Below are positions 1-42,673 of a stretch of 42,673 nt of DNA, one piece after another. The notes below the pieces were generated by a model. It was not told the DNA's origin and searched no databases. It saw only the letters and a program-made list of their open reading frames with translations. Source of the DNA: Actinomycetota bacterium (GTDB lineage Bacteria > Actinomycetota > Thermoleophilia > Miltoncostaeales > Miltoncostaeaceae); contig VGCE01000011.1 in assembly GCA_016870155.1 (NCBI GenBank), forward strand, positions 1 through 42,673. The letters are read 5' to 3'. Each line of letters opens with the position of its first letter. The first letter of the stretch is position 1. A program made the position numbers and the translations under genes.

Positions 1-407
1 GGCGGCTCGGGCAGCGACTGCGGGTCTGGGGGCACGGGGGTGTCCTCGTGCTCAACCACCGACGCTCCGTGCTGCGCATCCCACGGCGGCACCACGTTGA
101 TGCTCACCGGGCCGCTGATGAGCGGCGTCCCCGCGTCTCTCACGTCCAGTCCCAAGAGCGTCGCGTTGCGCGAGCGGTTGCGAAGCCACGTGTCCTGCGC
201 GCGCAGGTCGCCGTCCATCACCTTGGGCCAGATCGCCGACGCTGCAGCGTCAAGCCGCTCGGCCTCCAGCACGCGCACCTCACCCGCCTGCTCGCGGATC
301 GCGTCGGCGTTTCTCGCCATCGCCCGGGCGACCGCCTCCAGGGCGCTCTGCTTGGTGATCCCGCGGCGCCGGCCGATCTCCTCGAAGGTGCAGCCGTCGG
401 CCCGCGT
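1..407 (-). pseudogene. Phage terminase small-subunit-like protein, 5'-truncated fragment
   Basis: Read on the minus strand, the frame running from about 407 down to the window edge gives a helix-turn-helix followed by a helical segment: the motifs TFEEIGRRRGITKQSA, LEAERLDAAASAIWP and NATLLGLD lie in that order. This arrangement (HTH, then ERLD...A.WP, then R..LLGL) is the usual layout of small helix-turn-helix proteins next to terminase large subunits in actinobacterial phages. There, they recognise phage DNA for packaging. The frame meets a TGA at 408-410 only two codons upstream of the HTH, and no start codon lies between, so roughly the first 20-40 residues of the family are missing. The C-terminus continues beyond the window. 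No other phage gene is visible here. Identification is from remembered family patterns; a different HTH protein is possible. Confidence 0.6.
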
Positions 408-478
408 TCATCGAGGTGATCGGCGCCGAGCCCGAGGAGCCGATCTCGGCGGTGGAGGTGCCGATCACGGCAAAATAG
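404..478 (+). pseudogene. C-terminal remnant of an unidentified protein
   Basis: In the plus frame ending at TAG 476-478 the last codons read AFIEVIGAEPEEPISAVEV followed by PITAK and stop. The composition (alternating acidic and hydrophobic residues, clean stop 4 nt before the next start) looks like the true end of a conserved protein rather than a random frame, but the matching N-terminal part is absent: upstream of about 404 the DNA belongs to the opposite-strand phage-like fragment. It therefore appears to be a 3' gene end cut off by a deletion, an insertion or an assembly join. The protein family was not recognised. Confidence 0.35.
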
Positions 479-482
479 GGCT

Positions 483-1151
483 GTGCTCGTGCTCTTCGAT
501 ATCGACGGCACCCTCCTGCATGGTCGTCCGGAGGGCCACACCCGGGCCATGGTGGATGCCATGGCCCTGGTGTGGGACGTGCCGGCGGGGCCCGATGACG
601 TGTGGCGCGTGGATCCCCCCGGGCGCACCGATCGCGAGATCGCGCGCCTGGTGCTGCATGCCCACGGCGTGGGCGATGGGGAGATCGACGCCGGCATGGC
701 CGAGTGGATGCTCATCGCCGCCCGGGTGCACGAGGAGGTGGCCGGCGATCATCCGGCCCCGGTGGCGGCCCCCGATGCCGCCCGGGTGACCGGCGCGCTA
801 CGCGATGCCGCTGCGGAGATCGCCCTGCTCACTGGCAACCTCGAGCCCATCGGCCGGGCGAAGGTTGCGGCGGCCGGCCTCGGCGGGCGGTTCGGCCCAG
901 GCGGCGGGTTCGGTTCGGATGCCGAGGCGCGGGCCGACCTGGTGGGGGTTGCCCGCTCGCGCGCGTCGGGGAACTATCGTGATGATGAGGTGGTGATCGT
1001 GGGCGACACTCCCCGTGATATCGAAGCCGCGCGCGCGGCCGGCGTGCGCGTGGTGGCCGTGACAACCGGTGCGTTCGGGCCTGACGCCCTCGCCGGTGCC
1101 GACGGGGTTGCCGACGGCCTCACCGGAGCGCTGGCCTTGATCACGAGCTGA
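483..1151 (+). CDS. HAD-superfamily hydrolase (phosphatase-like)
   Basis: A 222-residue HAD-like phosphatase, probably acting on a small phosphorylated metabolite in the cytosol. Motif I is DIDGT with the nucleophile Asp6 and acid/base Asp8; motif II is LLTGN (115-119); the motif III Lys is probably Lys127; motif IV is GDTPRD (174-179). The stretch between 15 and 90 would be the helical C1 cap seen in phosphoglycolate phosphatase-type members. GTG at 483 is chosen because motif I begins four residues later and a -10-like CAAAAT at 471-476 sits exactly six bases before it, suggesting a leaderless transcript. It follows a truncated gene and precedes the ammonium transporter after a 233-bp gap. 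The substrate cannot be inferred; phosphoglycolate phosphatase (gph) is only one possibility. Confidence 0.85.
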   Translation: MLVLFDIDGTLLHGRPEGHTRAMVDAMALVWDVPAGPDDVWRVDPPGRTDREIARLVLHAHGVGDGEIDAGMAEWMLIAARVHEEVAGDHPAPVAAPDAARVTGALRDAAAEIALLTGNLEPIGRAKVAAAGLGGRFGPGGGFGSDAEARADLVGVARSRASGNYRDDEVVIVGDTPRDIEAARAAGVRVVAVTTGAFGPDALAGADGVADGLTGALALITS

Positions 1152-1318
1152 TATTCCCGCCGCGGGTTGACGTGCGCGTGGCACATGTCGGCGTAGCAAT
1201 CCCGGGCGCGGCACGGGCTCCGGATGGCCCCGGCCCCGTCGGTGACGCTTGTACGCGCGGCGAAGCCTCCCGGCCCCACTTGCTCCCGATGCACAAGGAG
1301 CCCCGGCGCGGCCGTCCA

Positions 1319-1355
1319 TAGCGTCAGGGGTGCTACGGGGAGCCGATCGCTCCCC
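1319..1355 (+). promoter_or_regulatory. amtB leader: -10 box and hairpin
   Basis: TAGCGT at 1319-1324 matches the -10 hexamer seen before several genes in this window. About 13 bases later a perfect 7-bp hairpin (1337-1343 with 1349-1355, loop CGATC) lies in the predicted leader, followed by AAGGAG at 1370-1375 eight bases before the amtB ATG. No convincing -35 element is seen. The hairpin could be a leader structure; it does not match the glnA or other ammonium-related RNA motifs that I know. Confidence 0.35.
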
Positions 1356-1384
1356 GCAAGGTTCCCTACGAAGGAGTTGCGCAC

Positions 1385-2842
1385 ATGCGCCTGAGGTCAA
1401 TCCGGACGACAGCGCTGGCAGCGGGAGTCCTGCTGCTCGCCGCTCCTGGCCTGGCCGTGGCACAGGACGATGGACCGACGCCCACCGATATCGCGGTGAA
1501 CTCGATTTGGGTGGTACTCGGGGCGATCCTCGTGCTGTTCATGCAGGCCGGCTTCGCGATGCTCGAGATCGGCCTCTCGCGCATGAAGAACGCCGGCGCC
1601 GTGGCGGGAAAGATCGTCATCAACCTTTCAATCGCCCTCCTGATGTTCTGGGCCACGGGATTCGCCTTGGCATTCGGCGACGGTAGTGGGATCTCGGGCG
1701 AGATGGGCTGGTTCCTGAACGCCACCGACGCCTCGGCCGACACCAATTCGCTCGGCCTGAACTCCTTCATGAATGCGGTCGGCGCCTACAACATCCCGGT
1801 CGAGGCGTTCTTCTTCTTCCAGGTCGTGTTCTGCGCGGTGTCGCTGGCGATCGTCTTCGGCACCATGCTCGACCGCACGAAATTCATCGGATACGTCATC
1901 TTCGCCGTGTTCTTCACGGGGCTGATCTACCCGATCGTCGCCCACTGGACCTGGGGCGGTGGCTGGCTTGCCAAGGACGGCTTCCTCGACTTCGCCGGAT
2001 CCTCGATCGTGCACCTGCAGGGCGCCACTGCAGCCCTCGTGGGCACGTTGATACTCGGGCCGCGCATCGGGAAGTTCAGGGGGGGCAGGGCACAACCGAT
2101 ACCTGGCCACTCGATACCGATCTTCATCCTGGGCGTGTTCATCCTGTGGGTGGGCTGGATGGGCTTCAACGCCGGATCCACCCTGGGCGCGGTCGGCCTG
2201 AACTTCGCCGACATCGCAGTGAACACCAACCTGGCGGCGGCGGCAGGCGTGATCGGCGCCACCATCGGATCGCTGTTCATGTTCAAGACGCTTGACGTCT
2301 CGCAGATGGGCAACGGCGCGATCGCCGCCCTCGTGGCCATCACGGCCCCGTGTGCCTTCGTCGACCCATGGGCGGCCGTGCTCATCGGCCTCGTCGCCGG
2401 CGTCATCGTGCCGCCGCTCGTCGTGCTCATCGACAAGATCCGCGTGGACGATCCTGTCGGGGCAATCCCGGTGCACGGCGTCGCCGGCATCTGGGGCACC
2501 TTGGCCATCGGCTTGTTCGCGACCGAGGGCCGCATCGGGGAGCTCGGCGTTAGTCCCGGCCTGCTGATGGGTGGAACCGCCCAGCAGCTGTGGGTGCAGT
2601 TCTACGGCATCGTCGCGACCATCGCCTTCACCGGCGCGGCCTCGCTCATCGTGTTCCTGCTCATCAAGTACACGGTTGGCCTGAGGGTGAGTGAGCAGGA
2701 TGAGCTCGCCGGCCTGGACATCGCAGAGCACGGGATGTACGGGTATCCTGAGCAGTTCATCGAGGTGCCCGGCGCCTTCCCGGAAGGTGCCCGGGGCATG
2801 GATCTGGCGAACCTCGGCGTGCGAACGCCGAGCACGGACTGA
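1385..2842 (+). CDS. amtB: Ammonium transporter AmtB
   Basis: Membrane channel that conducts ammonia across the cytoplasmic membrane after ammonium recruitment. The 485-residue protein starts with a cleavable signal peptide (hydrophobic core 9-24, AVAQ at about 24-27) and then shows eleven hydrophobic segments, as in Amt proteins. The ammonium-site Asp202 and the first pore histidine His210 (motif SSIVHLQGA) keep the eight-residue spacing of the family; the second pore histidine is His364 in PVHGVAGIWG. A Phe-rich stretch FFFFQVVF (142-149) contains the gate region. ATG 1385 has the Shine-Dalgarno sequence AAGGAG. The P-II gene follows after 12 bases, the standard glnK-amtB pairing in reversed order, so the two are surely cotranscribed and P-II likely plugs the channel when nitrogen is plentiful. 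Confidence 0.96.
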   Translation: MRLRSIRTTALAAGVLLLAAPGLAVAQDDGPTPTDIAVNSIWVVLGAILVLFMQAGFAMLEIGLSRMKNAGAVAGKIVINLSIALLMFWATGFALAFGDGSGISGEMGWFLNATDASADTNSLGLNSFMNAVGAYNIPVEAFFFFQVVFCAVSLAIVFGTMLDRTKFIGYVIFAVFFTGLIYPIVAHWTWGGGWLAKDGFLDFAGSSIVHLQGATAALVGTLILGPRIGKFRGGRAQPIPGHSIPIFILGVFILWVGWMGFNAGSTLGAVGLNFADIAVNTNLAAAAGVIGATIGSLFMFKTLDVSQMGNGAIAALVAITAPCAFVDPWAAVLIGLVAGVIVPPLVVLIDKIRVDDPVGAIPVHGVAGIWGTLAIGLFATEGRIGELGVSPGLLMGGTAQQLWVQFYGIVATIAFTGAASLIVFLLIKYTVGLRVSEQDELAGLDIAEHGMYGYPEQFIEVPGAFPEGARGMDLANLGVRTPSTD

Positions 2843-2854
2843 GGGGGTTCGGAC

Positions 2855-3217
2855 GTGAAGAAGATCGAGGCGTTCATCCGCCACGAGTCGTTCGAGGAGA
2901 TCCGCACCAGGCTGTCGGCCATGGGGCTTCCCTCGATGTCGATCAGCGAGGTCAAGGGCTCCGGCCGCCAGGGCGGGTACACCGAGAGCTATCGCGGTGC
3001 AAAGGCCACCATCTTCATGCGACCAAAGCTGAAGATGGAGATGGTGGTGAACGATGCCGATGTGGATCGCGCCGTCGACGTGGTCCTCGAGCTGGCCCAC
3101 ACGGGCGAGCCGGGGGACGGCAAGATCTTCATCATCCCGGTGGATGACGCCGTGCGCGTGCGCACCGGGGAACGCGGGGACATCGTCCTCGCGCCGCATC
3201 CCGAGGACGCGGCCTAG
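2855..3217 (+). CDS. glnK: P-II nitrogen regulatory protein (GlnK/GlnB type) lacking Tyr51
   Basis: Trimeric nitrogen/energy sensor that binds ATP, ADP and 2-oxoglutarate and controls AmtB. Length (120 residues) and landmarks fit P-II: the MKKIEAFIR start, EVKGSGRQGGYTESYRG leading into the T-loop, the B-loop TGEPGDGKIFI and the C-loop RTGERG. Aligned to the family without gaps, Tyr46 and Arg47 are kept but position 51, the residue uridylylated or adenylylated in many bacteria, is Ala (YRGAKAT), and position 49, the serine phosphorylated in cyanobacteria, is also Ala. Covalent control at these sites is therefore unlikely. GTG at 2855 follows GAGGGGG. The stop codon TAG shares CTAG 3214-3217 with the stop of the convergent kinase gene. 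Pairing with amtB makes the glnK assignment more likely than glnB. Confidence 0.93.
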   Translation: MKKIEAFIRHESFEEIRTRLSAMGLPSMSISEVKGSGRQGGYTESYRGAKATIFMRPKLKMEMVVNDADVDRAVDVVLELAHTGEPGDGKIFIIPVDDAVRVRTGERGDIVLAPHPEDAA

Positions 3218-4728
3218 CCCATCCTCACCGGAGAGGCCTTATGGGGGCCCCCGTCCGCGATGGGCGGGGGCTCCCTGTCGCCTCCCTCGGGCGCTTCGGC
3301 GGGCAGGACCAGCGTGAAGCGCGCCCCGCCGCGGGGCGATTCGCCCGCTGAAAGGTCCCCGCCCAGCGCGCGCGCGAGCGACCGCGCGATGGCAAGGCCG
3401 AGGCCGGATCCCACCTGGCCCTCGGGGGTCTCCTCCGAGGTGAACGGCTCGAAGATCGCCTCGCGACGCCCGGGGTCGATGCCCGGCCCACTATCGGACA
3501 CCTCCACCACCACGCCGCCGCCGGGGCGCGCTGCGCCCGACACGGTGACCGTGCCGCCCTCGGGGGTCCACCGGATGGCGTTGTCGATCAGGTTGCCGAT
3601 CGCCTGCTGCACGCGGCCGGCATCGGTGGTGATCTCCGGGAGGTCGTCGATGGCGGTGACCAGGGCCACGCCCTTGGCATCGGCTGCGGGCGACAGCGCG
3701 TCGGCGGCGGCGCGCAGCGGATCTGCCGCCGGCGTGCGTGCCAGGTTCACCCGGAACCGTTCGGCGTCCATGCGCGCGAGGTCGAGCAGGTCGGTCACCA
3801 GCACCTCGAGTCGGTTGGCCTCTGACGCGATGGCCCCGAGCGATCGGGGCACGGCGTCGTCCGGCACCACGCCGTCCGACAGCGCCAGCGCGTGGCCGCG
3901 GATTGCCGTGAGCGGGGTGCGCAGGTCGTGGGTGACGCGCATGAGGAACTCACGCGCGATGCGGTCGCGCCTGGCGAGCTGCTGCACCATGGCGTTGAAC
4001 GATCGCGCCACGGCGTCGAGCTCCTCCGCGCCGCCTTCGGCCACCGTGGCCTGCAGGTCGCCCTCGGCCACCTGGCGCGCCGCCTGCTCGAGCTCGCGCA
4101 GCGGGCGCGTGGTCCGGCGGGTGATCCACAGCACCAGCCCCACCGCCACCACGAGCCCGGCGAGCACGGCCAGCAGCACCGGAATGATGATGTTGCCCCA
4201 TGCCGCCGCGACCTCGGCCTGGGGCCGGGTGAGCACGATGGCGCCCAGATAGCGGCCGTTGACGAGCACCGGCGCCGCTGCGCCGAATGTGGGGGTGCGC
4301 GCCCCGCTGGGAGTGAAGCCGAAGAGCTGCGAGCCGTCTCGCACGATCGCCTCGGGGTCAAGGTCGCGGGCCACGGTCTCGGGGAGGCCGCCGAACGGGT
4401 CGGCGGCGCCGGGGGAGAGGGCCAGCCCCACGTAGTAGAGCCTGGTCCCCTGCCCCGCCAGCTCCTCGAGGTTGCCGATGGGCTCGCGGGTGCTGAACTG
4501 CTGCCCGGTCTCGAGCGCGGTGGACGCGCGCTCAGACACGATGCTCGCCACGGCCTGGGCCTGGCGGTTGAGCTCGTCCTTGGCCTGCGTGGTTGCCTGG
4601 CCGCGGATGAGCGATACGCCCACGGCGACGAAGAGCACCGCCGCCACGAGAAGCCCGCCGATTGCGCCGAGCGCGACGTGCCCCCAGAGGGTCGCCCACG
4701 GCCGCCGGCGTGCCGGCGGCGCGTTCAC
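3214..4728 (-). CDS. Two-component sensor histidine kinase (HAMP, HisKA, HATPase)
   Basis: A 504-residue membrane kinase that should autophosphorylate and pass the phosphate to the response regulator encoded just upstream. Transmembrane segments lie near residues 19-41 and 180-202, enclosing an extracytoplasmic sensor domain of about 140 residues. A HAMP linker follows (about 203-255), then the phosphoacceptor His267 in THDLRTPLTAIRGH, the N box AIGNLIDNAIRWTPEG, G1 SDSGPGID, F box IFEPF and G2 GSGLGLAIARSLA. GTG at 4728 overlaps the regulator's TGA (GTGA, 4725-4728), the usual translational coupling; an earlier in-frame ATG at 4779 would overlap by 55 bases and is less likely. The sensor domain gives no hint of the stimulus. 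Confidence 0.93.
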   Translation of the reverse strand: MNAPPARRRPWATLWGHVALGAIGGLLVAAVLFVAVGVSLIRGQATTQAKDELNRQAQAVASIVSERASTALETGQQFSTREPIGNLEELAGQGTRLYYVGLALSPGAADPFGGLPETVARDLDPEAIVRDGSQLFGFTPSGARTPTFGAAAPVLVNGRYLGAIVLTRPQAEVAAAWGNIIIPVLLAVLAGLVVAVGLVLWITRRTTRPLRELEQAARQVAEGDLQATVAEGGAEELDAVARSFNAMVQQLARRDRIAREFLMRVTHDLRTPLTAIRGHALALSDGVVPDDAVPRSLGAIASEANRLEVLVTDLLDLARMDAERFRVNLARTPAADPLRAAADALSPAADAKGVALVTAIDDLPEITTDAGRVQQAIGNLIDNAIRWTPEGGTVTVSGAARPGGGVVVEVSDSGPGIDPGRREAIFEPFTSEETPEGQVGSGLGLAIARSLARALGGDLSAGESPRGGARFTLVLPAEAPEGGDREPPPIADGGPHKASPVRMG

Positions 4729-5432
4729 CGCCGGGCCGGGACCTTGTACCCGGTGCCCCACACGGTCTCGATCGGGCACGCGTCACCGAGTTTGCGGCGC
4801 AGCTGGCGCACGTGCACGTCGATCGTACGGCTGTCACCGAGGAAGGTGTAGCCCCACACCCTCTCGAGCAGCTGCTCGCGGCTCAGCACGAGGCCGCGGG
4901 CCTGCACCAGCGCCGTGAGCAGGTCGAACTCCTTGGGCGTGAGGGCGACCTCCTCGCCCTTCACGAACACCTCGCGCGGCCCCACCTCGATGCGCAGGTC
5001 ATCCACCTCGAGCACCGGTGGCATGTCGGCATCCAGCGACTCGGCCGGGGCGTCGGCGCGGCGCAGCACGGCGCGCACGCGCGCCACGAGCTCGCGGGGG
5101 TCGAAGGGCTTGGTCACGTAGTCGTCGGCGCCGAGTTCCAGGCCCACCACCTTGTCGACGGCATCGTCCCGCGCGGTGAGCATGAGGATCGGCATGCCGC
5201 CCCCGCCCTGCCGGACGCGCCGCGTCACCTCGAAGCCGTCGACCCCGGGAAGGTTCAGGTCGAGCAGCAGCAGGTCGGGCCGCTCCTTCTCGATGCTCTC
5301 GAGGGCGTCGTCGCCGCGCCCGGCGATCTGTACCCGGAACCCGGCCGCCTCGAGGTACATCTTCGCGAACGACGCGATGTTCGGCTCGTCCTCCGCAATC
5401 AGGATGAACGGCTGTTCGTCGGTGGAGGCCAT
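4725..5432 (-). CDS. OmpR/PhoB-family response regulator
   Basis: Cytosolic transcription regulator of 235 residues. The receiver domain carries the acidic pair in IAEDEPN (about 14-18), the phosphorylated Asp58 in LLLLDLNLPGVDGF, Thr in LMLTARDD and Lys108 in YVTKPFDP. The C-terminal winged helix (about 140-235) contains ALTPKEFDLL, SREQLLERVWGY and TIDVHVRQLRRKLG, typical of the OmpR/PhoB group. ATG 5432 starts seven residues before the first beta strand; an ATG at 5507 would add 25 residues that look unrelated. It is followed by its kinase with a 4-base overlap and preceded 14 bases upstream by a gene for an exported protein on the same strand, which may share its transcript. Targets are unknown. 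Confidence 0.93.
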   Translation of the reverse strand: MASTDEQPFILIAEDEPNIASFAKMYLEAAGFRVQIAGRGDDALESIEKERPDLLLLDLNLPGVDGFEVTRRVRQGGGGMPILMLTARDDAVDKVVGLELGADDYVTKPFDPRELVARVRAVLRRADAPAESLDADMPPVLEVDDLRIEVGPREVFVKGEEVALTPKEFDLLTALVQARGLVLSREQLLERVWGYTFLGDSRTIDVHVRQLRRKLGDACPIETVWGTGYKVPARR

Positions 5433-5446
5433 GGCGTGCGCCAAGG

Positions 5447-5998
5447 TTACCCTCGGGCGGGGCGCGGCGTCTGCCGCAGGGGCAGCGTGAGGGGCCTGAG
5501 CGGCCACGTCCGGGCCGGCTGGCTGTTCACGCGGAAGGTGCCCACGCCGTCGAGGCGCACGGTGCCGGTGCCGGTGATCGAGAGCGTCACGTTGCCGTCA
5601 CCGCGGAACGAGGCCACGAGGTCGCGTCCCTCGATCGAGAACATCTCCCGTGCCTGCGGCTCGAACGCGAGCTTACGCGGGGGAGTACCGGGGCGGCCAG
5701 CCGACTTGCCATCGCGCGGCTGCGGCCTGAGCAGCTGTCGTCCGCCGGCGATCACCCGGGCGTCGCCCGCGCGGTCGGTGACGCGCACCTGCATGCCGCC
5801 CACGTCGCCGAACGCAAGGAAGTTGCCGTTCACCCGCACGTCGCCGGCGCCGTCCACGTAGATCTGGCCGCCCGCCGTGCGTTGCAGTGCCGTATGCGCC
5901 GGCGCATCGGCGTGCGCGCCCGGGGGGTGCGCGGCCGCGAGCGCGGGCACCGATGGGACGGCCGCCACGGCCGCGACGATGGCAAGGGATCGGACCAC
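5447..5998 (-). CDS. Exported protein of unknown function, beta-rich
   Basis: A 183-residue protein beginning with a signal peptide (MVRSLAIVAAVAAVPSVPA, probable cleavage after ALAAA near residue 23). The mature part has alternating Gly/Val/Asp segments (IYVDGAGDVRVNGNFLAFGDVGG; VTLSITGTGTVRLDGVGTFRVN is the C-terminal counterpart) that suggest stacked beta strands; no catalytic motif is seen. GTG at 5998 has a -10-like AACCAT six bases upstream (6005-6010). It ends 14 bases before the response regulator, so it may be the first gene of a three-gene operon with the two-component system and could be linked to its signal. The family was not recognised. Confidence 0.7.
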   Translation of the reverse strand: MVRSLAIVAAVAAVPSVPALAAAHPPGAHADAPAHTALQRTAGGQIYVDGAGDVRVNGNFLAFGDVGGMQVRVTDRAGDARVIAGGRQLLRPQPRDGKSAGRPGTPPRKLAFEPQAREMFSIEGRDLVASFRGDGNVTLSITGTGTVRLDGVGTFRVNSQPARTWPLRPLTLPLRQTPRPARG

Positions 5999-6071
5999 GC
6001 CTGAATGGTTCCTCGCCCGCGCGTACGGCGCGAGGGGCAGGACGTAAGGGGTTTGTTAGCCCTTCCGGCCG

Positions 6072-6455
6072 CTAGGGCTCGAGATTGATGCCCTCTTCCA
6101 CCTTCACGGGCTCCTGCACGGGCTGCTCGATGGCCATGGTCTCCTCCACGGGCGCCACGGGCGCGGCGGCCTGGGTCGCAGTGGCTGCCTCGCCCTCGGG
6201 CACGGGGCGCGGGCCATCTCCCATGTATGCCCAGATGAGCTCGCCGCACTCCGGGCACGATGGCAGCGTGCCGCGATTGCTGATGCGGAACTGGCATGTG
6301 ACGCAGGCAAAGATGCCGGGCACCTTCTGGCCCGCGTGGTAGCAGGGCTTGCCGATTCGCTGCTCGGCCTGCTGTGCGCCCTGAACGGGCGTTAGCTTCG
6401 GTCCCTGGTTGCCCGCCGTCCTGCCCGGCCCCTGGGTGGGTCCGCTTGTGCCCAT
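6072..6455 (-). CDS. Small zinc-ribbon protein
   Basis: A 127-residue cytosolic protein of unknown role. The middle holds two CxxC knuckles in FACVTCQF and SCPECGELIW, which would bind one zinc ion in a rubredoxin/zinc-ribbon fold. The flanks are low complexity: a Gly/Gln/Thr-rich N-terminus and an acidic, Ala/Pro/Val/Glu-rich tail ending EGINLEP. ATG 6455 is taken as start, since upstream codons show no conserved character; GTG 6473 is an alternative. It is divergent from nadE with about 100 bases between the starts. Such short Cys4 proteins are often partners of larger complexes; nothing here identifies the partner. Confidence 0.65.
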   Translation of the reverse strand: MGTSGPTQGPGRTAGNQGPKLTPVQGAQQAEQRIGKPCYHAGQKVPGIFACVTCQFRISNRGTLPSCPECGELIWAYMGDGPRPVPEGEAATATQAAAPVAPVEETMAIEQPVQEPVKVEEGINLEP

Positions 6456-6552
6456 CGCCTTACCCCCGGTCACGTATATCCTGCCTACGGGCTCGATCCT
6501 ACCGCGCGAACACCGGCCCCAAGATATCGATGGCGCGGTCGGAGGTCGGCGA

Positions 6553-8262
6553 ATGCGCGTCGCATGTGCGCAGATCAACACGGTGGTGGGGGACCTCGAG
6601 GGGAATGTCGTGCGCGTGCGCGAGTCTCTCGCTCGCGCACGCGAGCGTGGGGCGTCGCTCGTCCTCACCCCTGAGTTGGCGCTCACCGGATACCCGCCGG
6701 AAGACCTCCTCCTCAGGCCGTCGTTCGGCGATGCCTCTCGCACGGCCCTCGAGGAGCTTGCGCGGGACGTCACTGAATGCGTGGCAATCATCGGCTTCGT
6801 CGAGCACGACGAGGACGTCCACAACTCGGCAGCGGTCCTCGCGGACGGACGGGTCCAGGCGATCTACCGCAAGCGCTTTCTCCCGAACTACGGGGTCTTC
6901 GACGAGGCTCGCTACTTCAGGGCGGGCACGCGGCCCATGGTCCTCGATATCGAGGGCGCCCGCGTGGGAATCGCGATCTGCGAGGACATCTGGTACCTGG
7001 CACCGGTTGCCGCCGAGCTCGCCGAGGCACGACTTGACCTGATCGCCTGCATCTCGTCGTCCCCGTTCCACCTCGCGAAGGGCGATGGCCGCGAGCGCAT
7101 GCTGCAGACGCGCGCCTATGACAGCTCGGCCGCCCTGGCCTACTGCAACCAGGTCGGTGGTCAGGATGACCTCGTCTTCGATGGCCGTTCGGTGGTAATC
7201 GACGCGGCTGGTGACCTCATCGCGCGCTCCCCGGTGTTTGAAGAGGATCTGCTCATCGCGGACATTCCCCTCGACATGGCAGCCGGTCGCCGCCTGCGGG
7301 AGCCCCTGCTGCGCCGCGTCCCGGTGTCGGATGCCTATGCCCCCGTCATGATCGAGTCGCGCCCAGCCCCGGATCCCGTGGGCGACCCGGACACGGTGGC
7401 GCCGATGCCATCGGACGAGGGCGAACTGTGGGGCGCACTGGTGACGGGCATTCGGGACTACGTCGGGAAGAACGGGTTTCCGGGGGTCATCCTGGGGCTG
7501 TCCGGGGGCATCGACTCCGCACTTACCGCAGCCCTTGCGGTGGATTCCCTCGGTCCTGACCGAGTTCGCGGCGTCGCGATGCCATCAGTCTTCACCAGCG
7601 GGCAGAGCACGGATGATGCCGGGACGCTTGCCGACTCCTTGGGCATCCGGCTCGACGTCATCCCCATCGCACCCATCGTGGACGCCTTCGAGGTGCAACT
7701 TGCCGAGGTATTTGAGGGTAGGCCACGCGATGTGGCCGAGGAGAACGTGCAGGCTCGGGTGCGCGGGACGCTACTGATGGCGATCAGCAACAAGCACGGC
7801 GACATGGTGCTGGCCACCGGCAACAAGAGTGAGATGTCGGTGGGCTACTCGACGATCTACGGCGACATGGCCGGCGGTTTCGCGCCGCTGCGCGACGTGT
7901 CGAAGACGTGGGTGTATCGACTGGCGTCGTGGCGGAACCGCGAGGCGGGCAGGGAGGTAATACCGCAGGCCACCATTGAGCGTCCGCCAACCGCCGAGCT
8001 GCGACCCGACCAACGCGACTCGGACTCGCTTCCCGATTACGGAGTGCTCGATCCCATCCTGGAGCTCTACATCGAGCAGGACCTGCCGCCGGCGGCCATT
8101 GTCGAGCGTGGTTATGCGCAGGATGCCGTGGAAAGAGTGGCGGGGCTGGTTGACCGCGCCGAGTACAAGCGGCGCCAAGGGCCTCCCGGCATCAAGACCA
8201 CTCCGCGGGCCTTCGGACGCGACCGGCGGATGCCCATCACCAATCGCTTTGGCGCGCGGTAG
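6553..8262 (+). CDS. nadE: Glutamine-dependent NAD+ synthetase
   Basis: Catalyses the last step of NAD synthesis, amidating deamido-NAD with ammonia released from glutamine. The 569-residue protein has an N-terminal nitrilase-type glutaminase with the triad Glu41 (TPELALTGYPPEDLL), Lys107 (YRKRFLPNYGVFDE) and Cys143 (AICEDIW), and a C-terminal synthetase domain with the PP-loop LGLSGGIDSALTAA (Ser317-Ser322) and the STIYGDMAGGFAPL motif. GGAGG at 6541-6545, seven bases ahead, fixes the ATG at 6553; an open frame extends upstream but lacks family similarity. The downstream protease gene begins inside its last codons, so they are cotranscribed. Confidence 0.97.
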   Translation: MRVACAQINTVVGDLEGNVVRVRESLARARERGASLVLTPELALTGYPPEDLLLRPSFGDASRTALEELARDVTECVAIIGFVEHDEDVHNSAAVLADGRVQAIYRKRFLPNYGVFDEARYFRAGTRPMVLDIEGARVGIAICEDIWYLAPVAAELAEARLDLIACISSSPFHLAKGDGRERMLQTRAYDSSAALAYCNQVGGQDDLVFDGRSVVIDAAGDLIARSPVFEEDLLIADIPLDMAAGRRLREPLLRRVPVSDAYAPVMIESRPAPDPVGDPDTVAPMPSDEGELWGALVTGIRDYVGKNGFPGVILGLSGGIDSALTAALAVDSLGPDRVRGVAMPSVFTSGQSTDDAGTLADSLGIRLDVIPIAPIVDAFEVQLAEVFEGRPRDVAEENVQARVRGTLLMAISNKHGDMVLATGNKSEMSVGYSTIYGDMAGGFAPLRDVSKTWVYRLASWRNREAGREVIPQATIERPPTAELRPDQRDSDSLPDYGVLDPILELYIEQDLPPAAIVERGYAQDAVERVAGLVDRAEYKRRQGPPGIKTTPRAFGRDRRMPITNRFGAR

Positions 8263-9952
8263 CGAGCGTTCTCGCTGGGCGGCGAAGGCGCTGGCGGCCG
8301 CGGCCGCATCGGCGCTGCTCGCCATGCCCGCCATCGCGCCGGCCGGTGCCCCACGGCTGGCCAACGGGCCCGGCGGGGCGTCGCTGCTCGTGACGTTCCG
8401 CGATGTGCCCACGGCCGACGCCGCGCGCGCCGCGCTCGAGGGGTTGGGGCACGTGGAGCCCGCGGCGCCCGAGGCGGGGATCTGGGCGGTGCGCGCGCCG
8501 GCCGACCCGGATCTGCGCGAGGAGGCGCTCGCGCGGCCGGGGGTGGATACCGCAGCATGGTCGCTGTCGCGGCGCACGGACGAGCGCATCATCCAGGCGC
8601 AGGCGCCGGTGGCGTCGGCCCCCGTGGCGCTCACGCCCGTCGCGGCCGCGCCCACCGACGAGTACTTCGCGAATGGCCGCCAGTGGGCGCTCACCACCCC
8701 GGCCACCACGTGGGGACTCGACCTCACGGGCACGCCGCCGCGCCCGCGCATCGCGATCCTCGACAGCGGGGTCGACTCCACGCACCCGGAGTGGTCGGGC
8801 CCCGACTCCCCGCTGGTGCGCCCGTACAGCGCGCAGACCGGTCGGCAGTCGGCCGAGGACTGGGGCAAGACCGGGCACGGCACCCACGTGGCGGGAAGCG
8901 CGGCCGCACCGATCAACGGCATCGGCGTGGTGGGGGCGGCCCCGGGCATTCGTGGCGCTGCAGAGGTGATCCCCGTGCAGATCTCCGACCAGGACGGCTA
9001 TTCCACCGACGCGACCATGATCAAGGGGATCCGCTGGTCGGTGCAGAACGGCGCGAAGGTCATCAACATCTCGGCTGGCGGCGTGGGCGATTCCCCGGCG
9101 TTCCAGCGCGTCATCGACTGGGCGTTCGGCAAGGGTGCCCTGGTCATCGCCTCGGTCGGCAATGACGGCCAGGACTACGGTGCCCTCAACTACCCGGCCA
9201 GCTACTGGAACGTGCTCGGCGTGGCAGCGCAGTGCTCGGGCGTGGTCAACGCCGACTGCCCCACGCCGTTCGGCCTCGCCACCTTCAGCACCCGCAACCG
9301 GTCGGTGGACCTCGTGGCCCCCGGCGTGGACATCATCTCGTCGGTGCCGCCGCGCGTGAAGCAGGGCGAGGTATCGCCCGGATATGCCATCAAGGAGGGC
9401 ACCTCGATGGCCACGCCGTTCGTGGCGGGCGTGGCGGCCGAGGTGTTCGCCGCCCACCCCGGGGCCACCGCCTACCAGGTGCTCATGCAGCTCCTCAACA
9501 CGGCCACCGACATGGGATCGCCCGGGCGCGACACGGCCACCGGATCGGGGCTCATCAACCCGCGCGCGGCGGTGATGCTGCCGCTGCCCGCGAACGACCC
9601 ATATGAGCCCAACAGCGACATCAGCGAGGTGCGGCGCGCGACGCCTCTCACGCCGGTGGCCACCGCCGCAGCGTTCGCTGATGGCTGGAACGACACCGTC
9701 GACGTGTATCCCGTGGTGTTGCGCAAGGGGCAGTCGGTGCGCCTGTCGGCCGGGGCAAAGCGCGCGAAGCTCAAGCTCGCGCTGTGGCCGCCGGGCACGC
9801 GCACGATCACCGCGGGCACGCCGGCGGCCGCCAATCGCGGATCCAGCGCCACCCCGAGGCTCGGGTACGTCGCCACGCGCTCAGGCCGGTGGTACGTGTC
9901 GGTGAGGGCCACTGCCGGGCGCAGCCCGTACCGCCTCACGGTCGGGAGATAG
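8249..9952 (+). CDS. Secreted subtilisin-like serine protease with C-terminal PPC-like domain
   Basis: An exported S8-family protease of 567 residues. After a basic start, a hydrophobic stretch (WAAKALAAAAASALLAMPAIA, residues 10-30) acts as signal peptide. A propeptide-like region follows to about residue 140. The catalytic triad is Asp172 (ILDSGVDSTHP), His213 (GHGTHVAGS) and Ser386 (EGTSMATPFVAGV), with oxyanion Asn305 (SVGNDG). Residues 435-567 resemble the bacterial pre-peptidase C-terminal domain (DPYEPN start, GQSVRL, GRWYVSV, YRLTV end). No GTG or ATG is found before the signal peptide in this frame except ones inside nadE; TTG at 8249 is the best fit and overlaps the nadE stop by 14 bases. 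The protease may mature by autocleavage. Confidence 0.88.
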   Translation: MARGSERSRWAAKALAAAAASALLAMPAIAPAGAPRLANGPGGASLLVTFRDVPTADAARAALEGLGHVEPAAPEAGIWAVRAPADPDLREEALARPGVDTAAWSLSRRTDERIIQAQAPVASAPVALTPVAAAPTDEYFANGRQWALTTPATTWGLDLTGTPPRPRIAILDSGVDSTHPEWSGPDSPLVRPYSAQTGRQSAEDWGKTGHGTHVAGSAAAPINGIGVVGAAPGIRGAAEVIPVQISDQDGYSTDATMIKGIRWSVQNGAKVINISAGGVGDSPAFQRVIDWAFGKGALVIASVGNDGQDYGALNYPASYWNVLGVAAQCSGVVNADCPTPFGLATFSTRNRSVDLVAPGVDIISSVPPRVKQGEVSPGYAIKEGTSMATPFVAGVAAEVFAAHPGATAYQVLMQLLNTATDMGSPGRDTATGSGLINPRAAVMLPLPANDPYEPNSDISEVRRATPLTPVATAAAFADGWNDTVDVYPVVLRKGQSVRLSAGAKRAKLKLALWPPGTRTITAGTPAAANRGSSATPRLGYVATRSGRWYVSVRATAGRSPYRLTVGR

Positions 9953-9954
9953 CG

Positions 9955-10644
9955 GTGCCCGCGCCCGTCATGGCGATTACCGGGGCGTCCAGCGGCATCG
10001 GCGCGGCGGTGGCCCGCGCTGCGGTGGCCGATGGCTGGCGGGTGGTCATCGCGGCGCGCCGGCGTGAGTTGCTCGATGCCCTCTCGGCTGAGCTCGGCGG
10101 CGCATCGGTGGCCCTGCCAGTCACCTGCGACGTGACCGAGTGGGATCAGGTGCAGGCGATGGCCGATGCCGCGACGGAGGAGTTCGGGCGAATCGATGCC
10201 GTTCTGGCCAACGCCGGGTTCGGCGCCAAGCGCGGGTTCCACGCCGAGAGCCCGGAGTTCTGGCGGCAGATGATCCTCACCAACGTCTACGGCGCGGCAA
10301 TCACGCTGCGCGCGTGCATCCCGGCCCTGCGCGAGTCGCGCGGGCACGCGCTGCTCATGGGCTCGATATCCGGTCGCCAGGTGGGCAGCGGATCCCTGTA
10401 CTCGTCGAGCAAGTGGGCGGTCACCGCGATGGCCGAGGCCGCCCGCAAGGACCTGCACGGCACGGGCGTGCGCGTCACCCTCATCGCGCCGGGCATCGTG
10501 GAGACGGCCTTCTATGACGATCCGCCCGGCGGCGAGCCGCTGGTGCCGGATGATGTCGCGCGCGCCGTGATGTTCGCGGTGTCGCAGCCTCCGCACGTGA
10601 GCATCAACGAGGTGTACATGCGGCCCACCGAGCAGGAGTTCTAG
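9955..10644 (+). CDS. Short-chain dehydrogenase/reductase
   Basis: A 229-residue classical SDR, likely NADP-dependent given the two Arg residues after the second strand (AARRREL). Seen motifs: cofactor loop GASSGIG (10-16), NAG (86-88), catalytic Ser139 in MGSISG, and the Tyr149/Lys153 pair in YSSSKWAV. The end (INEVYMRPTEQEF) is typical of the NADP-dependent YdfG-like group, known to oxidise small hydroxy acids such as serine or 3-hydroxy acids, but the substrate cannot be assigned. GTG at 9955 lies two bases after the protease stop; a Met at residue 6 is an alternative start. Its TAG stop doubles as the first bases of a -10-like element for the next gene. Confidence 0.9.
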   Translation: MPAPVMAITGASSGIGAAVARAAVADGWRVVIAARRRELLDALSAELGGASVALPVTCDVTEWDQVQAMADAATEEFGRIDAVLANAGFGAKRGFHAESPEFWRQMILTNVYGAAITLRACIPALRESRGHALLMGSISGRQVGSGSLYSSSKWAVTAMAEAARKDLHGTGVRVTLIAPGIVETAFYDDPPGGEPLVPDDVARAVMFAVSQPPHVSINEVYMRPTEQEF

Positions 10645-10653
10645 GCTCCGCCC

Positions 10654-11679
10654 GTGGACGATCATGCCCTCCGCCTGCGGCTCGACGTGGATGTCCGGGG
10701 CACCGACGAGGTGGGCCTCGGGGCCATGCGGTCCGGGCGGCCCGGCCCGCCGGTGCGCGACGGAGAGGCGGCCGTGGTGCTGGCCACCGAGCTCGCGCGC
10801 GCGGCGCTATCGGCGCTGCCGTCGCCGCGCCGGGCGTCAGTGGCACGCGACCTCGTGGCGATCGAGGCCTCGGAAGCGGCTGCCGACCTGGCCGCCCGCA
10901 GGGTGCCGGGGGCCGACGTGCGCGATCTCCGACCCGAGGAGCAGGTGGGCGCGCGCGGGTGGTGCGCGCGTGCCCTCTTAGGGGATGGCCAGGCGCCTGC
11001 GGCCGCGCAGCTGTCGGTGGATGCCATCCGGCTGCCGGACGGCGAGTGGACCGCCGACTGGGCCGCGCGGGTGCCGTGGATGACCCCCGCGCTGGTGCGA
11101 CGCATCACGGGCGACACCCCCGACGCCCTTGCCCGCATGGTCATCGCCCTGCGGGCGCTGGGCGAGGAGATCGTCGCCAGCCCCGCGTCGGCGGATGACC
11201 CTGCGGCGGCGGCGCGCGCGTCGGCTGCCGCGCTCGCGGTGCCGCGGCCCGTGCCCGGTGCCCAGGCGTTCGCCCAGGCCATCGCGCCAGCACCCGAGGC
11301 GGTCACCGCACCCGTGCGCCCGGTCCCGACGTCCGCGGCACCGGTTCCCGCCCGCCCCGCTGCCCCGGCGCCCGACCGCCGTCTCGTCGTGGCCCTCGCC
11401 ACGTCCATCGGCATCGCCGTGCTGGCGCTTGTGCTGGTATTCGCCATGATCGGATCCCCGGGATCCTTCGGCCTGGCGTCCACCTCGGACGTCAGCGAGC
11501 GGCTGTCGGTGGTGGAGGCGGGTGTCACGCAGCTGCGAGGGGACATCGGTACCCTCGCCCAGCAGCTGGGGGCCACCGGCAGGGCCCCGGCTGATCAGGT
11601 GGCGGCGCTGCGCGACGAGGTTGCCAGGCTTCGCCAGGAGCTGGAGCAGCTGTGCTCGGTGCTGCCGGTGGTCTGCTAG
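10654..11679 (+). CDS. Single-pass membrane protein with C-terminal coiled coil, unknown function
   Basis: A 341-residue protein without a recognised family. Residues 1-185 form an Ala/Arg/Asp-rich helical domain, 190-245 is a Pro/Ala linker, 248-268 is one transmembrane helix (VALATSIGIAVLALVLVFAM), and the remainder contains a short coiled coil (VSERLSVVEAGVTQLRGDI and LRDEVARLRQELEQL). The end has two Cys residues (LCSVLPVVC). The topology suggests a large cytosolic N-terminal part and an outside coiled coil, or the reverse. GTG at 10654 is preceded at 10642-10647 by TAGGCT, six bases away, which fits a leaderless start. Coding character is supported by neat placement between flanking genes. 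Confidence 0.72.
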   Translation: MDDHALRLRLDVDVRGTDEVGLGAMRSGRPGPPVRDGEAAVVLATELARAALSALPSPRRASVARDLVAIEASEAAADLAARRVPGADVRDLRPEEQVGARGWCARALLGDGQAPAAAQLSVDAIRLPDGEWTADWAARVPWMTPALVRRITGDTPDALARMVIALRALGEEIVASPASADDPAAAARASAAALAVPRPVPGAQAFAQAIAPAPEAVTAPVRPVPTSAAPVPARPAAPAPDRRLVVALATSIGIAVLALVLVFAMIGSPGSFGLASTSDVSERLSVVEAGVTQLRGDIGTLAQQLGATGRAPADQVAALRDEVARLRQELEQLCSVLPVVC

Positions 11680-11689
11680 TCCTCAGGGC

Positions 11690-12847
11690 ATGGGGATGAT
11701 CGCCTTCGTAGACCGCCAGGGCCTCGCGGGCTACGACCTGGGCAGCGACCACCCGCTGGCCCCGGCCAACCGCGAACTGGCCATCGACCTCATCCGGGCC
11801 TACGGCATGCTCGACCGCCCGGATGTGCTGGTGCTGGAGCCGGAGCAGGGTGACGAGGACCTCATCCGGCGCGTGCACACCGAGGCCTACATGGCGGCGG
11901 TGCGGCGCTACAGCCGCACGCCGCAGCTGGCCGCGGCCTTCGAGGCCGGCACATGGGGGCTGGCTCACGGCGGCGACACCCCGGCGTTCGCCGGAATGCA
12001 CGAGGCCGCGGTGGCCGTGTGCGGCGCATCGGTAACCGCCGCGCGCGCCGTGTGGGATGGCCGCGCCGACCGGGTGTTCTCGGCGGCCGGTGGCCTGCAC
12101 CACGCCTTCGCCAACAAGGCCAACGGCTTCTGCATCTACAACGACCCGGCCGTGGCCATCCGCTGGCTGCTCGACAACGGCGCGGAACGCGTGGCGTACG
12201 TGGACGTGGACGTCCATCACGGCGACGGCACGCAGTTCATCTTCTACGACGACCCGCGCGTGCTCACGTGCTCGGTGCACGAGAGCGGCCGCTACCTCTT
12301 CCCGGGCACGGGGGCCGTGTCGGAGCGCGGCATCGGCGCGGGCGACGGCTGCGCGGTGAACATCCCGTTGCCGGCATTCTCGGGCGACGGCCCATACATG
12401 CGGGCGATCGAGGAGGTCATCGCGCCGGCGGTTGCGGCGTTCCGGCCCGACATCATCATCACGCAGGATGGCGTGGACCCCCACCACCAGGACCCGCTCG
12501 CCCATCTGCAGGTACGCATGGCCACCTTCCCGCGCCTGTGGTGCGTGCTGCACGAGATGGCCGACCGGGCGGCGGATGGCCGGTGGATCGCCCTCGGGGG
12601 CGGTGGGTACAACGTGGACGTCCTGCCCCGGGCCTGGGCGCTGCTGTTCGCCGAGATGACCGGCACCGTGCTCGATGATGAGGTGCCCGGCGATTGGCTG
12701 GCCCTGGCGGCCGAGCGCAGCGCGCGCGATGATCTCACCGGTTGGCTCATGGGCGACCCCGACCCCGAGGTGGGCGCGGCGGAGCGGGCGGCAGCGGATG
12801 CCGAGGGCAACGCTGCCGTGGACGAGGCCATCGAGGTGCTGCTCTGA
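11690..12847 (+). CDS. Histone deacetylase/AcuC-family deacetylase
   Basis: A zinc-dependent amidohydrolase of 385 residues. The core contains the paired histidines in AAGGLHHA (137-138), zinc ligands Asp174 and His176 in VDVDVHHGDGTQ, the third ligand Asp263 in QDGVDPHHQDPL, and the GGGGYN tyrosine near 304. In bacteria the family includes AcuC, which deacetylates and activates acetyl-CoA synthetase, and polyamine/acetoin-related deacetylases; no acs gene is nearby, so the substrate stays open. ATG 11690 begins 10 bases after the previous stop. The protein is longer than minimal HDAC-like enzymes because of an acidic, Ala-rich C-terminal tail from about 325. Confidence 0.9.
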   Translation: MGMIAFVDRQGLAGYDLGSDHPLAPANRELAIDLIRAYGMLDRPDVLVLEPEQGDEDLIRRVHTEAYMAAVRRYSRTPQLAAAFEAGTWGLAHGGDTPAFAGMHEAAVAVCGASVTAARAVWDGRADRVFSAAGGLHHAFANKANGFCIYNDPAVAIRWLLDNGAERVAYVDVDVHHGDGTQFIFYDDPRVLTCSVHESGRYLFPGTGAVSERGIGAGDGCAVNIPLPAFSGDGPYMRAIEEVIAPAVAAFRPDIIITQDGVDPHHQDPLAHLQVRMATFPRLWCVLHEMADRAADGRWIALGGGGYNVDVLPRAWALLFAEMTGTVLDDEVPGDWLALAAERSARDDLTGWLMGDPDPEVGAAERAAADAEGNAAVDEAIEVLL

Positions 12848-12979
12848 GCGCTGGTACCCCCTGGCGTGATGCTGGGGAAGCCAGGCGGTGGCCGCGCTGG
12901 TGCGGAACGTGAAACGCCGTGGGGCCGACCCGATGACGCGGTCTCCCGCGGAGGAGCTCTCCGCCCAGCCGGTGGCGCC
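12848..12979 (+). promoter_or_regulatory. GC-rich leader with cobalamin-riboswitch-like blocks (tentative)
   Basis: The 132 bases before the LOG gene are rich in purine-containing conserved-looking blocks. At 12879-12893 AGCCAGGCGGTGGCC resembles the B12 box of cobalamin riboswitches; at 12904-12938 a block starting GGAACGTGAAACGCCG and ending CCGACCCGATGACG resembles the riboswitch core (GGTGAAAxTCC...GGxCCCGCxACTG). The canonical order is core first, B12 box last, so the order here is reversed. The frame of the next gene is open through this stretch, but it gives a low-complexity Gly/Arg/Pro sequence unlike that family. It may be a structured RNA or mere coincidence. Confidence 0.22.
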
Positions 12980-13567
12980 ATGAGCGGTCGCGTGGTGGCG
13001 GTGTTCGGCAGTTCGCGAATTGGCCCCGACGACCCCGGATACGCGGTGGCGCACCAGCTCGGCCGCCTGCTCGGGGAGCGGGGCTGGACCGTGGCCACCG
13101 GCGGGCACGACGGCGCCATGGCCGCGGTGTCGCGCGGCGCGCGCGAGGCCGGGGCGCACGTGGTCGGGGTGACCATGCCCGGGCCGCAGGGGCGCTCGCC
13201 CAACGCCTGGGTGGCGGAGGAGAGACCCGCGGACGACCTGTTCGCGCGGCTTCGCATGCTGCTCGACGCCGACGCGTGGATCGCCGTGGCCGGGGGCGTC
13301 GGAACGCTCGCCGAGGTCGCCGTGGCGTGGAACCTCATGCAGAACGCCCACGTGGCCCTGCGGCCACTGATCGTGGTGGGCGACGGCTGGCGCGAGGTCC
13401 TGCGGGCGCTGGGCGACTCGCTCGTGGTTGATGCATCCGACCTCGCGATGGTCACCGCAGTGCCGGATGCCGACGCGGCGCTGGCCGCGCTCGGACCGCG
13501 GCGCGGCGCCGAGATCACAGGGGGGTGGCCGCCCCCACCGCGACGGCGGCGCGACGCAGGCCCATGA
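12980..13567 (+). CDS. LOG-family / TIGR00725-like Rossmann nucleotide-binding protein
   Basis: A 195-residue protein of the SLOG fold. Landmarks: VAVFGSSRIGPDDPGY at the N-terminus, the GGHDGAMAAVSRGAREAG motif where LOG enzymes have GGG.GLMGA, and AGGVGTLAEV (family PGGxGTxxE). The second motif keeps the Gly-rich loop and the Glu. LOG proteins cleave cytokinin riboside monophosphates, and relatives bind nucleotides or act as carriers; the changed residues here (GGHDG, AGG rather than PGG) fit the poorly characterised TIGR00725 group better than true LOG. ATG 12980 is chosen because the family similarity starts three residues later. The last 53 bases run antisense to the pgi 3' end and encode a Pro/Arg-rich tail. 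Confidence 0.85.
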   Translation: MSGRVVAVFGSSRIGPDDPGYAVAHQLGRLLGERGWTVATGGHDGAMAAVSRGAREAGAHVVGVTMPGPQGRSPNAWVAEERPADDLFARLRMLLDADAWIAVAGGVGTLAEVAVAWNLMQNAHVALRPLIVVGDGWREVLRALGDSLVVDASDLAMVTAVPDADAALAALGPRRGAEITGGWPPPPRRRRDAGP

Positions 13568-15101
13568 GGGGGTCGTCGCCCAGGTCGATGCGCACCAGCC
13601 GGCGCCCGGCGGTCTCGAGGGCCTGGGCATCGCCGATCGCCTGGGCCCGCAGGAGCTCCCCGAAGGTGTGGTCCTGGCCCGGGATGGGCAGGTCGGGCGA
13701 TCCCGGCCCGAGGAACTGCACGAACACGCCCGAACCCGGACCGCCCTTGTGCAACTGGCCGGTGGAGTGCAGGAACCTCGGGCCCCAGCCGCCCGTGGTG
13801 GCTGCCCGCGTGCGCTCGCGGATCGCCGCGCGCATCGCGCCCATGAGGCGGTCGCCGTCGGGCGTGGGCGTGGTGAAGGCCAGCATCGCCAGGTAGTCGC
13901 CGCGCTCGAGCATGTCCACGGCGCGAACGATGTCCTCGGGCGCCCCGCGATCGTCGCGGGGCACGCCGGCACCGGCCAGCGCGCGGTTGGCGGCCTCCTT
14001 GGCGGCCTGCACGTCGGGCTGATCGAAGGGGTTTATGTCCAGCGCGGCGCCCGCGGTGGCCACGGCCATCTCGAGCCCCATGTACAGGCCCGCCACGTCG
14101 AGTGGCTCGCGGATGTCCATGGCGAAAACGGGAATCCCCGTGGCGCCGATGGCCGCGACGTCGGCGTCGTGCTCGCCCGTGAGCCGCAGGTGCATGAGCA
14201 CGCGGTCCGATGCATACTCCGATGCGTCGCCCGGCGGCTCATCGGCCACCGGGACGATGCCCTCGCCCTGCTTGCCCAGGCTCTCGGCCACGAGCTGCTC
14301 GGCCCACAGCCCGAACGACCCGATGCCGGGGTCGGCGATGATCGTGAGCTTGTCGCGCCCGGCGCGCGCCAGGGCCGCCAGCGCCACGCCCATGCGCACC
14401 GGCTGGGGGTCCATGCGCGCCTCGGCGGCGCGGGCGAGCAGCGCCTGCAGCGGCACGCCCGCGAACGCCATGGGGATGAGCCCGAACAGCGTCAGCGCCG
14501 AGAACCGCCCACCCACGTCGGGCGGGTTCTTTGCCACCATGCGCCAGCCCTGGTCGGTGGCCATCGCGGCGAGGGGGGTGCCCGGGTCGGTGATCGCGAT
14601 GAGGTGGTCCGTGGCCGCCGCGCCCAGGGCGTCGGCGAGGAACTGCTCCACGTGCGCGAGGAACGCCAGCGGTTCGGCCGTGGTGCCGCTCTTCGACGAG
14701 GTGATCGCCACGCAGCGGGCGGGGTCGATGCCATCTGTGATGCGCGTCACCGCTACCGGGTCGGTGGAGTCGAGGATGCGCAGCTCGATGCCGGCCCCGT
14801 GGCCGAACGTGCGACGCGTGACCTCGGGCGAGAGGCTCGACCCGCCCATGCCGAGCACGAGCACGTGGTCGATGCCGTCGGCCAGGGCGCGATCCACCAT
14901 CGCGTCGATGGCCGGCACTTCGGCCTGCATGTCCACCGGCGCGCGCATCCAGCCGGTCCACGCGCGCGCGGCGTCGGCGTGCGCTCCCCAGGCCGCCGGG
15001 TCGCCGGCCAGCACCCGATCCACCAGGCCCCGGGCCTCGGCGTCCGCGACGGCGTCCCCCACGAGGCCGGCCGCGGCACCGGGGCGCAGGATCACCCGCA
15101 T
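13515..15101 (-). CDS. pgi: Glucose-6-phosphate isomerase
   Basis: Interconverts glucose 6-phosphate and fructose 6-phosphate. The 528-residue protein carries SIS-type sugar-phosphate motifs GMGGSSLSPEV and TSSKSGTTAEP, the FSALTLFG stretch, and a late GPRFLHSTGQLHKGGP block. That block is characteristic of the isomerase half of bacterial transaldolase-isomerase fusions and their free-standing relatives, a distant branch compared with the E. coli enzyme. There is no transaldolase domain here. ATG 15101 overlaps the transketolase stop by one base (TGATG), so the pair is translationally coupled, linking the pentose phosphate pathway to glycolysis. The 3' end runs antisense to the LOG gene. Confidence 0.93.
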   Translation of the reverse strand: MRVILRPGAAAGLVGDAVADAEARGLVDRVLAGDPAAWGAHADAARAWTGWMRAPVDMQAEVPAIDAMVDRALADGIDHVLVLGMGGSSLSPEVTRRTFGHGAGIELRILDSTDPVAVTRITDGIDPARCVAITSSKSGTTAEPLAFLAHVEQFLADALGAAATDHLIAITDPGTPLAAMATDQGWRMVAKNPPDVGGRFSALTLFGLIPMAFAGVPLQALLARAAEARMDPQPVRMGVALAALARAGRDKLTIIADPGIGSFGLWAEQLVAESLGKQGEGIVPVADEPPGDASEYASDRVLMHLRLTGEHDADVAAIGATGIPVFAMDIREPLDVAGLYMGLEMAVATAGAALDINPFDQPDVQAAKEAANRALAGAGVPRDDRGAPEDIVRAVDMLERGDYLAMLAFTTPTPDGDRLMGAMRAAIRERTRAATTGGWGPRFLHSTGQLHKGGPGSGVFVQFLGPGSPDLPIPGQDHTFGELLRAQAIGDAQALETAGRRLVRIDLGDDPLMGLRRAAVAVGAATPL

Positions 15102-17092
15102 CAGCCGGGTGCCGCCGCCAGCGACTCGCGCGTGGCCGCGGCCACCGCCTCGGGGGTCATGCCGAGGCGCTCCATCACGGTTCCGCCGGGCGCCGACTCG
15201 CCGAAGCGGTCGATTCCGACGGCGCGGCCCCAGGTGCCGGTCCACCGCGGCCACCCGAAGGTGGACGCGGCCTCCACCGACACGCGCGCGGCGACGGCCG
15301 GCGGAAGCACCTCATCGCGGTAGTCACCGGGCTGCGCCGCGAAGAGCTCCCATGAGGGCATGCTGACCACGCGCGCCGACACGCCCTCGCCCGCGAGCAG
15401 GTCGCGCGCGGCCAGTGCCAACGACACCTCCGACCCCGTTGCGATGAGGATGCAGTCGTCGCCGGGGGCCACCACGTAGGCGCCGCGGTCCACCGGCGGC
15501 TTCTCCATGGGTAGCACGGGAACGCCCTGGCGCGTCAGCACGAGGGCGGTGGGGCCGTCCGTGCGCCCCACGGCGATGCGCCAGGCCTGGGCCGTCTCGC
15601 GCGCGTCGGCCGGGCGCAGGGTGACGAGCCCGGGGATCGACCGCAGGGCGGCCAGCTGCTCGATGGGCTGGTGGGTGGGTCCGTCCTCGCCCACGGCCAC
15701 CGAGTCGTGGGTGAACACCAGGATCGACGGCAGGCGCTGCAGGGCCGCCATGCGGATGGCGTTCTTCATGTAGTCGGAGAACGTCATGAAGGTGGATCCA
15801 TATGCGCGGAAGCCCCCGTGGGCCACCATGCCGTTGACGGCCGCGGCCATGCCGAACTCGCGCACCCCGAACCGGATATTGCGGCCGCCGAACGCACCCG
15901 GGCCGACGTCGGGGGAGTCCTTGATAACCGTGCCGGTGGAGCTCGCGAGGTCGGCCGCGCCACCCACGATCTCCGGGACGCGTGCGGCGATCGCGTTCAG
16001 CGCCGCAGTGGACGCCACGCGCGTGGCGGGCGACTCCCCCTCGTTGAAGGCGGGCAGGTCGGCGTCCCAGCCCGCAGGAAGATCGCCGGAGAGGCGCCTG
16101 CGCAGCTCCGCGGCCTCGGCCGGGTACGCCGTGGCGTAGGCGTCCATGCGGGCGTCCCAGGCGGCCACCAACCCGGCGCCCCGCTCGCGCAGGGCAGGGG
16201 CCCATGCCGCCACCTCGTTGGGCACGAGGAACTCGGCGTCCTCAGGCCAGCCGTATGCCTGCTTGGCGAGCCGTGCCTCGTCGGGCCCCAGCGGTGCACC
16301 ATGCGCTTTGCTGGTGTCCTGCACGTTCGGCGCGCCGTAGCCGATGTGCGATCGGTAGCGCACCAAGGTGGGCCGGCCGTCGCCCGCCTCGGCGTCGTCG
16401 AGCACACGGTCGGTCTCGGCGGTGTCGTTGGCGTCCGTGATCTCGAGCACGCGCCACCCGTATGCGTCGAAGCGCAGCGCCACGTCGTCACCCGTGGACA
16501 TGCCGGTGGGACCATCGAGGCTGATGGCGTTGTCGTCGAAGATCACCACGAGCTTGCCGAGCCCGAGGAAGCCCGCGAGCGAGCATGACTCGTGCGAGAT
16601 GCCCTCCATGAGGTCGCCGTCCGATGCGATCACCCAGGTGCGGTGGTCGACCACCGCGTGCCCGGGGCGGTTGAACTCAGCGGCCAGCATGGCCTCGGCC
16701 AGCGCCAGGCCCACGGCGTTTCCGAGCCCCTGGCCCAGCGGTCCGGTGGTCACCTCCACGCCCGGCACGTGGCCGCGCTCGGGGTGGCCGGGGGTGAGGC
16801 TCCCCCACTGGCGGAAGGCCCGGAGGTCGTCCAGCGACAGCGCATAGCCCGTGAGGTGCAGCAGGGCGTACTGCAGGGCCGACGCGTGGCCCGCCGACAG
16901 CACGAAGCGGTCGCGGTCGGGCCATGAGGGGTCACCCGGGGCGTGGCGGAGCACGCGCGAGTAGAGCGCCCAGCCCACCGGCGCCAGCCCCATCGGGGCG
17001 CCGGGGTGCCCGGAGTTCGCCTTCTGCACCGCGTCGATGGCGAGCGTGCGGACGGTGGCGATGCAGAGGTCGGGCGATGCCGGTTGGGTCAC
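15101..17092 (-). CDS. tkt: Transketolase
   Basis: Thiamine-diphosphate enzyme that moves two-carbon units between sugar phosphates in the pentose phosphate pathway. The 663-residue length is standard. Visible landmarks: ANSGHPGAPMGLAP (His near 28), the thiamine site from SDGDLMEGISHE to IFDDNAISLDG (GDG-to-NN type motif), the pyrimidine-domain segments REFGMAAAVNGM and YGSTFMTFSDYMK, THDSVAVGEDGPTHQP, and a C-terminal domain with LIATGSEVSLA. GTG 17092 has a GGAG about 6 bases upstream. It heads a two-gene operon with pgi. Divergent lipoprotein genes start 130 bases away. Confidence 0.97.
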   Translation of the reverse strand: MTQPASPDLCIATVRTLAIDAVQKANSGHPGAPMGLAPVGWALYSRVLRHAPGDPSWPDRDRFVLSAGHASALQYALLHLTGYALSLDDLRAFRQWGSLTPGHPERGHVPGVEVTTGPLGQGLGNAVGLALAEAMLAAEFNRPGHAVVDHRTWVIASDGDLMEGISHESCSLAGFLGLGKLVVIFDDNAISLDGPTGMSTGDDVALRFDAYGWRVLEITDANDTAETDRVLDDAEAGDGRPTLVRYRSHIGYGAPNVQDTSKAHGAPLGPDEARLAKQAYGWPEDAEFLVPNEVAAWAPALRERGAGLVAAWDARMDAYATAYPAEAAELRRRLSGDLPAGWDADLPAFNEGESPATRVASTAALNAIAARVPEIVGGAADLASSTGTVIKDSPDVGPGAFGGRNIRFGVREFGMAAAVNGMVAHGGFRAYGSTFMTFSDYMKNAIRMAALQRLPSILVFTHDSVAVGEDGPTHQPIEQLAALRSIPGLVTLRPADARETAQAWRIAVGRTDGPTALVLTRQGVPVLPMEKPPVDRGAYVVAPGDDCILIATGSEVSLALAARDLLAGEGVSARVVSMPSWELFAAQPGDYRDEVLPPAVAARVSVEAASTFGWPRWTGTWGRAVGIDRFGESAPGGTVMERLGMTPEAVAAATRESLAAAPG

Positions 17093-17222
17093 GTGGTTCT
17101 CCGAGTCGGTGGCGCGGGCAGTCTACGGACGGCGGCCCCGCCGGTGGCGGCGGGGTGCGGCTGCCGGTCGCGGCTCGCCCGGGCGCGCGAGCGTCGCCAC
17201 GGCTCCCCGTAGTGTTCGGGGC

Positions 17223-17672
17223 GTGATGCGACGCACCGCACCGGCAGGGGCACTCGCGCTGGCGGCGCTGGCGCTGGCGGGGTGCGGCACGGGATCCGAC
17301 TCGGCCACCGTGCGCACCACCACGCCGGCTGAGTTCGTGGAGGCCGTGCGGCAGCTGGTGCAGCCCGCCGAGCGCATGGGCGTGGTGGCCACGGCGGCGC
17401 TCGACGAATCGGGTCCGCAGCCGCAGGCGGTGGAGGTGGACGGCCTCGTTGATGACGTAGGCCGCGAGGTGAGGGAGTTCCGCGCGCTGCGTCCCGGGGA
17501 TGAGGCACTGCGCATGGAACAGGCGCGGCTGCTGCAGGTGATGGAGCCGGTGGTGAGCCGCGTGCGCGCGGTGCGGGCGATCCTGCGCAGCGAGTCGCGC
17601 GCGGGCCTGCGCGACGCCACGACGCAACTGCTGGATGCGCTGGGGGAGGTGCCATCCGCCGCCCGCTCGTGA
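17223..17672 (+). CDS. Lipoprotein, helical, unknown function
   Basis: A small exported lipoprotein of about 149 residues: basic start, hydrophobic core ALALAALALA and a lipobox LAGC with the acylated Cys near residue 21, followed by a Ser/Thr-rich linker. The mature part is almost wholly alpha-helical (EFVEAVRQLVQPAERM, EALRMEQARLLQVMEPVVSR) and probably a helical bundle. GTG 17223 is preceded by TAGTGT (17210-17215) seven bases away, so the mRNA is probably leaderless; the next codon is ATG and is an equally possible start. The stop overlaps the start of a second lipoprotein of similar architecture. No family recognised. Confidence 0.72.
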   Translation: MMRRTAPAGALALAALALAGCGTGSDSATVRTTTPAEFVEAVRQLVQPAERMGVVATAALDESGPQPQAVEVDGLVDDVGREVREFRALRPGDEALRMEQARLLQVMEPVVSRVRAVRAILRSESRAGLRDATTQLLDALGEVPSAARS

Positions 17673-18136
17673 TGCTGGCCGCGGTCGCGGCCCTGGGCGC
17701 GGGCACCTTCGCCGGGTGCGGCGGGGCGCCCGACCCCGTGCCCACCGGTGAGGTGGCGCCGGGCAGCACCGTCACTCCGCCGCGCTACCTCGCGATGGTG
17801 CGCGAGGCCGTGGCCGCGGCGCGGGCCGCGTCGATCCGCCTCGACGCCCTGCCCGCCGCGCCCACCCCCGTGCAGGCCAGGCGCGCGGCGCCCGGCCTGG
17901 CGGCGGCAGCCACGCGCGCCGAGCTCGCGGCGCGCCAGATCTCGGCGGCCCGGCTCGACGACCAGCGCCTCGAGGACCAGCGGCGCGAGTTCGGCCCGCT
18001 CTACGTGGGATTCGCCGCGGCGTTGCGAAAGGCGGCACAGGCCGCAGCCGACGGCGACGTGGCGGCCATGGGCCAGGGGGTGAGCCTGGCCGCCGTGCAG
18101 GCCGGCCGCCTCCACGAGGCGTCCGCCCCGGGCTGA
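17669..18136 (+). CDS. Second lipoprotein, helical, unknown function
   Basis: A 155-residue lipoprotein beginning MMLAAVAALGAGTFAGC, where FAGC is the lipobox, then GGAPDPVPTGEVAPG as linker. The remainder is a helical, Ala/Arg-rich bundle (YLAMVREAVAAARAASIRL, ARLDDQRLEDQRREFGPLY). GTG 17669 overlaps the TGA of the preceding lipoprotein by four bases (GTGA), so translation is coupled and the two proteins may act together at the outer face of the membrane. The architecture is the same as the upstream protein, but residue identity looks low; ancient duplication is possible. Confidence 0.72.
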   Translation: MMLAAVAALGAGTFAGCGGAPDPVPTGEVAPGSTVTPPRYLAMVREAVAAARAASIRLDALPAAPTPVQARRAAPGLAAAATRAELAARQISAARLDDQRLEDQRREFGPLYVGFAAALRKAAQAAADGDVAAMGQGVSLAAVQAGRLHEASAPG

Positions 18137-18138
18137 CG

Positions 18139-19074
18139 CTAGCGCTGGGTGGCGCGGGACTCGGACGACATGTCGTCCGAGTCGGGCGGATCCGAGATGA
18201 CCAGGTCGCCCACCGTGGCGAACTCGTAGCCCTTCGCGCGCAGGTCCTTGACGATGCGCGGCAGCGCGGCGATGGTGGCTGCGCGGTCACCGCCCCCGTC
18301 GTGCATGAGGATTATCGAACCGGGCTGGGCCTGGGACACGGCCGACTGCACGATCTGGTCGGGCGAGGGTCGCGTCCAGTCGACGGTGTCGACGTCCCAC
18401 AGCACCGACAGCAGCTTGGCGTCCTCGGCCTGCTTGAGCACCGACGGGCTCACCGACCCGTACGGCGCGCGGAACAGCCGGCTGGCCACGCCGCCCACGC
18501 TCAGGATCTGCCCGGCCGTGGTCGCGATCTCCTCCTTCTGCTGCGCCGGCTTGAGGGAGGTCATGTCCTTGTGGTCCCAGGTGTGCACGCCCACCTCGTG
18601 GCCGTCGGCAACGACCTGCCGGAACGTCTCGGGGTTCTCCTGCACCTTCGCGCCGAGCACGAAGAAGGTGGCGGGCACGCCCAGCCTCTTGAGCTCTGCG
18701 AGCACGGCCGGGGTGTCAGGACCGGGACCGTCGTCGAAGGTGAGCGCCACGTACTTGCGGCCCCCGCCGGCGCGGTTGATGCTCACGCCGGTCCGCCCGA
18801 TGTTCACGAGCTCCTGGTCGCGCGGGCCGAGCTGCTGCGCGGCGGCGATGTCCTCTTCGGTCACCCTGGGGATCACCGAATCGGCGGCGGCCTGCGACGT
18901 GGCGGGCTCATCGCCCCCGCGCGTGGCCAGCGCGATGACGCCCACCACGAGGGCGATCGCGATGATGGCGATCGCGACGGGCGGCACGCGGCGCTTCTGC
19001 TTGCGGCGTCGGCGCGGCGGACGGCGATCGCGCGGATCCTGGCGGCGCCCCGATGGTGTCTTGTCGGACGGCAC
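18139..19074 (-). CDS. Polysaccharide deacetylase (NodB domain), membrane anchored
   Basis: A carbohydrate esterase family 4 enzyme of 311 residues, likely N-deacetylating cell-wall glycan outside the membrane. A very basic N-terminus (RRPPRRRRKQKRR) precedes one transmembrane helix (about 32-50), giving a type II anchor. The NodB domain shows motif 1 LTFDDGPG, motif 2 HTWDHKDM with the metal-binding histidines, motif 3 RAPYGS, motif 4 DVDTVDW and motif 5 ILMHDGGGDR. GTG 19074 has CATTAT at 19081-19086, six bases upstream, another leaderless-type promoter. It converges with the second lipoprotein, stops only a few bases apart. Confidence 0.93.
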   Translation of the reverse strand: MPSDKTPSGRRQDPRDRRPPRRRRKQKRRVPPVAIAIIAIALVVGVIALATRGGDEPATSQAAADSVIPRVTEEDIAAAQQLGPRDQELVNIGRTGVSINRAGGGRKYVALTFDDGPGPDTPAVLAELKRLGVPATFFVLGAKVQENPETFRQVVADGHEVGVHTWDHKDMTSLKPAQQKEEIATTAGQILSVGGVASRLFRAPYGSVSPSVLKQAEDAKLLSVLWDVDTVDWTRPSPDQIVQSAVSQAQPGSIILMHDGGGDRAATIAALPRIVKDLRAKGYEFATVGDLVISDPPDSDDMSSESRATQR

Positions 19075-19093
19075 GCCCTAATAATGCACGTGA

Positions 19094-19122
19094 GGACCGG
19101 CGCGGGCGAAGCGCGCCGGTCC
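19094..19122 (-). terminator. Hairpin after the Crp-like gene
   Basis: A perfect 11-bp stem (19094-19104 with 19112-19122, 7-base loop) lies between the stop of the Crp/Fnr-type gene and the start of the deacetylase gene, both on the minus strand. No strong U tract follows, but the position fits an intrinsic or attenuating terminator. Confidence 0.5.
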
Positions 19123-19148
19123 CCCGGGGACCGCGTGGGCCGGGGGCC

Positions 19149-19883
19149 CTAGCTCGCCAACGCGGCTGGCGGGGCGTCTGCTGCGTTCATGGCAGCCCAC
19201 GGGATGGTGATGGAGCGTCCCTCCATCTCCACCTCGCTGGCGGCCCGCAGCTTCCCGAACGCCGTGGTGACGGCCTCCCGGGACGCTCCGATGAGTGATG
19301 CCCACTGGGCATGGGTCAGGTCGAGGCCGATGCGCACGCCCTCGGGCGCCGCGGTGCCGATCTGCTCGGCGATCTGGTGCAGGCGCCGGCGGAGTCGGTC
19401 CTCCACGCGCATCTCCGAGACGATGCCGACGGTCTGGCGAAGGTTCGCCAGGCGGCCCGTGAGCGCGACGGCCAGGTTGACGCCGAAGCGCGGATAGCGG
19501 GTGACGAGTGCCTCGATCGCGTGCACGGGCAGCGGGGTGACCGCGCTCGCCTCGAGGGCGATCGCAGGGGCGGCCTGCTCGAGGCCGAGCGACGAGTACA
19601 CGGCGCCCGGCTCGACGATGGTCGTGGTGACCTCCTGGCCCTGCGGGGTGACGTCGCTCAGGGCGATGCGGCCCTGGCGGACGATGTAGAGGTGATCGCC
19701 GCGGGTGAGCGCGGCGGGCGCGTCGGCCTCTCGCGGCCACCGGATGAGCGGGAGACGCGCGTCAAGCAGGTCGAGGTCGCGGCGCGGGATGCCGTCGAAG
19801 AGATCGAGGCGCGAGAGCGCGGGGCGCCCCTGCTCGGTTGACCCGTTGGACTGGCGTGCGGAAAGTGGTGTGAGAGTGGCCAT
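19149..19883 (-). CDS. Crp/Fnr-family transcription regulator
   Basis: A 244-residue regulator with an N-terminal cyclic-nucleotide-binding-type beta barrel (about 30-140: IPRRDLDLLD, GDHLYIVRQGRIALSD, VEPGAVYSSLG) and a C-terminal winged helix (about 175-230) with the recognition region LTHAQWASLIGASREAVTTAFGKL shown in part. The cAMP-binding signature GE.x..RSA is not present; SSLGLEQAAPAIALEA replaces it, so the ligand is probably not cAMP, and no Fnr-type cysteines are seen. ATG 19883 follows GAGGG seven bases earlier. A palindrome at 19912-19924 upstream may be its operator. Targets unknown. Confidence 0.9.
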   Translation of the reverse strand: MATLTPLSARQSNGSTEQGRPALSRLDLFDGIPRRDLDLLDARLPLIRWPREADAPAALTRGDHLYIVRQGRIALSDVTPQGQEVTTTIVEPGAVYSSLGLEQAAPAIALEASAVTPLPVHAIEALVTRYPRFGVNLAVALTGRLANLRQTVGIVSEMRVEDRLRRRLHQIAEQIGTAAPEGVRIGLDLTHAQWASLIGASREAVTTAFGKLRAASEVEMEGRSITIPWAAMNAADAPPAALAS

Positions 19884-19911
19884 GGGATTACCCTCGCAGG
19901 GGGTTGTAAGA

Positions 19912-19924
19912 GACCTTTGAGGTC
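19912..19924. promoter_or_regulatory. Palindrome upstream of the Crp-like gene
   Basis: GACCT-TTG-AGGTC is a perfect 5-bp inverted repeat with a 3-base spacer, 29 bases before the start codon of the Crp/Fnr-type gene. Its place in the leader or promoter suits an autoregulatory operator. It differs from the Crp consensus TGTGA-N6-TCACA. Confidence 0.3.
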
Positions 19925-20118
19925 CCGGGTAACGCTCGGTGACGGCTCTATTGAGATACGGGGGTGCGGGCGTTGCCAAATGGCTTGCGCACTCCGTCGA
20001 TCACCGCTTCCCATGCGGCAACAGGCATTTGTTAGGGACGTATGGACGCCCCCGGCGCCATGTCCGCGGTTGCAGGCCTCGACGGGGGTTCGGCGGCCCA
20101 ATGTCGCGTCGGCACATC
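19925..20118. other. Intergenic region upstream of the Crp-like gene
   Basis: About 190 bases without a convincing gene. It includes an imperfect inverted repeat (GTTGCC near 19973 with GGCAAC near 20018) around TTGCGCAC. It presumably holds the regulator's promoter and the 3' trailer of the membrane-protein gene; no RNA gene is recognised. Confidence 0.4.
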
Positions 20119-20883
20119 TCAGGTCGGCGGGGGGAGCCCTCCGTCGGTCCTGATGACCCGGTCGGCGTACAGCAGGCCGATCGCGATGAGCGTGAAGGGC
20201 TGCACCACGAGCTGCACGAGGGTGCTCCAGACGCCCTCGCCCCACGTGAGCGCGCTCCCGTCGAGCGGGCTGAGTATCGCCGCGCCCACGAGTCCCAGCG
20301 CCAGCTGGGCGATGGCCGTGACCACCTGGATGAGCAGGTAGGCCAGGAACACCGTCCACCAGGCGCCTCGCACCAGGTCCTGGCTGCGGCGCAGCGAATC
20401 GGTGACGCCGCGGCCGTCGATGACCGCCGCCTGCCCGGCGAAGAGCCACAGGATGGCCAGGAAGATCCCCGGGATCACCAGGGCGAAAAGGCCCGCGATC
20501 ACGCCGAGGGTGACGAGCACGAGCGCCGCGAAGAGGATCCAGAAGCGCACGCCCACTCGCTCGAGCGTGGCGCCGATGCCGGTGGGGGTGCCCTGGAGGC
20601 GCCGCACGGTGGCAAGGGCCACGGCCGCGCCGCTCACCGGCAGCAGCAGGATGGCCGGGATCAGCACGATGCCCAGCACCACCAGCGCGCGCGTGAGATC
20701 GGTGGAGTCGGTGACGGCGGCGCTGGCGACGGCCGAGAGGATTCCCACCGGCACCACGGTGACGGCCGTGAGCACGATGAACAGCCACGGCTCGCGGCGG
20801 TACATCGCCCATGCACGCGCGAGCAGCTCGCCGAAGGTGAAGGGGCCGGGCTGCTGGGTGCCCACGTCAGTCCACCGGCTCAT
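20119..20883 (-). CDS. Multi-pass membrane protein, unknown function
   Basis: About 254 residues with six hydrophobic segments; the N-terminal FTFGELLARAWAMYRREPW and central SLRRSQDLVRGAWW stretches match the pattern of a widespread family of six-helix membrane proteins related to glycerophosphodiester phosphodiesterase membrane domains and DUF975-like proteins, which often have no known activity. ATG 20883 overlaps the previous gene by 17 bases; GTG 20865, just past that stop, is an equally good start. It is the last gene of the mqnD operon. The link to menaquinone could be only positional. Confidence 0.78.
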   Translation of the reverse strand: MSRWTDVGTQQPGPFTFGELLARAWAMYRREPWLFIVLTAVTVVPVGILSAVASAAVTDSTDLTRALVVLGIVLIPAILLLPVSGAAVALATVRRLQGTPTGIGATLERVGVRFWILFAALVLVTLGVIAGLFALVIPGIFLAILWLFAGQAAVIDGRGVTDSLRRSQDLVRGAWWTVFLAYLLIQVVTAIAQLALGLVGAAILSPLDGSALTWGEGVWSTLVQLVVQPFTLIAIGLLYADRVIRTDGGLPPPT

Positions 20884-21298
20884 ACGGCACGGCGTCGCGC
20901 ACCAGGTCACCGGCGTCCACGCCGGTGCTCTGCATGAAGAACGGCGTGAGCAGGTTCAGGGTGTGGCGGCATGCCGGGCAGATGGGGAGCGGCGGGGGAG
21001 GGGGCACGCCCGGCGTCTCTCCCGTGAGGGAGTAGGGCGACCCCGAGTAGCGGGCGCACGCGCCGCACTCCTGGCCGCGGGTGTCGAGGCGCACCAGGTC
21101 CCAGCCGGCGGCCGTGATCTGCGCCACCCAGCCGTCGTGCTGCGCGGCGTAGGCCCGCGCGTCGTCCGCCAGCGCCCGGCGACCGTCCGGGTCCCAGCCA
21201 TCGCGGATGGCCGCGGCGAACACCGGGGGCGGGTCGGGGATGTGCCCGAACCGCTCGGTCCAGGCGTCGATCTCGGCGTCCCAGTCGCGATCCGGCAT
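20867..21298 (-). CDS. Cys4-containing protein with phage minor-capsid-like segment
   Basis: A 143-residue protein. The N-terminal two thirds are helical and Trp-rich (WDAEIDAWTERFGH, DARAYAAQHDGWVAQI). The C-terminal third contains ECGACARYSGSPYSLTGETP, a proline run, then PICPACRHTLNLLTPF: two CxxC pairs followed by Arg-His. The spacing C..C..(Y/W).G..YSLTG...P.CRH resembles the C-terminal metal-binding part of actinophage minor capsid proteins (Phage_min_cap2-like). Here it stands in a chromosomal operon, 3 bases after mqnD and overlapping a membrane protein. It may be a domesticated zinc-binding domain; function unknown. Confidence 0.75.
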   Translation of the reverse strand: MPDRDWDAEIDAWTERFGHIPDPPPVFAAAIRDGWDPDGRRALADDARAYAAQHDGWVAQITAAGWDLVRLDTRGQECGACARYSGSPYSLTGETPGVPPPPPLPICPACRHTLNLLTPFFMQSTGVDAGDLVRDAVPYEPVD

Positions 21299-21301
21299 GG
21301 G

Positions 21302-22141
21302 TCAGTCCTCCACGAAGTCCACGGGGACCTCGTGGTCGATCAGCCCGGCCTCCACGCCGCGCCGGAGCAGCTCTCGCACCGCCTCGCGGCCATCCTCGCC
21401 GTAGTCGAGCGTGCGCTCGTTCACGTACATGCCCACGAAGCGGTCGTTGAGGTCGTCGTCCAGGCCGCGCCCGTACTCGGCCGCGTACGCCAGGGCATCG
21501 GCCCGGTGCCCCAGGCTGTACCGGATGCTCTCGCGCAGGATGTGCGAGAGGCCCACCATCGACTGCTCGCCCAGGTCGCGCCGCACCACGTTGGCGCCAA
21601 GGGGCAGGGGCAGGCCGCCGGTGAGCTCGTGCCACCACGTGCCGAGGTCGAGCACGTTCACGAGCCCCTGCGACCCATACGTGAGCTGGCCCTCGTGGAT
21701 GACCAGGCCGGCATCGGCCTCGCCGCGCTCCACCACGTCGAGGATCTGGTCGAACGGCACGATGAGGGGGTCGTCGATGCGCCCCGCCGCCAGCTGCAGC
21801 TCGAGGAAGGCGCTGGTGAGCGTGCCCGGCACGGCCACCTTCATGCGCGGCAGGTCGGCCGGGTCGATGGCCTTGCGCGCGACCACCATGGGCCCGTACT
21901 GCTCGCCCATCGACGCCCCGTGCGGCAGCAGGCGGTATGTGCCGGCCACCGCGGCGTAGGCGTGCACCGAGATGGCGCTCACCTCGAGGCGGCCCTCCAT
22001 GGCCCAGCGGTTGAGGGTCTCGATGTCGCGGAGCAGGTGCTCGAACCGAAACTCCCCGGTGGGGATGAGGTCCTTCGCGAGCGCGTAGAACATGAACGCG
22101 TCGTCGGGGTCGGGGCTGTGACCCAGGCGGATCAGCGTCAT
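21302..22141 (-). CDS. mqnD: 1,4-dihydroxy-6-naphthoate synthase, futalosine pathway
   Basis: A 279-residue enzyme of the futalosine route to menaquinone, converting cyclic dehypoxanthine futalosine to 1,4-dihydroxy-6-naphthoate. It has the periplasmic-binding-protein-like fold typical of MqnA/MqnD; the N-terminal LGHSPDPDDAFMFYAL is the MqnD hallmark, followed by VSAISVHAYA and the active-site region around LVIHEGQLTYG (catalytic His in the family). No signal peptide, as expected for a cytosolic enzyme. Other mqn genes are not in the window. It leads an operon with a Cys-rich protein and a membrane protein. Confidence 0.93.
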   Translation of the reverse strand: MTLIRLGHSPDPDDAFMFYALAKDLIPTGEFRFEHLLRDIETLNRWAMEGRLEVSAISVHAYAAVAGTYRLLPHGASMGEQYGPMVVARKAIDPADLPRMKVAVPGTLTSAFLELQLAAGRIDDPLIVPFDQILDVVERGEADAGLVIHEGQLTYGSQGLVNVLDLGTWWHELTGGLPLPLGANVVRRDLGEQSMVGLSHILRESIRYSLGHRADALAYAAEYGRGLDDDLNDRFVGMYVNERTLDYGEDGREAVRELLRRGVEAGLIDHEVPVDFVED

Positions 22142-22192
22142 GCGGTTCGTCTTCTGGTCGTCATCACGGCGAGGGAACCCTATCGTCGCGCG

Positions 22193-22627
22193 CTAGGCGG
22201 GGCGGGGGGAATCAGGCAGCAGCACGCACATGCCCTCGCCCTCGGCGACGAGCACCTCGCCCTCATGGATGCTCACCACCGCCCGGAAACCCCGGTCGCC
22301 CTTCTGGATGAGCCGCCCGCGCAGGGTGAGCTCGGCGCCCTCGAGCCGCACGGGCTTTCGCAGCCAGTAGCGCACCTTGGCGGTCATTCCCCAGAGGTCG
22401 TGCGGCGCGCCGGCGTACACCAGCATCTCGTCCACGAGAAGGCCGACGATTCCGCCGTGCAGGCGGTCGGGCCAGCCCTGGAACCGCGCGTCGGGCCTCC
22501 ACGTGGCCACGGCGTCCGTGCCGTCACGGAACACGTGCAGCCCAAGGCCCGACTCGTTGTCGGACCCGCACACGAAGCAGTGCGTGATCTCGGGCGGGTT
22601 GAGGAGCTCTCCGGCGTCCGTGGTCAT
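22193..22627 (-). CDS. Hotdog-fold thioesterase (PaaI-like)
   Basis: A 144-residue protein of the hotdog superfamily. Features: a short N-terminal CFVCG segment common in stand-alone PaaI-type proteins, WRPDARFQGWPDRLHGGIVGLLVDEM, where the HGG turn and the acidic residue (Asp or Glu in the long helix) form the active-site pattern, and strands such as VRYWLRKPVRLEGAEL. Probable acyl-CoA thioester hydrolysis, substrate unknown. ATG 22627 lies only 14 bases from the divergent start of the alkyltransferase-like gene, with overlapping -10-like elements in between. Confidence 0.87.
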   Translation of the reverse strand: MTTDAGELLNPPEITHCFVCGSDNESGLGLHVFRDGTDAVATWRPDARFQGWPDRLHGGIVGLLVDEMLVYAGAPHDLWGMTAKVRYWLRKPVRLEGAELTLRGRLIQKGDRGFRAVVSIHEGEVLVAEGEGMCVLLPDSPRPA

Positions 22628-22641
22628 GGCACTATCGTCGC
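22628..22641. promoter_or_regulatory. Shared divergent start region
   Basis: Only 14 bases separate two divergent start codons. CACTAT (22630-22635) lies six bases before the plus-strand ATG; GACGAT, read on the minus strand from 22639 to 22634, lies six bases before the minus-strand ATG. Both fit the -10 spacing seen elsewhere in the window, so both mRNAs may be leaderless and compete for RNA polymerase. Confidence 0.4.
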
Positions 22642-23109
22642 ATGTCGGCCTGGGAAGCGCAGGTTGCCCGCGTGGACACCGAGCATGGCGATCGCTGGGT
22701 TGCCTGGCGCGATGGCGGCGTGGTGGCCGTGGGGCGCACGCGCGCAGAGGCCGCGCGGCGGGCCCGGGCAGCCGGGGCAGGCCGCGTGGTGGCCGGTGAT
22801 CCCGGGCGGGTGCCCGCGCAGCCTGACTGGACGCTGCTGCCCGGGGGATTCCGCGGCCGGGCCCTTCGGGCATGCCACGGACTCGCGTTCGGTGAGGTCA
22901 TCACCTACGCCGAACTCGCCCGGCGCGCGGGCAGCCCCCGTGCGGCGCGCGCGGCCGGATCGGCCATGGCCGCCAACCCGCTGCCCGTGGTGATCCCCTG
23001 CCACCGCGTGGTCAGGTCGGATGGCGGCCTGGGAGGCTATTCGGCGGGCGGCACCGCGGCGAAGCGCCGGATGCTGCGCACCGAGGGGGTGCTGCCGCCA
23101 CGTGGCTGA
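22642..23109 (+). CDS. Methylated-DNA-protein cysteine methyltransferase-like protein
   Basis: A 155-residue relative of O6-alkylguanine-DNA alkyltransferases that would transfer an alkyl group from DNA to Cys120 in VIPCHRVVRSDGGLGGY. The helix-turn-helix Tyr/Arg region GEVITYAELARRAGSPRAAR and the Asn hinge AANP are intact, so activity is likely. The N-terminal domain (1-60) is short and divergent, with an acceptor-less alpha/beta part. ATG 22642 directly begins the frame after a -10-like box. DNA repair role; ogt or ogt-like naming is uncertain because of the reduced N-terminal domain. Confidence 0.9.
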   Translation: MSAWEAQVARVDTEHGDRWVAWRDGGVVAVGRTRAEAARRARAAGAGRVVAGDPGRVPAQPDWTLLPGGFRGRALRACHGLAFGEVITYAELARRAGSPRAARAAGSAMAANPLPVVIPCHRVVRSDGGLGGYSAGGTAAKRRMLRTEGVLPPRG

Positions 23110-23130
23110 ACGCTGCTACTGTGCCGCGCC

Positions 23131-23364
23131 GTGGTCGCGTTCCTGGTCGTCATACATGTGCTCCTCTGCGTGCTGCTGGTCTCCCTGATCCTCATGCACA
23201 GCGGCAAGGACTCGGGCCTCTCCGGCGCCTTCGGCGTTGGCGGGGGCGCCAGTGCCTACGGCGGCTCGTCGGCCATCGTCGAGAAGAACCTCACGCGCAT
23301 CACGGTGATCGTGGCCGTGCTGTTCTTCCTGATGACCTACGTGCTGAGCATCACGCTCACCTAG
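23131..23364 (+). CDS. secG: Preprotein translocase subunit SecG
   Basis: A 77-residue accessory subunit of the SecYEG channel in the cytoplasmic membrane. It has the two SecG transmembrane helices (residues 2-21 and 54-73) joined by the Gly-rich loop HSGKDSGLSGAFGVGGGASA with the family's GG and SS signature. GTG 23131 is preceded by TACTGT (23117-23122), eight bases away, suggesting a leaderless mRNA. The gene is usual size; downstream lies a small membrane protein. Confidence 0.95.
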   Translation: MVAFLVVIHVLLCVLLVSLILMHSGKDSGLSGAFGVGGGASAYGGSSAIVEKNLTRITVIVAVLFFLMTYVLSITLT

Positions 23365-23436
23365 CCGGGGCATAGGGACACTCAGCCCCCGGTACGGGAC
23401 CGCCTTGCCCCCCGCCCGCCGGGTAGACTTCCCGGC

Positions 23437-23589
23437 ATGAACAGCTCCGTCCTGCGATCACTTCCGGTCCGCTTCGTGGGCGCGTTCATCGCGCTCATCA
23501 TCGCCGGCATCGTCCTCTACCTCATCGGGGTCTTCTCGATGTACGTCATCGCCTGGGTCGTCGGGCTCGTCCAGGCGATCTTCGGGTAG
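23437..23589 (+). CDS. Small membrane protein (50 residues), unknown
   Basis: An open frame of 50 codons from ATG 23437 to TAG 23587-23589. After the basic N-terminus MNSSVLRSLPVRF it is almost wholly hydrophobic (FIALIIAGIVLYLIGVFS and MYVIAWVVGLVQAIFG), predicting two short helices or one hairpin. A good -10-like TAGACT (23424-23429) lies seven bases before the ATG and a hairpin follows the stop, making a compact monocistronic unit between secG and tRNA-Leu. The family was not recognised; its small size means it is often missed in annotation. Confidence 0.7.
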   Translation: MNSSVLRSLPVRFVGAFIALIIAGIVLYLIGVFSMYVIAWVVGLVQAIFG

Positions 23590-23601
23590 GGCGTCACGAC
23601 C

Positions 23602-23618
23602 CGGGGGCGCGTCCCCCG
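23602..23618 (+). terminator. Short hairpin after the small membrane protein
   Basis: CGGGGG and CCCCCG form a 6-bp stem with a 5-base loop 12 bases after the stop codon. No U tract; weaker than the hairpin just downstream. Confidence 0.35.
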
Positions 23619-23632
23619 CAGGAGGATGTGCC

Positions 23633-23658
23633 AGGGGCCGCCCCACGGGGCGGCCCCT
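23633..23658. terminator. Bidirectional terminator hairpin
   Basis: A perfect self-complementary stem of 12 bp (23633-23644 with 23647-23658) sits between the plus-strand small membrane protein gene and the 3' end of minus-strand tRNA-Leu. Symmetry and position suit a terminator used from both sides. Confidence 0.6.
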
Positions 23659-23668
23659 GTCGTTCGAG

Positions 23669-23753
<85 letters not shown>

Positions 23754-23823
23754 ACGAGGTGCCGTCCGTCCGTCGAACGGCGCGGGGCAATGTAGCAGCA
23801 CGGGGGGCAGCAGGAACCGCTGT

Positions 23824-23829
23824 TATAGT
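23824..23829 (+). promoter_or_regulatory. lexA -10 box
   Basis: TATAGT lies just upstream of the SOS box, placing the likely transcription start inside or at the box so that bound LexA would block initiation. No clear -35 hexamer is seen. Confidence 0.45.
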
Positions 23830-23831
23830 GG

Positions 23832-23845
23832 CGAACACCAGTTCG
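23832..23845. promoter_or_regulatory. SOS box (LexA operator)
   Basis: CGAACACCAGTTCG matches the Gram-positive SOS consensus CGAAC-N4-GTTCG exactly in both arms. It sits 26 bases upstream of the lexA start and next to a -10-like TATAGT, the expected site for autorepression. No second copy was noticed at other repair genes in the window. Confidence 0.9.
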
Positions 23846-23871
23846 ACACTTCCTACCCGGGGGCACCACCC

Positions 23872-24495
23872 ATGGCGACGGCACCGACCGGCAGGCAGGC
23901 CGAGATCCTGGCCTTCATCGAGGACCACGTGGAGCGGCACGGCTATCCGCCTACCGTGCGCGAGATCGGCCGGGGGGTGGGCCTGGCGTCGCCGTCCACC
24001 GTGCACCGCCACCTCGAGAAGCTCGAGGAGGGCGGCCACCTGCGGCGCGACCCGTCGAAGCCCCGCGCCATGCTGGTGGGGCTGCCGGGTGGAAGGCAGG
24101 CCGCCTCCGCCAAGCAGGCCGCCTCCGCCGCGCCGGCGCCCATGACGCTGCCGCTGCTGGGCGCCGTGGCCGCCGGCGCGCCCATACTCGCCGACGAGCA
24201 CGTGGAGGATCACGTGGCGGCCCCGTTCGCGGCCGACTACCTGCTGAGGGTGCAGGGCGACTCGATGGTCAACGCGGGAATCCTCGACGGCGACCTGGTG
24301 GCCGTGAAGCAGCAGGACGACGTGCGCGACGGGCAGATCGTGGTGGCGCTGCTGGAGGACGAGGCCACCGTGAAGCGCGCGTACCGCGAGTCCGGCGGCG
24401 TGCGGCTGGAGGCCGAGAACGAGGCCTACGACCCCATCCGCAGTCCCGATATCAGGGTGATCGGACGGGTCGTGGGCGTGATGCGCGACCTCTAG
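23872..24495 (+). CDS. lexA: LexA repressor
   Basis: SOS-response repressor of 207 residues that cleaves itself when RecA filaments form. The N-terminal winged helix (1-70) has RQAEILAFIEDHVERHGYPP and the recognition helix SPSTVHRHLEKLEEGG. The linker is Ala-rich (AASAKQAASAAPAP). The protease domain holds the cleavage site Ala101-Gly102 (AVAAGAPI), the nucleophile Ser131 (VQGDSMVNAGI) and the general base Lys168 (EATVKRAY). ATG 23872 fits family length. A canonical SOS box lies in its promoter, so it represses itself. It is transcribed away from tRNA-Leu and towards rnpB. Confidence 0.97.
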   Translation: MATAPTGRQAEILAFIEDHVERHGYPPTVREIGRGVGLASPSTVHRHLEKLEEGGHLRRDPSKPRAMLVGLPGGRQAASAKQAASAAPAPMTLPLLGAVAAGAPILADEHVEDHVAAPFAADYLLRVQGDSMVNAGILDGDLVAVKQQDDVRDGQIVVALLEDEATVKRAYRESGGVRLEAENEAYDPIRSPDIRVIGRVVGVMRDL

Positions 24496-24500
24496 CGCGA

Positions 24501-24506
24501 TACCCT
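24501..24506 (+). promoter_or_regulatory. rnpB -10 box
   Basis: TACCCT is six bases upstream of the predicted first base of RNase P RNA (24513). Because the RNA 5' end can be placed from its P1 helix, this pair calibrates the promoter-to-start distance used for the leaderless genes elsewhere in the window. Confidence 0.45.
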
Positions 24507-24512
24507 CCGCCT

Positions 24513-24838
24513 GCGAGCCAGGCAGTCGCGGGGCCTCACGGCCTCGAGGAAAGTCCGGACACCGCAGAGCAAGGGTGCTGGCTAGCGGCCAGCCGGGGAA
24601 ACCCGAGGGAAAGTGCCACAGAAACGAAACCGCCTCTTCGGGGGTAAGGGTGAAAAGGTGCGGTAAGAGCGCACCAGCGGTCCGGTGACGGGCCGGCTGG
24701 GTAAACCCCACCAGGTGCAAGGCCGAACAGGGACGACATCAGGTTGCTCGCCGAGTCCCGGGTAGGCCGCATGAGGCGTCCGGCAACGGACGTCCCAGAT
24801 GGATGACTGCCCACGACAGAATCCGGCTTACGGCTCGC
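24513..24838 (+). ncRNA. rnpB: RNase P RNA, class A
   Basis: Catalytic RNA that removes 5' leaders from pre-tRNAs. The ends pair as P1 (GCGAGCC 24513-24519 with GGCTCGC 24832-24838). Conserved class A blocks are in order: GAGGAAAGTCCGGAC near 24545, the AGGGAAAGTGCCACAGAAA region near 24608, GGTAAACCCCA near 24699, and ACAGAATCCGGCTTA near 24816 (the 3' conserved segment). Length of about 326 nt is normal for an actinobacterial rnpB. A strong terminator follows directly. The RNA lies 17 bases after lexA but has its own -10-like box. Confidence 0.97.
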
Positions 24839-24842
24839 TAAC

Positions 24843-24868
24843 CCGAGGGCCCCGCAAGGGGCCCTCGG
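24843..24868 (+). terminator. rnpB terminator
   Basis: A perfect 11-bp stem (24843-24853 with 24858-24868) capped by a GCAA tetraloop directly follows rnpB. No U tract is visible after it, as is common in GC-rich genomes. Confidence 0.7.
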
Positions 24869-24947
24869 CATGTGCGCGATCGGCCACGGCACGCCGCGGT
24901 GAGCCCTCGCCGTACGCGCGTGGCGCGCGACCCGTGCGGGCCCGGCG

Positions 24948-25736
24948 CTAGGCCTGCGCGGGCGCCAGGGGCGGCGGATCCTGGTCGGCGAGCGGGTCGA
25001 GGCCCTCGGCCATTCCGCGCACCAGGCCTGCTGTGATTGCCTCCACCACCGCGCGCAGCACGTCAACCGAGCCGTCCTCGATCCCGACGCCGGCATCGCG
25101 GGCGATGATGGCCTCGGCGAGCACCGCGGCCGACAGGCGCCGGTCGCGCAGGATCACCTCCACCTCCTGACCGCGGACCACCCCGCGCAGGCCGGTAGCC
25201 TCGGCGCGCTCGTCCAGCTGCCCGAGGCGCCCGGTCTCGAGCGCCCGGGCAAGCGGGCGAACGTAGCGCTGCGCATCGTGCAGGGCGGCCGTCGCGCTCG
25301 GGGCCGGCACGGGCAACCCGGGGGCGCTGGCGGGGTGCTCGCGCAGGCGCTGGGCCACGGCCTCGGTGCGGGATGTCAGGTGGCGTGCCATGAGCGGGCA
25401 CGGAATGAACTCCAGGTCGGCTGGCACGGCCTTCACCGATCGCGGCGGCGGGGCATCCGCGCTGCGCAGCCAGTCGGCGAGCTCCTCCACCTCGAACCTG
25501 CGATGGCCGCCGGCGGTGCGATGGCACGGCACGCGTCCGGAGTCGGCCCACAGCCTGATGGTGGGCACGCTCACCCCGAGCATGGCCGCGGCCTCGCTGG
25601 TGGTCAGGGTGCGGCGATCGGGTGCGAGGTGGCGCTCCCGCACCCCGAGCCAGCGGCGCGCCGAGCGGCCCGGCTGGTCGTCGCCGGTTCCCAAGGGGCG
25701 ATCAGCCCCCGTCGCGGAACGACCTGCCCCGGGCAT
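24948..25736 (-). CDS. MerR/excisionase-type DNA-binding protein
   Basis: A DNA-binding protein of about 262 residues. Residues 44-92 form a MerR-like or excisionase-like winged HTH: TTSEAAAMLGVSVPTIRLWA then the wing RVPCHRTAGGHRRF, as in BldC and phage excisionases. The C-terminal 150 residues (SRTEAVAQRLREHP, YVRPLARALETGRLGQL, EVIGEV-free helical segments and VEAITAGLVRGMAEGLDPL) are helical, possibly for dimerisation or ligand binding. ATG 25736 overlaps the upstream small membrane gene by 35 bases; internal GTG 25643, just before the HTH, is an alternative start. No phage genes are beside it, so a chromosomal regulator is more likely than an excisionase. Confidence 0.82.
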   Translation of the reverse strand: MPGAGRSATGADRPLGTGDDQPGRSARRWLGVRERHLAPDRRTLTTSEAAAMLGVSVPTIRLWADSGRVPCHRTAGGHRRFEVEELADWLRSADAPPPRSVKAVPADLEFIPCPLMARHLTSRTEAVAQRLREHPASAPGLPVPAPSATAALHDAQRYVRPLARALETGRLGQLDERAEATGLRGVVRGQEVEVILRDRRLSAAVLAEAIIARDAGVGIEDGSVDVLRAVVEAITAGLVRGMAEGLDPLADQDPPPLAPAQA

Positions 25737-25905
25737 CCCACAGCATGGCGACGACGATCACGAGCACCATGCATATCGCAGCCACCGCGAGGGCGACCCC
25801 CAGGCGCGCGCCCGCCGACCAGCCGATGGCCGTGACGGCCACGCCCACGAGCACGGCGGCCACCCATGCGATGGCATCGACGCGGCTGAATCCGAGGGGC
25901 CACAT
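25702..25905 (-). CDS. Small two-helix membrane protein, unknown
   Basis: A 67-residue protein with two hydrophobic helices (about 11-28 and 35-53) and a basic C-terminus (DARGRSFRDGG). ATG 25905 has TATCCT (25912-25917, read on the minus strand) six bases upstream, so it likely has a leaderless mRNA. It precedes and overlaps the HTH regulator gene, suggesting co-expression. The family was not recognised. Confidence 0.55.
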   Translation of the reverse strand: MWPLGFSRVDAIAWVAAVLVGVAVTAIGWSAGARLGVALAVAAICMVLVIVVAMLWDARGRSFRDGG

Positions 25906-25947
25906 GCCGTGAGGATACGCGCCTGTGTCGCGAGCTGATGCGATCGG

Positions 25948-26796
25948 TCAGGCGGCAACGGGCGGGCGGGCGCCGGCCCGGAGCTTGACGGAACCGGCGA
26001 TCGCGCCGATGGCATCGAGCACCTCGCCAATGACCTCGGTGCCGGTCGATGCCACGGGGTCCCGCGGCCAGGCCGCCGAGAGGCGCGCCACCGTGGCCCG
26101 TGCCAGCGCGAGCGGTCCGGCGTCGGTGCCGCCGCCGCGCGAGAGGGCGAACAGCGCGCCCGTCACCTGGTCCATGGCATGGGCCACCGACACCGGGTGG
26201 TCGCCATCGGCGAGGAGCGTGACCAGCACTGGCCCGGTGCCCGGCACGCCGTCGTCGCCGGCCACCAGGGCCGCTGCCCGCCACACGGCATCGGCTGTGG
26301 CGGGCTCGGCCCGGGCCACGTCGGCGCACGCCATGAGCAGTGCGCTCATCCATCCCGCTCGCGGCAGGAACGTGCCCAGGCGCATGGCGTGCCAGCGCTC
26401 GTCGCGCGGCATGGCATCTGCGGCGAGCCCGCGCACGGCCGCGACCTCGCGGCGCACGGCCACTGCAGCGCCGCGCGGGTCGAGTGCATTGGCCCCGCCC
26501 GCTTGGGCGCGTGCCACTCCTGCCGCATGCGCGAGGGCGTCGGCCACGTCGGCGGGCAGCGCGCCCCTGGCGGATGCGGCCACGAGGGCGGCCTGCTGCA
26601 GATGACGTGCCGCCAGGGCGCCCCCCGTGCCCACGGGCGGCACGAGGCCCTCGGGGCCTGCCGCCGCGAGCGCCGAGAATGTGGCTGCGGGCCCGGGGCC
26701 ATTGCGCGCGGCACGGGCACGCGCTCCCAGCACCCGCGCGGATGCGTCGGCCCGCTCGAGCGCCATCGCGATCTCGTATGCGCTCGACGGGCTCAT
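25948..26796 (-). CDS. Alpha-helical protein, possible alpha-E (DUF403) relative
   Basis: A 282-residue wholly helical protein. Two features recall the alpha-E superfamily: the N-terminal AYEIAMALERADASARVLGA with an Glu-Arg pair, and DERWHAMRLGTFLPRAGWMS in the middle, where the family has a second ER motif. The N-terminal part has lost some of the usual residues, and the partner genes found with alpha-E proteins (ATP-grasp, transglutaminase) are absent. ATG 26796 has TAGCGT (26803-26808 on the minus strand) six bases upstream. Divergent from bcp. Function unknown; the assignment is tentative. Confidence 0.6.
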   Translation of the reverse strand: MSPSSAYEIAMALERADASARVLGARARAARNGPGPAATFSALAAAGPEGLVPPVGTGGALAARHLQQAALVAASARGALPADVADALAHAAGVARAQAGGANALDPRGAAVAVRREVAAVRGLAADAMPRDERWHAMRLGTFLPRAGWMSALLMACADVARAEPATADAVWRAAALVAGDDGVPGTGPVLVTLLADGDHPVSVAHAMDQVTGALFALSRGGGTDAGPLALARATVARLSAAWPRDPVASTGTEVIGEVLDAIGAIAGSVKLRAGARPPVAA

Positions 26797-26959
26797 GGTG
26801 TGACGCTATGGCCCCGGTCGCGGGCGCACCTCATACCGGTGTCCAATCCGGGAGGCCCGCGGTTGTACGCGCAACGCAAGTGGGGTGGCAGGTCACGAGC
26901 CGCGGGGGATGCGCCGTTGCCGGTGGGAATGCCCCATGTGGCGGCGTAGCGTGGTCAAG

Positions 26960-27421
26960 GTGCCACGACTCAAGCCCGGACAGCCCGCCCCCGACTTCAC
27001 CCTGCCGTCCGATGGCGGGGACGACATCACCCTCTCGTCGCTGCGCGGCAATCCGGTCGTGCTGGTCTTCTATCCGAAGGCCATGACCTCGGGATGCACG
27101 CAGCAGGCCTGCGGGTTCCGCGATGCGCTGTCGTCGTTCGCGAAGATCGACGCCGCCGTGCTGATGATCAGCCCCGACCCGGTGAAGCAGCTCGTGAAGT
27201 TCCGGGAGAAGGAGGGGCTCACGTTCCCGCTTTTGTCGGATGAGTCGCACGACGCGCTCGAGGCCTATGGCGTATGGGTGGAGAAGTCGATGTACGGCCG
27301 CACCTACATGGGGGTGGAGCGCAGCACCTTCATTGTGGGCCCCGACGGCGTGCTGCAACACGCCGACTACAAGGTGAAGCCGGGCGGCGACGCCGAGAGG
27401 GTCATCGGGCTCATCGCGTAG
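26960..27421 (+). CDS. bcp: Thiol peroxidase, Bcp/PrxQ-type peroxiredoxin
   Basis: Reduces hydrogen peroxide and organic hydroperoxides with electrons from thioredoxin. The 153-residue protein has RLKPGQPAPDFTLP, the peroxidatic Cys46 and resolving Cys51 in TSGCTQQACGFRD (canonical P/S-GCT..AC spacing of 2-Cys PrxQ), and the VERSTFIVGPDG segment. The residue before SGC is Thr, and the usual Pro is replaced by Ser. GTG 26960 is chosen because it gives the standard N-terminus and lies seven bases after TAGCGT (26947-26952), so it is likely leaderless; ATG 26936 and GTG 26951 are alternatives. A nitroreductase gene follows. Confidence 0.93.
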   Translation: MPRLKPGQPAPDFTLPSDGGDDITLSSLRGNPVVLVFYPKAMTSGCTQQACGFRDALSSFAKIDAAVLMISPDPVKQLVKFREKEGLTFPLLSDESHDALEAYGVWVEKSMYGRTYMGVERSTFIVGPDGVLQHADYKVKPGGDAERVIGLIA

Positions 27422-27513
27422 GGCCCCCTCGCGTCGGCGATGCGGTGGGGGGCACGCGACCGCTCGTGGCACCGTATTCTTTCCTTGACCCCGAATTGGA
27501 GCGAGGTGGGGAA

Positions 27514-28170
27514 GTGGACGTCTTCGAGGCAATTCGCAAGCGCAAGGCCGTGCGTAGCTACACCGACAGGCCGGTGGCCGACGAGGTGCTCGACAAGGTG
27601 CTGCGCGCCGCGCTGTCGGCTCCCACGGGCAGCGGATCGCAGGCCTGGGGCCTGCTGGTGGTGCGCGACGATGCCAAGCGCCGGGAGATCGCCGACCTGA
27701 TCATCGCCGGCGGCGCCACGTACTTCGCCGCCATGCGCCCCATGCGCGATGCCACGCCCGAGGAGCACGAGAAGCAATGCGTGGAGTACGCCGAGCAGAT
27801 CCTGCCCACATACCGCATCGCGCCCGTGTGGGTGCTCGGCCTGCTGGTGCCGCGCAACAACTACCCCGAGGCCATGGCCGAGGGCGGATACGTGGACGAT
27901 CTCCTCTCCATCGCGTTTGCCATGGAGAACCTGTTCGTGGCGGCCCGCGCCGAGGGCCTCGGCACCGTTCCCACCTCGGCATTCCAGAGGTTCGAGAAGG
28001 ATCGCCTGCGGCAGATCGTGGGGCTGCCGGACGAGGTGGACCCGGTGCTCGTGACCCCGCTCGGCTACCCCGAGTCGTTCCCCGAGGGCCTTCCGCCCGC
28101 GCTCAAGCGCACCTACCGCGGCTGGAAGTCGCTGGTGCACGACGATGCGTGGGGCAACACCCGCGACTGA
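27514..28170 (+). CDS. Nitroreductase-family flavoprotein
   Basis: A 218-residue FMN-dependent oxidoreductase. The N-terminal AIRKRKAVRSYTDRPV is the standard FMN-phosphate contact, followed by LRAALSAPTGSGSQAWGL (the SAPSx.N/Q.QPW type motif) and the C-terminal LGYP segment. Members reduce nitroaromatics, quinones or thiazole intermediates; the substrate is open. GTG 27514 has GAGGTGGGG upstream, and TATTCT at 27475-27480 is a plausible -10 box with a short leader. It is followed after 25 bases by a rhodanese gene with its own strong ribosome-binding site, probably one transcript. Confidence 0.9.
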   Translation: MDVFEAIRKRKAVRSYTDRPVADEVLDKVLRAALSAPTGSGSQAWGLLVVRDDAKRREIADLIIAGGATYFAAMRPMRDATPEEHEKQCVEYAEQILPTYRIAPVWVLGLLVPRNNYPEAMAEGGYVDDLLSIAFAMENLFVAARAEGLGTVPTSAFQRFEKDRLRQIVGLPDEVDPVLVTPLGYPESFPEGLPPALKRTYRGWKSLVHDDAWGNTRD

Positions 28171-28195
28171 CCGCTGATCCGAGGAGGACGCTTTC

Positions 28196-28537
28196 GTGGC
28201 ATGGGATGACATCGCGCAGTGGCAGCCGCAGGACCTCTTTGCGTCGCTGCGCATGGGCGACAAGGTGCAGCCGGTGGACTGCCGCGAGTTCTCGTGGCGC
28301 GAGGCCGAGACCAAGGTGAAGGGGGCGACCCGCATCGACCCGATGTCGTTCACCTCCGAGATCGACTCCCTGCCCACCGACAAGGAGATCGTCTTCTACT
28401 GCGATCGCCCGGGTGAGGCCACGAGCATGAAGATCGCCCTCACGGCGTTCGACAGGGGCTACACGCGCCTGGGGGTGCTGGTGGGGGGATTCGACGCCTG
28501 GGTGGCGGCGGACTACCCCGTGGAACCCAAGGAGTAG
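28196..28537 (+). CDS. Rhodanese-like sulfurtransferase
   Basis: A single-domain rhodanese of 113 residues. The active-site Cys (FYCDRPGEATS) sits at the head of the loop before a helix. Upstream VDCREFSW is the CH2A-type motif with Asp/Cys and Arg; VLVGGFDAWVAADYPVE is the typical GG.AW end. The loop is close to the six-residue length of active rhodaneses, so sulfur transfer from thiosulfate or a persulfide is possible. GTG 28196 follows GAGGAGG. It likely shares a transcript with the upstream nitroreductase. Confidence 0.88.
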   Translation: MAWDDIAQWQPQDLFASLRMGDKVQPVDCREFSWREAETKVKGATRIDPMSFTSEIDSLPTDKEIVFYCDRPGEATSMKIALTAFDRGYTRLGVLVGGFDAWVAADYPVEPKE

Positions 28538-28562
28538 TCCACGGGCGCCTCGGCGTCGCGAA

Positions 28563-28880
28563 CTAGCGCTTGGGGGTCAGGCCATAGGTCTGCTCGAGCC
28601 ATTGCGGCAGGATGGCCGCAATGCCGCGGATGAGCAGTTCGCGCTCCGAGACGGCCACGCGCGCGGCGACCGACAGCACGAGCTGGCCCTCGTCGCTGCG
28701 CACGCCCTTGACTCCCGAGATCATGTCGTCGGCCTCGGCCTTGTTGTAGACCATGGCGCGCGCGGCCATGGGCCAGTGGTCCTTGGTCCAGTCGATGAGC
28801 GCCTGCTCGAGGTCGCTGGGCTCGTACTCGAAGAACGCTCGCTGGAGCTCGTTGGGCGTGGGGTCGCTGTCGCGCGGCAT
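28563..28880 (-). CDS. Hypothetical protein, about 105 residues
   Basis: A small acidic/mixed protein (start MPRDSDPTPNELQRAF; middle WTKDHWPMAARAMVYNKAE; end QWLEQTYGLTPKR). It is mainly helical with no cysteines, signal peptide or membrane helix. ATG 28880 follows an AAGGAC Shine-Dalgarno-like sequence. Coding is supported by the strong start signal and by its neat fit between convergent rhodanese and divergent membrane gene. Family not recognised. Confidence 0.6.
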   Translation of the reverse strand: MPRDSDPTPNELQRAFFEYEPSDLEQALIDWTKDHWPMAARAMVYNKAEADDMISGVKGVRSDEGQLVLSVAARVAVSERELLIRGIAAILPQWLEQTYGLTPKR

Positions 28881-28930
28881 CTGACGTCCTTTGCGGGGCC
28901 GGTTGGCGGTTCGATGGGCAGAATAACCAT

Positions 28931-29458
28931 GTGAAGGACGCCAGCGCTACGCGACTCGGCGGCGCGCGAGGCCGCATGGTGCTGATGGCAGGGGCGCTCG
29001 CCCTCTGCGTGCTCGCCATCGTCGGCGCCAGCCTGGAATGGGGACGCCTCCTCGTGAACGGCCGCCTCGTGGAGGTGGAGGCCGGACTGTCGCTCTGGCA
29101 GGGCGTCACCGTGCTGGCGGCGGCGGCCGTCGGCGCCCTGGTGATGGCCTTCGCGGTGGCATCAGCCCGCGGTCGCGCTGCGGCGCTGGTGGCACTGGTG
29201 GCGGGCGTCGTGATCTGCATGGCATCCATCAGCGCGCTGTCGTGGTTGGTGACCCGCCCTGACGAACTCGCCGAGCAGGTGAAGGCCGCCGCCGCGGACA
29301 TCCCGCTCGTGGGGTACGTGGTGCCGTCCATCGAGAGCGTCGTCGGCCCCGGTGGCTGGATCGCCCTCGCTGCGGGCACGCTGATGGCGCTGGCCGGGCT
29401 GGTAGCCGTGGTGACGTGGGCGTGGCGCGGGCGCCGCCAGGGCACGGGAGAGGCCTGA
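28931..29458 (+). CDS. Four-helix membrane protein, unknown
   Basis: A 175-residue integral membrane protein with four hydrophobic helices (around 16-36, 60-78, 83-103 and 138-160) and short loops, ending in a basic tail (AWRGRRQGTGEA). This is the layout of small Trp-associated membrane proteins and related families, but no signature was recognised. GTG 28931 lies six bases after CAGAAT (28919-28924), another leaderless-type start. The stop overlaps the next gene by one base (TGATG), so the two are cotranscribed. Confidence 0.7.
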   Translation: MKDASATRLGGARGRMVLMAGALALCVLAIVGASLEWGRLLVNGRLVEVEAGLSLWQGVTVLAAAAVGALVMAFAVASARGRAAALVALVAGVVICMASISALSWLVTRPDELAEQVKAAAADIPLVGYVVPSIESVVGPGGWIALAAGTLMALAGLVAVVTWAWRGRRQGTGEA

Positions 29459-30354
29459 TGGCATCGCGCATCGCATCGCTGCTGCCCTCGGTGACCGAGA
29501 CGGTATGCGCGCTCGGCCTGCGCGACCGGCTCGTGGCGCGCAGTCACGAATGCGACTTCCCGCCCGGCCTCGGGGATGTGCCGGCCGTGACGTCCAGCAG
29601 GCTCCCCGCCGACGCGGTGACCCAGGCGCAGGTGGATGCCGCCGTCTCCGACGCCGCGCGCCAGGGCGAGGCCCTCTACGACGTGGATGCCCACCTGCTC
29701 GCCGGCCTGCGGCCCGACCTTGTGATCACCCAGTCGCTCTGCGACGTGTGCGCGGTGGCGGAAGGGGCCGTGCTGGCGGCCGTGCGGCACATCGATCCCC
29801 CGGCACGGGTGCTGTCGCTGGCGCCGGGCCGGCTCGACGAGGTGATCGCATCGGTGCAGGAGGTGGCCGATGCGGCCGGCGTGCCCGATGCCGGCCACGC
29901 CCTGGTGGCGTCGCTGCACGCGCGGCTCGACGCCGTGCGCGCACGCGTGGCGGGTCGCCCGCCGGTGCGCGTGGCGGCCGTGGAGTGGATCGACCCCCCG
30001 TGGTCGGCAGGGCACTGGGTGCCCGACCAGGTGGCTGCCGCGGGCGGGGTGGAGGTGCTGGTGGCGGCCGGGGCCCGGTCGGCCCGCGCCACCTGGGATG
30101 ACGTGGCGTCAGCCCGCCCCGACGTGGTGGTGCTCATGCCGTGCGGGCTTTCCATGCCCGAGGTGCTGGACCTGGCCGACGCCGTGCCGCCCATCCCCGT
30201 CCGCGTGGCCGCCGTGGATGCATCGGGGCTCTTCAGCCGCCCCGGCCCCCGGCTGGTGGACGGCGCCGAGGTGATGGCGCGCATGCTGCACCCCCTGCCG
30301 GGCGACCCCCCCGGCGGGGAGTCGTGGGCGTGGCTCGACGGCCGCGCGGGCTAG
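29458..30354 (+). CDS. BtuF-like substrate-binding protein without signal peptide
   Basis: A 298-residue protein of the periplasmic-binding-protein class III (helical backbone) fold seen in cobalamin/iron-siderophore binding proteins. Signatures: RIASLLPSVTETVCALGL near the start, VARSHECDFPPGLGDVPAVT, LVITQSLCDVCAV and DVVVLMPCG. No signal peptide or lipobox precedes it, and no ABC transporter genes are nearby, so it is probably cytosolic. Standalone members occur in many bacteria; ligand unknown, cobalamin-like cofactors are only a guess. ATG 29458 overlaps the previous stop by one base. The TAG stop overlaps a -10-like TAGACT for the next gene. Confidence 0.83.
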   Translation: MASRIASLLPSVTETVCALGLRDRLVARSHECDFPPGLGDVPAVTSSRLPADAVTQAQVDAAVSDAARQGEALYDVDAHLLAGLRPDLVITQSLCDVCAVAEGAVLAAVRHIDPPARVLSLAPGRLDEVIASVQEVADAAGVPDAGHALVASLHARLDAVRARVAGRPPVRVAAVEWIDPPWSAGHWVPDQVAAAGGVEVLVAAGARSARATWDDVASARPDVVVLMPCGLSMPEVLDLADAVPPIPVRVAAVDASGLFSRPGPRLVDGAEVMARMLHPLPGDPPGGESWAWLDGRAG

Positions 30355-30367
30355 ACTCGTCCCAGCC

Positions 30368-30643
30368 ATGAAGACCTTCATCCTCTTCGCGACGCTCAGC
30401 CCGCAGGGAATGCTGACCCTCCGCCACACGCCCGAGCGCCTGCTCGAGGTGAATCGCGAGATCGAGGACCTCGGGGGCCGCGTGCTGCAGCAGTGGGCCC
30501 TGCTGGGCTACTACGACTTCATGAGCGTCATCGAGGCCATGGATGAGATGGCCGCCGCGGACATCGCCGCCGAGCTCTCGGCCCGGGGCAGCGCCACGTT
30601 TGACACCATGACGGTGATGGACGTGGACGAGCTGTTCGCCTAG
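30368..30643 (+). CDS. GYD-domain protein
   Basis: A 91-residue protein of the GYD family (ferredoxin-like dimeric alpha-beta barrel relatives). It has FILFATLSPQGMLTLRHTPERL, then GYYDFMSVIEAMDE, the motif after which the family is named (here GYYD), and a final MTVMDVDELF. Function unknown; such proteins may bind ligands or serve as subunits. ATG 30368 lies ten bases after TAGACT (30352-30357), close to leaderless. It is probably transcribed on its own. Confidence 0.85.
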   Translation: MKTFILFATLSPQGMLTLRHTPERLLEVNREIEDLGGRVLQQWALLGYYDFMSVIEAMDEMAAADIAAELSARGSATFDTMTVMDVDELFA

Positions 30644-30661
30644 CCCACCCCGCGCGCGTCG

Positions 30662-30835
30662 CTAGCCGACGCGCCTCCATCTCTCGAAGTGGCACAGGGG
30701 GCACGCGGGCAGCACCAGCACGCCGTCGTTCTCTTCCGGCGAGGTGACCAGCAGGTCGCACTCGGCGCACCGGAATGATCCGGTCACCTCGTCCCCCACG
30801 TGGAGGAGGTCGGCGTCATCGACGTCCTGCGGCAT
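30662..30835 (-). CDS. Small zinc-ribbon protein (57 residues)
   Basis: A 57-residue open frame with an N-terminal acidic part (MPQDVDDADLLHVGDEV), then two knuckles FRCAECDLLV and PACPLCHFERW, which together make a four-Cys zinc site, and a basic end. ATG 30835 has GGGAGGA six bases upstream, a good ribosome-binding site. It is shorter than usual cutoffs and easily missed. Probably a zinc-binding accessory protein; partner unknown. Same strand as the next zinc-ribbon membrane protein. Confidence 0.72.
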   Translation of the reverse strand: MPQDVDDADLLHVGDEVTGSFRCAECDLLVTSPEENDGVLVLPACPLCHFERWRRVG

Positions 30836-30886
30836 CTGGTGTCCTCCCGCGCGCGGCGCGTGGGTCAGGGGAATTTCCCTCGGTGG

Positions 30887-31186
30887 CTAGATCGCGAGCG
30901 CGGCGACCAGGCTGGCGGCCGCGACGATGGCGAACAGCACGAGGCCGGCCGCGAGGAGGCGCGTCTCGGTGATCACGGGACGTCGCGCCTCGCCTGCGTG
31001 CGCGGGGCGCCAGTGGATGATGCGCTGCATGCGTCCCTCATGCACGGACCGCTCGCAGTACGGGCAGAAGGTGGCCGACTCGAGCAGGGGGAGCCCGCAC
31101 CGGTGGCAACCGGGTACATCCGAGTGATGGTGGTGTTGGAGATCCGACTCCGCGCGCACGTAAGGCTCCTTGGGTGATCCCGTCAC
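30887..31186 (-). CDS. Zinc-ribbon protein with C-terminal membrane anchor
   Basis: A 99-residue protein: an N-terminal stretch with a His cluster (LQHHHHSD), a four-Cys ribbon (GCHRCGLPLLESATFCPYC) and a hydrophobic C-terminal helix (LLAAGLVLFAIVAAASLVAALAI). It is therefore tail-anchored, with the zinc ribbon on the cytosolic side. GTG 31186 is the start; TATGCT about 14 bases upstream (minus strand) could be its -10 box. Ribbon plus tail anchor is common in proteins of unknown role. It lies next to another ribbon protein. Confidence 0.7.
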   Translation of the reverse strand: MTGSPKEPYVRAESDLQHHHHSDVPGCHRCGLPLLESATFCPYCERSVHEGRMQRIIHWRPAHAGEARRPVITETRLLAAGLVLFAIVAAASLVAALAI

Positions 31187-31264
31187 CGCGACGGAGGTGG
31201 AGCATACCCCCGCCGGGAGGAATTCGCGCCCCGGTGCCGACGGTGACCCGCCGAATCCGTCCGA

Positions 31265-31606
31265 TCAGGTTGCTTCATCCCCGGTCGGCACGGCTGCATC
31301 GTCCGCCAGCATGGGGAACGCGGCCACGGCGTCGTGCGCGGTGTCCTCGCCTGCCTTCTCCGCGCGCGCGGCCCGCACCTCGGCCAGGCGCGACTCCACC
31401 TCGGCGATCTCGGGGGCGAGCGCCTCGGAGGTGAGATCACCTTCCAGGGCAAGGTCGTACGCGCGGGCGCCCAGGGCCGCCAGGGCCTGGCGGTGCCGGC
31501 GCTCGAGCACGCGCTTCTGCCCCTCGATCCGCGCGCGGTGAAGCGACCCGCGCATGTCGTGGGCCACGCGTCCCGCCGTGCTGGTGACCGATCGGATGAC
31601 GGACAT
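31265..31606 (-). CDS. Helical coiled-coil protein, unknown
   Basis: A 113-residue mostly helical protein starting MSVIRSVTSTAGRVAHDMRG, with a basic middle (RIEGQKRVLERRHRQAL) and an acidic coiled-coil segment (EIAEVESRLAEVRAARAEKA). ATG 31606 has TACGCT (31613-31618, minus strand) six bases upstream, so it is chosen over an upstream ATG at 31732. Divergent from the pilin-like genes. Family not recognised. Confidence 0.6.
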   Translation of the reverse strand: MSVIRSVTSTAGRVAHDMRGSLHRARIEGQKRVLERRHRQALAALGARAYDLALEGDLTSEALAPEIAEVESRLAEVRAARAEKAGEDTAHDAVAAFPMLADDAAVPTGDEAT

Positions 31607-31701
31607 GCGCCCAGCGTACAGCGGCCGGTTGTGGCAGGCAGGCGCGCCAGCCGTCACGAGGCGGCACACACGGGCGCGCCCGGCGGCCTTAGCGTCGCGG
31701 C

Positions 31702-32457
31702 ATGGCCGGGATCGCGCACAGGCGGTGGTCATCAGGGCAGGCGACGCTCGAGCACATCGGGCTGGTGCTGGTGGTCGCCCTCATGTTCGGGGCGCTCGGC
31801 ACCTGGGCCGTGCGGGGCTTCCAGCCGCCCGAGGCGCCGCCGCCGGTGATCGAGCGCGTGGCGGCCCCGCTGTTCGGCGGGCTCGCCACCGGAGCGCCCG
31901 CCACGGATGGGGCGTCGGCGGGCACCGCTGCCGGTGCCGATGCCCGTACCGCTGTATCAGACGCCGTGAGCCAGGGCGGGGGCGCCGTGGCGCTCCCGGC
32001 GGGCATGCGTTCCATGGCGCGCGCCATGGAGCGCGCGGCCGGTGCCATGACCAGCGCGGCGGGCGAGGGGGAATCCGGCGTCCCTGCGCGCGGCGAGCAC
32101 AGCGTGGTGCGGCGCATCTGGGATGGCGTCCTGTGGTGGGGCGCGCTCAACGTGGACGGGCAGATCGAGGCCGGCAAGGGGTTCCTCGAGCAGATCGGCG
32201 TGCGAGCCGAGGACCTGGTGAAGGACCCGGTCAAGACCGTCGAGGGCGCCATCGATCGGCTCTCGCGGCCGCCGGTCACGAGCACCGCTGATCGCGTGGC
32301 CAACATCGTGCGGGCGCTGTCGGGCATCGGCGACCGGCCGTTTCGCGAGTCGTTCCTCGGCATCTCGCGCGACCTCGGCGGGCTCGGCGCCGACTGGCTC
32401 ATCGCGAAGTTCGCCCGGGGCGCGGGAGAGGTGCTCGGGGAGTTGCTGGGCGGGTGA
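31702..32457 (+). CDS. Pilin-like protein with GQxTLE signature, long form
   Basis: A 251-residue protein whose N-terminus MAGIAHRRWSSGQATLEHI leads into a hydrophobic helix (about 19-40). This is the class III/Tad-like pilin arrangement: short basic leader, small residue plus Gln, then Thr-Leu-Glu with Glu at position 5 of the mature segment. The mature part is long, Ala/Gly-rich (50-130) with helical segments AMERAAGAMTSAAG and DPVKTVEGAIDRLSR. ATG 31702 lies six bases after TAGCGT (31690-31695). The stop overlaps the next pilin-like gene. A Tad assembly apparatus or prepilin peptidase is not in the window. Confidence 0.7.
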   Translation: MAGIAHRRWSSGQATLEHIGLVLVVALMFGALGTWAVRGFQPPEAPPPVIERVAAPLFGGLATGAPATDGASAGTAAGADARTAVSDAVSQGGGAVALPAGMRSMARAMERAAGAMTSAAGEGESGVPARGEHSVVRRIWDGVLWWGALNVDGQIEAGKGFLEQIGVRAEDLVKDPVKTVEGAIDRLSRPPVTSTADRVANIVRALSGIGDRPFRESFLGISRDLGGLGADWLIAKFARGAGEVLGELLGG

Positions 32458-32714
32458 AAACCATCGGAGCAAGGGGGTTGGACGTGATTGATGTGCTTTC
32501 GGCGCGCGTGCACGCATGGGCGGTGCACGCCTGGTGGCGGACGCGGGATGCCCGCGGGCAGGGCACGGTGGAGTACGTGGGGATGGTGGTGATGGTGACG
32601 CTGCTGGTGGCCGCGGTGGCCGTGGCGGCGAAGGGCTGGGCGCCGGATATCGGCAACGCCCTGAAGAAGGCGCTCACCGGCGCGATGAACCACCTCACGG
32701 ACGGCTTCGGATGA
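32454..32714 (+). CDS. Pilin-like protein with GQGTVEY signature, short form
   Basis: An 86-residue protein with a longer leader (MKTIGARGLDVIDVLSARVH, then TRDARGQGTVEYVG) followed by a hydrophobic helix GMVVMVTLLVAAVAVAAKGW and a short amphipathic tail. The GQGTVEYVG stretch is nearly identical in layout to the upstream protein's GQATLEHIG. GTG 32454 overlaps the upstream TGA by four bases (GTGA), so the two are translationally coupled. Size and helix match Flp/TadE-type pilins. It is followed by a convergent dehydrogenase gene. Confidence 0.72.
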   Translation: MKTIGARGLDVIDVLSARVHAWAVHAWWRTRDARGQGTVEYVGMVVMVTLLVAAVAVAAKGWAPDIGNALKKALTGAMNHLTDGFG

Positions 32715-32753
32715 TCGCGGGGCGCCGCGGTGGCACCCCGGGGCCCGTGGCCC

Positions 32754-33749
32754 CTACGGGATGATCACCGCGGCGCCCTCCACCTCACCGGTCGCGATGC
32801 GCTGCAGGGCGCGATTGGCATCGGGCAGGGCATGCTCCTCCACGGTGGTGACCACGGGTATCGTCGCCGCGAGGTCGAGGTAGTCGAGGGCGTCCTGCCG
32901 CGTGACGTTGGCCACCGACCGGATGGAGCGCTCCCACCAGAGATCGGAGTAGTCCATCTCGGGCAGGCGGTCGAGATGGATGGCGTTGATGGCCACGGTA
33001 CCGCCGCGGTCGAGCGCGCGCACGGCGTGGACCACCACCTCTCCCGCTGGCGCGAACGTGACCGCCAGGTCGAGCGCGAACGGCGGCGGCTCGTGGTACC
33101 CGCCGGCCCAGTCGGCGCCCATTGACAGCGCCCGCGCCTGCTCGGCGCCGGATCGCGTGGCCACGGCGATGCGGCATCCCATGTGACGGGCCACCTGGAT
33201 GGCCTGCAGGGCGCTGGCGCCGAAGCCGAAGAGGCCCACGCGCGCGCCGGGTGTGATGCCGGCCACCCGCAGCGCCCGGAACCCGATGACCCCGCCGCAC
33301 AGCAGCGGGGCGAGGTCGCGGTCGGCGGGCCCCTCGGGCAGGGGCACCACCACGTCGGCGCGTGCCGACACCAGCTCCGCGAACCCTCCGTGGCGGTCCC
33401 AGCCGGTGAACGTCGCCTGCTGGCAGAGGTTCTCGCGCCCCGACGCACAGAACGCGCACTCGCCGCAGGTACCCGCGAGCCATGTGAGACCCGCGCGATC
33501 GCCCTCGGTCCAGTCGTCCACCCCCGGCCCGACTGCCTCGATGCGCCCTGCCACCTGATGCCCGGGGATTATCGGTGGCATGCGCAGCCCAAGGTCGCCC
33601 TCGCAGATCTGCAGGTCGGTGCGGCACGCCGCGCACGCGCCCACGCGGATCAGCACCTCGCCCGGCCCTGGCACCGGGTCGGGGAAGGCCGCGAAGCGCA
33701 GGGGCTGGGCGTGGATGCTCGAGCTCGCCGTCAGCACCATCGCGCGCAT
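32754..33749 (-). CDS. Zinc-dependent alcohol dehydrogenase
   Basis: A 331-residue medium-chain dehydrogenase. Catalytic zinc ligands include Cys42 (ACAACRTDLQ) and His64 with the following Gln (PGHQVAG; the family usually has GHE). The structural zinc loop has Cys95, Cys98, Cys101 and Cys109 (TCGECAFCASGRENLC). The nucleotide-binding fold has GLFGFGASALQAIQVA, a variant of the usual GxGxxG. Likely oxidises primary alcohols or reduces aldehydes with NAD(P). ATG 33749 is preferred over ATG 33767, which would add six residues and extend into the divergent gene's start. Conservation suggests the YhdH/AdhA (adhP-like) group; substrate is unknown. Confidence 0.92.
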   Translation of the reverse strand: MRAMVLTASSSIHAQPLRFAAFPDPVPGPGEVLIRVGACAACRTDLQICEGDLGLRMPPIIPGHQVAGRIEAVGPGVDDWTEGDRAGLTWLAGTCGECAFCASGRENLCQQATFTGWDRHGGFAELVSARADVVVPLPEGPADRDLAPLLCGGVIGFRALRVAGITPGARVGLFGFGASALQAIQVARHMGCRIAVATRSGAEQARALSMGADWAGGYHEPPPFALDLAVTFAPAGEVVVHAVRALDRGGTVAINAIHLDRLPEMDYSDLWWERSIRSVANVTRQDALDYLDLAATIPVVTTVEEHALPDANRALQRIATGEVEGAAVIIP

Positions 33750-33760
33750 ATGCTCAGAGC

Positions 33761-34261
33761 GTGGCACGAATCGAGGTGATCCGCGCGCCCGATGCCCCGC
33801 TGGGCGCGGGCGACCCCACGCGCCGCCATGCGCTGCGCGTCGGGGACCTGCAGGTGCTGCCCGGGCTCACGCGTCCCGAGGCCGAGTCGGCAGCGGCATG
33901 GATGCCCTCGGTGCCCGAGGCCGATCGGCACCTGGCCCTTGCCGAGGTGGCCCTGCCCGTGCTGCTCAGTGATGGCGCGGGGCCCTACCTGCTGGGTTCC
34001 GACGGTGCCCTCGTGCTGGTGCTGGGCGCCCACCCGTGCATGCCGCACGCGCACCTGGCAATGGGCGCGCCATTACCCCTGCATGCGGTGGGGGTGGTGT
34101 GTTCGAGGCCTGTGGGCGGGTGGATCTGGTTGGCCCGGGCGCAGGTGCCCGACCACCAGCGCGTCGCCGCGCTCGACGGGCTCGAGGCCGTGGCCGATGC
34201 CACGGGGCTCGGCGCCTGGGCCGCGGAGTGGGCCGGGGTCATCCCTGCGAATGGCTTGTGA
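33761..34261 (+). CDS. Hypothetical protein, 166 residues
   Basis: A 166-residue protein of alternating hydrophobic and Pro/Gly segments (IEVIRAPDAPLGAGDPTRRH; LPVLLSDGAGPYLLGSDGALVLVLGAHP; AVGVVCSRPVGGWIWLARAQVPDHQRVAALDG) suggesting a beta-rich soluble domain. No motif was recognised and no signal peptide is present. GTG 33761 has TATGCT (33749-33754) six bases upstream; this box overlaps the start codon of the divergent dehydrogenase. The TGA overlaps the next gene by four bases (GTGA). Confidence 0.6.
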   Translation: MARIEVIRAPDAPLGAGDPTRRHALRVGDLQVLPGLTRPEAESAAAWMPSVPEADRHLALAEVALPVLLSDGAGPYLLGSDGALVLVLGAHPCMPHAHLAMGAPLPLHAVGVVCSRPVGGWIWLARAQVPDHQRVAALDGLEAVADATGLGAWAAEWAGVIPANGL

Positions 34262-34560
34262 GCGGTTACGTGATCCGCTTCATGGCGGTGAACCCCGACG
34301 ACCTCGACGCCGCTGCGGCGCAGCGCATCGAGGGCGCCGCGCAGGTGATTCCGGGCACGCGCCTGCGCGGCCGCGTGCTGGTGGACCCCCTCACGCGCCG
34401 CATCGAGGCCGATTTCGCCATCGAGGTGGCGCAGGCCATGGCCGAGGCCGCGCGTGATGGCGGCAGGCCGGCCACGGAGATCCTGCTGGCCGCGCGCATG
34501 CTCGAGGCCCGGCTCGTGGAGGGAAGCGCGCGCATGGGGGACCCCCACAGCACGGACTGA
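34258..34560 (+). CDS. Hypothetical protein, 100 residues
   Basis: A 100-residue protein starting GTG 34258 (GTGA overlap with the previous stop, so co-translated with it). After a short beta-like start (VSGYVIRFMAV) it has helical parts (AAAAQRIEGAAQVIPG and EVAQAMAEAARDGGRP) and ends with RMGDPHSTD. It could bind its overlapping partner. Family not recognised, no cysteine or membrane helix. Confidence 0.5.
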   Translation: MSGYVIRFMAVNPDDLDAAAAQRIEGAAQVIPGTRLRGRVLVDPLTRRIEADFAIEVAQAMAEAARDGGRPATEILLAARMLEARLVEGSARMGDPHSTD

Positions 34561-34651
34561 CCCCGGGGGCGGCGGTGCATTCCGGCATGCGCACGCACCT
34601 CAAAGCACCGTTCTCCACCACAGGTGCGCCGCCGCGCGTCACAATCCCGGT

Positions 34652-36079
34652 GTGAGTCCGAGTGCGACGACCGTCATGTGGTTTCGTCGCGACCTGCGCG
34701 TGGACGACCATCCCGCGCTCGCCGCCGCCGCCGCGCGCGGTGAGGTGGTAGCCCTGTGGGTGGCCGACCCGGCGCTGCTGGGCGCCCCGCACCATCGAGC
34801 GCCCATGCGCCTGAGGTTCCTTCGCGCCTGCCTCGAGGCCGTCGACGCGGCGCTGGCCGATCGGGGCATCGGCCTGGTGGTGCGCGCGGGTGATCCCGCC
34901 GACGTGGTGCCGGCCGTCGCCCGCGAGGCCGGTGCCGACGTGGTGATGGTCACCGCGGATGTCACCCCCTACTCGCGCCGCCGCGACGCCGCCGTGGCCG
35001 ACGCCCTCGGCGCCGGCGGCATTGAGCTGGAGGCGGTCGGCGGCCCGTGGCGGGTGGAGCCGCACGACCTCGCCGGATCGAAGGGCGAGGGCTACCTGGT
35101 GTTCACCCCATTCTGGAAGGCCTGGGACCAGGTGCCCGTGGACGCCCGCATCCCACCGCCCGCGGCGCTGGCCGGCCCCGCACTGGCCTCGGAGGGGCTC
35201 GGCATGCTGCCCGATGGCGACCCTCCGCTGGCGGCGGGTCCCGACGCGGCGCGGGCCCGCCTGGAGCAGTTCATCCGCAGCGGTGCCGTGGACCGCTACG
35301 GCGACGCACGGGACATGCTCGCCGACGATGGCACCTCGCACCTCTCGGCCGACCTGCGCATGGGGGTCATCTCGCCGTCGCAGGTGGGTCGCGCCATCGG
35401 CGCCGAGACGCGCCTGAAGGCGACGCGCGTGCCGTTCTGGCGGCAGCTCGCGTGGCGCGACTTCTACGCGCACCACATGGCCCGACACCCCGAGGTGGCC
35501 GACGGGGCGCTGAAGCCCGCCTACCGCGTGATGGAGTGGGACGACGACCCCGCACTGCTGGCCGCGTGGCGCGAGGGGCGCACGGGGTTCCCCCTGTGCG
35601 ACGCCGGCATGCGCCAGATGCGCGCCACCGGCTGGATGCACAACCGCGCGCGCATGGTGGCCGCGAGCGTGCTGGTGAAGGACCTGCTCGTGGACTGGCG
35701 CCACGGCGAGGCCGAGTTCATGCGTCGCCTCGTGGACGGTGACCCCGCCAACAACAACGGCGGCTGGCAGTGGACCGCCGGCACGGGCACGGATGCCGCG
35801 CCGTACTTCCGTGTGTTCAACCCCGTGCTGCAGGCCAAGCGATTCGACCCCACCGGCGCGTACGTGCGTCGCTGGATTCCCGAGCTCGAGAATGTTCCCG
35901 ACCGCTTCATCCATGAGCCCTGGCGCATGGATGACGCAACCCAGGAGGAGGCTCGCTGCATGATCGGCCGCGACTACCCGGCCCCGGTGGTGGATCATGC
36001 GATCCGGCGCCATGAGGCCATCGCCCGCTACAAGGATGCCGACGCCCGCCATGCGGCGCGACTGGAGGCCGCGGCATGA
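34652..36079 (+). CDS. phrB: Deoxyribodipyrimidine photolyase (class I CPD type)
   Basis: Light-driven repair of UV-induced pyrimidine dimers, FAD-dependent, 475 residues. The N-terminal alpha/beta antenna domain opens with VMWFRRDLRVDDHPAL. The FAD-binding helical domain has AETRLKATRVPFWRQLAWRDFY, GWMHNRARM and the hallmark NNNGGWQWTAGTGTDAAPYF followed by RVFNPVLQAKRFDP. Trp residues for electron transfer lie in the helices. GTG 34652 follows CACAAT (34640-34645) by six bases, a leaderless-type start. The stop overlaps the next gene (ATGA); together with the third gene this forms a repair and redox operon. Confidence 0.95.
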   Translation: MSPSATTVMWFRRDLRVDDHPALAAAAARGEVVALWVADPALLGAPHHRAPMRLRFLRACLEAVDAALADRGIGLVVRAGDPADVVPAVAREAGADVVMVTADVTPYSRRRDAAVADALGAGGIELEAVGGPWRVEPHDLAGSKGEGYLVFTPFWKAWDQVPVDARIPPPAALAGPALASEGLGMLPDGDPPLAAGPDAARARLEQFIRSGAVDRYGDARDMLADDGTSHLSADLRMGVISPSQVGRAIGAETRLKATRVPFWRQLAWRDFYAHHMARHPEVADGALKPAYRVMEWDDDPALLAAWREGRTGFPLCDAGMRQMRATGWMHNRARMVAASVLVKDLLVDWRHGEAEFMRRLVDGDPANNNGGWQWTAGTGTDAAPYFRVFNPVLQAKRFDPTGAYVRRWIPELENVPDRFIHEPWRMDDATQEEARCMIGRDYPAPVVDHAIRRHEAIARYKDADARHAARLEAAA

Positions 36080-37548
36080 GCCGGCGCGTGCTCGTCACCG
36101 GCGCCACCGGGTACGTGGGCGGCAGGCTGCTGCACCGCCTCGAGCGGCGCGGCGACGACATCACCTGCCTGGCGCGCACCCCGGATAACCTCGAGGCGCG
36201 GTGCCTGCCCACCACGCGCATCGTGAAGGGCGACGTGACCTCGGGCGAGGGCCTCGACGAGGCCATGGCCGGCGTGGAGGTGGCGTACTTCCTCGTGCAC
36301 TCGATGGGGGCGGCGGGCAACTACCACCGCGCCGAGCGCGAGTCGGCCCGCAACTTCGCCGCCGCCGCCGAGCGCGCGGGGGTGAAGCGCATCGTGTACC
36401 TGGGAGCGCTGGGGCGGGGCAAGCACAGGTCGAAGCACCTCGAGAGCCGTCAGGAGGTCGGGCGCATCCTGCGGTCGGGCTCGGTGCCCACCATCGAGTT
36501 CCGCTCATCGGTGATCATCGGATCGGGCAGCCTGTCCTTCGAGATGGTGCGCGCCCTCGTGGACCGCCTGCCGCTCATGGTGTGGCCCAAGTGGGTAGAT
36601 ACGCCGACGCAGCCCATCGGGGTAGAGGACGTGATCGACTACCTCGCGGAGGCCTCGGAGATCCCGCTTGAGGAGAGCGTGGTCGTGGAGATCGGCGGCA
36701 CCGACCAGGTGTCGTATGGACAGCTGCTCATCGAGTACGGACGCGCGCGAGGACTGAGGCGCTTCTTCATCCGCGTGCCGGTGCTCACCCCACGGTTGTC
36801 GAGCCTGTGGCTGGGGCTCGTGACGCCTGTCTACGCGCGCGTGGGTCGCCAGCTGGTGGACGGCCTGCGTGCCGAGACCATCGTGACCAACGACACCGCC
36901 GAGCGGCTGTTCTCGGTGCGGCCCATGGGCATGCGCGAGCAGATCGACCGGGCGCTGGCCAACGAGGACCGGGAGTTCGCAGAGACCAAGTGGTCGGATG
37001 CCGTGTCGTCGCGCGGTCAGTCGCGCATGCGCTGGGGCGGTGCCCGCAAGGGCACGCGGCTGGTGGACTCGCGCTCGGCATTCGTGCCGGTGCCCGCCGA
37101 GGTGGCATTCCGTCCCATCCAGCGCATCGGCGGGGACAACGGCTGGTACCACGCCGACTGGATGTGGGACGTTCGCGGGGCCGTCGACCTGCCCTTCGGG
37201 GGAGCGGGAACCCGGCGTGGGCGACGTGACCCGGACCACGTGGTGGTGGGGGACACCGTGGACTTCTGGCGCGTGGAGGAGGTTGAGCCCAGCCACCTGC
37301 TGAGGATGAAGGCCGAGATGGCCCTGCCCGGGCGCGCGTGGCTGCAGTACGAGGTGCGCGAGGTGCCATCGGGCTCGATGATCCACCAGACGGCGCTCTT
37401 CGACCCGGTCGGCCTGCTCGGCCGGGCGTACTGGTATGCCATGTGGCCATTCCACCAGTACGTGTTCGGCGGCACCCTGCGCAGCATCTGCCGCCTCGCT
37501 CGCGAGGAGGATCACGCGGCGCGTCACGAGGTCGCGGCCGCCCGTTGA
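36076..37548 (+). CDS. NAD(P)-binding SDR with C-terminal DUF2867 domain
   Basis: A 490-residue two-domain protein. Residues 1-290 are an extended/atypical SDR with VTGATGYVGGRLLHRL, an Asp/Arg-rich second strand, and VYLGALG instead of the usual YxxxK site; the remainder (about 300-475) matches the DUF2867 layout with a helix-grip-like fold (WYHADWMWDVRGAVD, GDTVDFWRVEEVEP, FDPVGLLGRAYWYAMWPFH). The family's role is unknown. ATG 36076 overlaps the photolyase stop by four bases, and its own TGA overlaps the next start, so it is the central gene of a coupled three-gene operon. The loss of the catalytic Tyr motif points to a binding or reductase role other than a classical dehydrogenase. Confidence 0.88.
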   Translation: MSRRVLVTGATGYVGGRLLHRLERRGDDITCLARTPDNLEARCLPTTRIVKGDVTSGEGLDEAMAGVEVAYFLVHSMGAAGNYHRAERESARNFAAAAERAGVKRIVYLGALGRGKHRSKHLESRQEVGRILRSGSVPTIEFRSSVIIGSGSLSFEMVRALVDRLPLMVWPKWVDTPTQPIGVEDVIDYLAEASEIPLEESVVVEIGGTDQVSYGQLLIEYGRARGLRRFFIRVPVLTPRLSSLWLGLVTPVYARVGRQLVDGLRAETIVTNDTAERLFSVRPMGMREQIDRALANEDREFAETKWSDAVSSRGQSRMRWGGARKGTRLVDSRSAFVPVPAEVAFRPIQRIGGDNGWYHADWMWDVRGAVDLPFGGAGTRRGRRDPDHVVVGDTVDFWRVEEVEPSHLLRMKAEMALPGRAWLQYEVREVPSGSMIHQTALFDPVGLLGRAYWYAMWPFHQYVFGGTLRSICRLAREEDHAARHEVAAAR

Positions 37549-38522
37549 GGATCGCCGTCATCGGTGCGGGAATCGCCGGCCTGGTGGCGGCGCGCGACCT
37601 GGTGGACGCCGGTCACGAGGTGGTGGTGTTCGAGAAGAGCCGCGGGCTGGGCGGCCGCATGGCAGCCCGTCGCGCCGAGGGCGACGCGGTAGTGGATCAC
37701 GGCCTGCCGGTGCTCGACGTGCCGAGGGGTGGCGTGTTGGCCGGTTTCGTGGTGGACCTCGCGACCGACGACCTGGTGGATGTGACGGCCCCGGGCGAGC
37801 CGGTGCCGGGCAGGTCCAGCGATGGCGCCCCGCAACTCGCGTGGGTGTCCGGCATGACGCGCCTGCCCAAGGCCATGGCCCACGGGCTCGAGGTGGTGGG
37901 CGCCACGCGCGTGGCGGCGATTCGCGCCGATGGCGACATGCTCGAGGTCGCCCAGGACCAGGGCAACACGCTCGGCACATACGACTGGGTGGTGGTCACC
38001 GCCCCCGGCGCGCAGGCTGCCGACCTGCTCGACCACAGCCCGCGTGGCGCCGTGCGCGCGGCAGACATGCGCGCGGTGCCCTACGACATGGCCGTCATGG
38101 TGCTGGCCGGCGTGGCCGTTGGTCCACCCGAGTGGTTCGCGCACCACCCGCTCACCGGGCCCATCGCATACATCACCAACGAGGCCGCGAAGGATCGCCC
38201 GCCGGTGGACGGCGTGGCATCGTTCGTGGTCCGCCTCGGCAGCGACGTGAGCGAGGACCTCGTGGAGGCATCCGACGCGGCGGTGCTCGCCGAGGCGCTG
38301 CCCGCCCTGGCGAAGGTGCTCGGAAAGCCCGCCGCCAAGCCTGACTGGACCGAGGTGAAGCGCTGGCGCTATTCCACCACGCGCGATCGCCTCGACCAGC
38401 AGGCGCTCAACCCCGAGGGCACCCGCGTGCTGGTGGCGGGGGACGCAGTGGCCGCGGGCCCGCGCATGGAGGACGTCGCGGCCACCGGTCGGTGGGCCGC
38501 CCGCCGCATCCTGGGCTCCTAG
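37545..38522 (+). CDS. Renalase-like NAD(P)/FAD-dependent oxidoreductase
   Basis: A 325-residue flavoprotein of the renalase/COG3380 group. IAVIGAGIAGLVAARDL is the FAD-binding GxGxxG; VVVFEKSRGLGGRMAARRAE is the characteristic follow-up; RVLVAGDAVAAGPRMEDVAATG near the end is the second FAD contact. Bacterial renalases oxidise dihydro-isomers of NAD(P)H; others are unassigned. TTG 37545 overlaps the TGA of the preceding gene by four bases (TTGA), and its stop TAG shares CTAG 38519-38522 with the convergent gene. In the photolyase operon it could handle damaged or photo-oxidised nicotinamide cofactors; this is inference. Confidence 0.88.
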   Translation: MRIAVIGAGIAGLVAARDLVDAGHEVVVFEKSRGLGGRMAARRAEGDAVVDHGLPVLDVPRGGVLAGFVVDLATDDLVDVTAPGEPVPGRSSDGAPQLAWVSGMTRLPKAMAHGLEVVGATRVAAIRADGDMLEVAQDQGNTLGTYDWVVVTAPGAQAADLLDHSPRGAVRAADMRAVPYDMAVMVLAGVAVGPPEWFAHHPLTGPIAYITNEAAKDRPPVDGVASFVVRLGSDVSEDLVEASDAAVLAEALPALAKVLGKPAAKPDWTEVKRWRYSTTRDRLDQQALNPEGTRVLVAGDAVAAGPRMEDVAATGRWAARRILGS

Positions 38523-39253
38523 GCCTGCTCGTCCTCCGGGACGACCTCCACCTCGGCCACCTCGATCACCTCATCCACCTCCACCGCGCCGTCGGCGGCC
38601 TCGGTGATGTCCACGGTGTCTGCGACCTCCACGATGTCGATGCCCTCCCGGGTGACCACGGCCTGCATCACATCGACCGTATCGGTCACCTCGATACCCT
38701 CGTCGGTCTCGACGACGGTGACCACCTCGGTGACATCCGTGATGATCGTGGCGTCTGGGGTCTCGGTGACCTCGATGGCCTCGTCCACCTCGACCTCGGC
38801 GACGATCACCTCGGGGCCGGCACCCGCGGGCACCGCGACGTCCTTCTTCCTGCGCGGGGTCGGGGCCCGCTTGGGCTTCGGCGGCTCGGCGGGAACCGCG
38901 CGGCTGGCCTCGCGGCGGGCCAGCATGTCGCGTGCCTCGCGCAGTTTGCGCACGCGCTTGCGGCTTTCCACGGCACGGGCCTGGGCCGCGGCCTTGCCCT
39001 CGAGCGCCGCGTCGTACTCGGCGCGGATCTCCGGATCGTTCACCAGGGCGCGCTCGGCCCATGCGAGCCAGTGCAGCTCGGCCTCGCGGTCGCGGTGCTT
39101 CATGGGGGTCTCCTCGACCCACTCGGTGCGACGCGCGATGGCAGCCCGGATATCGTCGTCGCCGGCGTCCCGGGGGACATCAAGCATCTCGTAGAGATCA
39201 CGCTCCATGAGCGCCTGCAGCAGCGCTGCGCGCTTGGGGTCAATCGTTGCCAT
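38519..39253 (-). CDS. Degenerate J-domain-like protein with long acidic valine-rich tail
   Basis: A 244-residue protein. Residues 19-90 resemble a J-domain: DLYEMLDVPRDAGDDDIRAA matches helix I-II and ALVNDPEIRAEYDAAL matches the end of helix III and helix IV. The HPD tripeptide that activates DnaK is absent. A basic linker (RKRVRKLREARDMLA, KPKRAPTPRRKK) leads to a tail from 140 on made of Val/Glu/Asp/Thr runs (IVAEVEVDEAIEVTET; VVTVVETDEGIEVTDT) with internal repetition. ATG 39253 has GGAG and a TAGCGT box at 39284-39289 upstream. Tail charge and repeats suggest an anchoring, assembly or binding role. Confidence 0.7.
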   Translation of the reverse strand: MATIDPKRAALLQALMERDLYEMLDVPRDAGDDDIRAAIARRTEWVEETPMKHRDREAELHWLAWAERALVNDPEIRAEYDAALEGKAAAQARAVESRKRVRKLREARDMLARREASRAVPAEPPKPKRAPTPRRKKDVAVPAGAGPEVIVAEVEVDEAIEVTETPDATIITDVTEVVTVVETDEGIEVTDTVDVMQAVVTREGIDIVEVADTVDITEAADGAVEVDEVIEVAEVEVVPEDEQA

Positions 39254-39507
39254 GCTCGCTCCTAGACCCTCGTCGTGGACGACACGCTAGCGGCTGGGGC
39301 CGTGCCGATCACGACGCGCGCGCCCTTCGTGGCGATGGCCGCGCCGGCGAGGCACGCGGCCGGGGCGCGACGGGTGGTGCTGATGGTCCATGCCACGGTG
39401 TGGTGTCCCCCGGTCGATTCCGGGGCGGCATGCTAGGTGAGCCGACCGGCGGCGGGTCCGGCTCCGGGCGGAACGTCCCGGCCGGAGCATTGCCGCCGTG
39501 GCCGGTT
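39254..39507. other. Intergenic region between the J-like and MFS genes
   Basis: About 250 bases. It holds the promoter-like TAGCGT (39284-39289, minus strand) with a short leader for the J-like gene, and a possible terminator hairpin for the transporter at 39461-39488. A 44-codon minus-strand frame from GTG near 39390 overlaps this region but has no ribosome-binding site. Nothing else is seen. Confidence 0.4.
39461..39488 (-). terminator. Hairpin after the MFS gene
   Basis: GCTCCGG (39461-39467) pairs with CCGGAGC (39482-39488); the loop can form a second weaker stem. It lies about 20 bases after the MFS stop on the minus strand. No U tract. Confidence 0.4.
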
Positions 39508-40686
39508 TCAGCCGCGCGGCAGCATCACGGCGAGCCACGCCGTGCCGAGTGCCACCAGCACCGCCACGGCGATGGTGACGCCCTGGAATGACAGCGCCAG
39601 GTGCAGGCCGCCGCCGACGAGGGGTCCGAGCGTGTACCCGGCCGAGTACACCACCACCATCGCGGCGGCGCTGAGGCCATACGACCCGGCATGGCCCATC
39701 TCGTCGACGGCCTCCGTGAACAGCGGCCCGGCGGGTGCCGCCAGGATCGCCGCGCCGCCGAGGCATGTCGCGAAGGCCAGCGTCACCCACCACGGTGGTC
39801 CGAGCGCCACGAATGGCAGCGCCACCGCGGTGATGACGCCGCCCACCACGAGGGGCAGGCGGCGCCCGGCGCGGTCGGACCACCACCCGCCCAGCGGCGA
39901 GCCCAGGAACAACGTGGCGGTGCCGAGCGCCAGCACCAGCCCGATGCCGCTGGCCGACAGGCCGAGGCGATCGGACAGGTCGAGCGGCAGCAGGGGTTCG
40001 AGCATGGCCTCCACGATCGCGAGCAGGATCAGCGCCAGCGCACCCGCCCGGGCGCCGCGCGATCGGACAACGCTTCGCAGACCCGCGAGCACCGACGGCA
40101 CGGTGGTGGATTGCCGGGCGGTCTCGGGCACGAGCGCCACACACGCGGCGAGCAGCAGTGGGACGATGGAGATGACGAGGAAGGTCTCGCGCACGCCGAC
40201 GGCGTCGATGAGCAGGCCCGAGAGCAGCGGGCCGAGCAAGCCGACGCCGCCGCCGGCGGTCTCGGCCAGGCCCAGGCGGAAGCCCAGTTGGCTGGTGGGG
40301 TAGACGTCGCTCACGGCCGCCAGTGCACCGGTCCATGTGAGCGCGGCGGCACCGCCCTGCACCGCGCGCGCGATGGCCAGCGTGACCGGCTCGGTGGTGA
40401 AGGCGAAGGCCACGCCCGAGACGGCCAGCAGCACCGCCCCCGCGGCCAGGGCCTTGCGCCGGCCCGCACGGTCGACCCACCGCGGCAGCAATAGCGCCAC
40501 GGTGAGCTGCGCCACCGGGAAGGCCGCGAAGATCAAGGCCACCGTGGTATCGGAAAGCCCTAGCTCGCGCTGGTAGATCGGAAGCGCCGGAACGATGGCG
40601 CTGAACATGAGGGTGTCCACGGCGATGGCCGCGGTGGCGAGGGCGAAGACCCGAGTTCGCGAGGGGTGCGCTGCGCGCCGGCTCAC
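39508..40686 (-). CDS. Major facilitator superfamily transporter
   Basis: A 392-residue secondary transporter with twelve hydrophobic helices. The loop between helices 2 and 3 has the MFS signature region LLPRWVDRAGRRKALAAG (D-R-x-GRR type), and the second-half copy GGWWSDRAGRRLPL. It resembles drug/metabolite antiporters, but no substrate can be inferred. GTG 40686 lies seven bases after TAGCGT (40694-40699, minus strand) and before the first helix; starting earlier at ATG 40740 would add a basic stretch and move away from that box. Divergent from the PAC2 gene. Confidence 0.9.
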   Translation of the reverse strand: MSRRAAHPSRTRVFALATAAIAVDTLMFSAIVPALPIYQRELGLSDTTVALIFAAFPVAQLTVALLLPRWVDRAGRRKALAAGAVLLAVSGVAFAFTTEPVTLAIARAVQGGAAALTWTGALAAVSDVYPTSQLGFRLGLAETAGGGVGLLGPLLSGLLIDAVGVRETFLVISIVPLLLAACVALVPETARQSTTVPSVLAGLRSVVRSRGARAGALALILLAIVEAMLEPLLPLDLSDRLGLSASGIGLVLALGTATLFLGSPLGGWWSDRAGRRLPLVVGGVITAVALPFVALGPPWWVTLAFATCLGGAAILAAPAGPLFTEAVDEMGHAGSYGLSAAAMVVVYSAGYTLGPLVGGGLHLALSFQGVTIAVAVLVALGTAWLAVMLPRG

Positions 40687-40756
40687 GCGGGCAACGCTAC
40701 GCGCTGCACGTGCCGAAGGCGCGGCCGTGACGCCGCGCACCTGTCACCATGCCCTC

Positions 40757-41647
40757 ATGCCAGGAAGCCTCGTGATGACCCCGCCCGACCCGCCGCTGCG
40801 CGATCCCACGGTGATCGCCGCGTTTCGCGGGTGGAACGATGCTGCGAGCGCGGCGTCCACCACCATCGCCACCATCGCCGCACAGCGGCACGCCGACCAG
40901 ATCGGCACGGTGGACCCGGAGGAGTTCTACGACTTCCAGGTGACCCGACCGATCATCGACCTCACCGGCGATGACCCCGGCCTCACGTGGCCCGAGGTGG
41001 AGATCATGGCGGCGCGCTGCCCTGACGCCGACCGCGACCTTGTGCTGGTGGTGGGTGGCGAGCCGTCCATGCGATGGCCCACCTTCTGCCGCCTGCTGCT
41101 GGACGCCGTGGAGGCCCTGGGCGCCCGCCGGTTCGTCACCTTGGGCGCCCTGCTTGCCGACGTGCCGCACACGCGCGACGTGGCCCTTACGGTGATGACC
41201 ACCCAGGAGGGCTTGGTGGAGGGCATGGACACGCGTCCGCCGGGCTACCGCGGCCCCACGGGCATCGTGGGCGTCTTGCACCTGCTGGCCGCCGATCGCG
41301 GGCTCGAGGCCGTGTCGCTGTGGGCGCCCACCTCGCACTACGCCGCCGGCATGGTGAACCACAAGGCCGAGCTGGCGCTGATCGAGGGCGTCGCCGCGGT
41401 GACCGGCGTGCCCATCGACACCACGGCCGTCCGCGCCAACGCGCGCGAGTTCGAGGAGCAGGTGGACCAGGTGGTGGCGGGCGACCCGCGCCTTCAGCAG
41501 CTGGTGGAGCAGCTCGAGCAGGCGACTGACGAGGACGGGCCGGTGGAGTTCGAGGAGGACGACCTGCCCTCCGGCGACGACCTCGTCGCGGAGCTCGAGC
41601 GGTTCCTGCGCGAGCGCCAGGATCCGCCCCCGCCCCAGGGCATCTAG
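40757..41647 (+). CDS. PAC2-family protein
   Basis: A 296-residue member of the PAC2 family, named after a eukaryotic proteasome-assembly chaperone; bacterial members have unknown roles and are common in Actinobacteria, some of which have proteasomes. Marks: FRGWNDAASAAST, DLTGDDPGLTWPEVEI, VLVVGGEPSMRWPTF, TLGALLADVPHTRDV and the APTSHYAAG stretch. The last 40 residues are acidic (EFEEDDLPSGDDLVAELERF). ATG 40757 lies six bases after CACCAT (leaderless type); ATG 40775, preceded by AGGAAG, is a good alternative. The stop TAG shares CTAG 41644-41647 with the nth stop. Confidence 0.9.
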   Translation: MPGSLVMTPPDPPLRDPTVIAAFRGWNDAASAASTTIATIAAQRHADQIGTVDPEEFYDFQVTRPIIDLTGDDPGLTWPEVEIMAARCPDADRDLVLVVGGEPSMRWPTFCRLLLDAVEALGARRFVTLGALLADVPHTRDVALTVMTTQEGLVEGMDTRPPGYRGPTGIVGVLHLLAADRGLEAVSLWAPTSHYAAGMVNHKAELALIEGVAAVTGVPIDTTAVRANAREFEEQVDQVVAGDPRLQQLVEQLEQATDEDGPVEFEEDDLPSGDDLVAELERFLRERQDPPPPQGI

Positions 41648-42318
41648 AACTCCCCGCGGCTCACGCAGGCGTTCCACAGCGCGCAGTCGCCGCACCGCGG
41701 CCTGCGCGCGGGGCAGACCTCGCGCCCGTGCATGATGAGCCTGAGGCCGGTGTCGGCCCACATGTCGCGTGGCCACACCTCCTTGAGGTCGGCCTCCACC
41801 CTCACGGGGTCATCCGAGTCGGTGAGGCCCAGGCGCCGTGCGAGGCGCAGCACGTGAGTGTCGACCGCGATGGCGGGTTCGTCGTACCAGTGGCCCAGCA
41901 GCACGCTGGCGGTCTTGCGCCCCACGCCGGGGAGGGTGACCAGCTCGCCCATGGTCGCGGGCATCTCGCCCCCGAAGCGCTCCTCGATTGCCGTTGCCAT
42001 GCCGATCAGCGACTTCGCCTTCGCGTGGAAGAACCCGGTGGGGCGGATGATCTCCTCGACGTCGGCGATGTCGGCCGACGCGAGGTCGGCGGGCGTGGGG
42101 TAGCGGGCGAACAGCGGCGGCGTGACCGTGTTCACCATCTTGTCGGTGCACTGCGCCGAGAGGATCGTTGCCGTGAGCAGCTCGAACTCGTTGCGATGAT
42201 CGAGCGGCACCGGCACCACGGGGCGATCCTCGGCGAGGATCTCCGCCACGGCCCTGCCGCGCCCCCTGCGTGATCTCGGGCGTCGTTCGCGCGCCGGTCT
42301 CTCGGCGCGGGTGGCCAC
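41644..42318 (-). CDS. nth: Endonuclease III
   Basis: DNA glycosylase/AP lyase that removes oxidised pyrimidines in base excision repair. The 224-residue protein has the HhH-GPD motif LPGVGRKTASVLLG with catalytic Lys135 and Asp153 (AVDTHVLRLARR), and a C-terminal 4Fe-4S cluster with Cys202, 209, 212 and 218 in the C-x6-C-x2-C-x5-C spacing. An N-terminal Arg-rich extension of about 25 residues (RERRPRSRRGRGR) is longer than in E. coli Nth and may bind DNA. GTG 42318 starts three bases after the DUF2252 gene's stop, suggesting one transcript. Confidence 0.96.
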   Translation of the reverse strand: MATRAERPARERRPRSRRGRGRAVAEILAEDRPVVPVPLDHRNEFELLTATILSAQCTDKMVNTVTPPLFARYPTPADLASADIADVEEIIRPTGFFHAKAKSLIGMATAIEERFGGEMPATMGELVTLPGVGRKTASVLLGHWYDEPAIAVDTHVLRLARRLGLTDSDDPVRVEADLKEVWPRDMWADTGLRLIMHGREVCPARRPRCGDCALWNACVSRGEF

Positions 42319-42321
42319 GCG

Positions 42322-42673
42322 CTAGACGCCCATCACGGCCGCGATGGGCTGGTCCTCGATCGCCTGCTCCAGCCTTGCGTGGTCGTCGATGGTCTGCGTT
42401 GTGTAGTCCTGCGCGAAGTCGGCCATGGCGTCGTCGAACTGCGTGCCGGTGCCGAGGTAGCCGGCGATCACGCCGGCATCTCCCGACCGGGCGTGGGCTT
42501 GGGCGAGCGTGCCTCCGCAGAGGCCGGCGTAGTCGGCGAGGATGCCCGCCGACATCGCGGCCACGTCAGCCGACCCCTTCATGTCGCGCAGCTGACGCAC
42601 GTAGAACTGCTTCCGGTTGATGCCGGTATACCACCCCAGGAAGATGTCGCTGGCCGCCTGCATGAGGCGCTGG
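42322..42673 (-). CDS. DUF2252-family protein, 3' end (partial)
   Basis: The C-terminal 116 or so residues of a DUF2252 protein; the start lies beyond the window. Family landmarks are QAASDIFLGWYTG, FYVRQLRDMKGSAD and LCGGTLAQAHARSGD, and the ending DDAMADFAQDY before a helical tail. DUF2252 proteins have a protein-kinase-like fold with no established function and are often found in Actinobacteria. It lies immediately upstream of nth and likely shares its transcript. No truncation other than the window edge is seen. Confidence 0.88.
   Translation of the reverse strand, partial: QRLMQAASDIFLGWYTGINRKQFYVRQLRDMKGSADVAAMSAGILADYAGLCGGTLAQAHARSGDAGVIAGYLGTGTQFDDAMADFAQDYTTQTIDDHARLEQAIEDQPIAAVMGV

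What the first reader, a model, noticed from the sequence alone, without database searches (positions are those of the whole stretch)
31702..32714. Coupled pilin-like pair with a GQxT(L/V)E(H/Y)(I/V)G signature and no assembly genes
Both proteins have basic leader, GQ, then T-(L/V)-E and a hydrophobic helix, and are joined by a GTGA overlap. The long form carries a 200-residue extension. The nearly fixed GQxT(L/V)E(H/Y)(I/V)G motif may be a processing site of a distinct prepilin class. No Tad/Flp ATPase or peptidase lies nearby.
Basis: partly seen in the sequence, partly recalled or inferred. Interest (0 to 1): 0.55.

Follow-up and report, generated by a model that had tools for sequence, protein, structure and literature searches.

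The report
Tad-type pilin pair, machinery elsewhere
Two neighbouring genes of a freshwater actinobacterium look like the building blocks of a Tad/Flp-type surface pilus whose motor and peptidase genes lie elsewhere in the same genome, so the pair is not a new pilin class, although this split gene layout is unusual.

Summary
The two ORFs and the motif are real. The long form is 31702-32457. The short form most probably starts at GTG 32484, behind its own Shine-Dalgarno, so the GTGA overlap is probably not used. The motif reads G|Q-x-T-(L/V)-E-(Y/H): inferred cleavage after Gly, Glu at +5, Tyr or His at +6. That is the published Flp/Tad site G/XXXXEY, and +1 Gln is already reported for Gram-positive Flp pilins. 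The window contig has no T2SSE or A24 match, but the genome has one tadA-tadB-tadC cluster with TadZ-like and CpaB/RcpC genes and a third prepilin-like gene, and one TadV-sized A24 peptidase, on other contigs. The long form is in 20 of 20 genus genomes. A 99%-complete family member lacks both pilins, the ATPase and the peptidase. In another family a short-form relative lies within 9 kb of tadA. Best reading: major pilin (short) and large minor pilin (long) of a split Tad system. Against it: no curated Flp or TadE model matches, none of 80 named loci shows Tad genes nearby, and one genus member seems to have lost the Tad cluster yet keeps the pair. Cleavage and piliation are untested.

The parts
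31702..32457 (+). long prepilin-like protein, 251 aa: leader of 12 residues ending in Gly, Gln at +1, Glu at +5, His at +6, hydrophobic helix, variable linker (about 41-132), conserved C-terminal part (about 133-251), predicted helical at low confidence
32484..32714 (+). short prepilin-like protein, 76 aa from the conserved start: leader of 25 residues ending in Gly, mature part of 51 residues, Glu +5, Tyr +6; candidate major pilin
32471..32477 (+). AAGGGGG, probable Shine-Dalgarno of the short gene, G-rich in the genus homologues shown
32454..32457 (+). GTGA overlap (alternative upstream GTG); probably not the start in use
31735..31760 (+). motif of the long form, G|QATLEHIG (inferred prepilin peptidase site after the first Gly)
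32556..32581 (+). motif of the short form, G|QGTVEYVG (inferred prepilin peptidase site after the first Gly)
31690..31695 (+). TAGCGT, -10-like element 6 bases before the ATG of the long gene; TAnnnT kept 6-7 bases before the ATG in the 18 genus loci compared: probable leaderless promoter (inferred)
31265..31606 (-). divergent small gene with no Pfam match; a gene of similar look (by reading, not searched) lies near the short pilin in G021, G022, G023 and G024; function unknown, not shown to belong to the system

Best explanation
The pair encodes pilin subunits of a split Tad/Flp (type IVc) pilus system. Both are inserted in the membrane. The genome's single TadV-sized A24 peptidase cleaves after the Gly before Gln. 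The short mature subunit (51 aa: one hydrophobic helix plus one further, amphipathic-looking helix) polymerises as the major pilin, driven by the TadA ATPase and the TadB/TadC platform with TadZ-like and CpaB/RcpC proteins, whose genes span about 4.5 kb of another contig. The long form is a minor pilin or pseudopilin that displays its C-terminal part at the tip or base of the filament. Shown: gene structure, conservation, presence of the machinery, joint absence in one genome. Inferred: cleavage, assembly, roles of the two subunits, any adhesion or DNA-uptake function.
For: Site and architecture match G/XXXXEY Flp pilins (passages); in the model the break between leader helix and membrane helix falls at the site (residues 23-26; mean pLDDT 83, but 66 in block 21-30). 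One T2SSE in the genome, nearest NCBIfam model TadA (TIGR03819, E 1.8e-95, below its cut-off), with two T2SSF proteins, a CpaE-like ATPase and an SAF/RcpC protein and a third prepilin-like gene, G|STTAEYLG, downstream of tadC. One A24 peptidase whose domain starts at residue 4. G020 (99% complete) lacks long form, short form, T2SSE and A24; its glpX lies next to the phosphoesterase, where the Tad cluster sits in relatives. In G036 a short-form relative lies 8.8 kb from tadA and two long GQxxVE genes 7.0 and 7.7 kb from it; T2SSE, two T2SSF, RcpC and a CpaE-like protein are confirmed there. dN/dS 0-0.08 for the mature short form and 0.04-0.31 for the long-form C-terminal part in five pairs. 54 of 75 short forms hit the class III signal peptide model weakly (E up to 1).
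Against: No curated pilin model reaches its cut-off: Flp_Fap finds nothing in the genome and 1 of 75 short forms at E 0.053; TadE matches 1 of 75 (E 0.00062), not the window protein; none of 19 long forms hits TadE or Tad. G006 keeps the pair and the peptidase but has no T2SSE match, and its methyltransferase lies beside glpX where the cluster should be. G021 has the short form but no A24 match (73% complete). 0 of 80 named loci have Tad genes within the DNA held. At class level co-occurrence is uninformative: 16 of 16 other-family genomes have T2SSE, 5 of 16 a short form. The joint absence rests on one genome. The long form has His at +6, and the G024 long form has Ala, not Gln, at +1. The long-form model is poor (pLDDT 66, pTM 0.34), and no solved structure matches either protein convincingly.
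Confidence: 0.75

Rival explanations
1. The pair is processed by the A24 peptidase but works without the Tad motor, for example as membrane-anchored envelope proteins or with another assembly route.
For: G006 lacks a T2SSE match and shows a methyltransferase-glpX junction without the cluster, yet the pair and peptidase remain. G001-G006 differences in the mature short form are all synonymous (51 codons), and the long-form C-terminal part has dN/dS 0.04. The glpX of that contig is nearest to G001 among four genomes compared (95.3% identity), and the pilin loci of the two are 92.9% identical. Short-form genes stand apart from Tad genes in 80 of 80 named loci, as far as the DNA held reaches.
Against: G006 is a fragmented MAG (95% complete), and a second contig end overlaps that methyltransferase at only 88.7% identity, so the bin may be mixed. 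For the other six genus genomes without a T2SSE match, contigs end beside or inside the cluster. G020 lacks everything together.
Confidence: 0.13
2. A distinct prepilin class with its own dedicated peptidase and machinery.
For: GQxT(L/V)E is almost fixed in both proteins, and no Flp or TadE model matches.
Against: One A24 peptidase and one T2SSE match in the genome; +1 Gln and G/XXXXEY are known in Gram-positive Flp pilins (passages); the third prepilin of the Tad cluster shares G|xxTxEYxG without the Gln.
Confidence: 0.05
3. The long form is not a filament subunit but an accessory protein (anchor or regulator) that only shares the leader; the short form alone is the pilin. This overlaps with the best explanation for the short form.
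For: G022 keeps a short form, no long ORF was called beside it, and the long-form profile found only a short N-terminal match there, at the short form's place. Matches of the profile beyond its N-terminal half are confined to the family in 199 genomes sampled.
Against: Shared N-terminal segment (10 of 30 residues identical at fixed register), adjacency kept in the genus, +1 Gln and +5 Glu invariant in 19 aligned long forms (but Ala at +1 in G024).
Confidence: 0.2

Closest known systems
Flp pilin of Tad (type IVc) pili, e.g. the 77-aa Flp of Micrococcus luteus (PMC4322843, passages)
   Same: length, G/XXXXEY site, one hydrophobic stretch, peptidase gene away from the tad genes as described for actinobacteria
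   Different: no match to Flp_Fap; gene not in the tad locus; QGTVEYV almost fixed
TadE/TadF/TadG minor pilins
   Same: longer prepilin-like protein with a C-terminal domain, encoded beside a short pilin
   Different: no match to PF07811 or PF13400; 251 aa, predicted all-helical at low confidence; His at +6
EppA-processed (class III, PF04021) pilins of methanogens (PMC3875500 and PMC4858521, passages)
   Same: +1 Gln, +5 Glu, small size, some stand-alone pilin genes outside the main locus
   Different: archaeal; reported to lack +6 Tyr, which the short form has; model match below cut-off

Membership tests
Flp/Tad major pilin (short form) | G/XXXXEY processing site before a hydrophobic stretch | tested here: met
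   G25|QGTVEYV in the window; in 22 aligned sequences only one Val-to-Ile at +4 and one Val-to-Leu at +7; that it is cleaved was not tested
Flp/Tad major pilin (short form) | prepilin of 50-80 residues | tested here: met
   76 aa from the conserved start (86 from the upstream GTG); mature part 49-54 aa by the counting in 79 of 80 named relatives (script filter 45-65; the 80th, L111, is cut by its contig end)
Flp/Tad major pilin (short form) | match to Flp_Fap PF04964 | tested here: not met
   0 matches in the genome; 1 of 75 sequences at E 0.053
Flp/Tad major pilin (short form) | gene inside a tad locus | tested here: not met
   window contig has no T2SSE; 0 of 80 named loci; only the G036 relative is near one
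Tad system | TadA ATPase, TadB and TadC, TadZ, CpaB/RcpC in the genome | tested here: met
   T2SSE, two T2SSF, SAF and RcpC above Pfam cut-offs; TIGR03819, TIGR03815 and TIGR03177 below theirs, and TadZ supported only by matches below cut-off
Tad system | TadV-type A24 peptidase without N-terminal domain | tested here: met
   PF01478 covers residues 4-106 of the protein
Tad system | extracellular filament of the short subunit | not testable with these tools
   needs microscopy or mass spectrometry
TadE/TadF pseudopilin (long form) | match to PF07811 or PF13400 | tested here: not met
   0 of 19 members at E up to 1
Class III signal peptide PF04021 (short form) | score above the curated cut-off | tested here: not met
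   window protein 10.3 bits against 23.7; 54 of 75 sequences match at E up to 1, best 0.0021
distinct prepilin class with dedicated peptidase | a second prepilin peptidase | tested here: not met
   one A24 match in the genome; other peptidase families not searched, and about 2% of the genome may be missing

The most novel reading that the evidence does not exclude
The pair is a peptidase-processed pilin module that can outlive loss of the Tad motor: in the G006 lineage it is kept under purifying selection without TadA/B/C, so the subunits have a motor-independent role or use another motor.
Probability: 0.1. Interest if true: 0.55.

Novelty: new variant of a known kind. Interest (0 to 1): 0.3.

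Why it matters
Tad systems are described as almost exclusively single-locus, with multi-locus ones very rare (passages of PMC6668835), and Flp genes as almost always inside tad loci (passage of PMC4322843); a search for pilins inside tad loci would miss these. The short form is a conserved stand-alone gene in many Thermoleophilia records, a class for which my searches listed no Flp or Tad pilin work. It names the subunits to tag in a cultured relative and shows +1 Gln, shared with EppA-processed archaeal pilins, kept in this bacterial branch.

Tried and rejected
Chance motif: rejected. A relaxed pattern gave 4 hits against 1 control hit; the two extra hits (C2, C5) were not followed up. Pfam and NCBIfam on the window's long form gave only UCR_14kD below cut-off; it matched 6 of 19 long forms (best E 7.1e-05), which I take as spurious. 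NCBIfam on 75 short forms gave only scattered weak hits. PDB by sequence and by fold gave nothing usable. A second A24 peptidase or T2SSE in the genome: none. Real absence of TadA in seven genus genomes: four (G009, G012, G016, G017) have contigs running from glpX into the first Tad-cluster genes and then ending, and G016 has tadC and the third prepilin on another contig; two (G001, G014) end within 700 bp of glpX and say nothing; only G006 shows a junction. Papers: no paper holds both 'Flp pilin' and 'Thermoleophilia', 'Solirubrobacter' and 'tight adherence', or 'Tad pilus' and 'orphan pilin'; one holds 'Miltoncostaea' and 'pilus' (listing only); 'DUF4244' is in three (listing only); one search listed 19 papers, none opened for it. 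Rows left out: A1 has 22 of the 26 short forms; A2 leaves out two long forms cut by contig ends (G011, G014); A3 has 75 sequences (the window plus 74 of the 79 short forms).

Full report
What is there. The window is a whole contig (G000:C11, 42,673 bases) of a 1.81-Mb, 97.8%-complete genome in 16 contigs. Its near relatives in the named collection are mostly MAGs titled Miltoncostaeales, Thermoleophilia or Actinomycetota, a few with other titles. Two ORFs on the + strand carry the motif: the long form (31702-32457, 251 aa) and a short form ending at 32714.

Start of the short form. In 18 genus genomes and two other genera the codon 24 residues before the motif Gly is ATG or GTG and follows a G-rich Shine-Dalgarno. 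In 15 genus pairs the gap from the long-form stop to this start is 26-103 bp, and in G017 an in-frame TGA four codons upstream excludes a longer protein. An automatic choice preferred the neighbouring ATG at -23 in several genus loci and an upstream ATG at -34 in one, so the exact start is likely, not proven. I take GTG 32484 (76 aa). Upstream of the long form, TAnnnT lies 6-7 bases before the ATG in the 18 genus loci compared, which suggests a leaderless transcript (inference).

More than chance. The back-translated motif occurs twice in the genome, both here, with 0 in the reversed control; composition predicts about 0.0005. The long form is in 20 of 20 genus genomes, some cut by contig ends, and in 2 of 5 other family genomes by single-sequence search. 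A profile adds G021 and further family genomes; matches beyond the N-terminal half are confined to the family among 199 class genomes, of which 81 match at all (15 candidates scored per genome). The short form is in 19 of 20 genus genomes (G011's contig ends in the long form), 4 of 5 other family genomes and 5 of 16 class genomes. Nei-Gojobori estimates give dN/dS 0-0.08 for the mature short form, 0.04-0.31 for the long-form C-terminal part and 0.36-0.75 for its linker, over five pairs.

Machinery. The genome has one T2SSE match. Its neighbours are two T2SSF proteins, a TadZ-like ATPase and an SAF/RcpC protein; NCBIfam's nearest models are TadA, the actinobacterial CpaE homologue and CpaB, all below curated cut-offs. 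Directly downstream of tadC is a third prepilin-like gene (G|STTAEYLG, Pro-rich tail), so the cluster has a candidate substrate of its own. One A24 peptidase lies on a third contig shortly upstream of chorismate synthase; the same neighbour lies within 0.5 kb in G008 and 3 kb in G024. Published work says tadV is not clustered with tad genes in actinobacteria (passage, PMC4322843).

Links between pair and machinery. (a) G020, 99% complete, lacks long form, short form, T2SSE and A24; its phosphoesterase and glpX lie side by side where the cluster sits in relatives (labels confirmed on the own-genome copies). Its genus has 4 genomes, none with a long-form match. (b) In G036, of another family, a short-form relative and two long GQxxVE genes lie within 9 kb of tadA on one contig; T2SSE, two T2SSF, RcpC and a CpaE-like protein were confirmed there. 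(c) Genus genomes with T2SSE: 13 of 20; with A24: 19 of 20. Of the seven without T2SSE, six are compatible with assembly gaps. At class level T2SSE is in 16 of 16 other-family genomes, so co-occurrence there says nothing.

Contrary evidence. G006 (95% complete) has no T2SSE match. On one contig its methyltransferase adjoins a short gene and glpX, with the whole cluster missing. The glpX there is nearest to G001 among those compared (95.3% nt identity), and the pilin loci of the two are 92.9% identical, so the contig probably belongs to this lineage. A second contig end overlapping the methyltransferase at 88.7% leaves a mixed bin possible. Among 80 named loci (best 80 of 139), none has Tad genes in the DNA held, up to 10 kb per side and often less (1.13 Mb in all). 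The TadA queries found all four control loci; TadC and TadZ queries were less sensitive. So the split layout is common for this pilin, and gene neighbourhood in the genus gives no direct support.

Comparison. The site is the Flp site G/XXXXEY cut by TadV (passage). [quoted passage not shown] 54 of 75 short forms weakly hit the class III signal peptide model and 10 hit DUF4244, of unknown function. The peptidase's only NCBIfam match is EppA, weak (E 0.0062). Flp_Fap and TadE models fail. Models: the short form has a leader helix, a break at the cleavage site, a membrane helix and a further helix (mean pLDDT 83); the long form is all-helical and of low confidence. I say the pair works like Tad pilins; membership in the named pilin families is not met by model.

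Verdict. A conserved pilin pair of a split Tad system: a new variant of a known kind, of moderate interest. Function (adhesion, DNA uptake) is not shown.

Noticed in passing
G000:C2, L025 6477-6755 (-): Third prepilin-like gene (G|STTAEYLG, Pro/Arg-rich tail) directly downstream of tadC; similar genes in G008, G003 and G024 and G016.
   Followed up: partly
G006:C94, L184 55-2334: Apparent clean loss of the whole Tad cluster (response regulator to third prepilin) between a methyltransferase and glpX, with pilin pair and A24 peptidase kept.
   Followed up: partly
window 31652-31701: -10-like TAnnnT 6-7 bases before the ATG of the long gene, kept in 18 genus loci, suggesting leaderless transcription.
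   Followed up: partly
L107, L113, L114, L141, L146, L155: Public MAG records titled Bifidobacterium breve whose contigs encode close relatives of Thermoleophilia genes; the titles look wrong.
   Followed up: no
L061 2827-3492 (-): In G036 a prepilin-like GQATVE leader is joined to a CHAP domain (PF05257, E 9e-08) in a 221-aa protein directly downstream of tadC.
   Followed up: partly
window 31265-31606 (-): Small divergent gene without Pfam match; genes of similar look lie near the short pilin in four other genera of the family (by reading).
   Followed up: no
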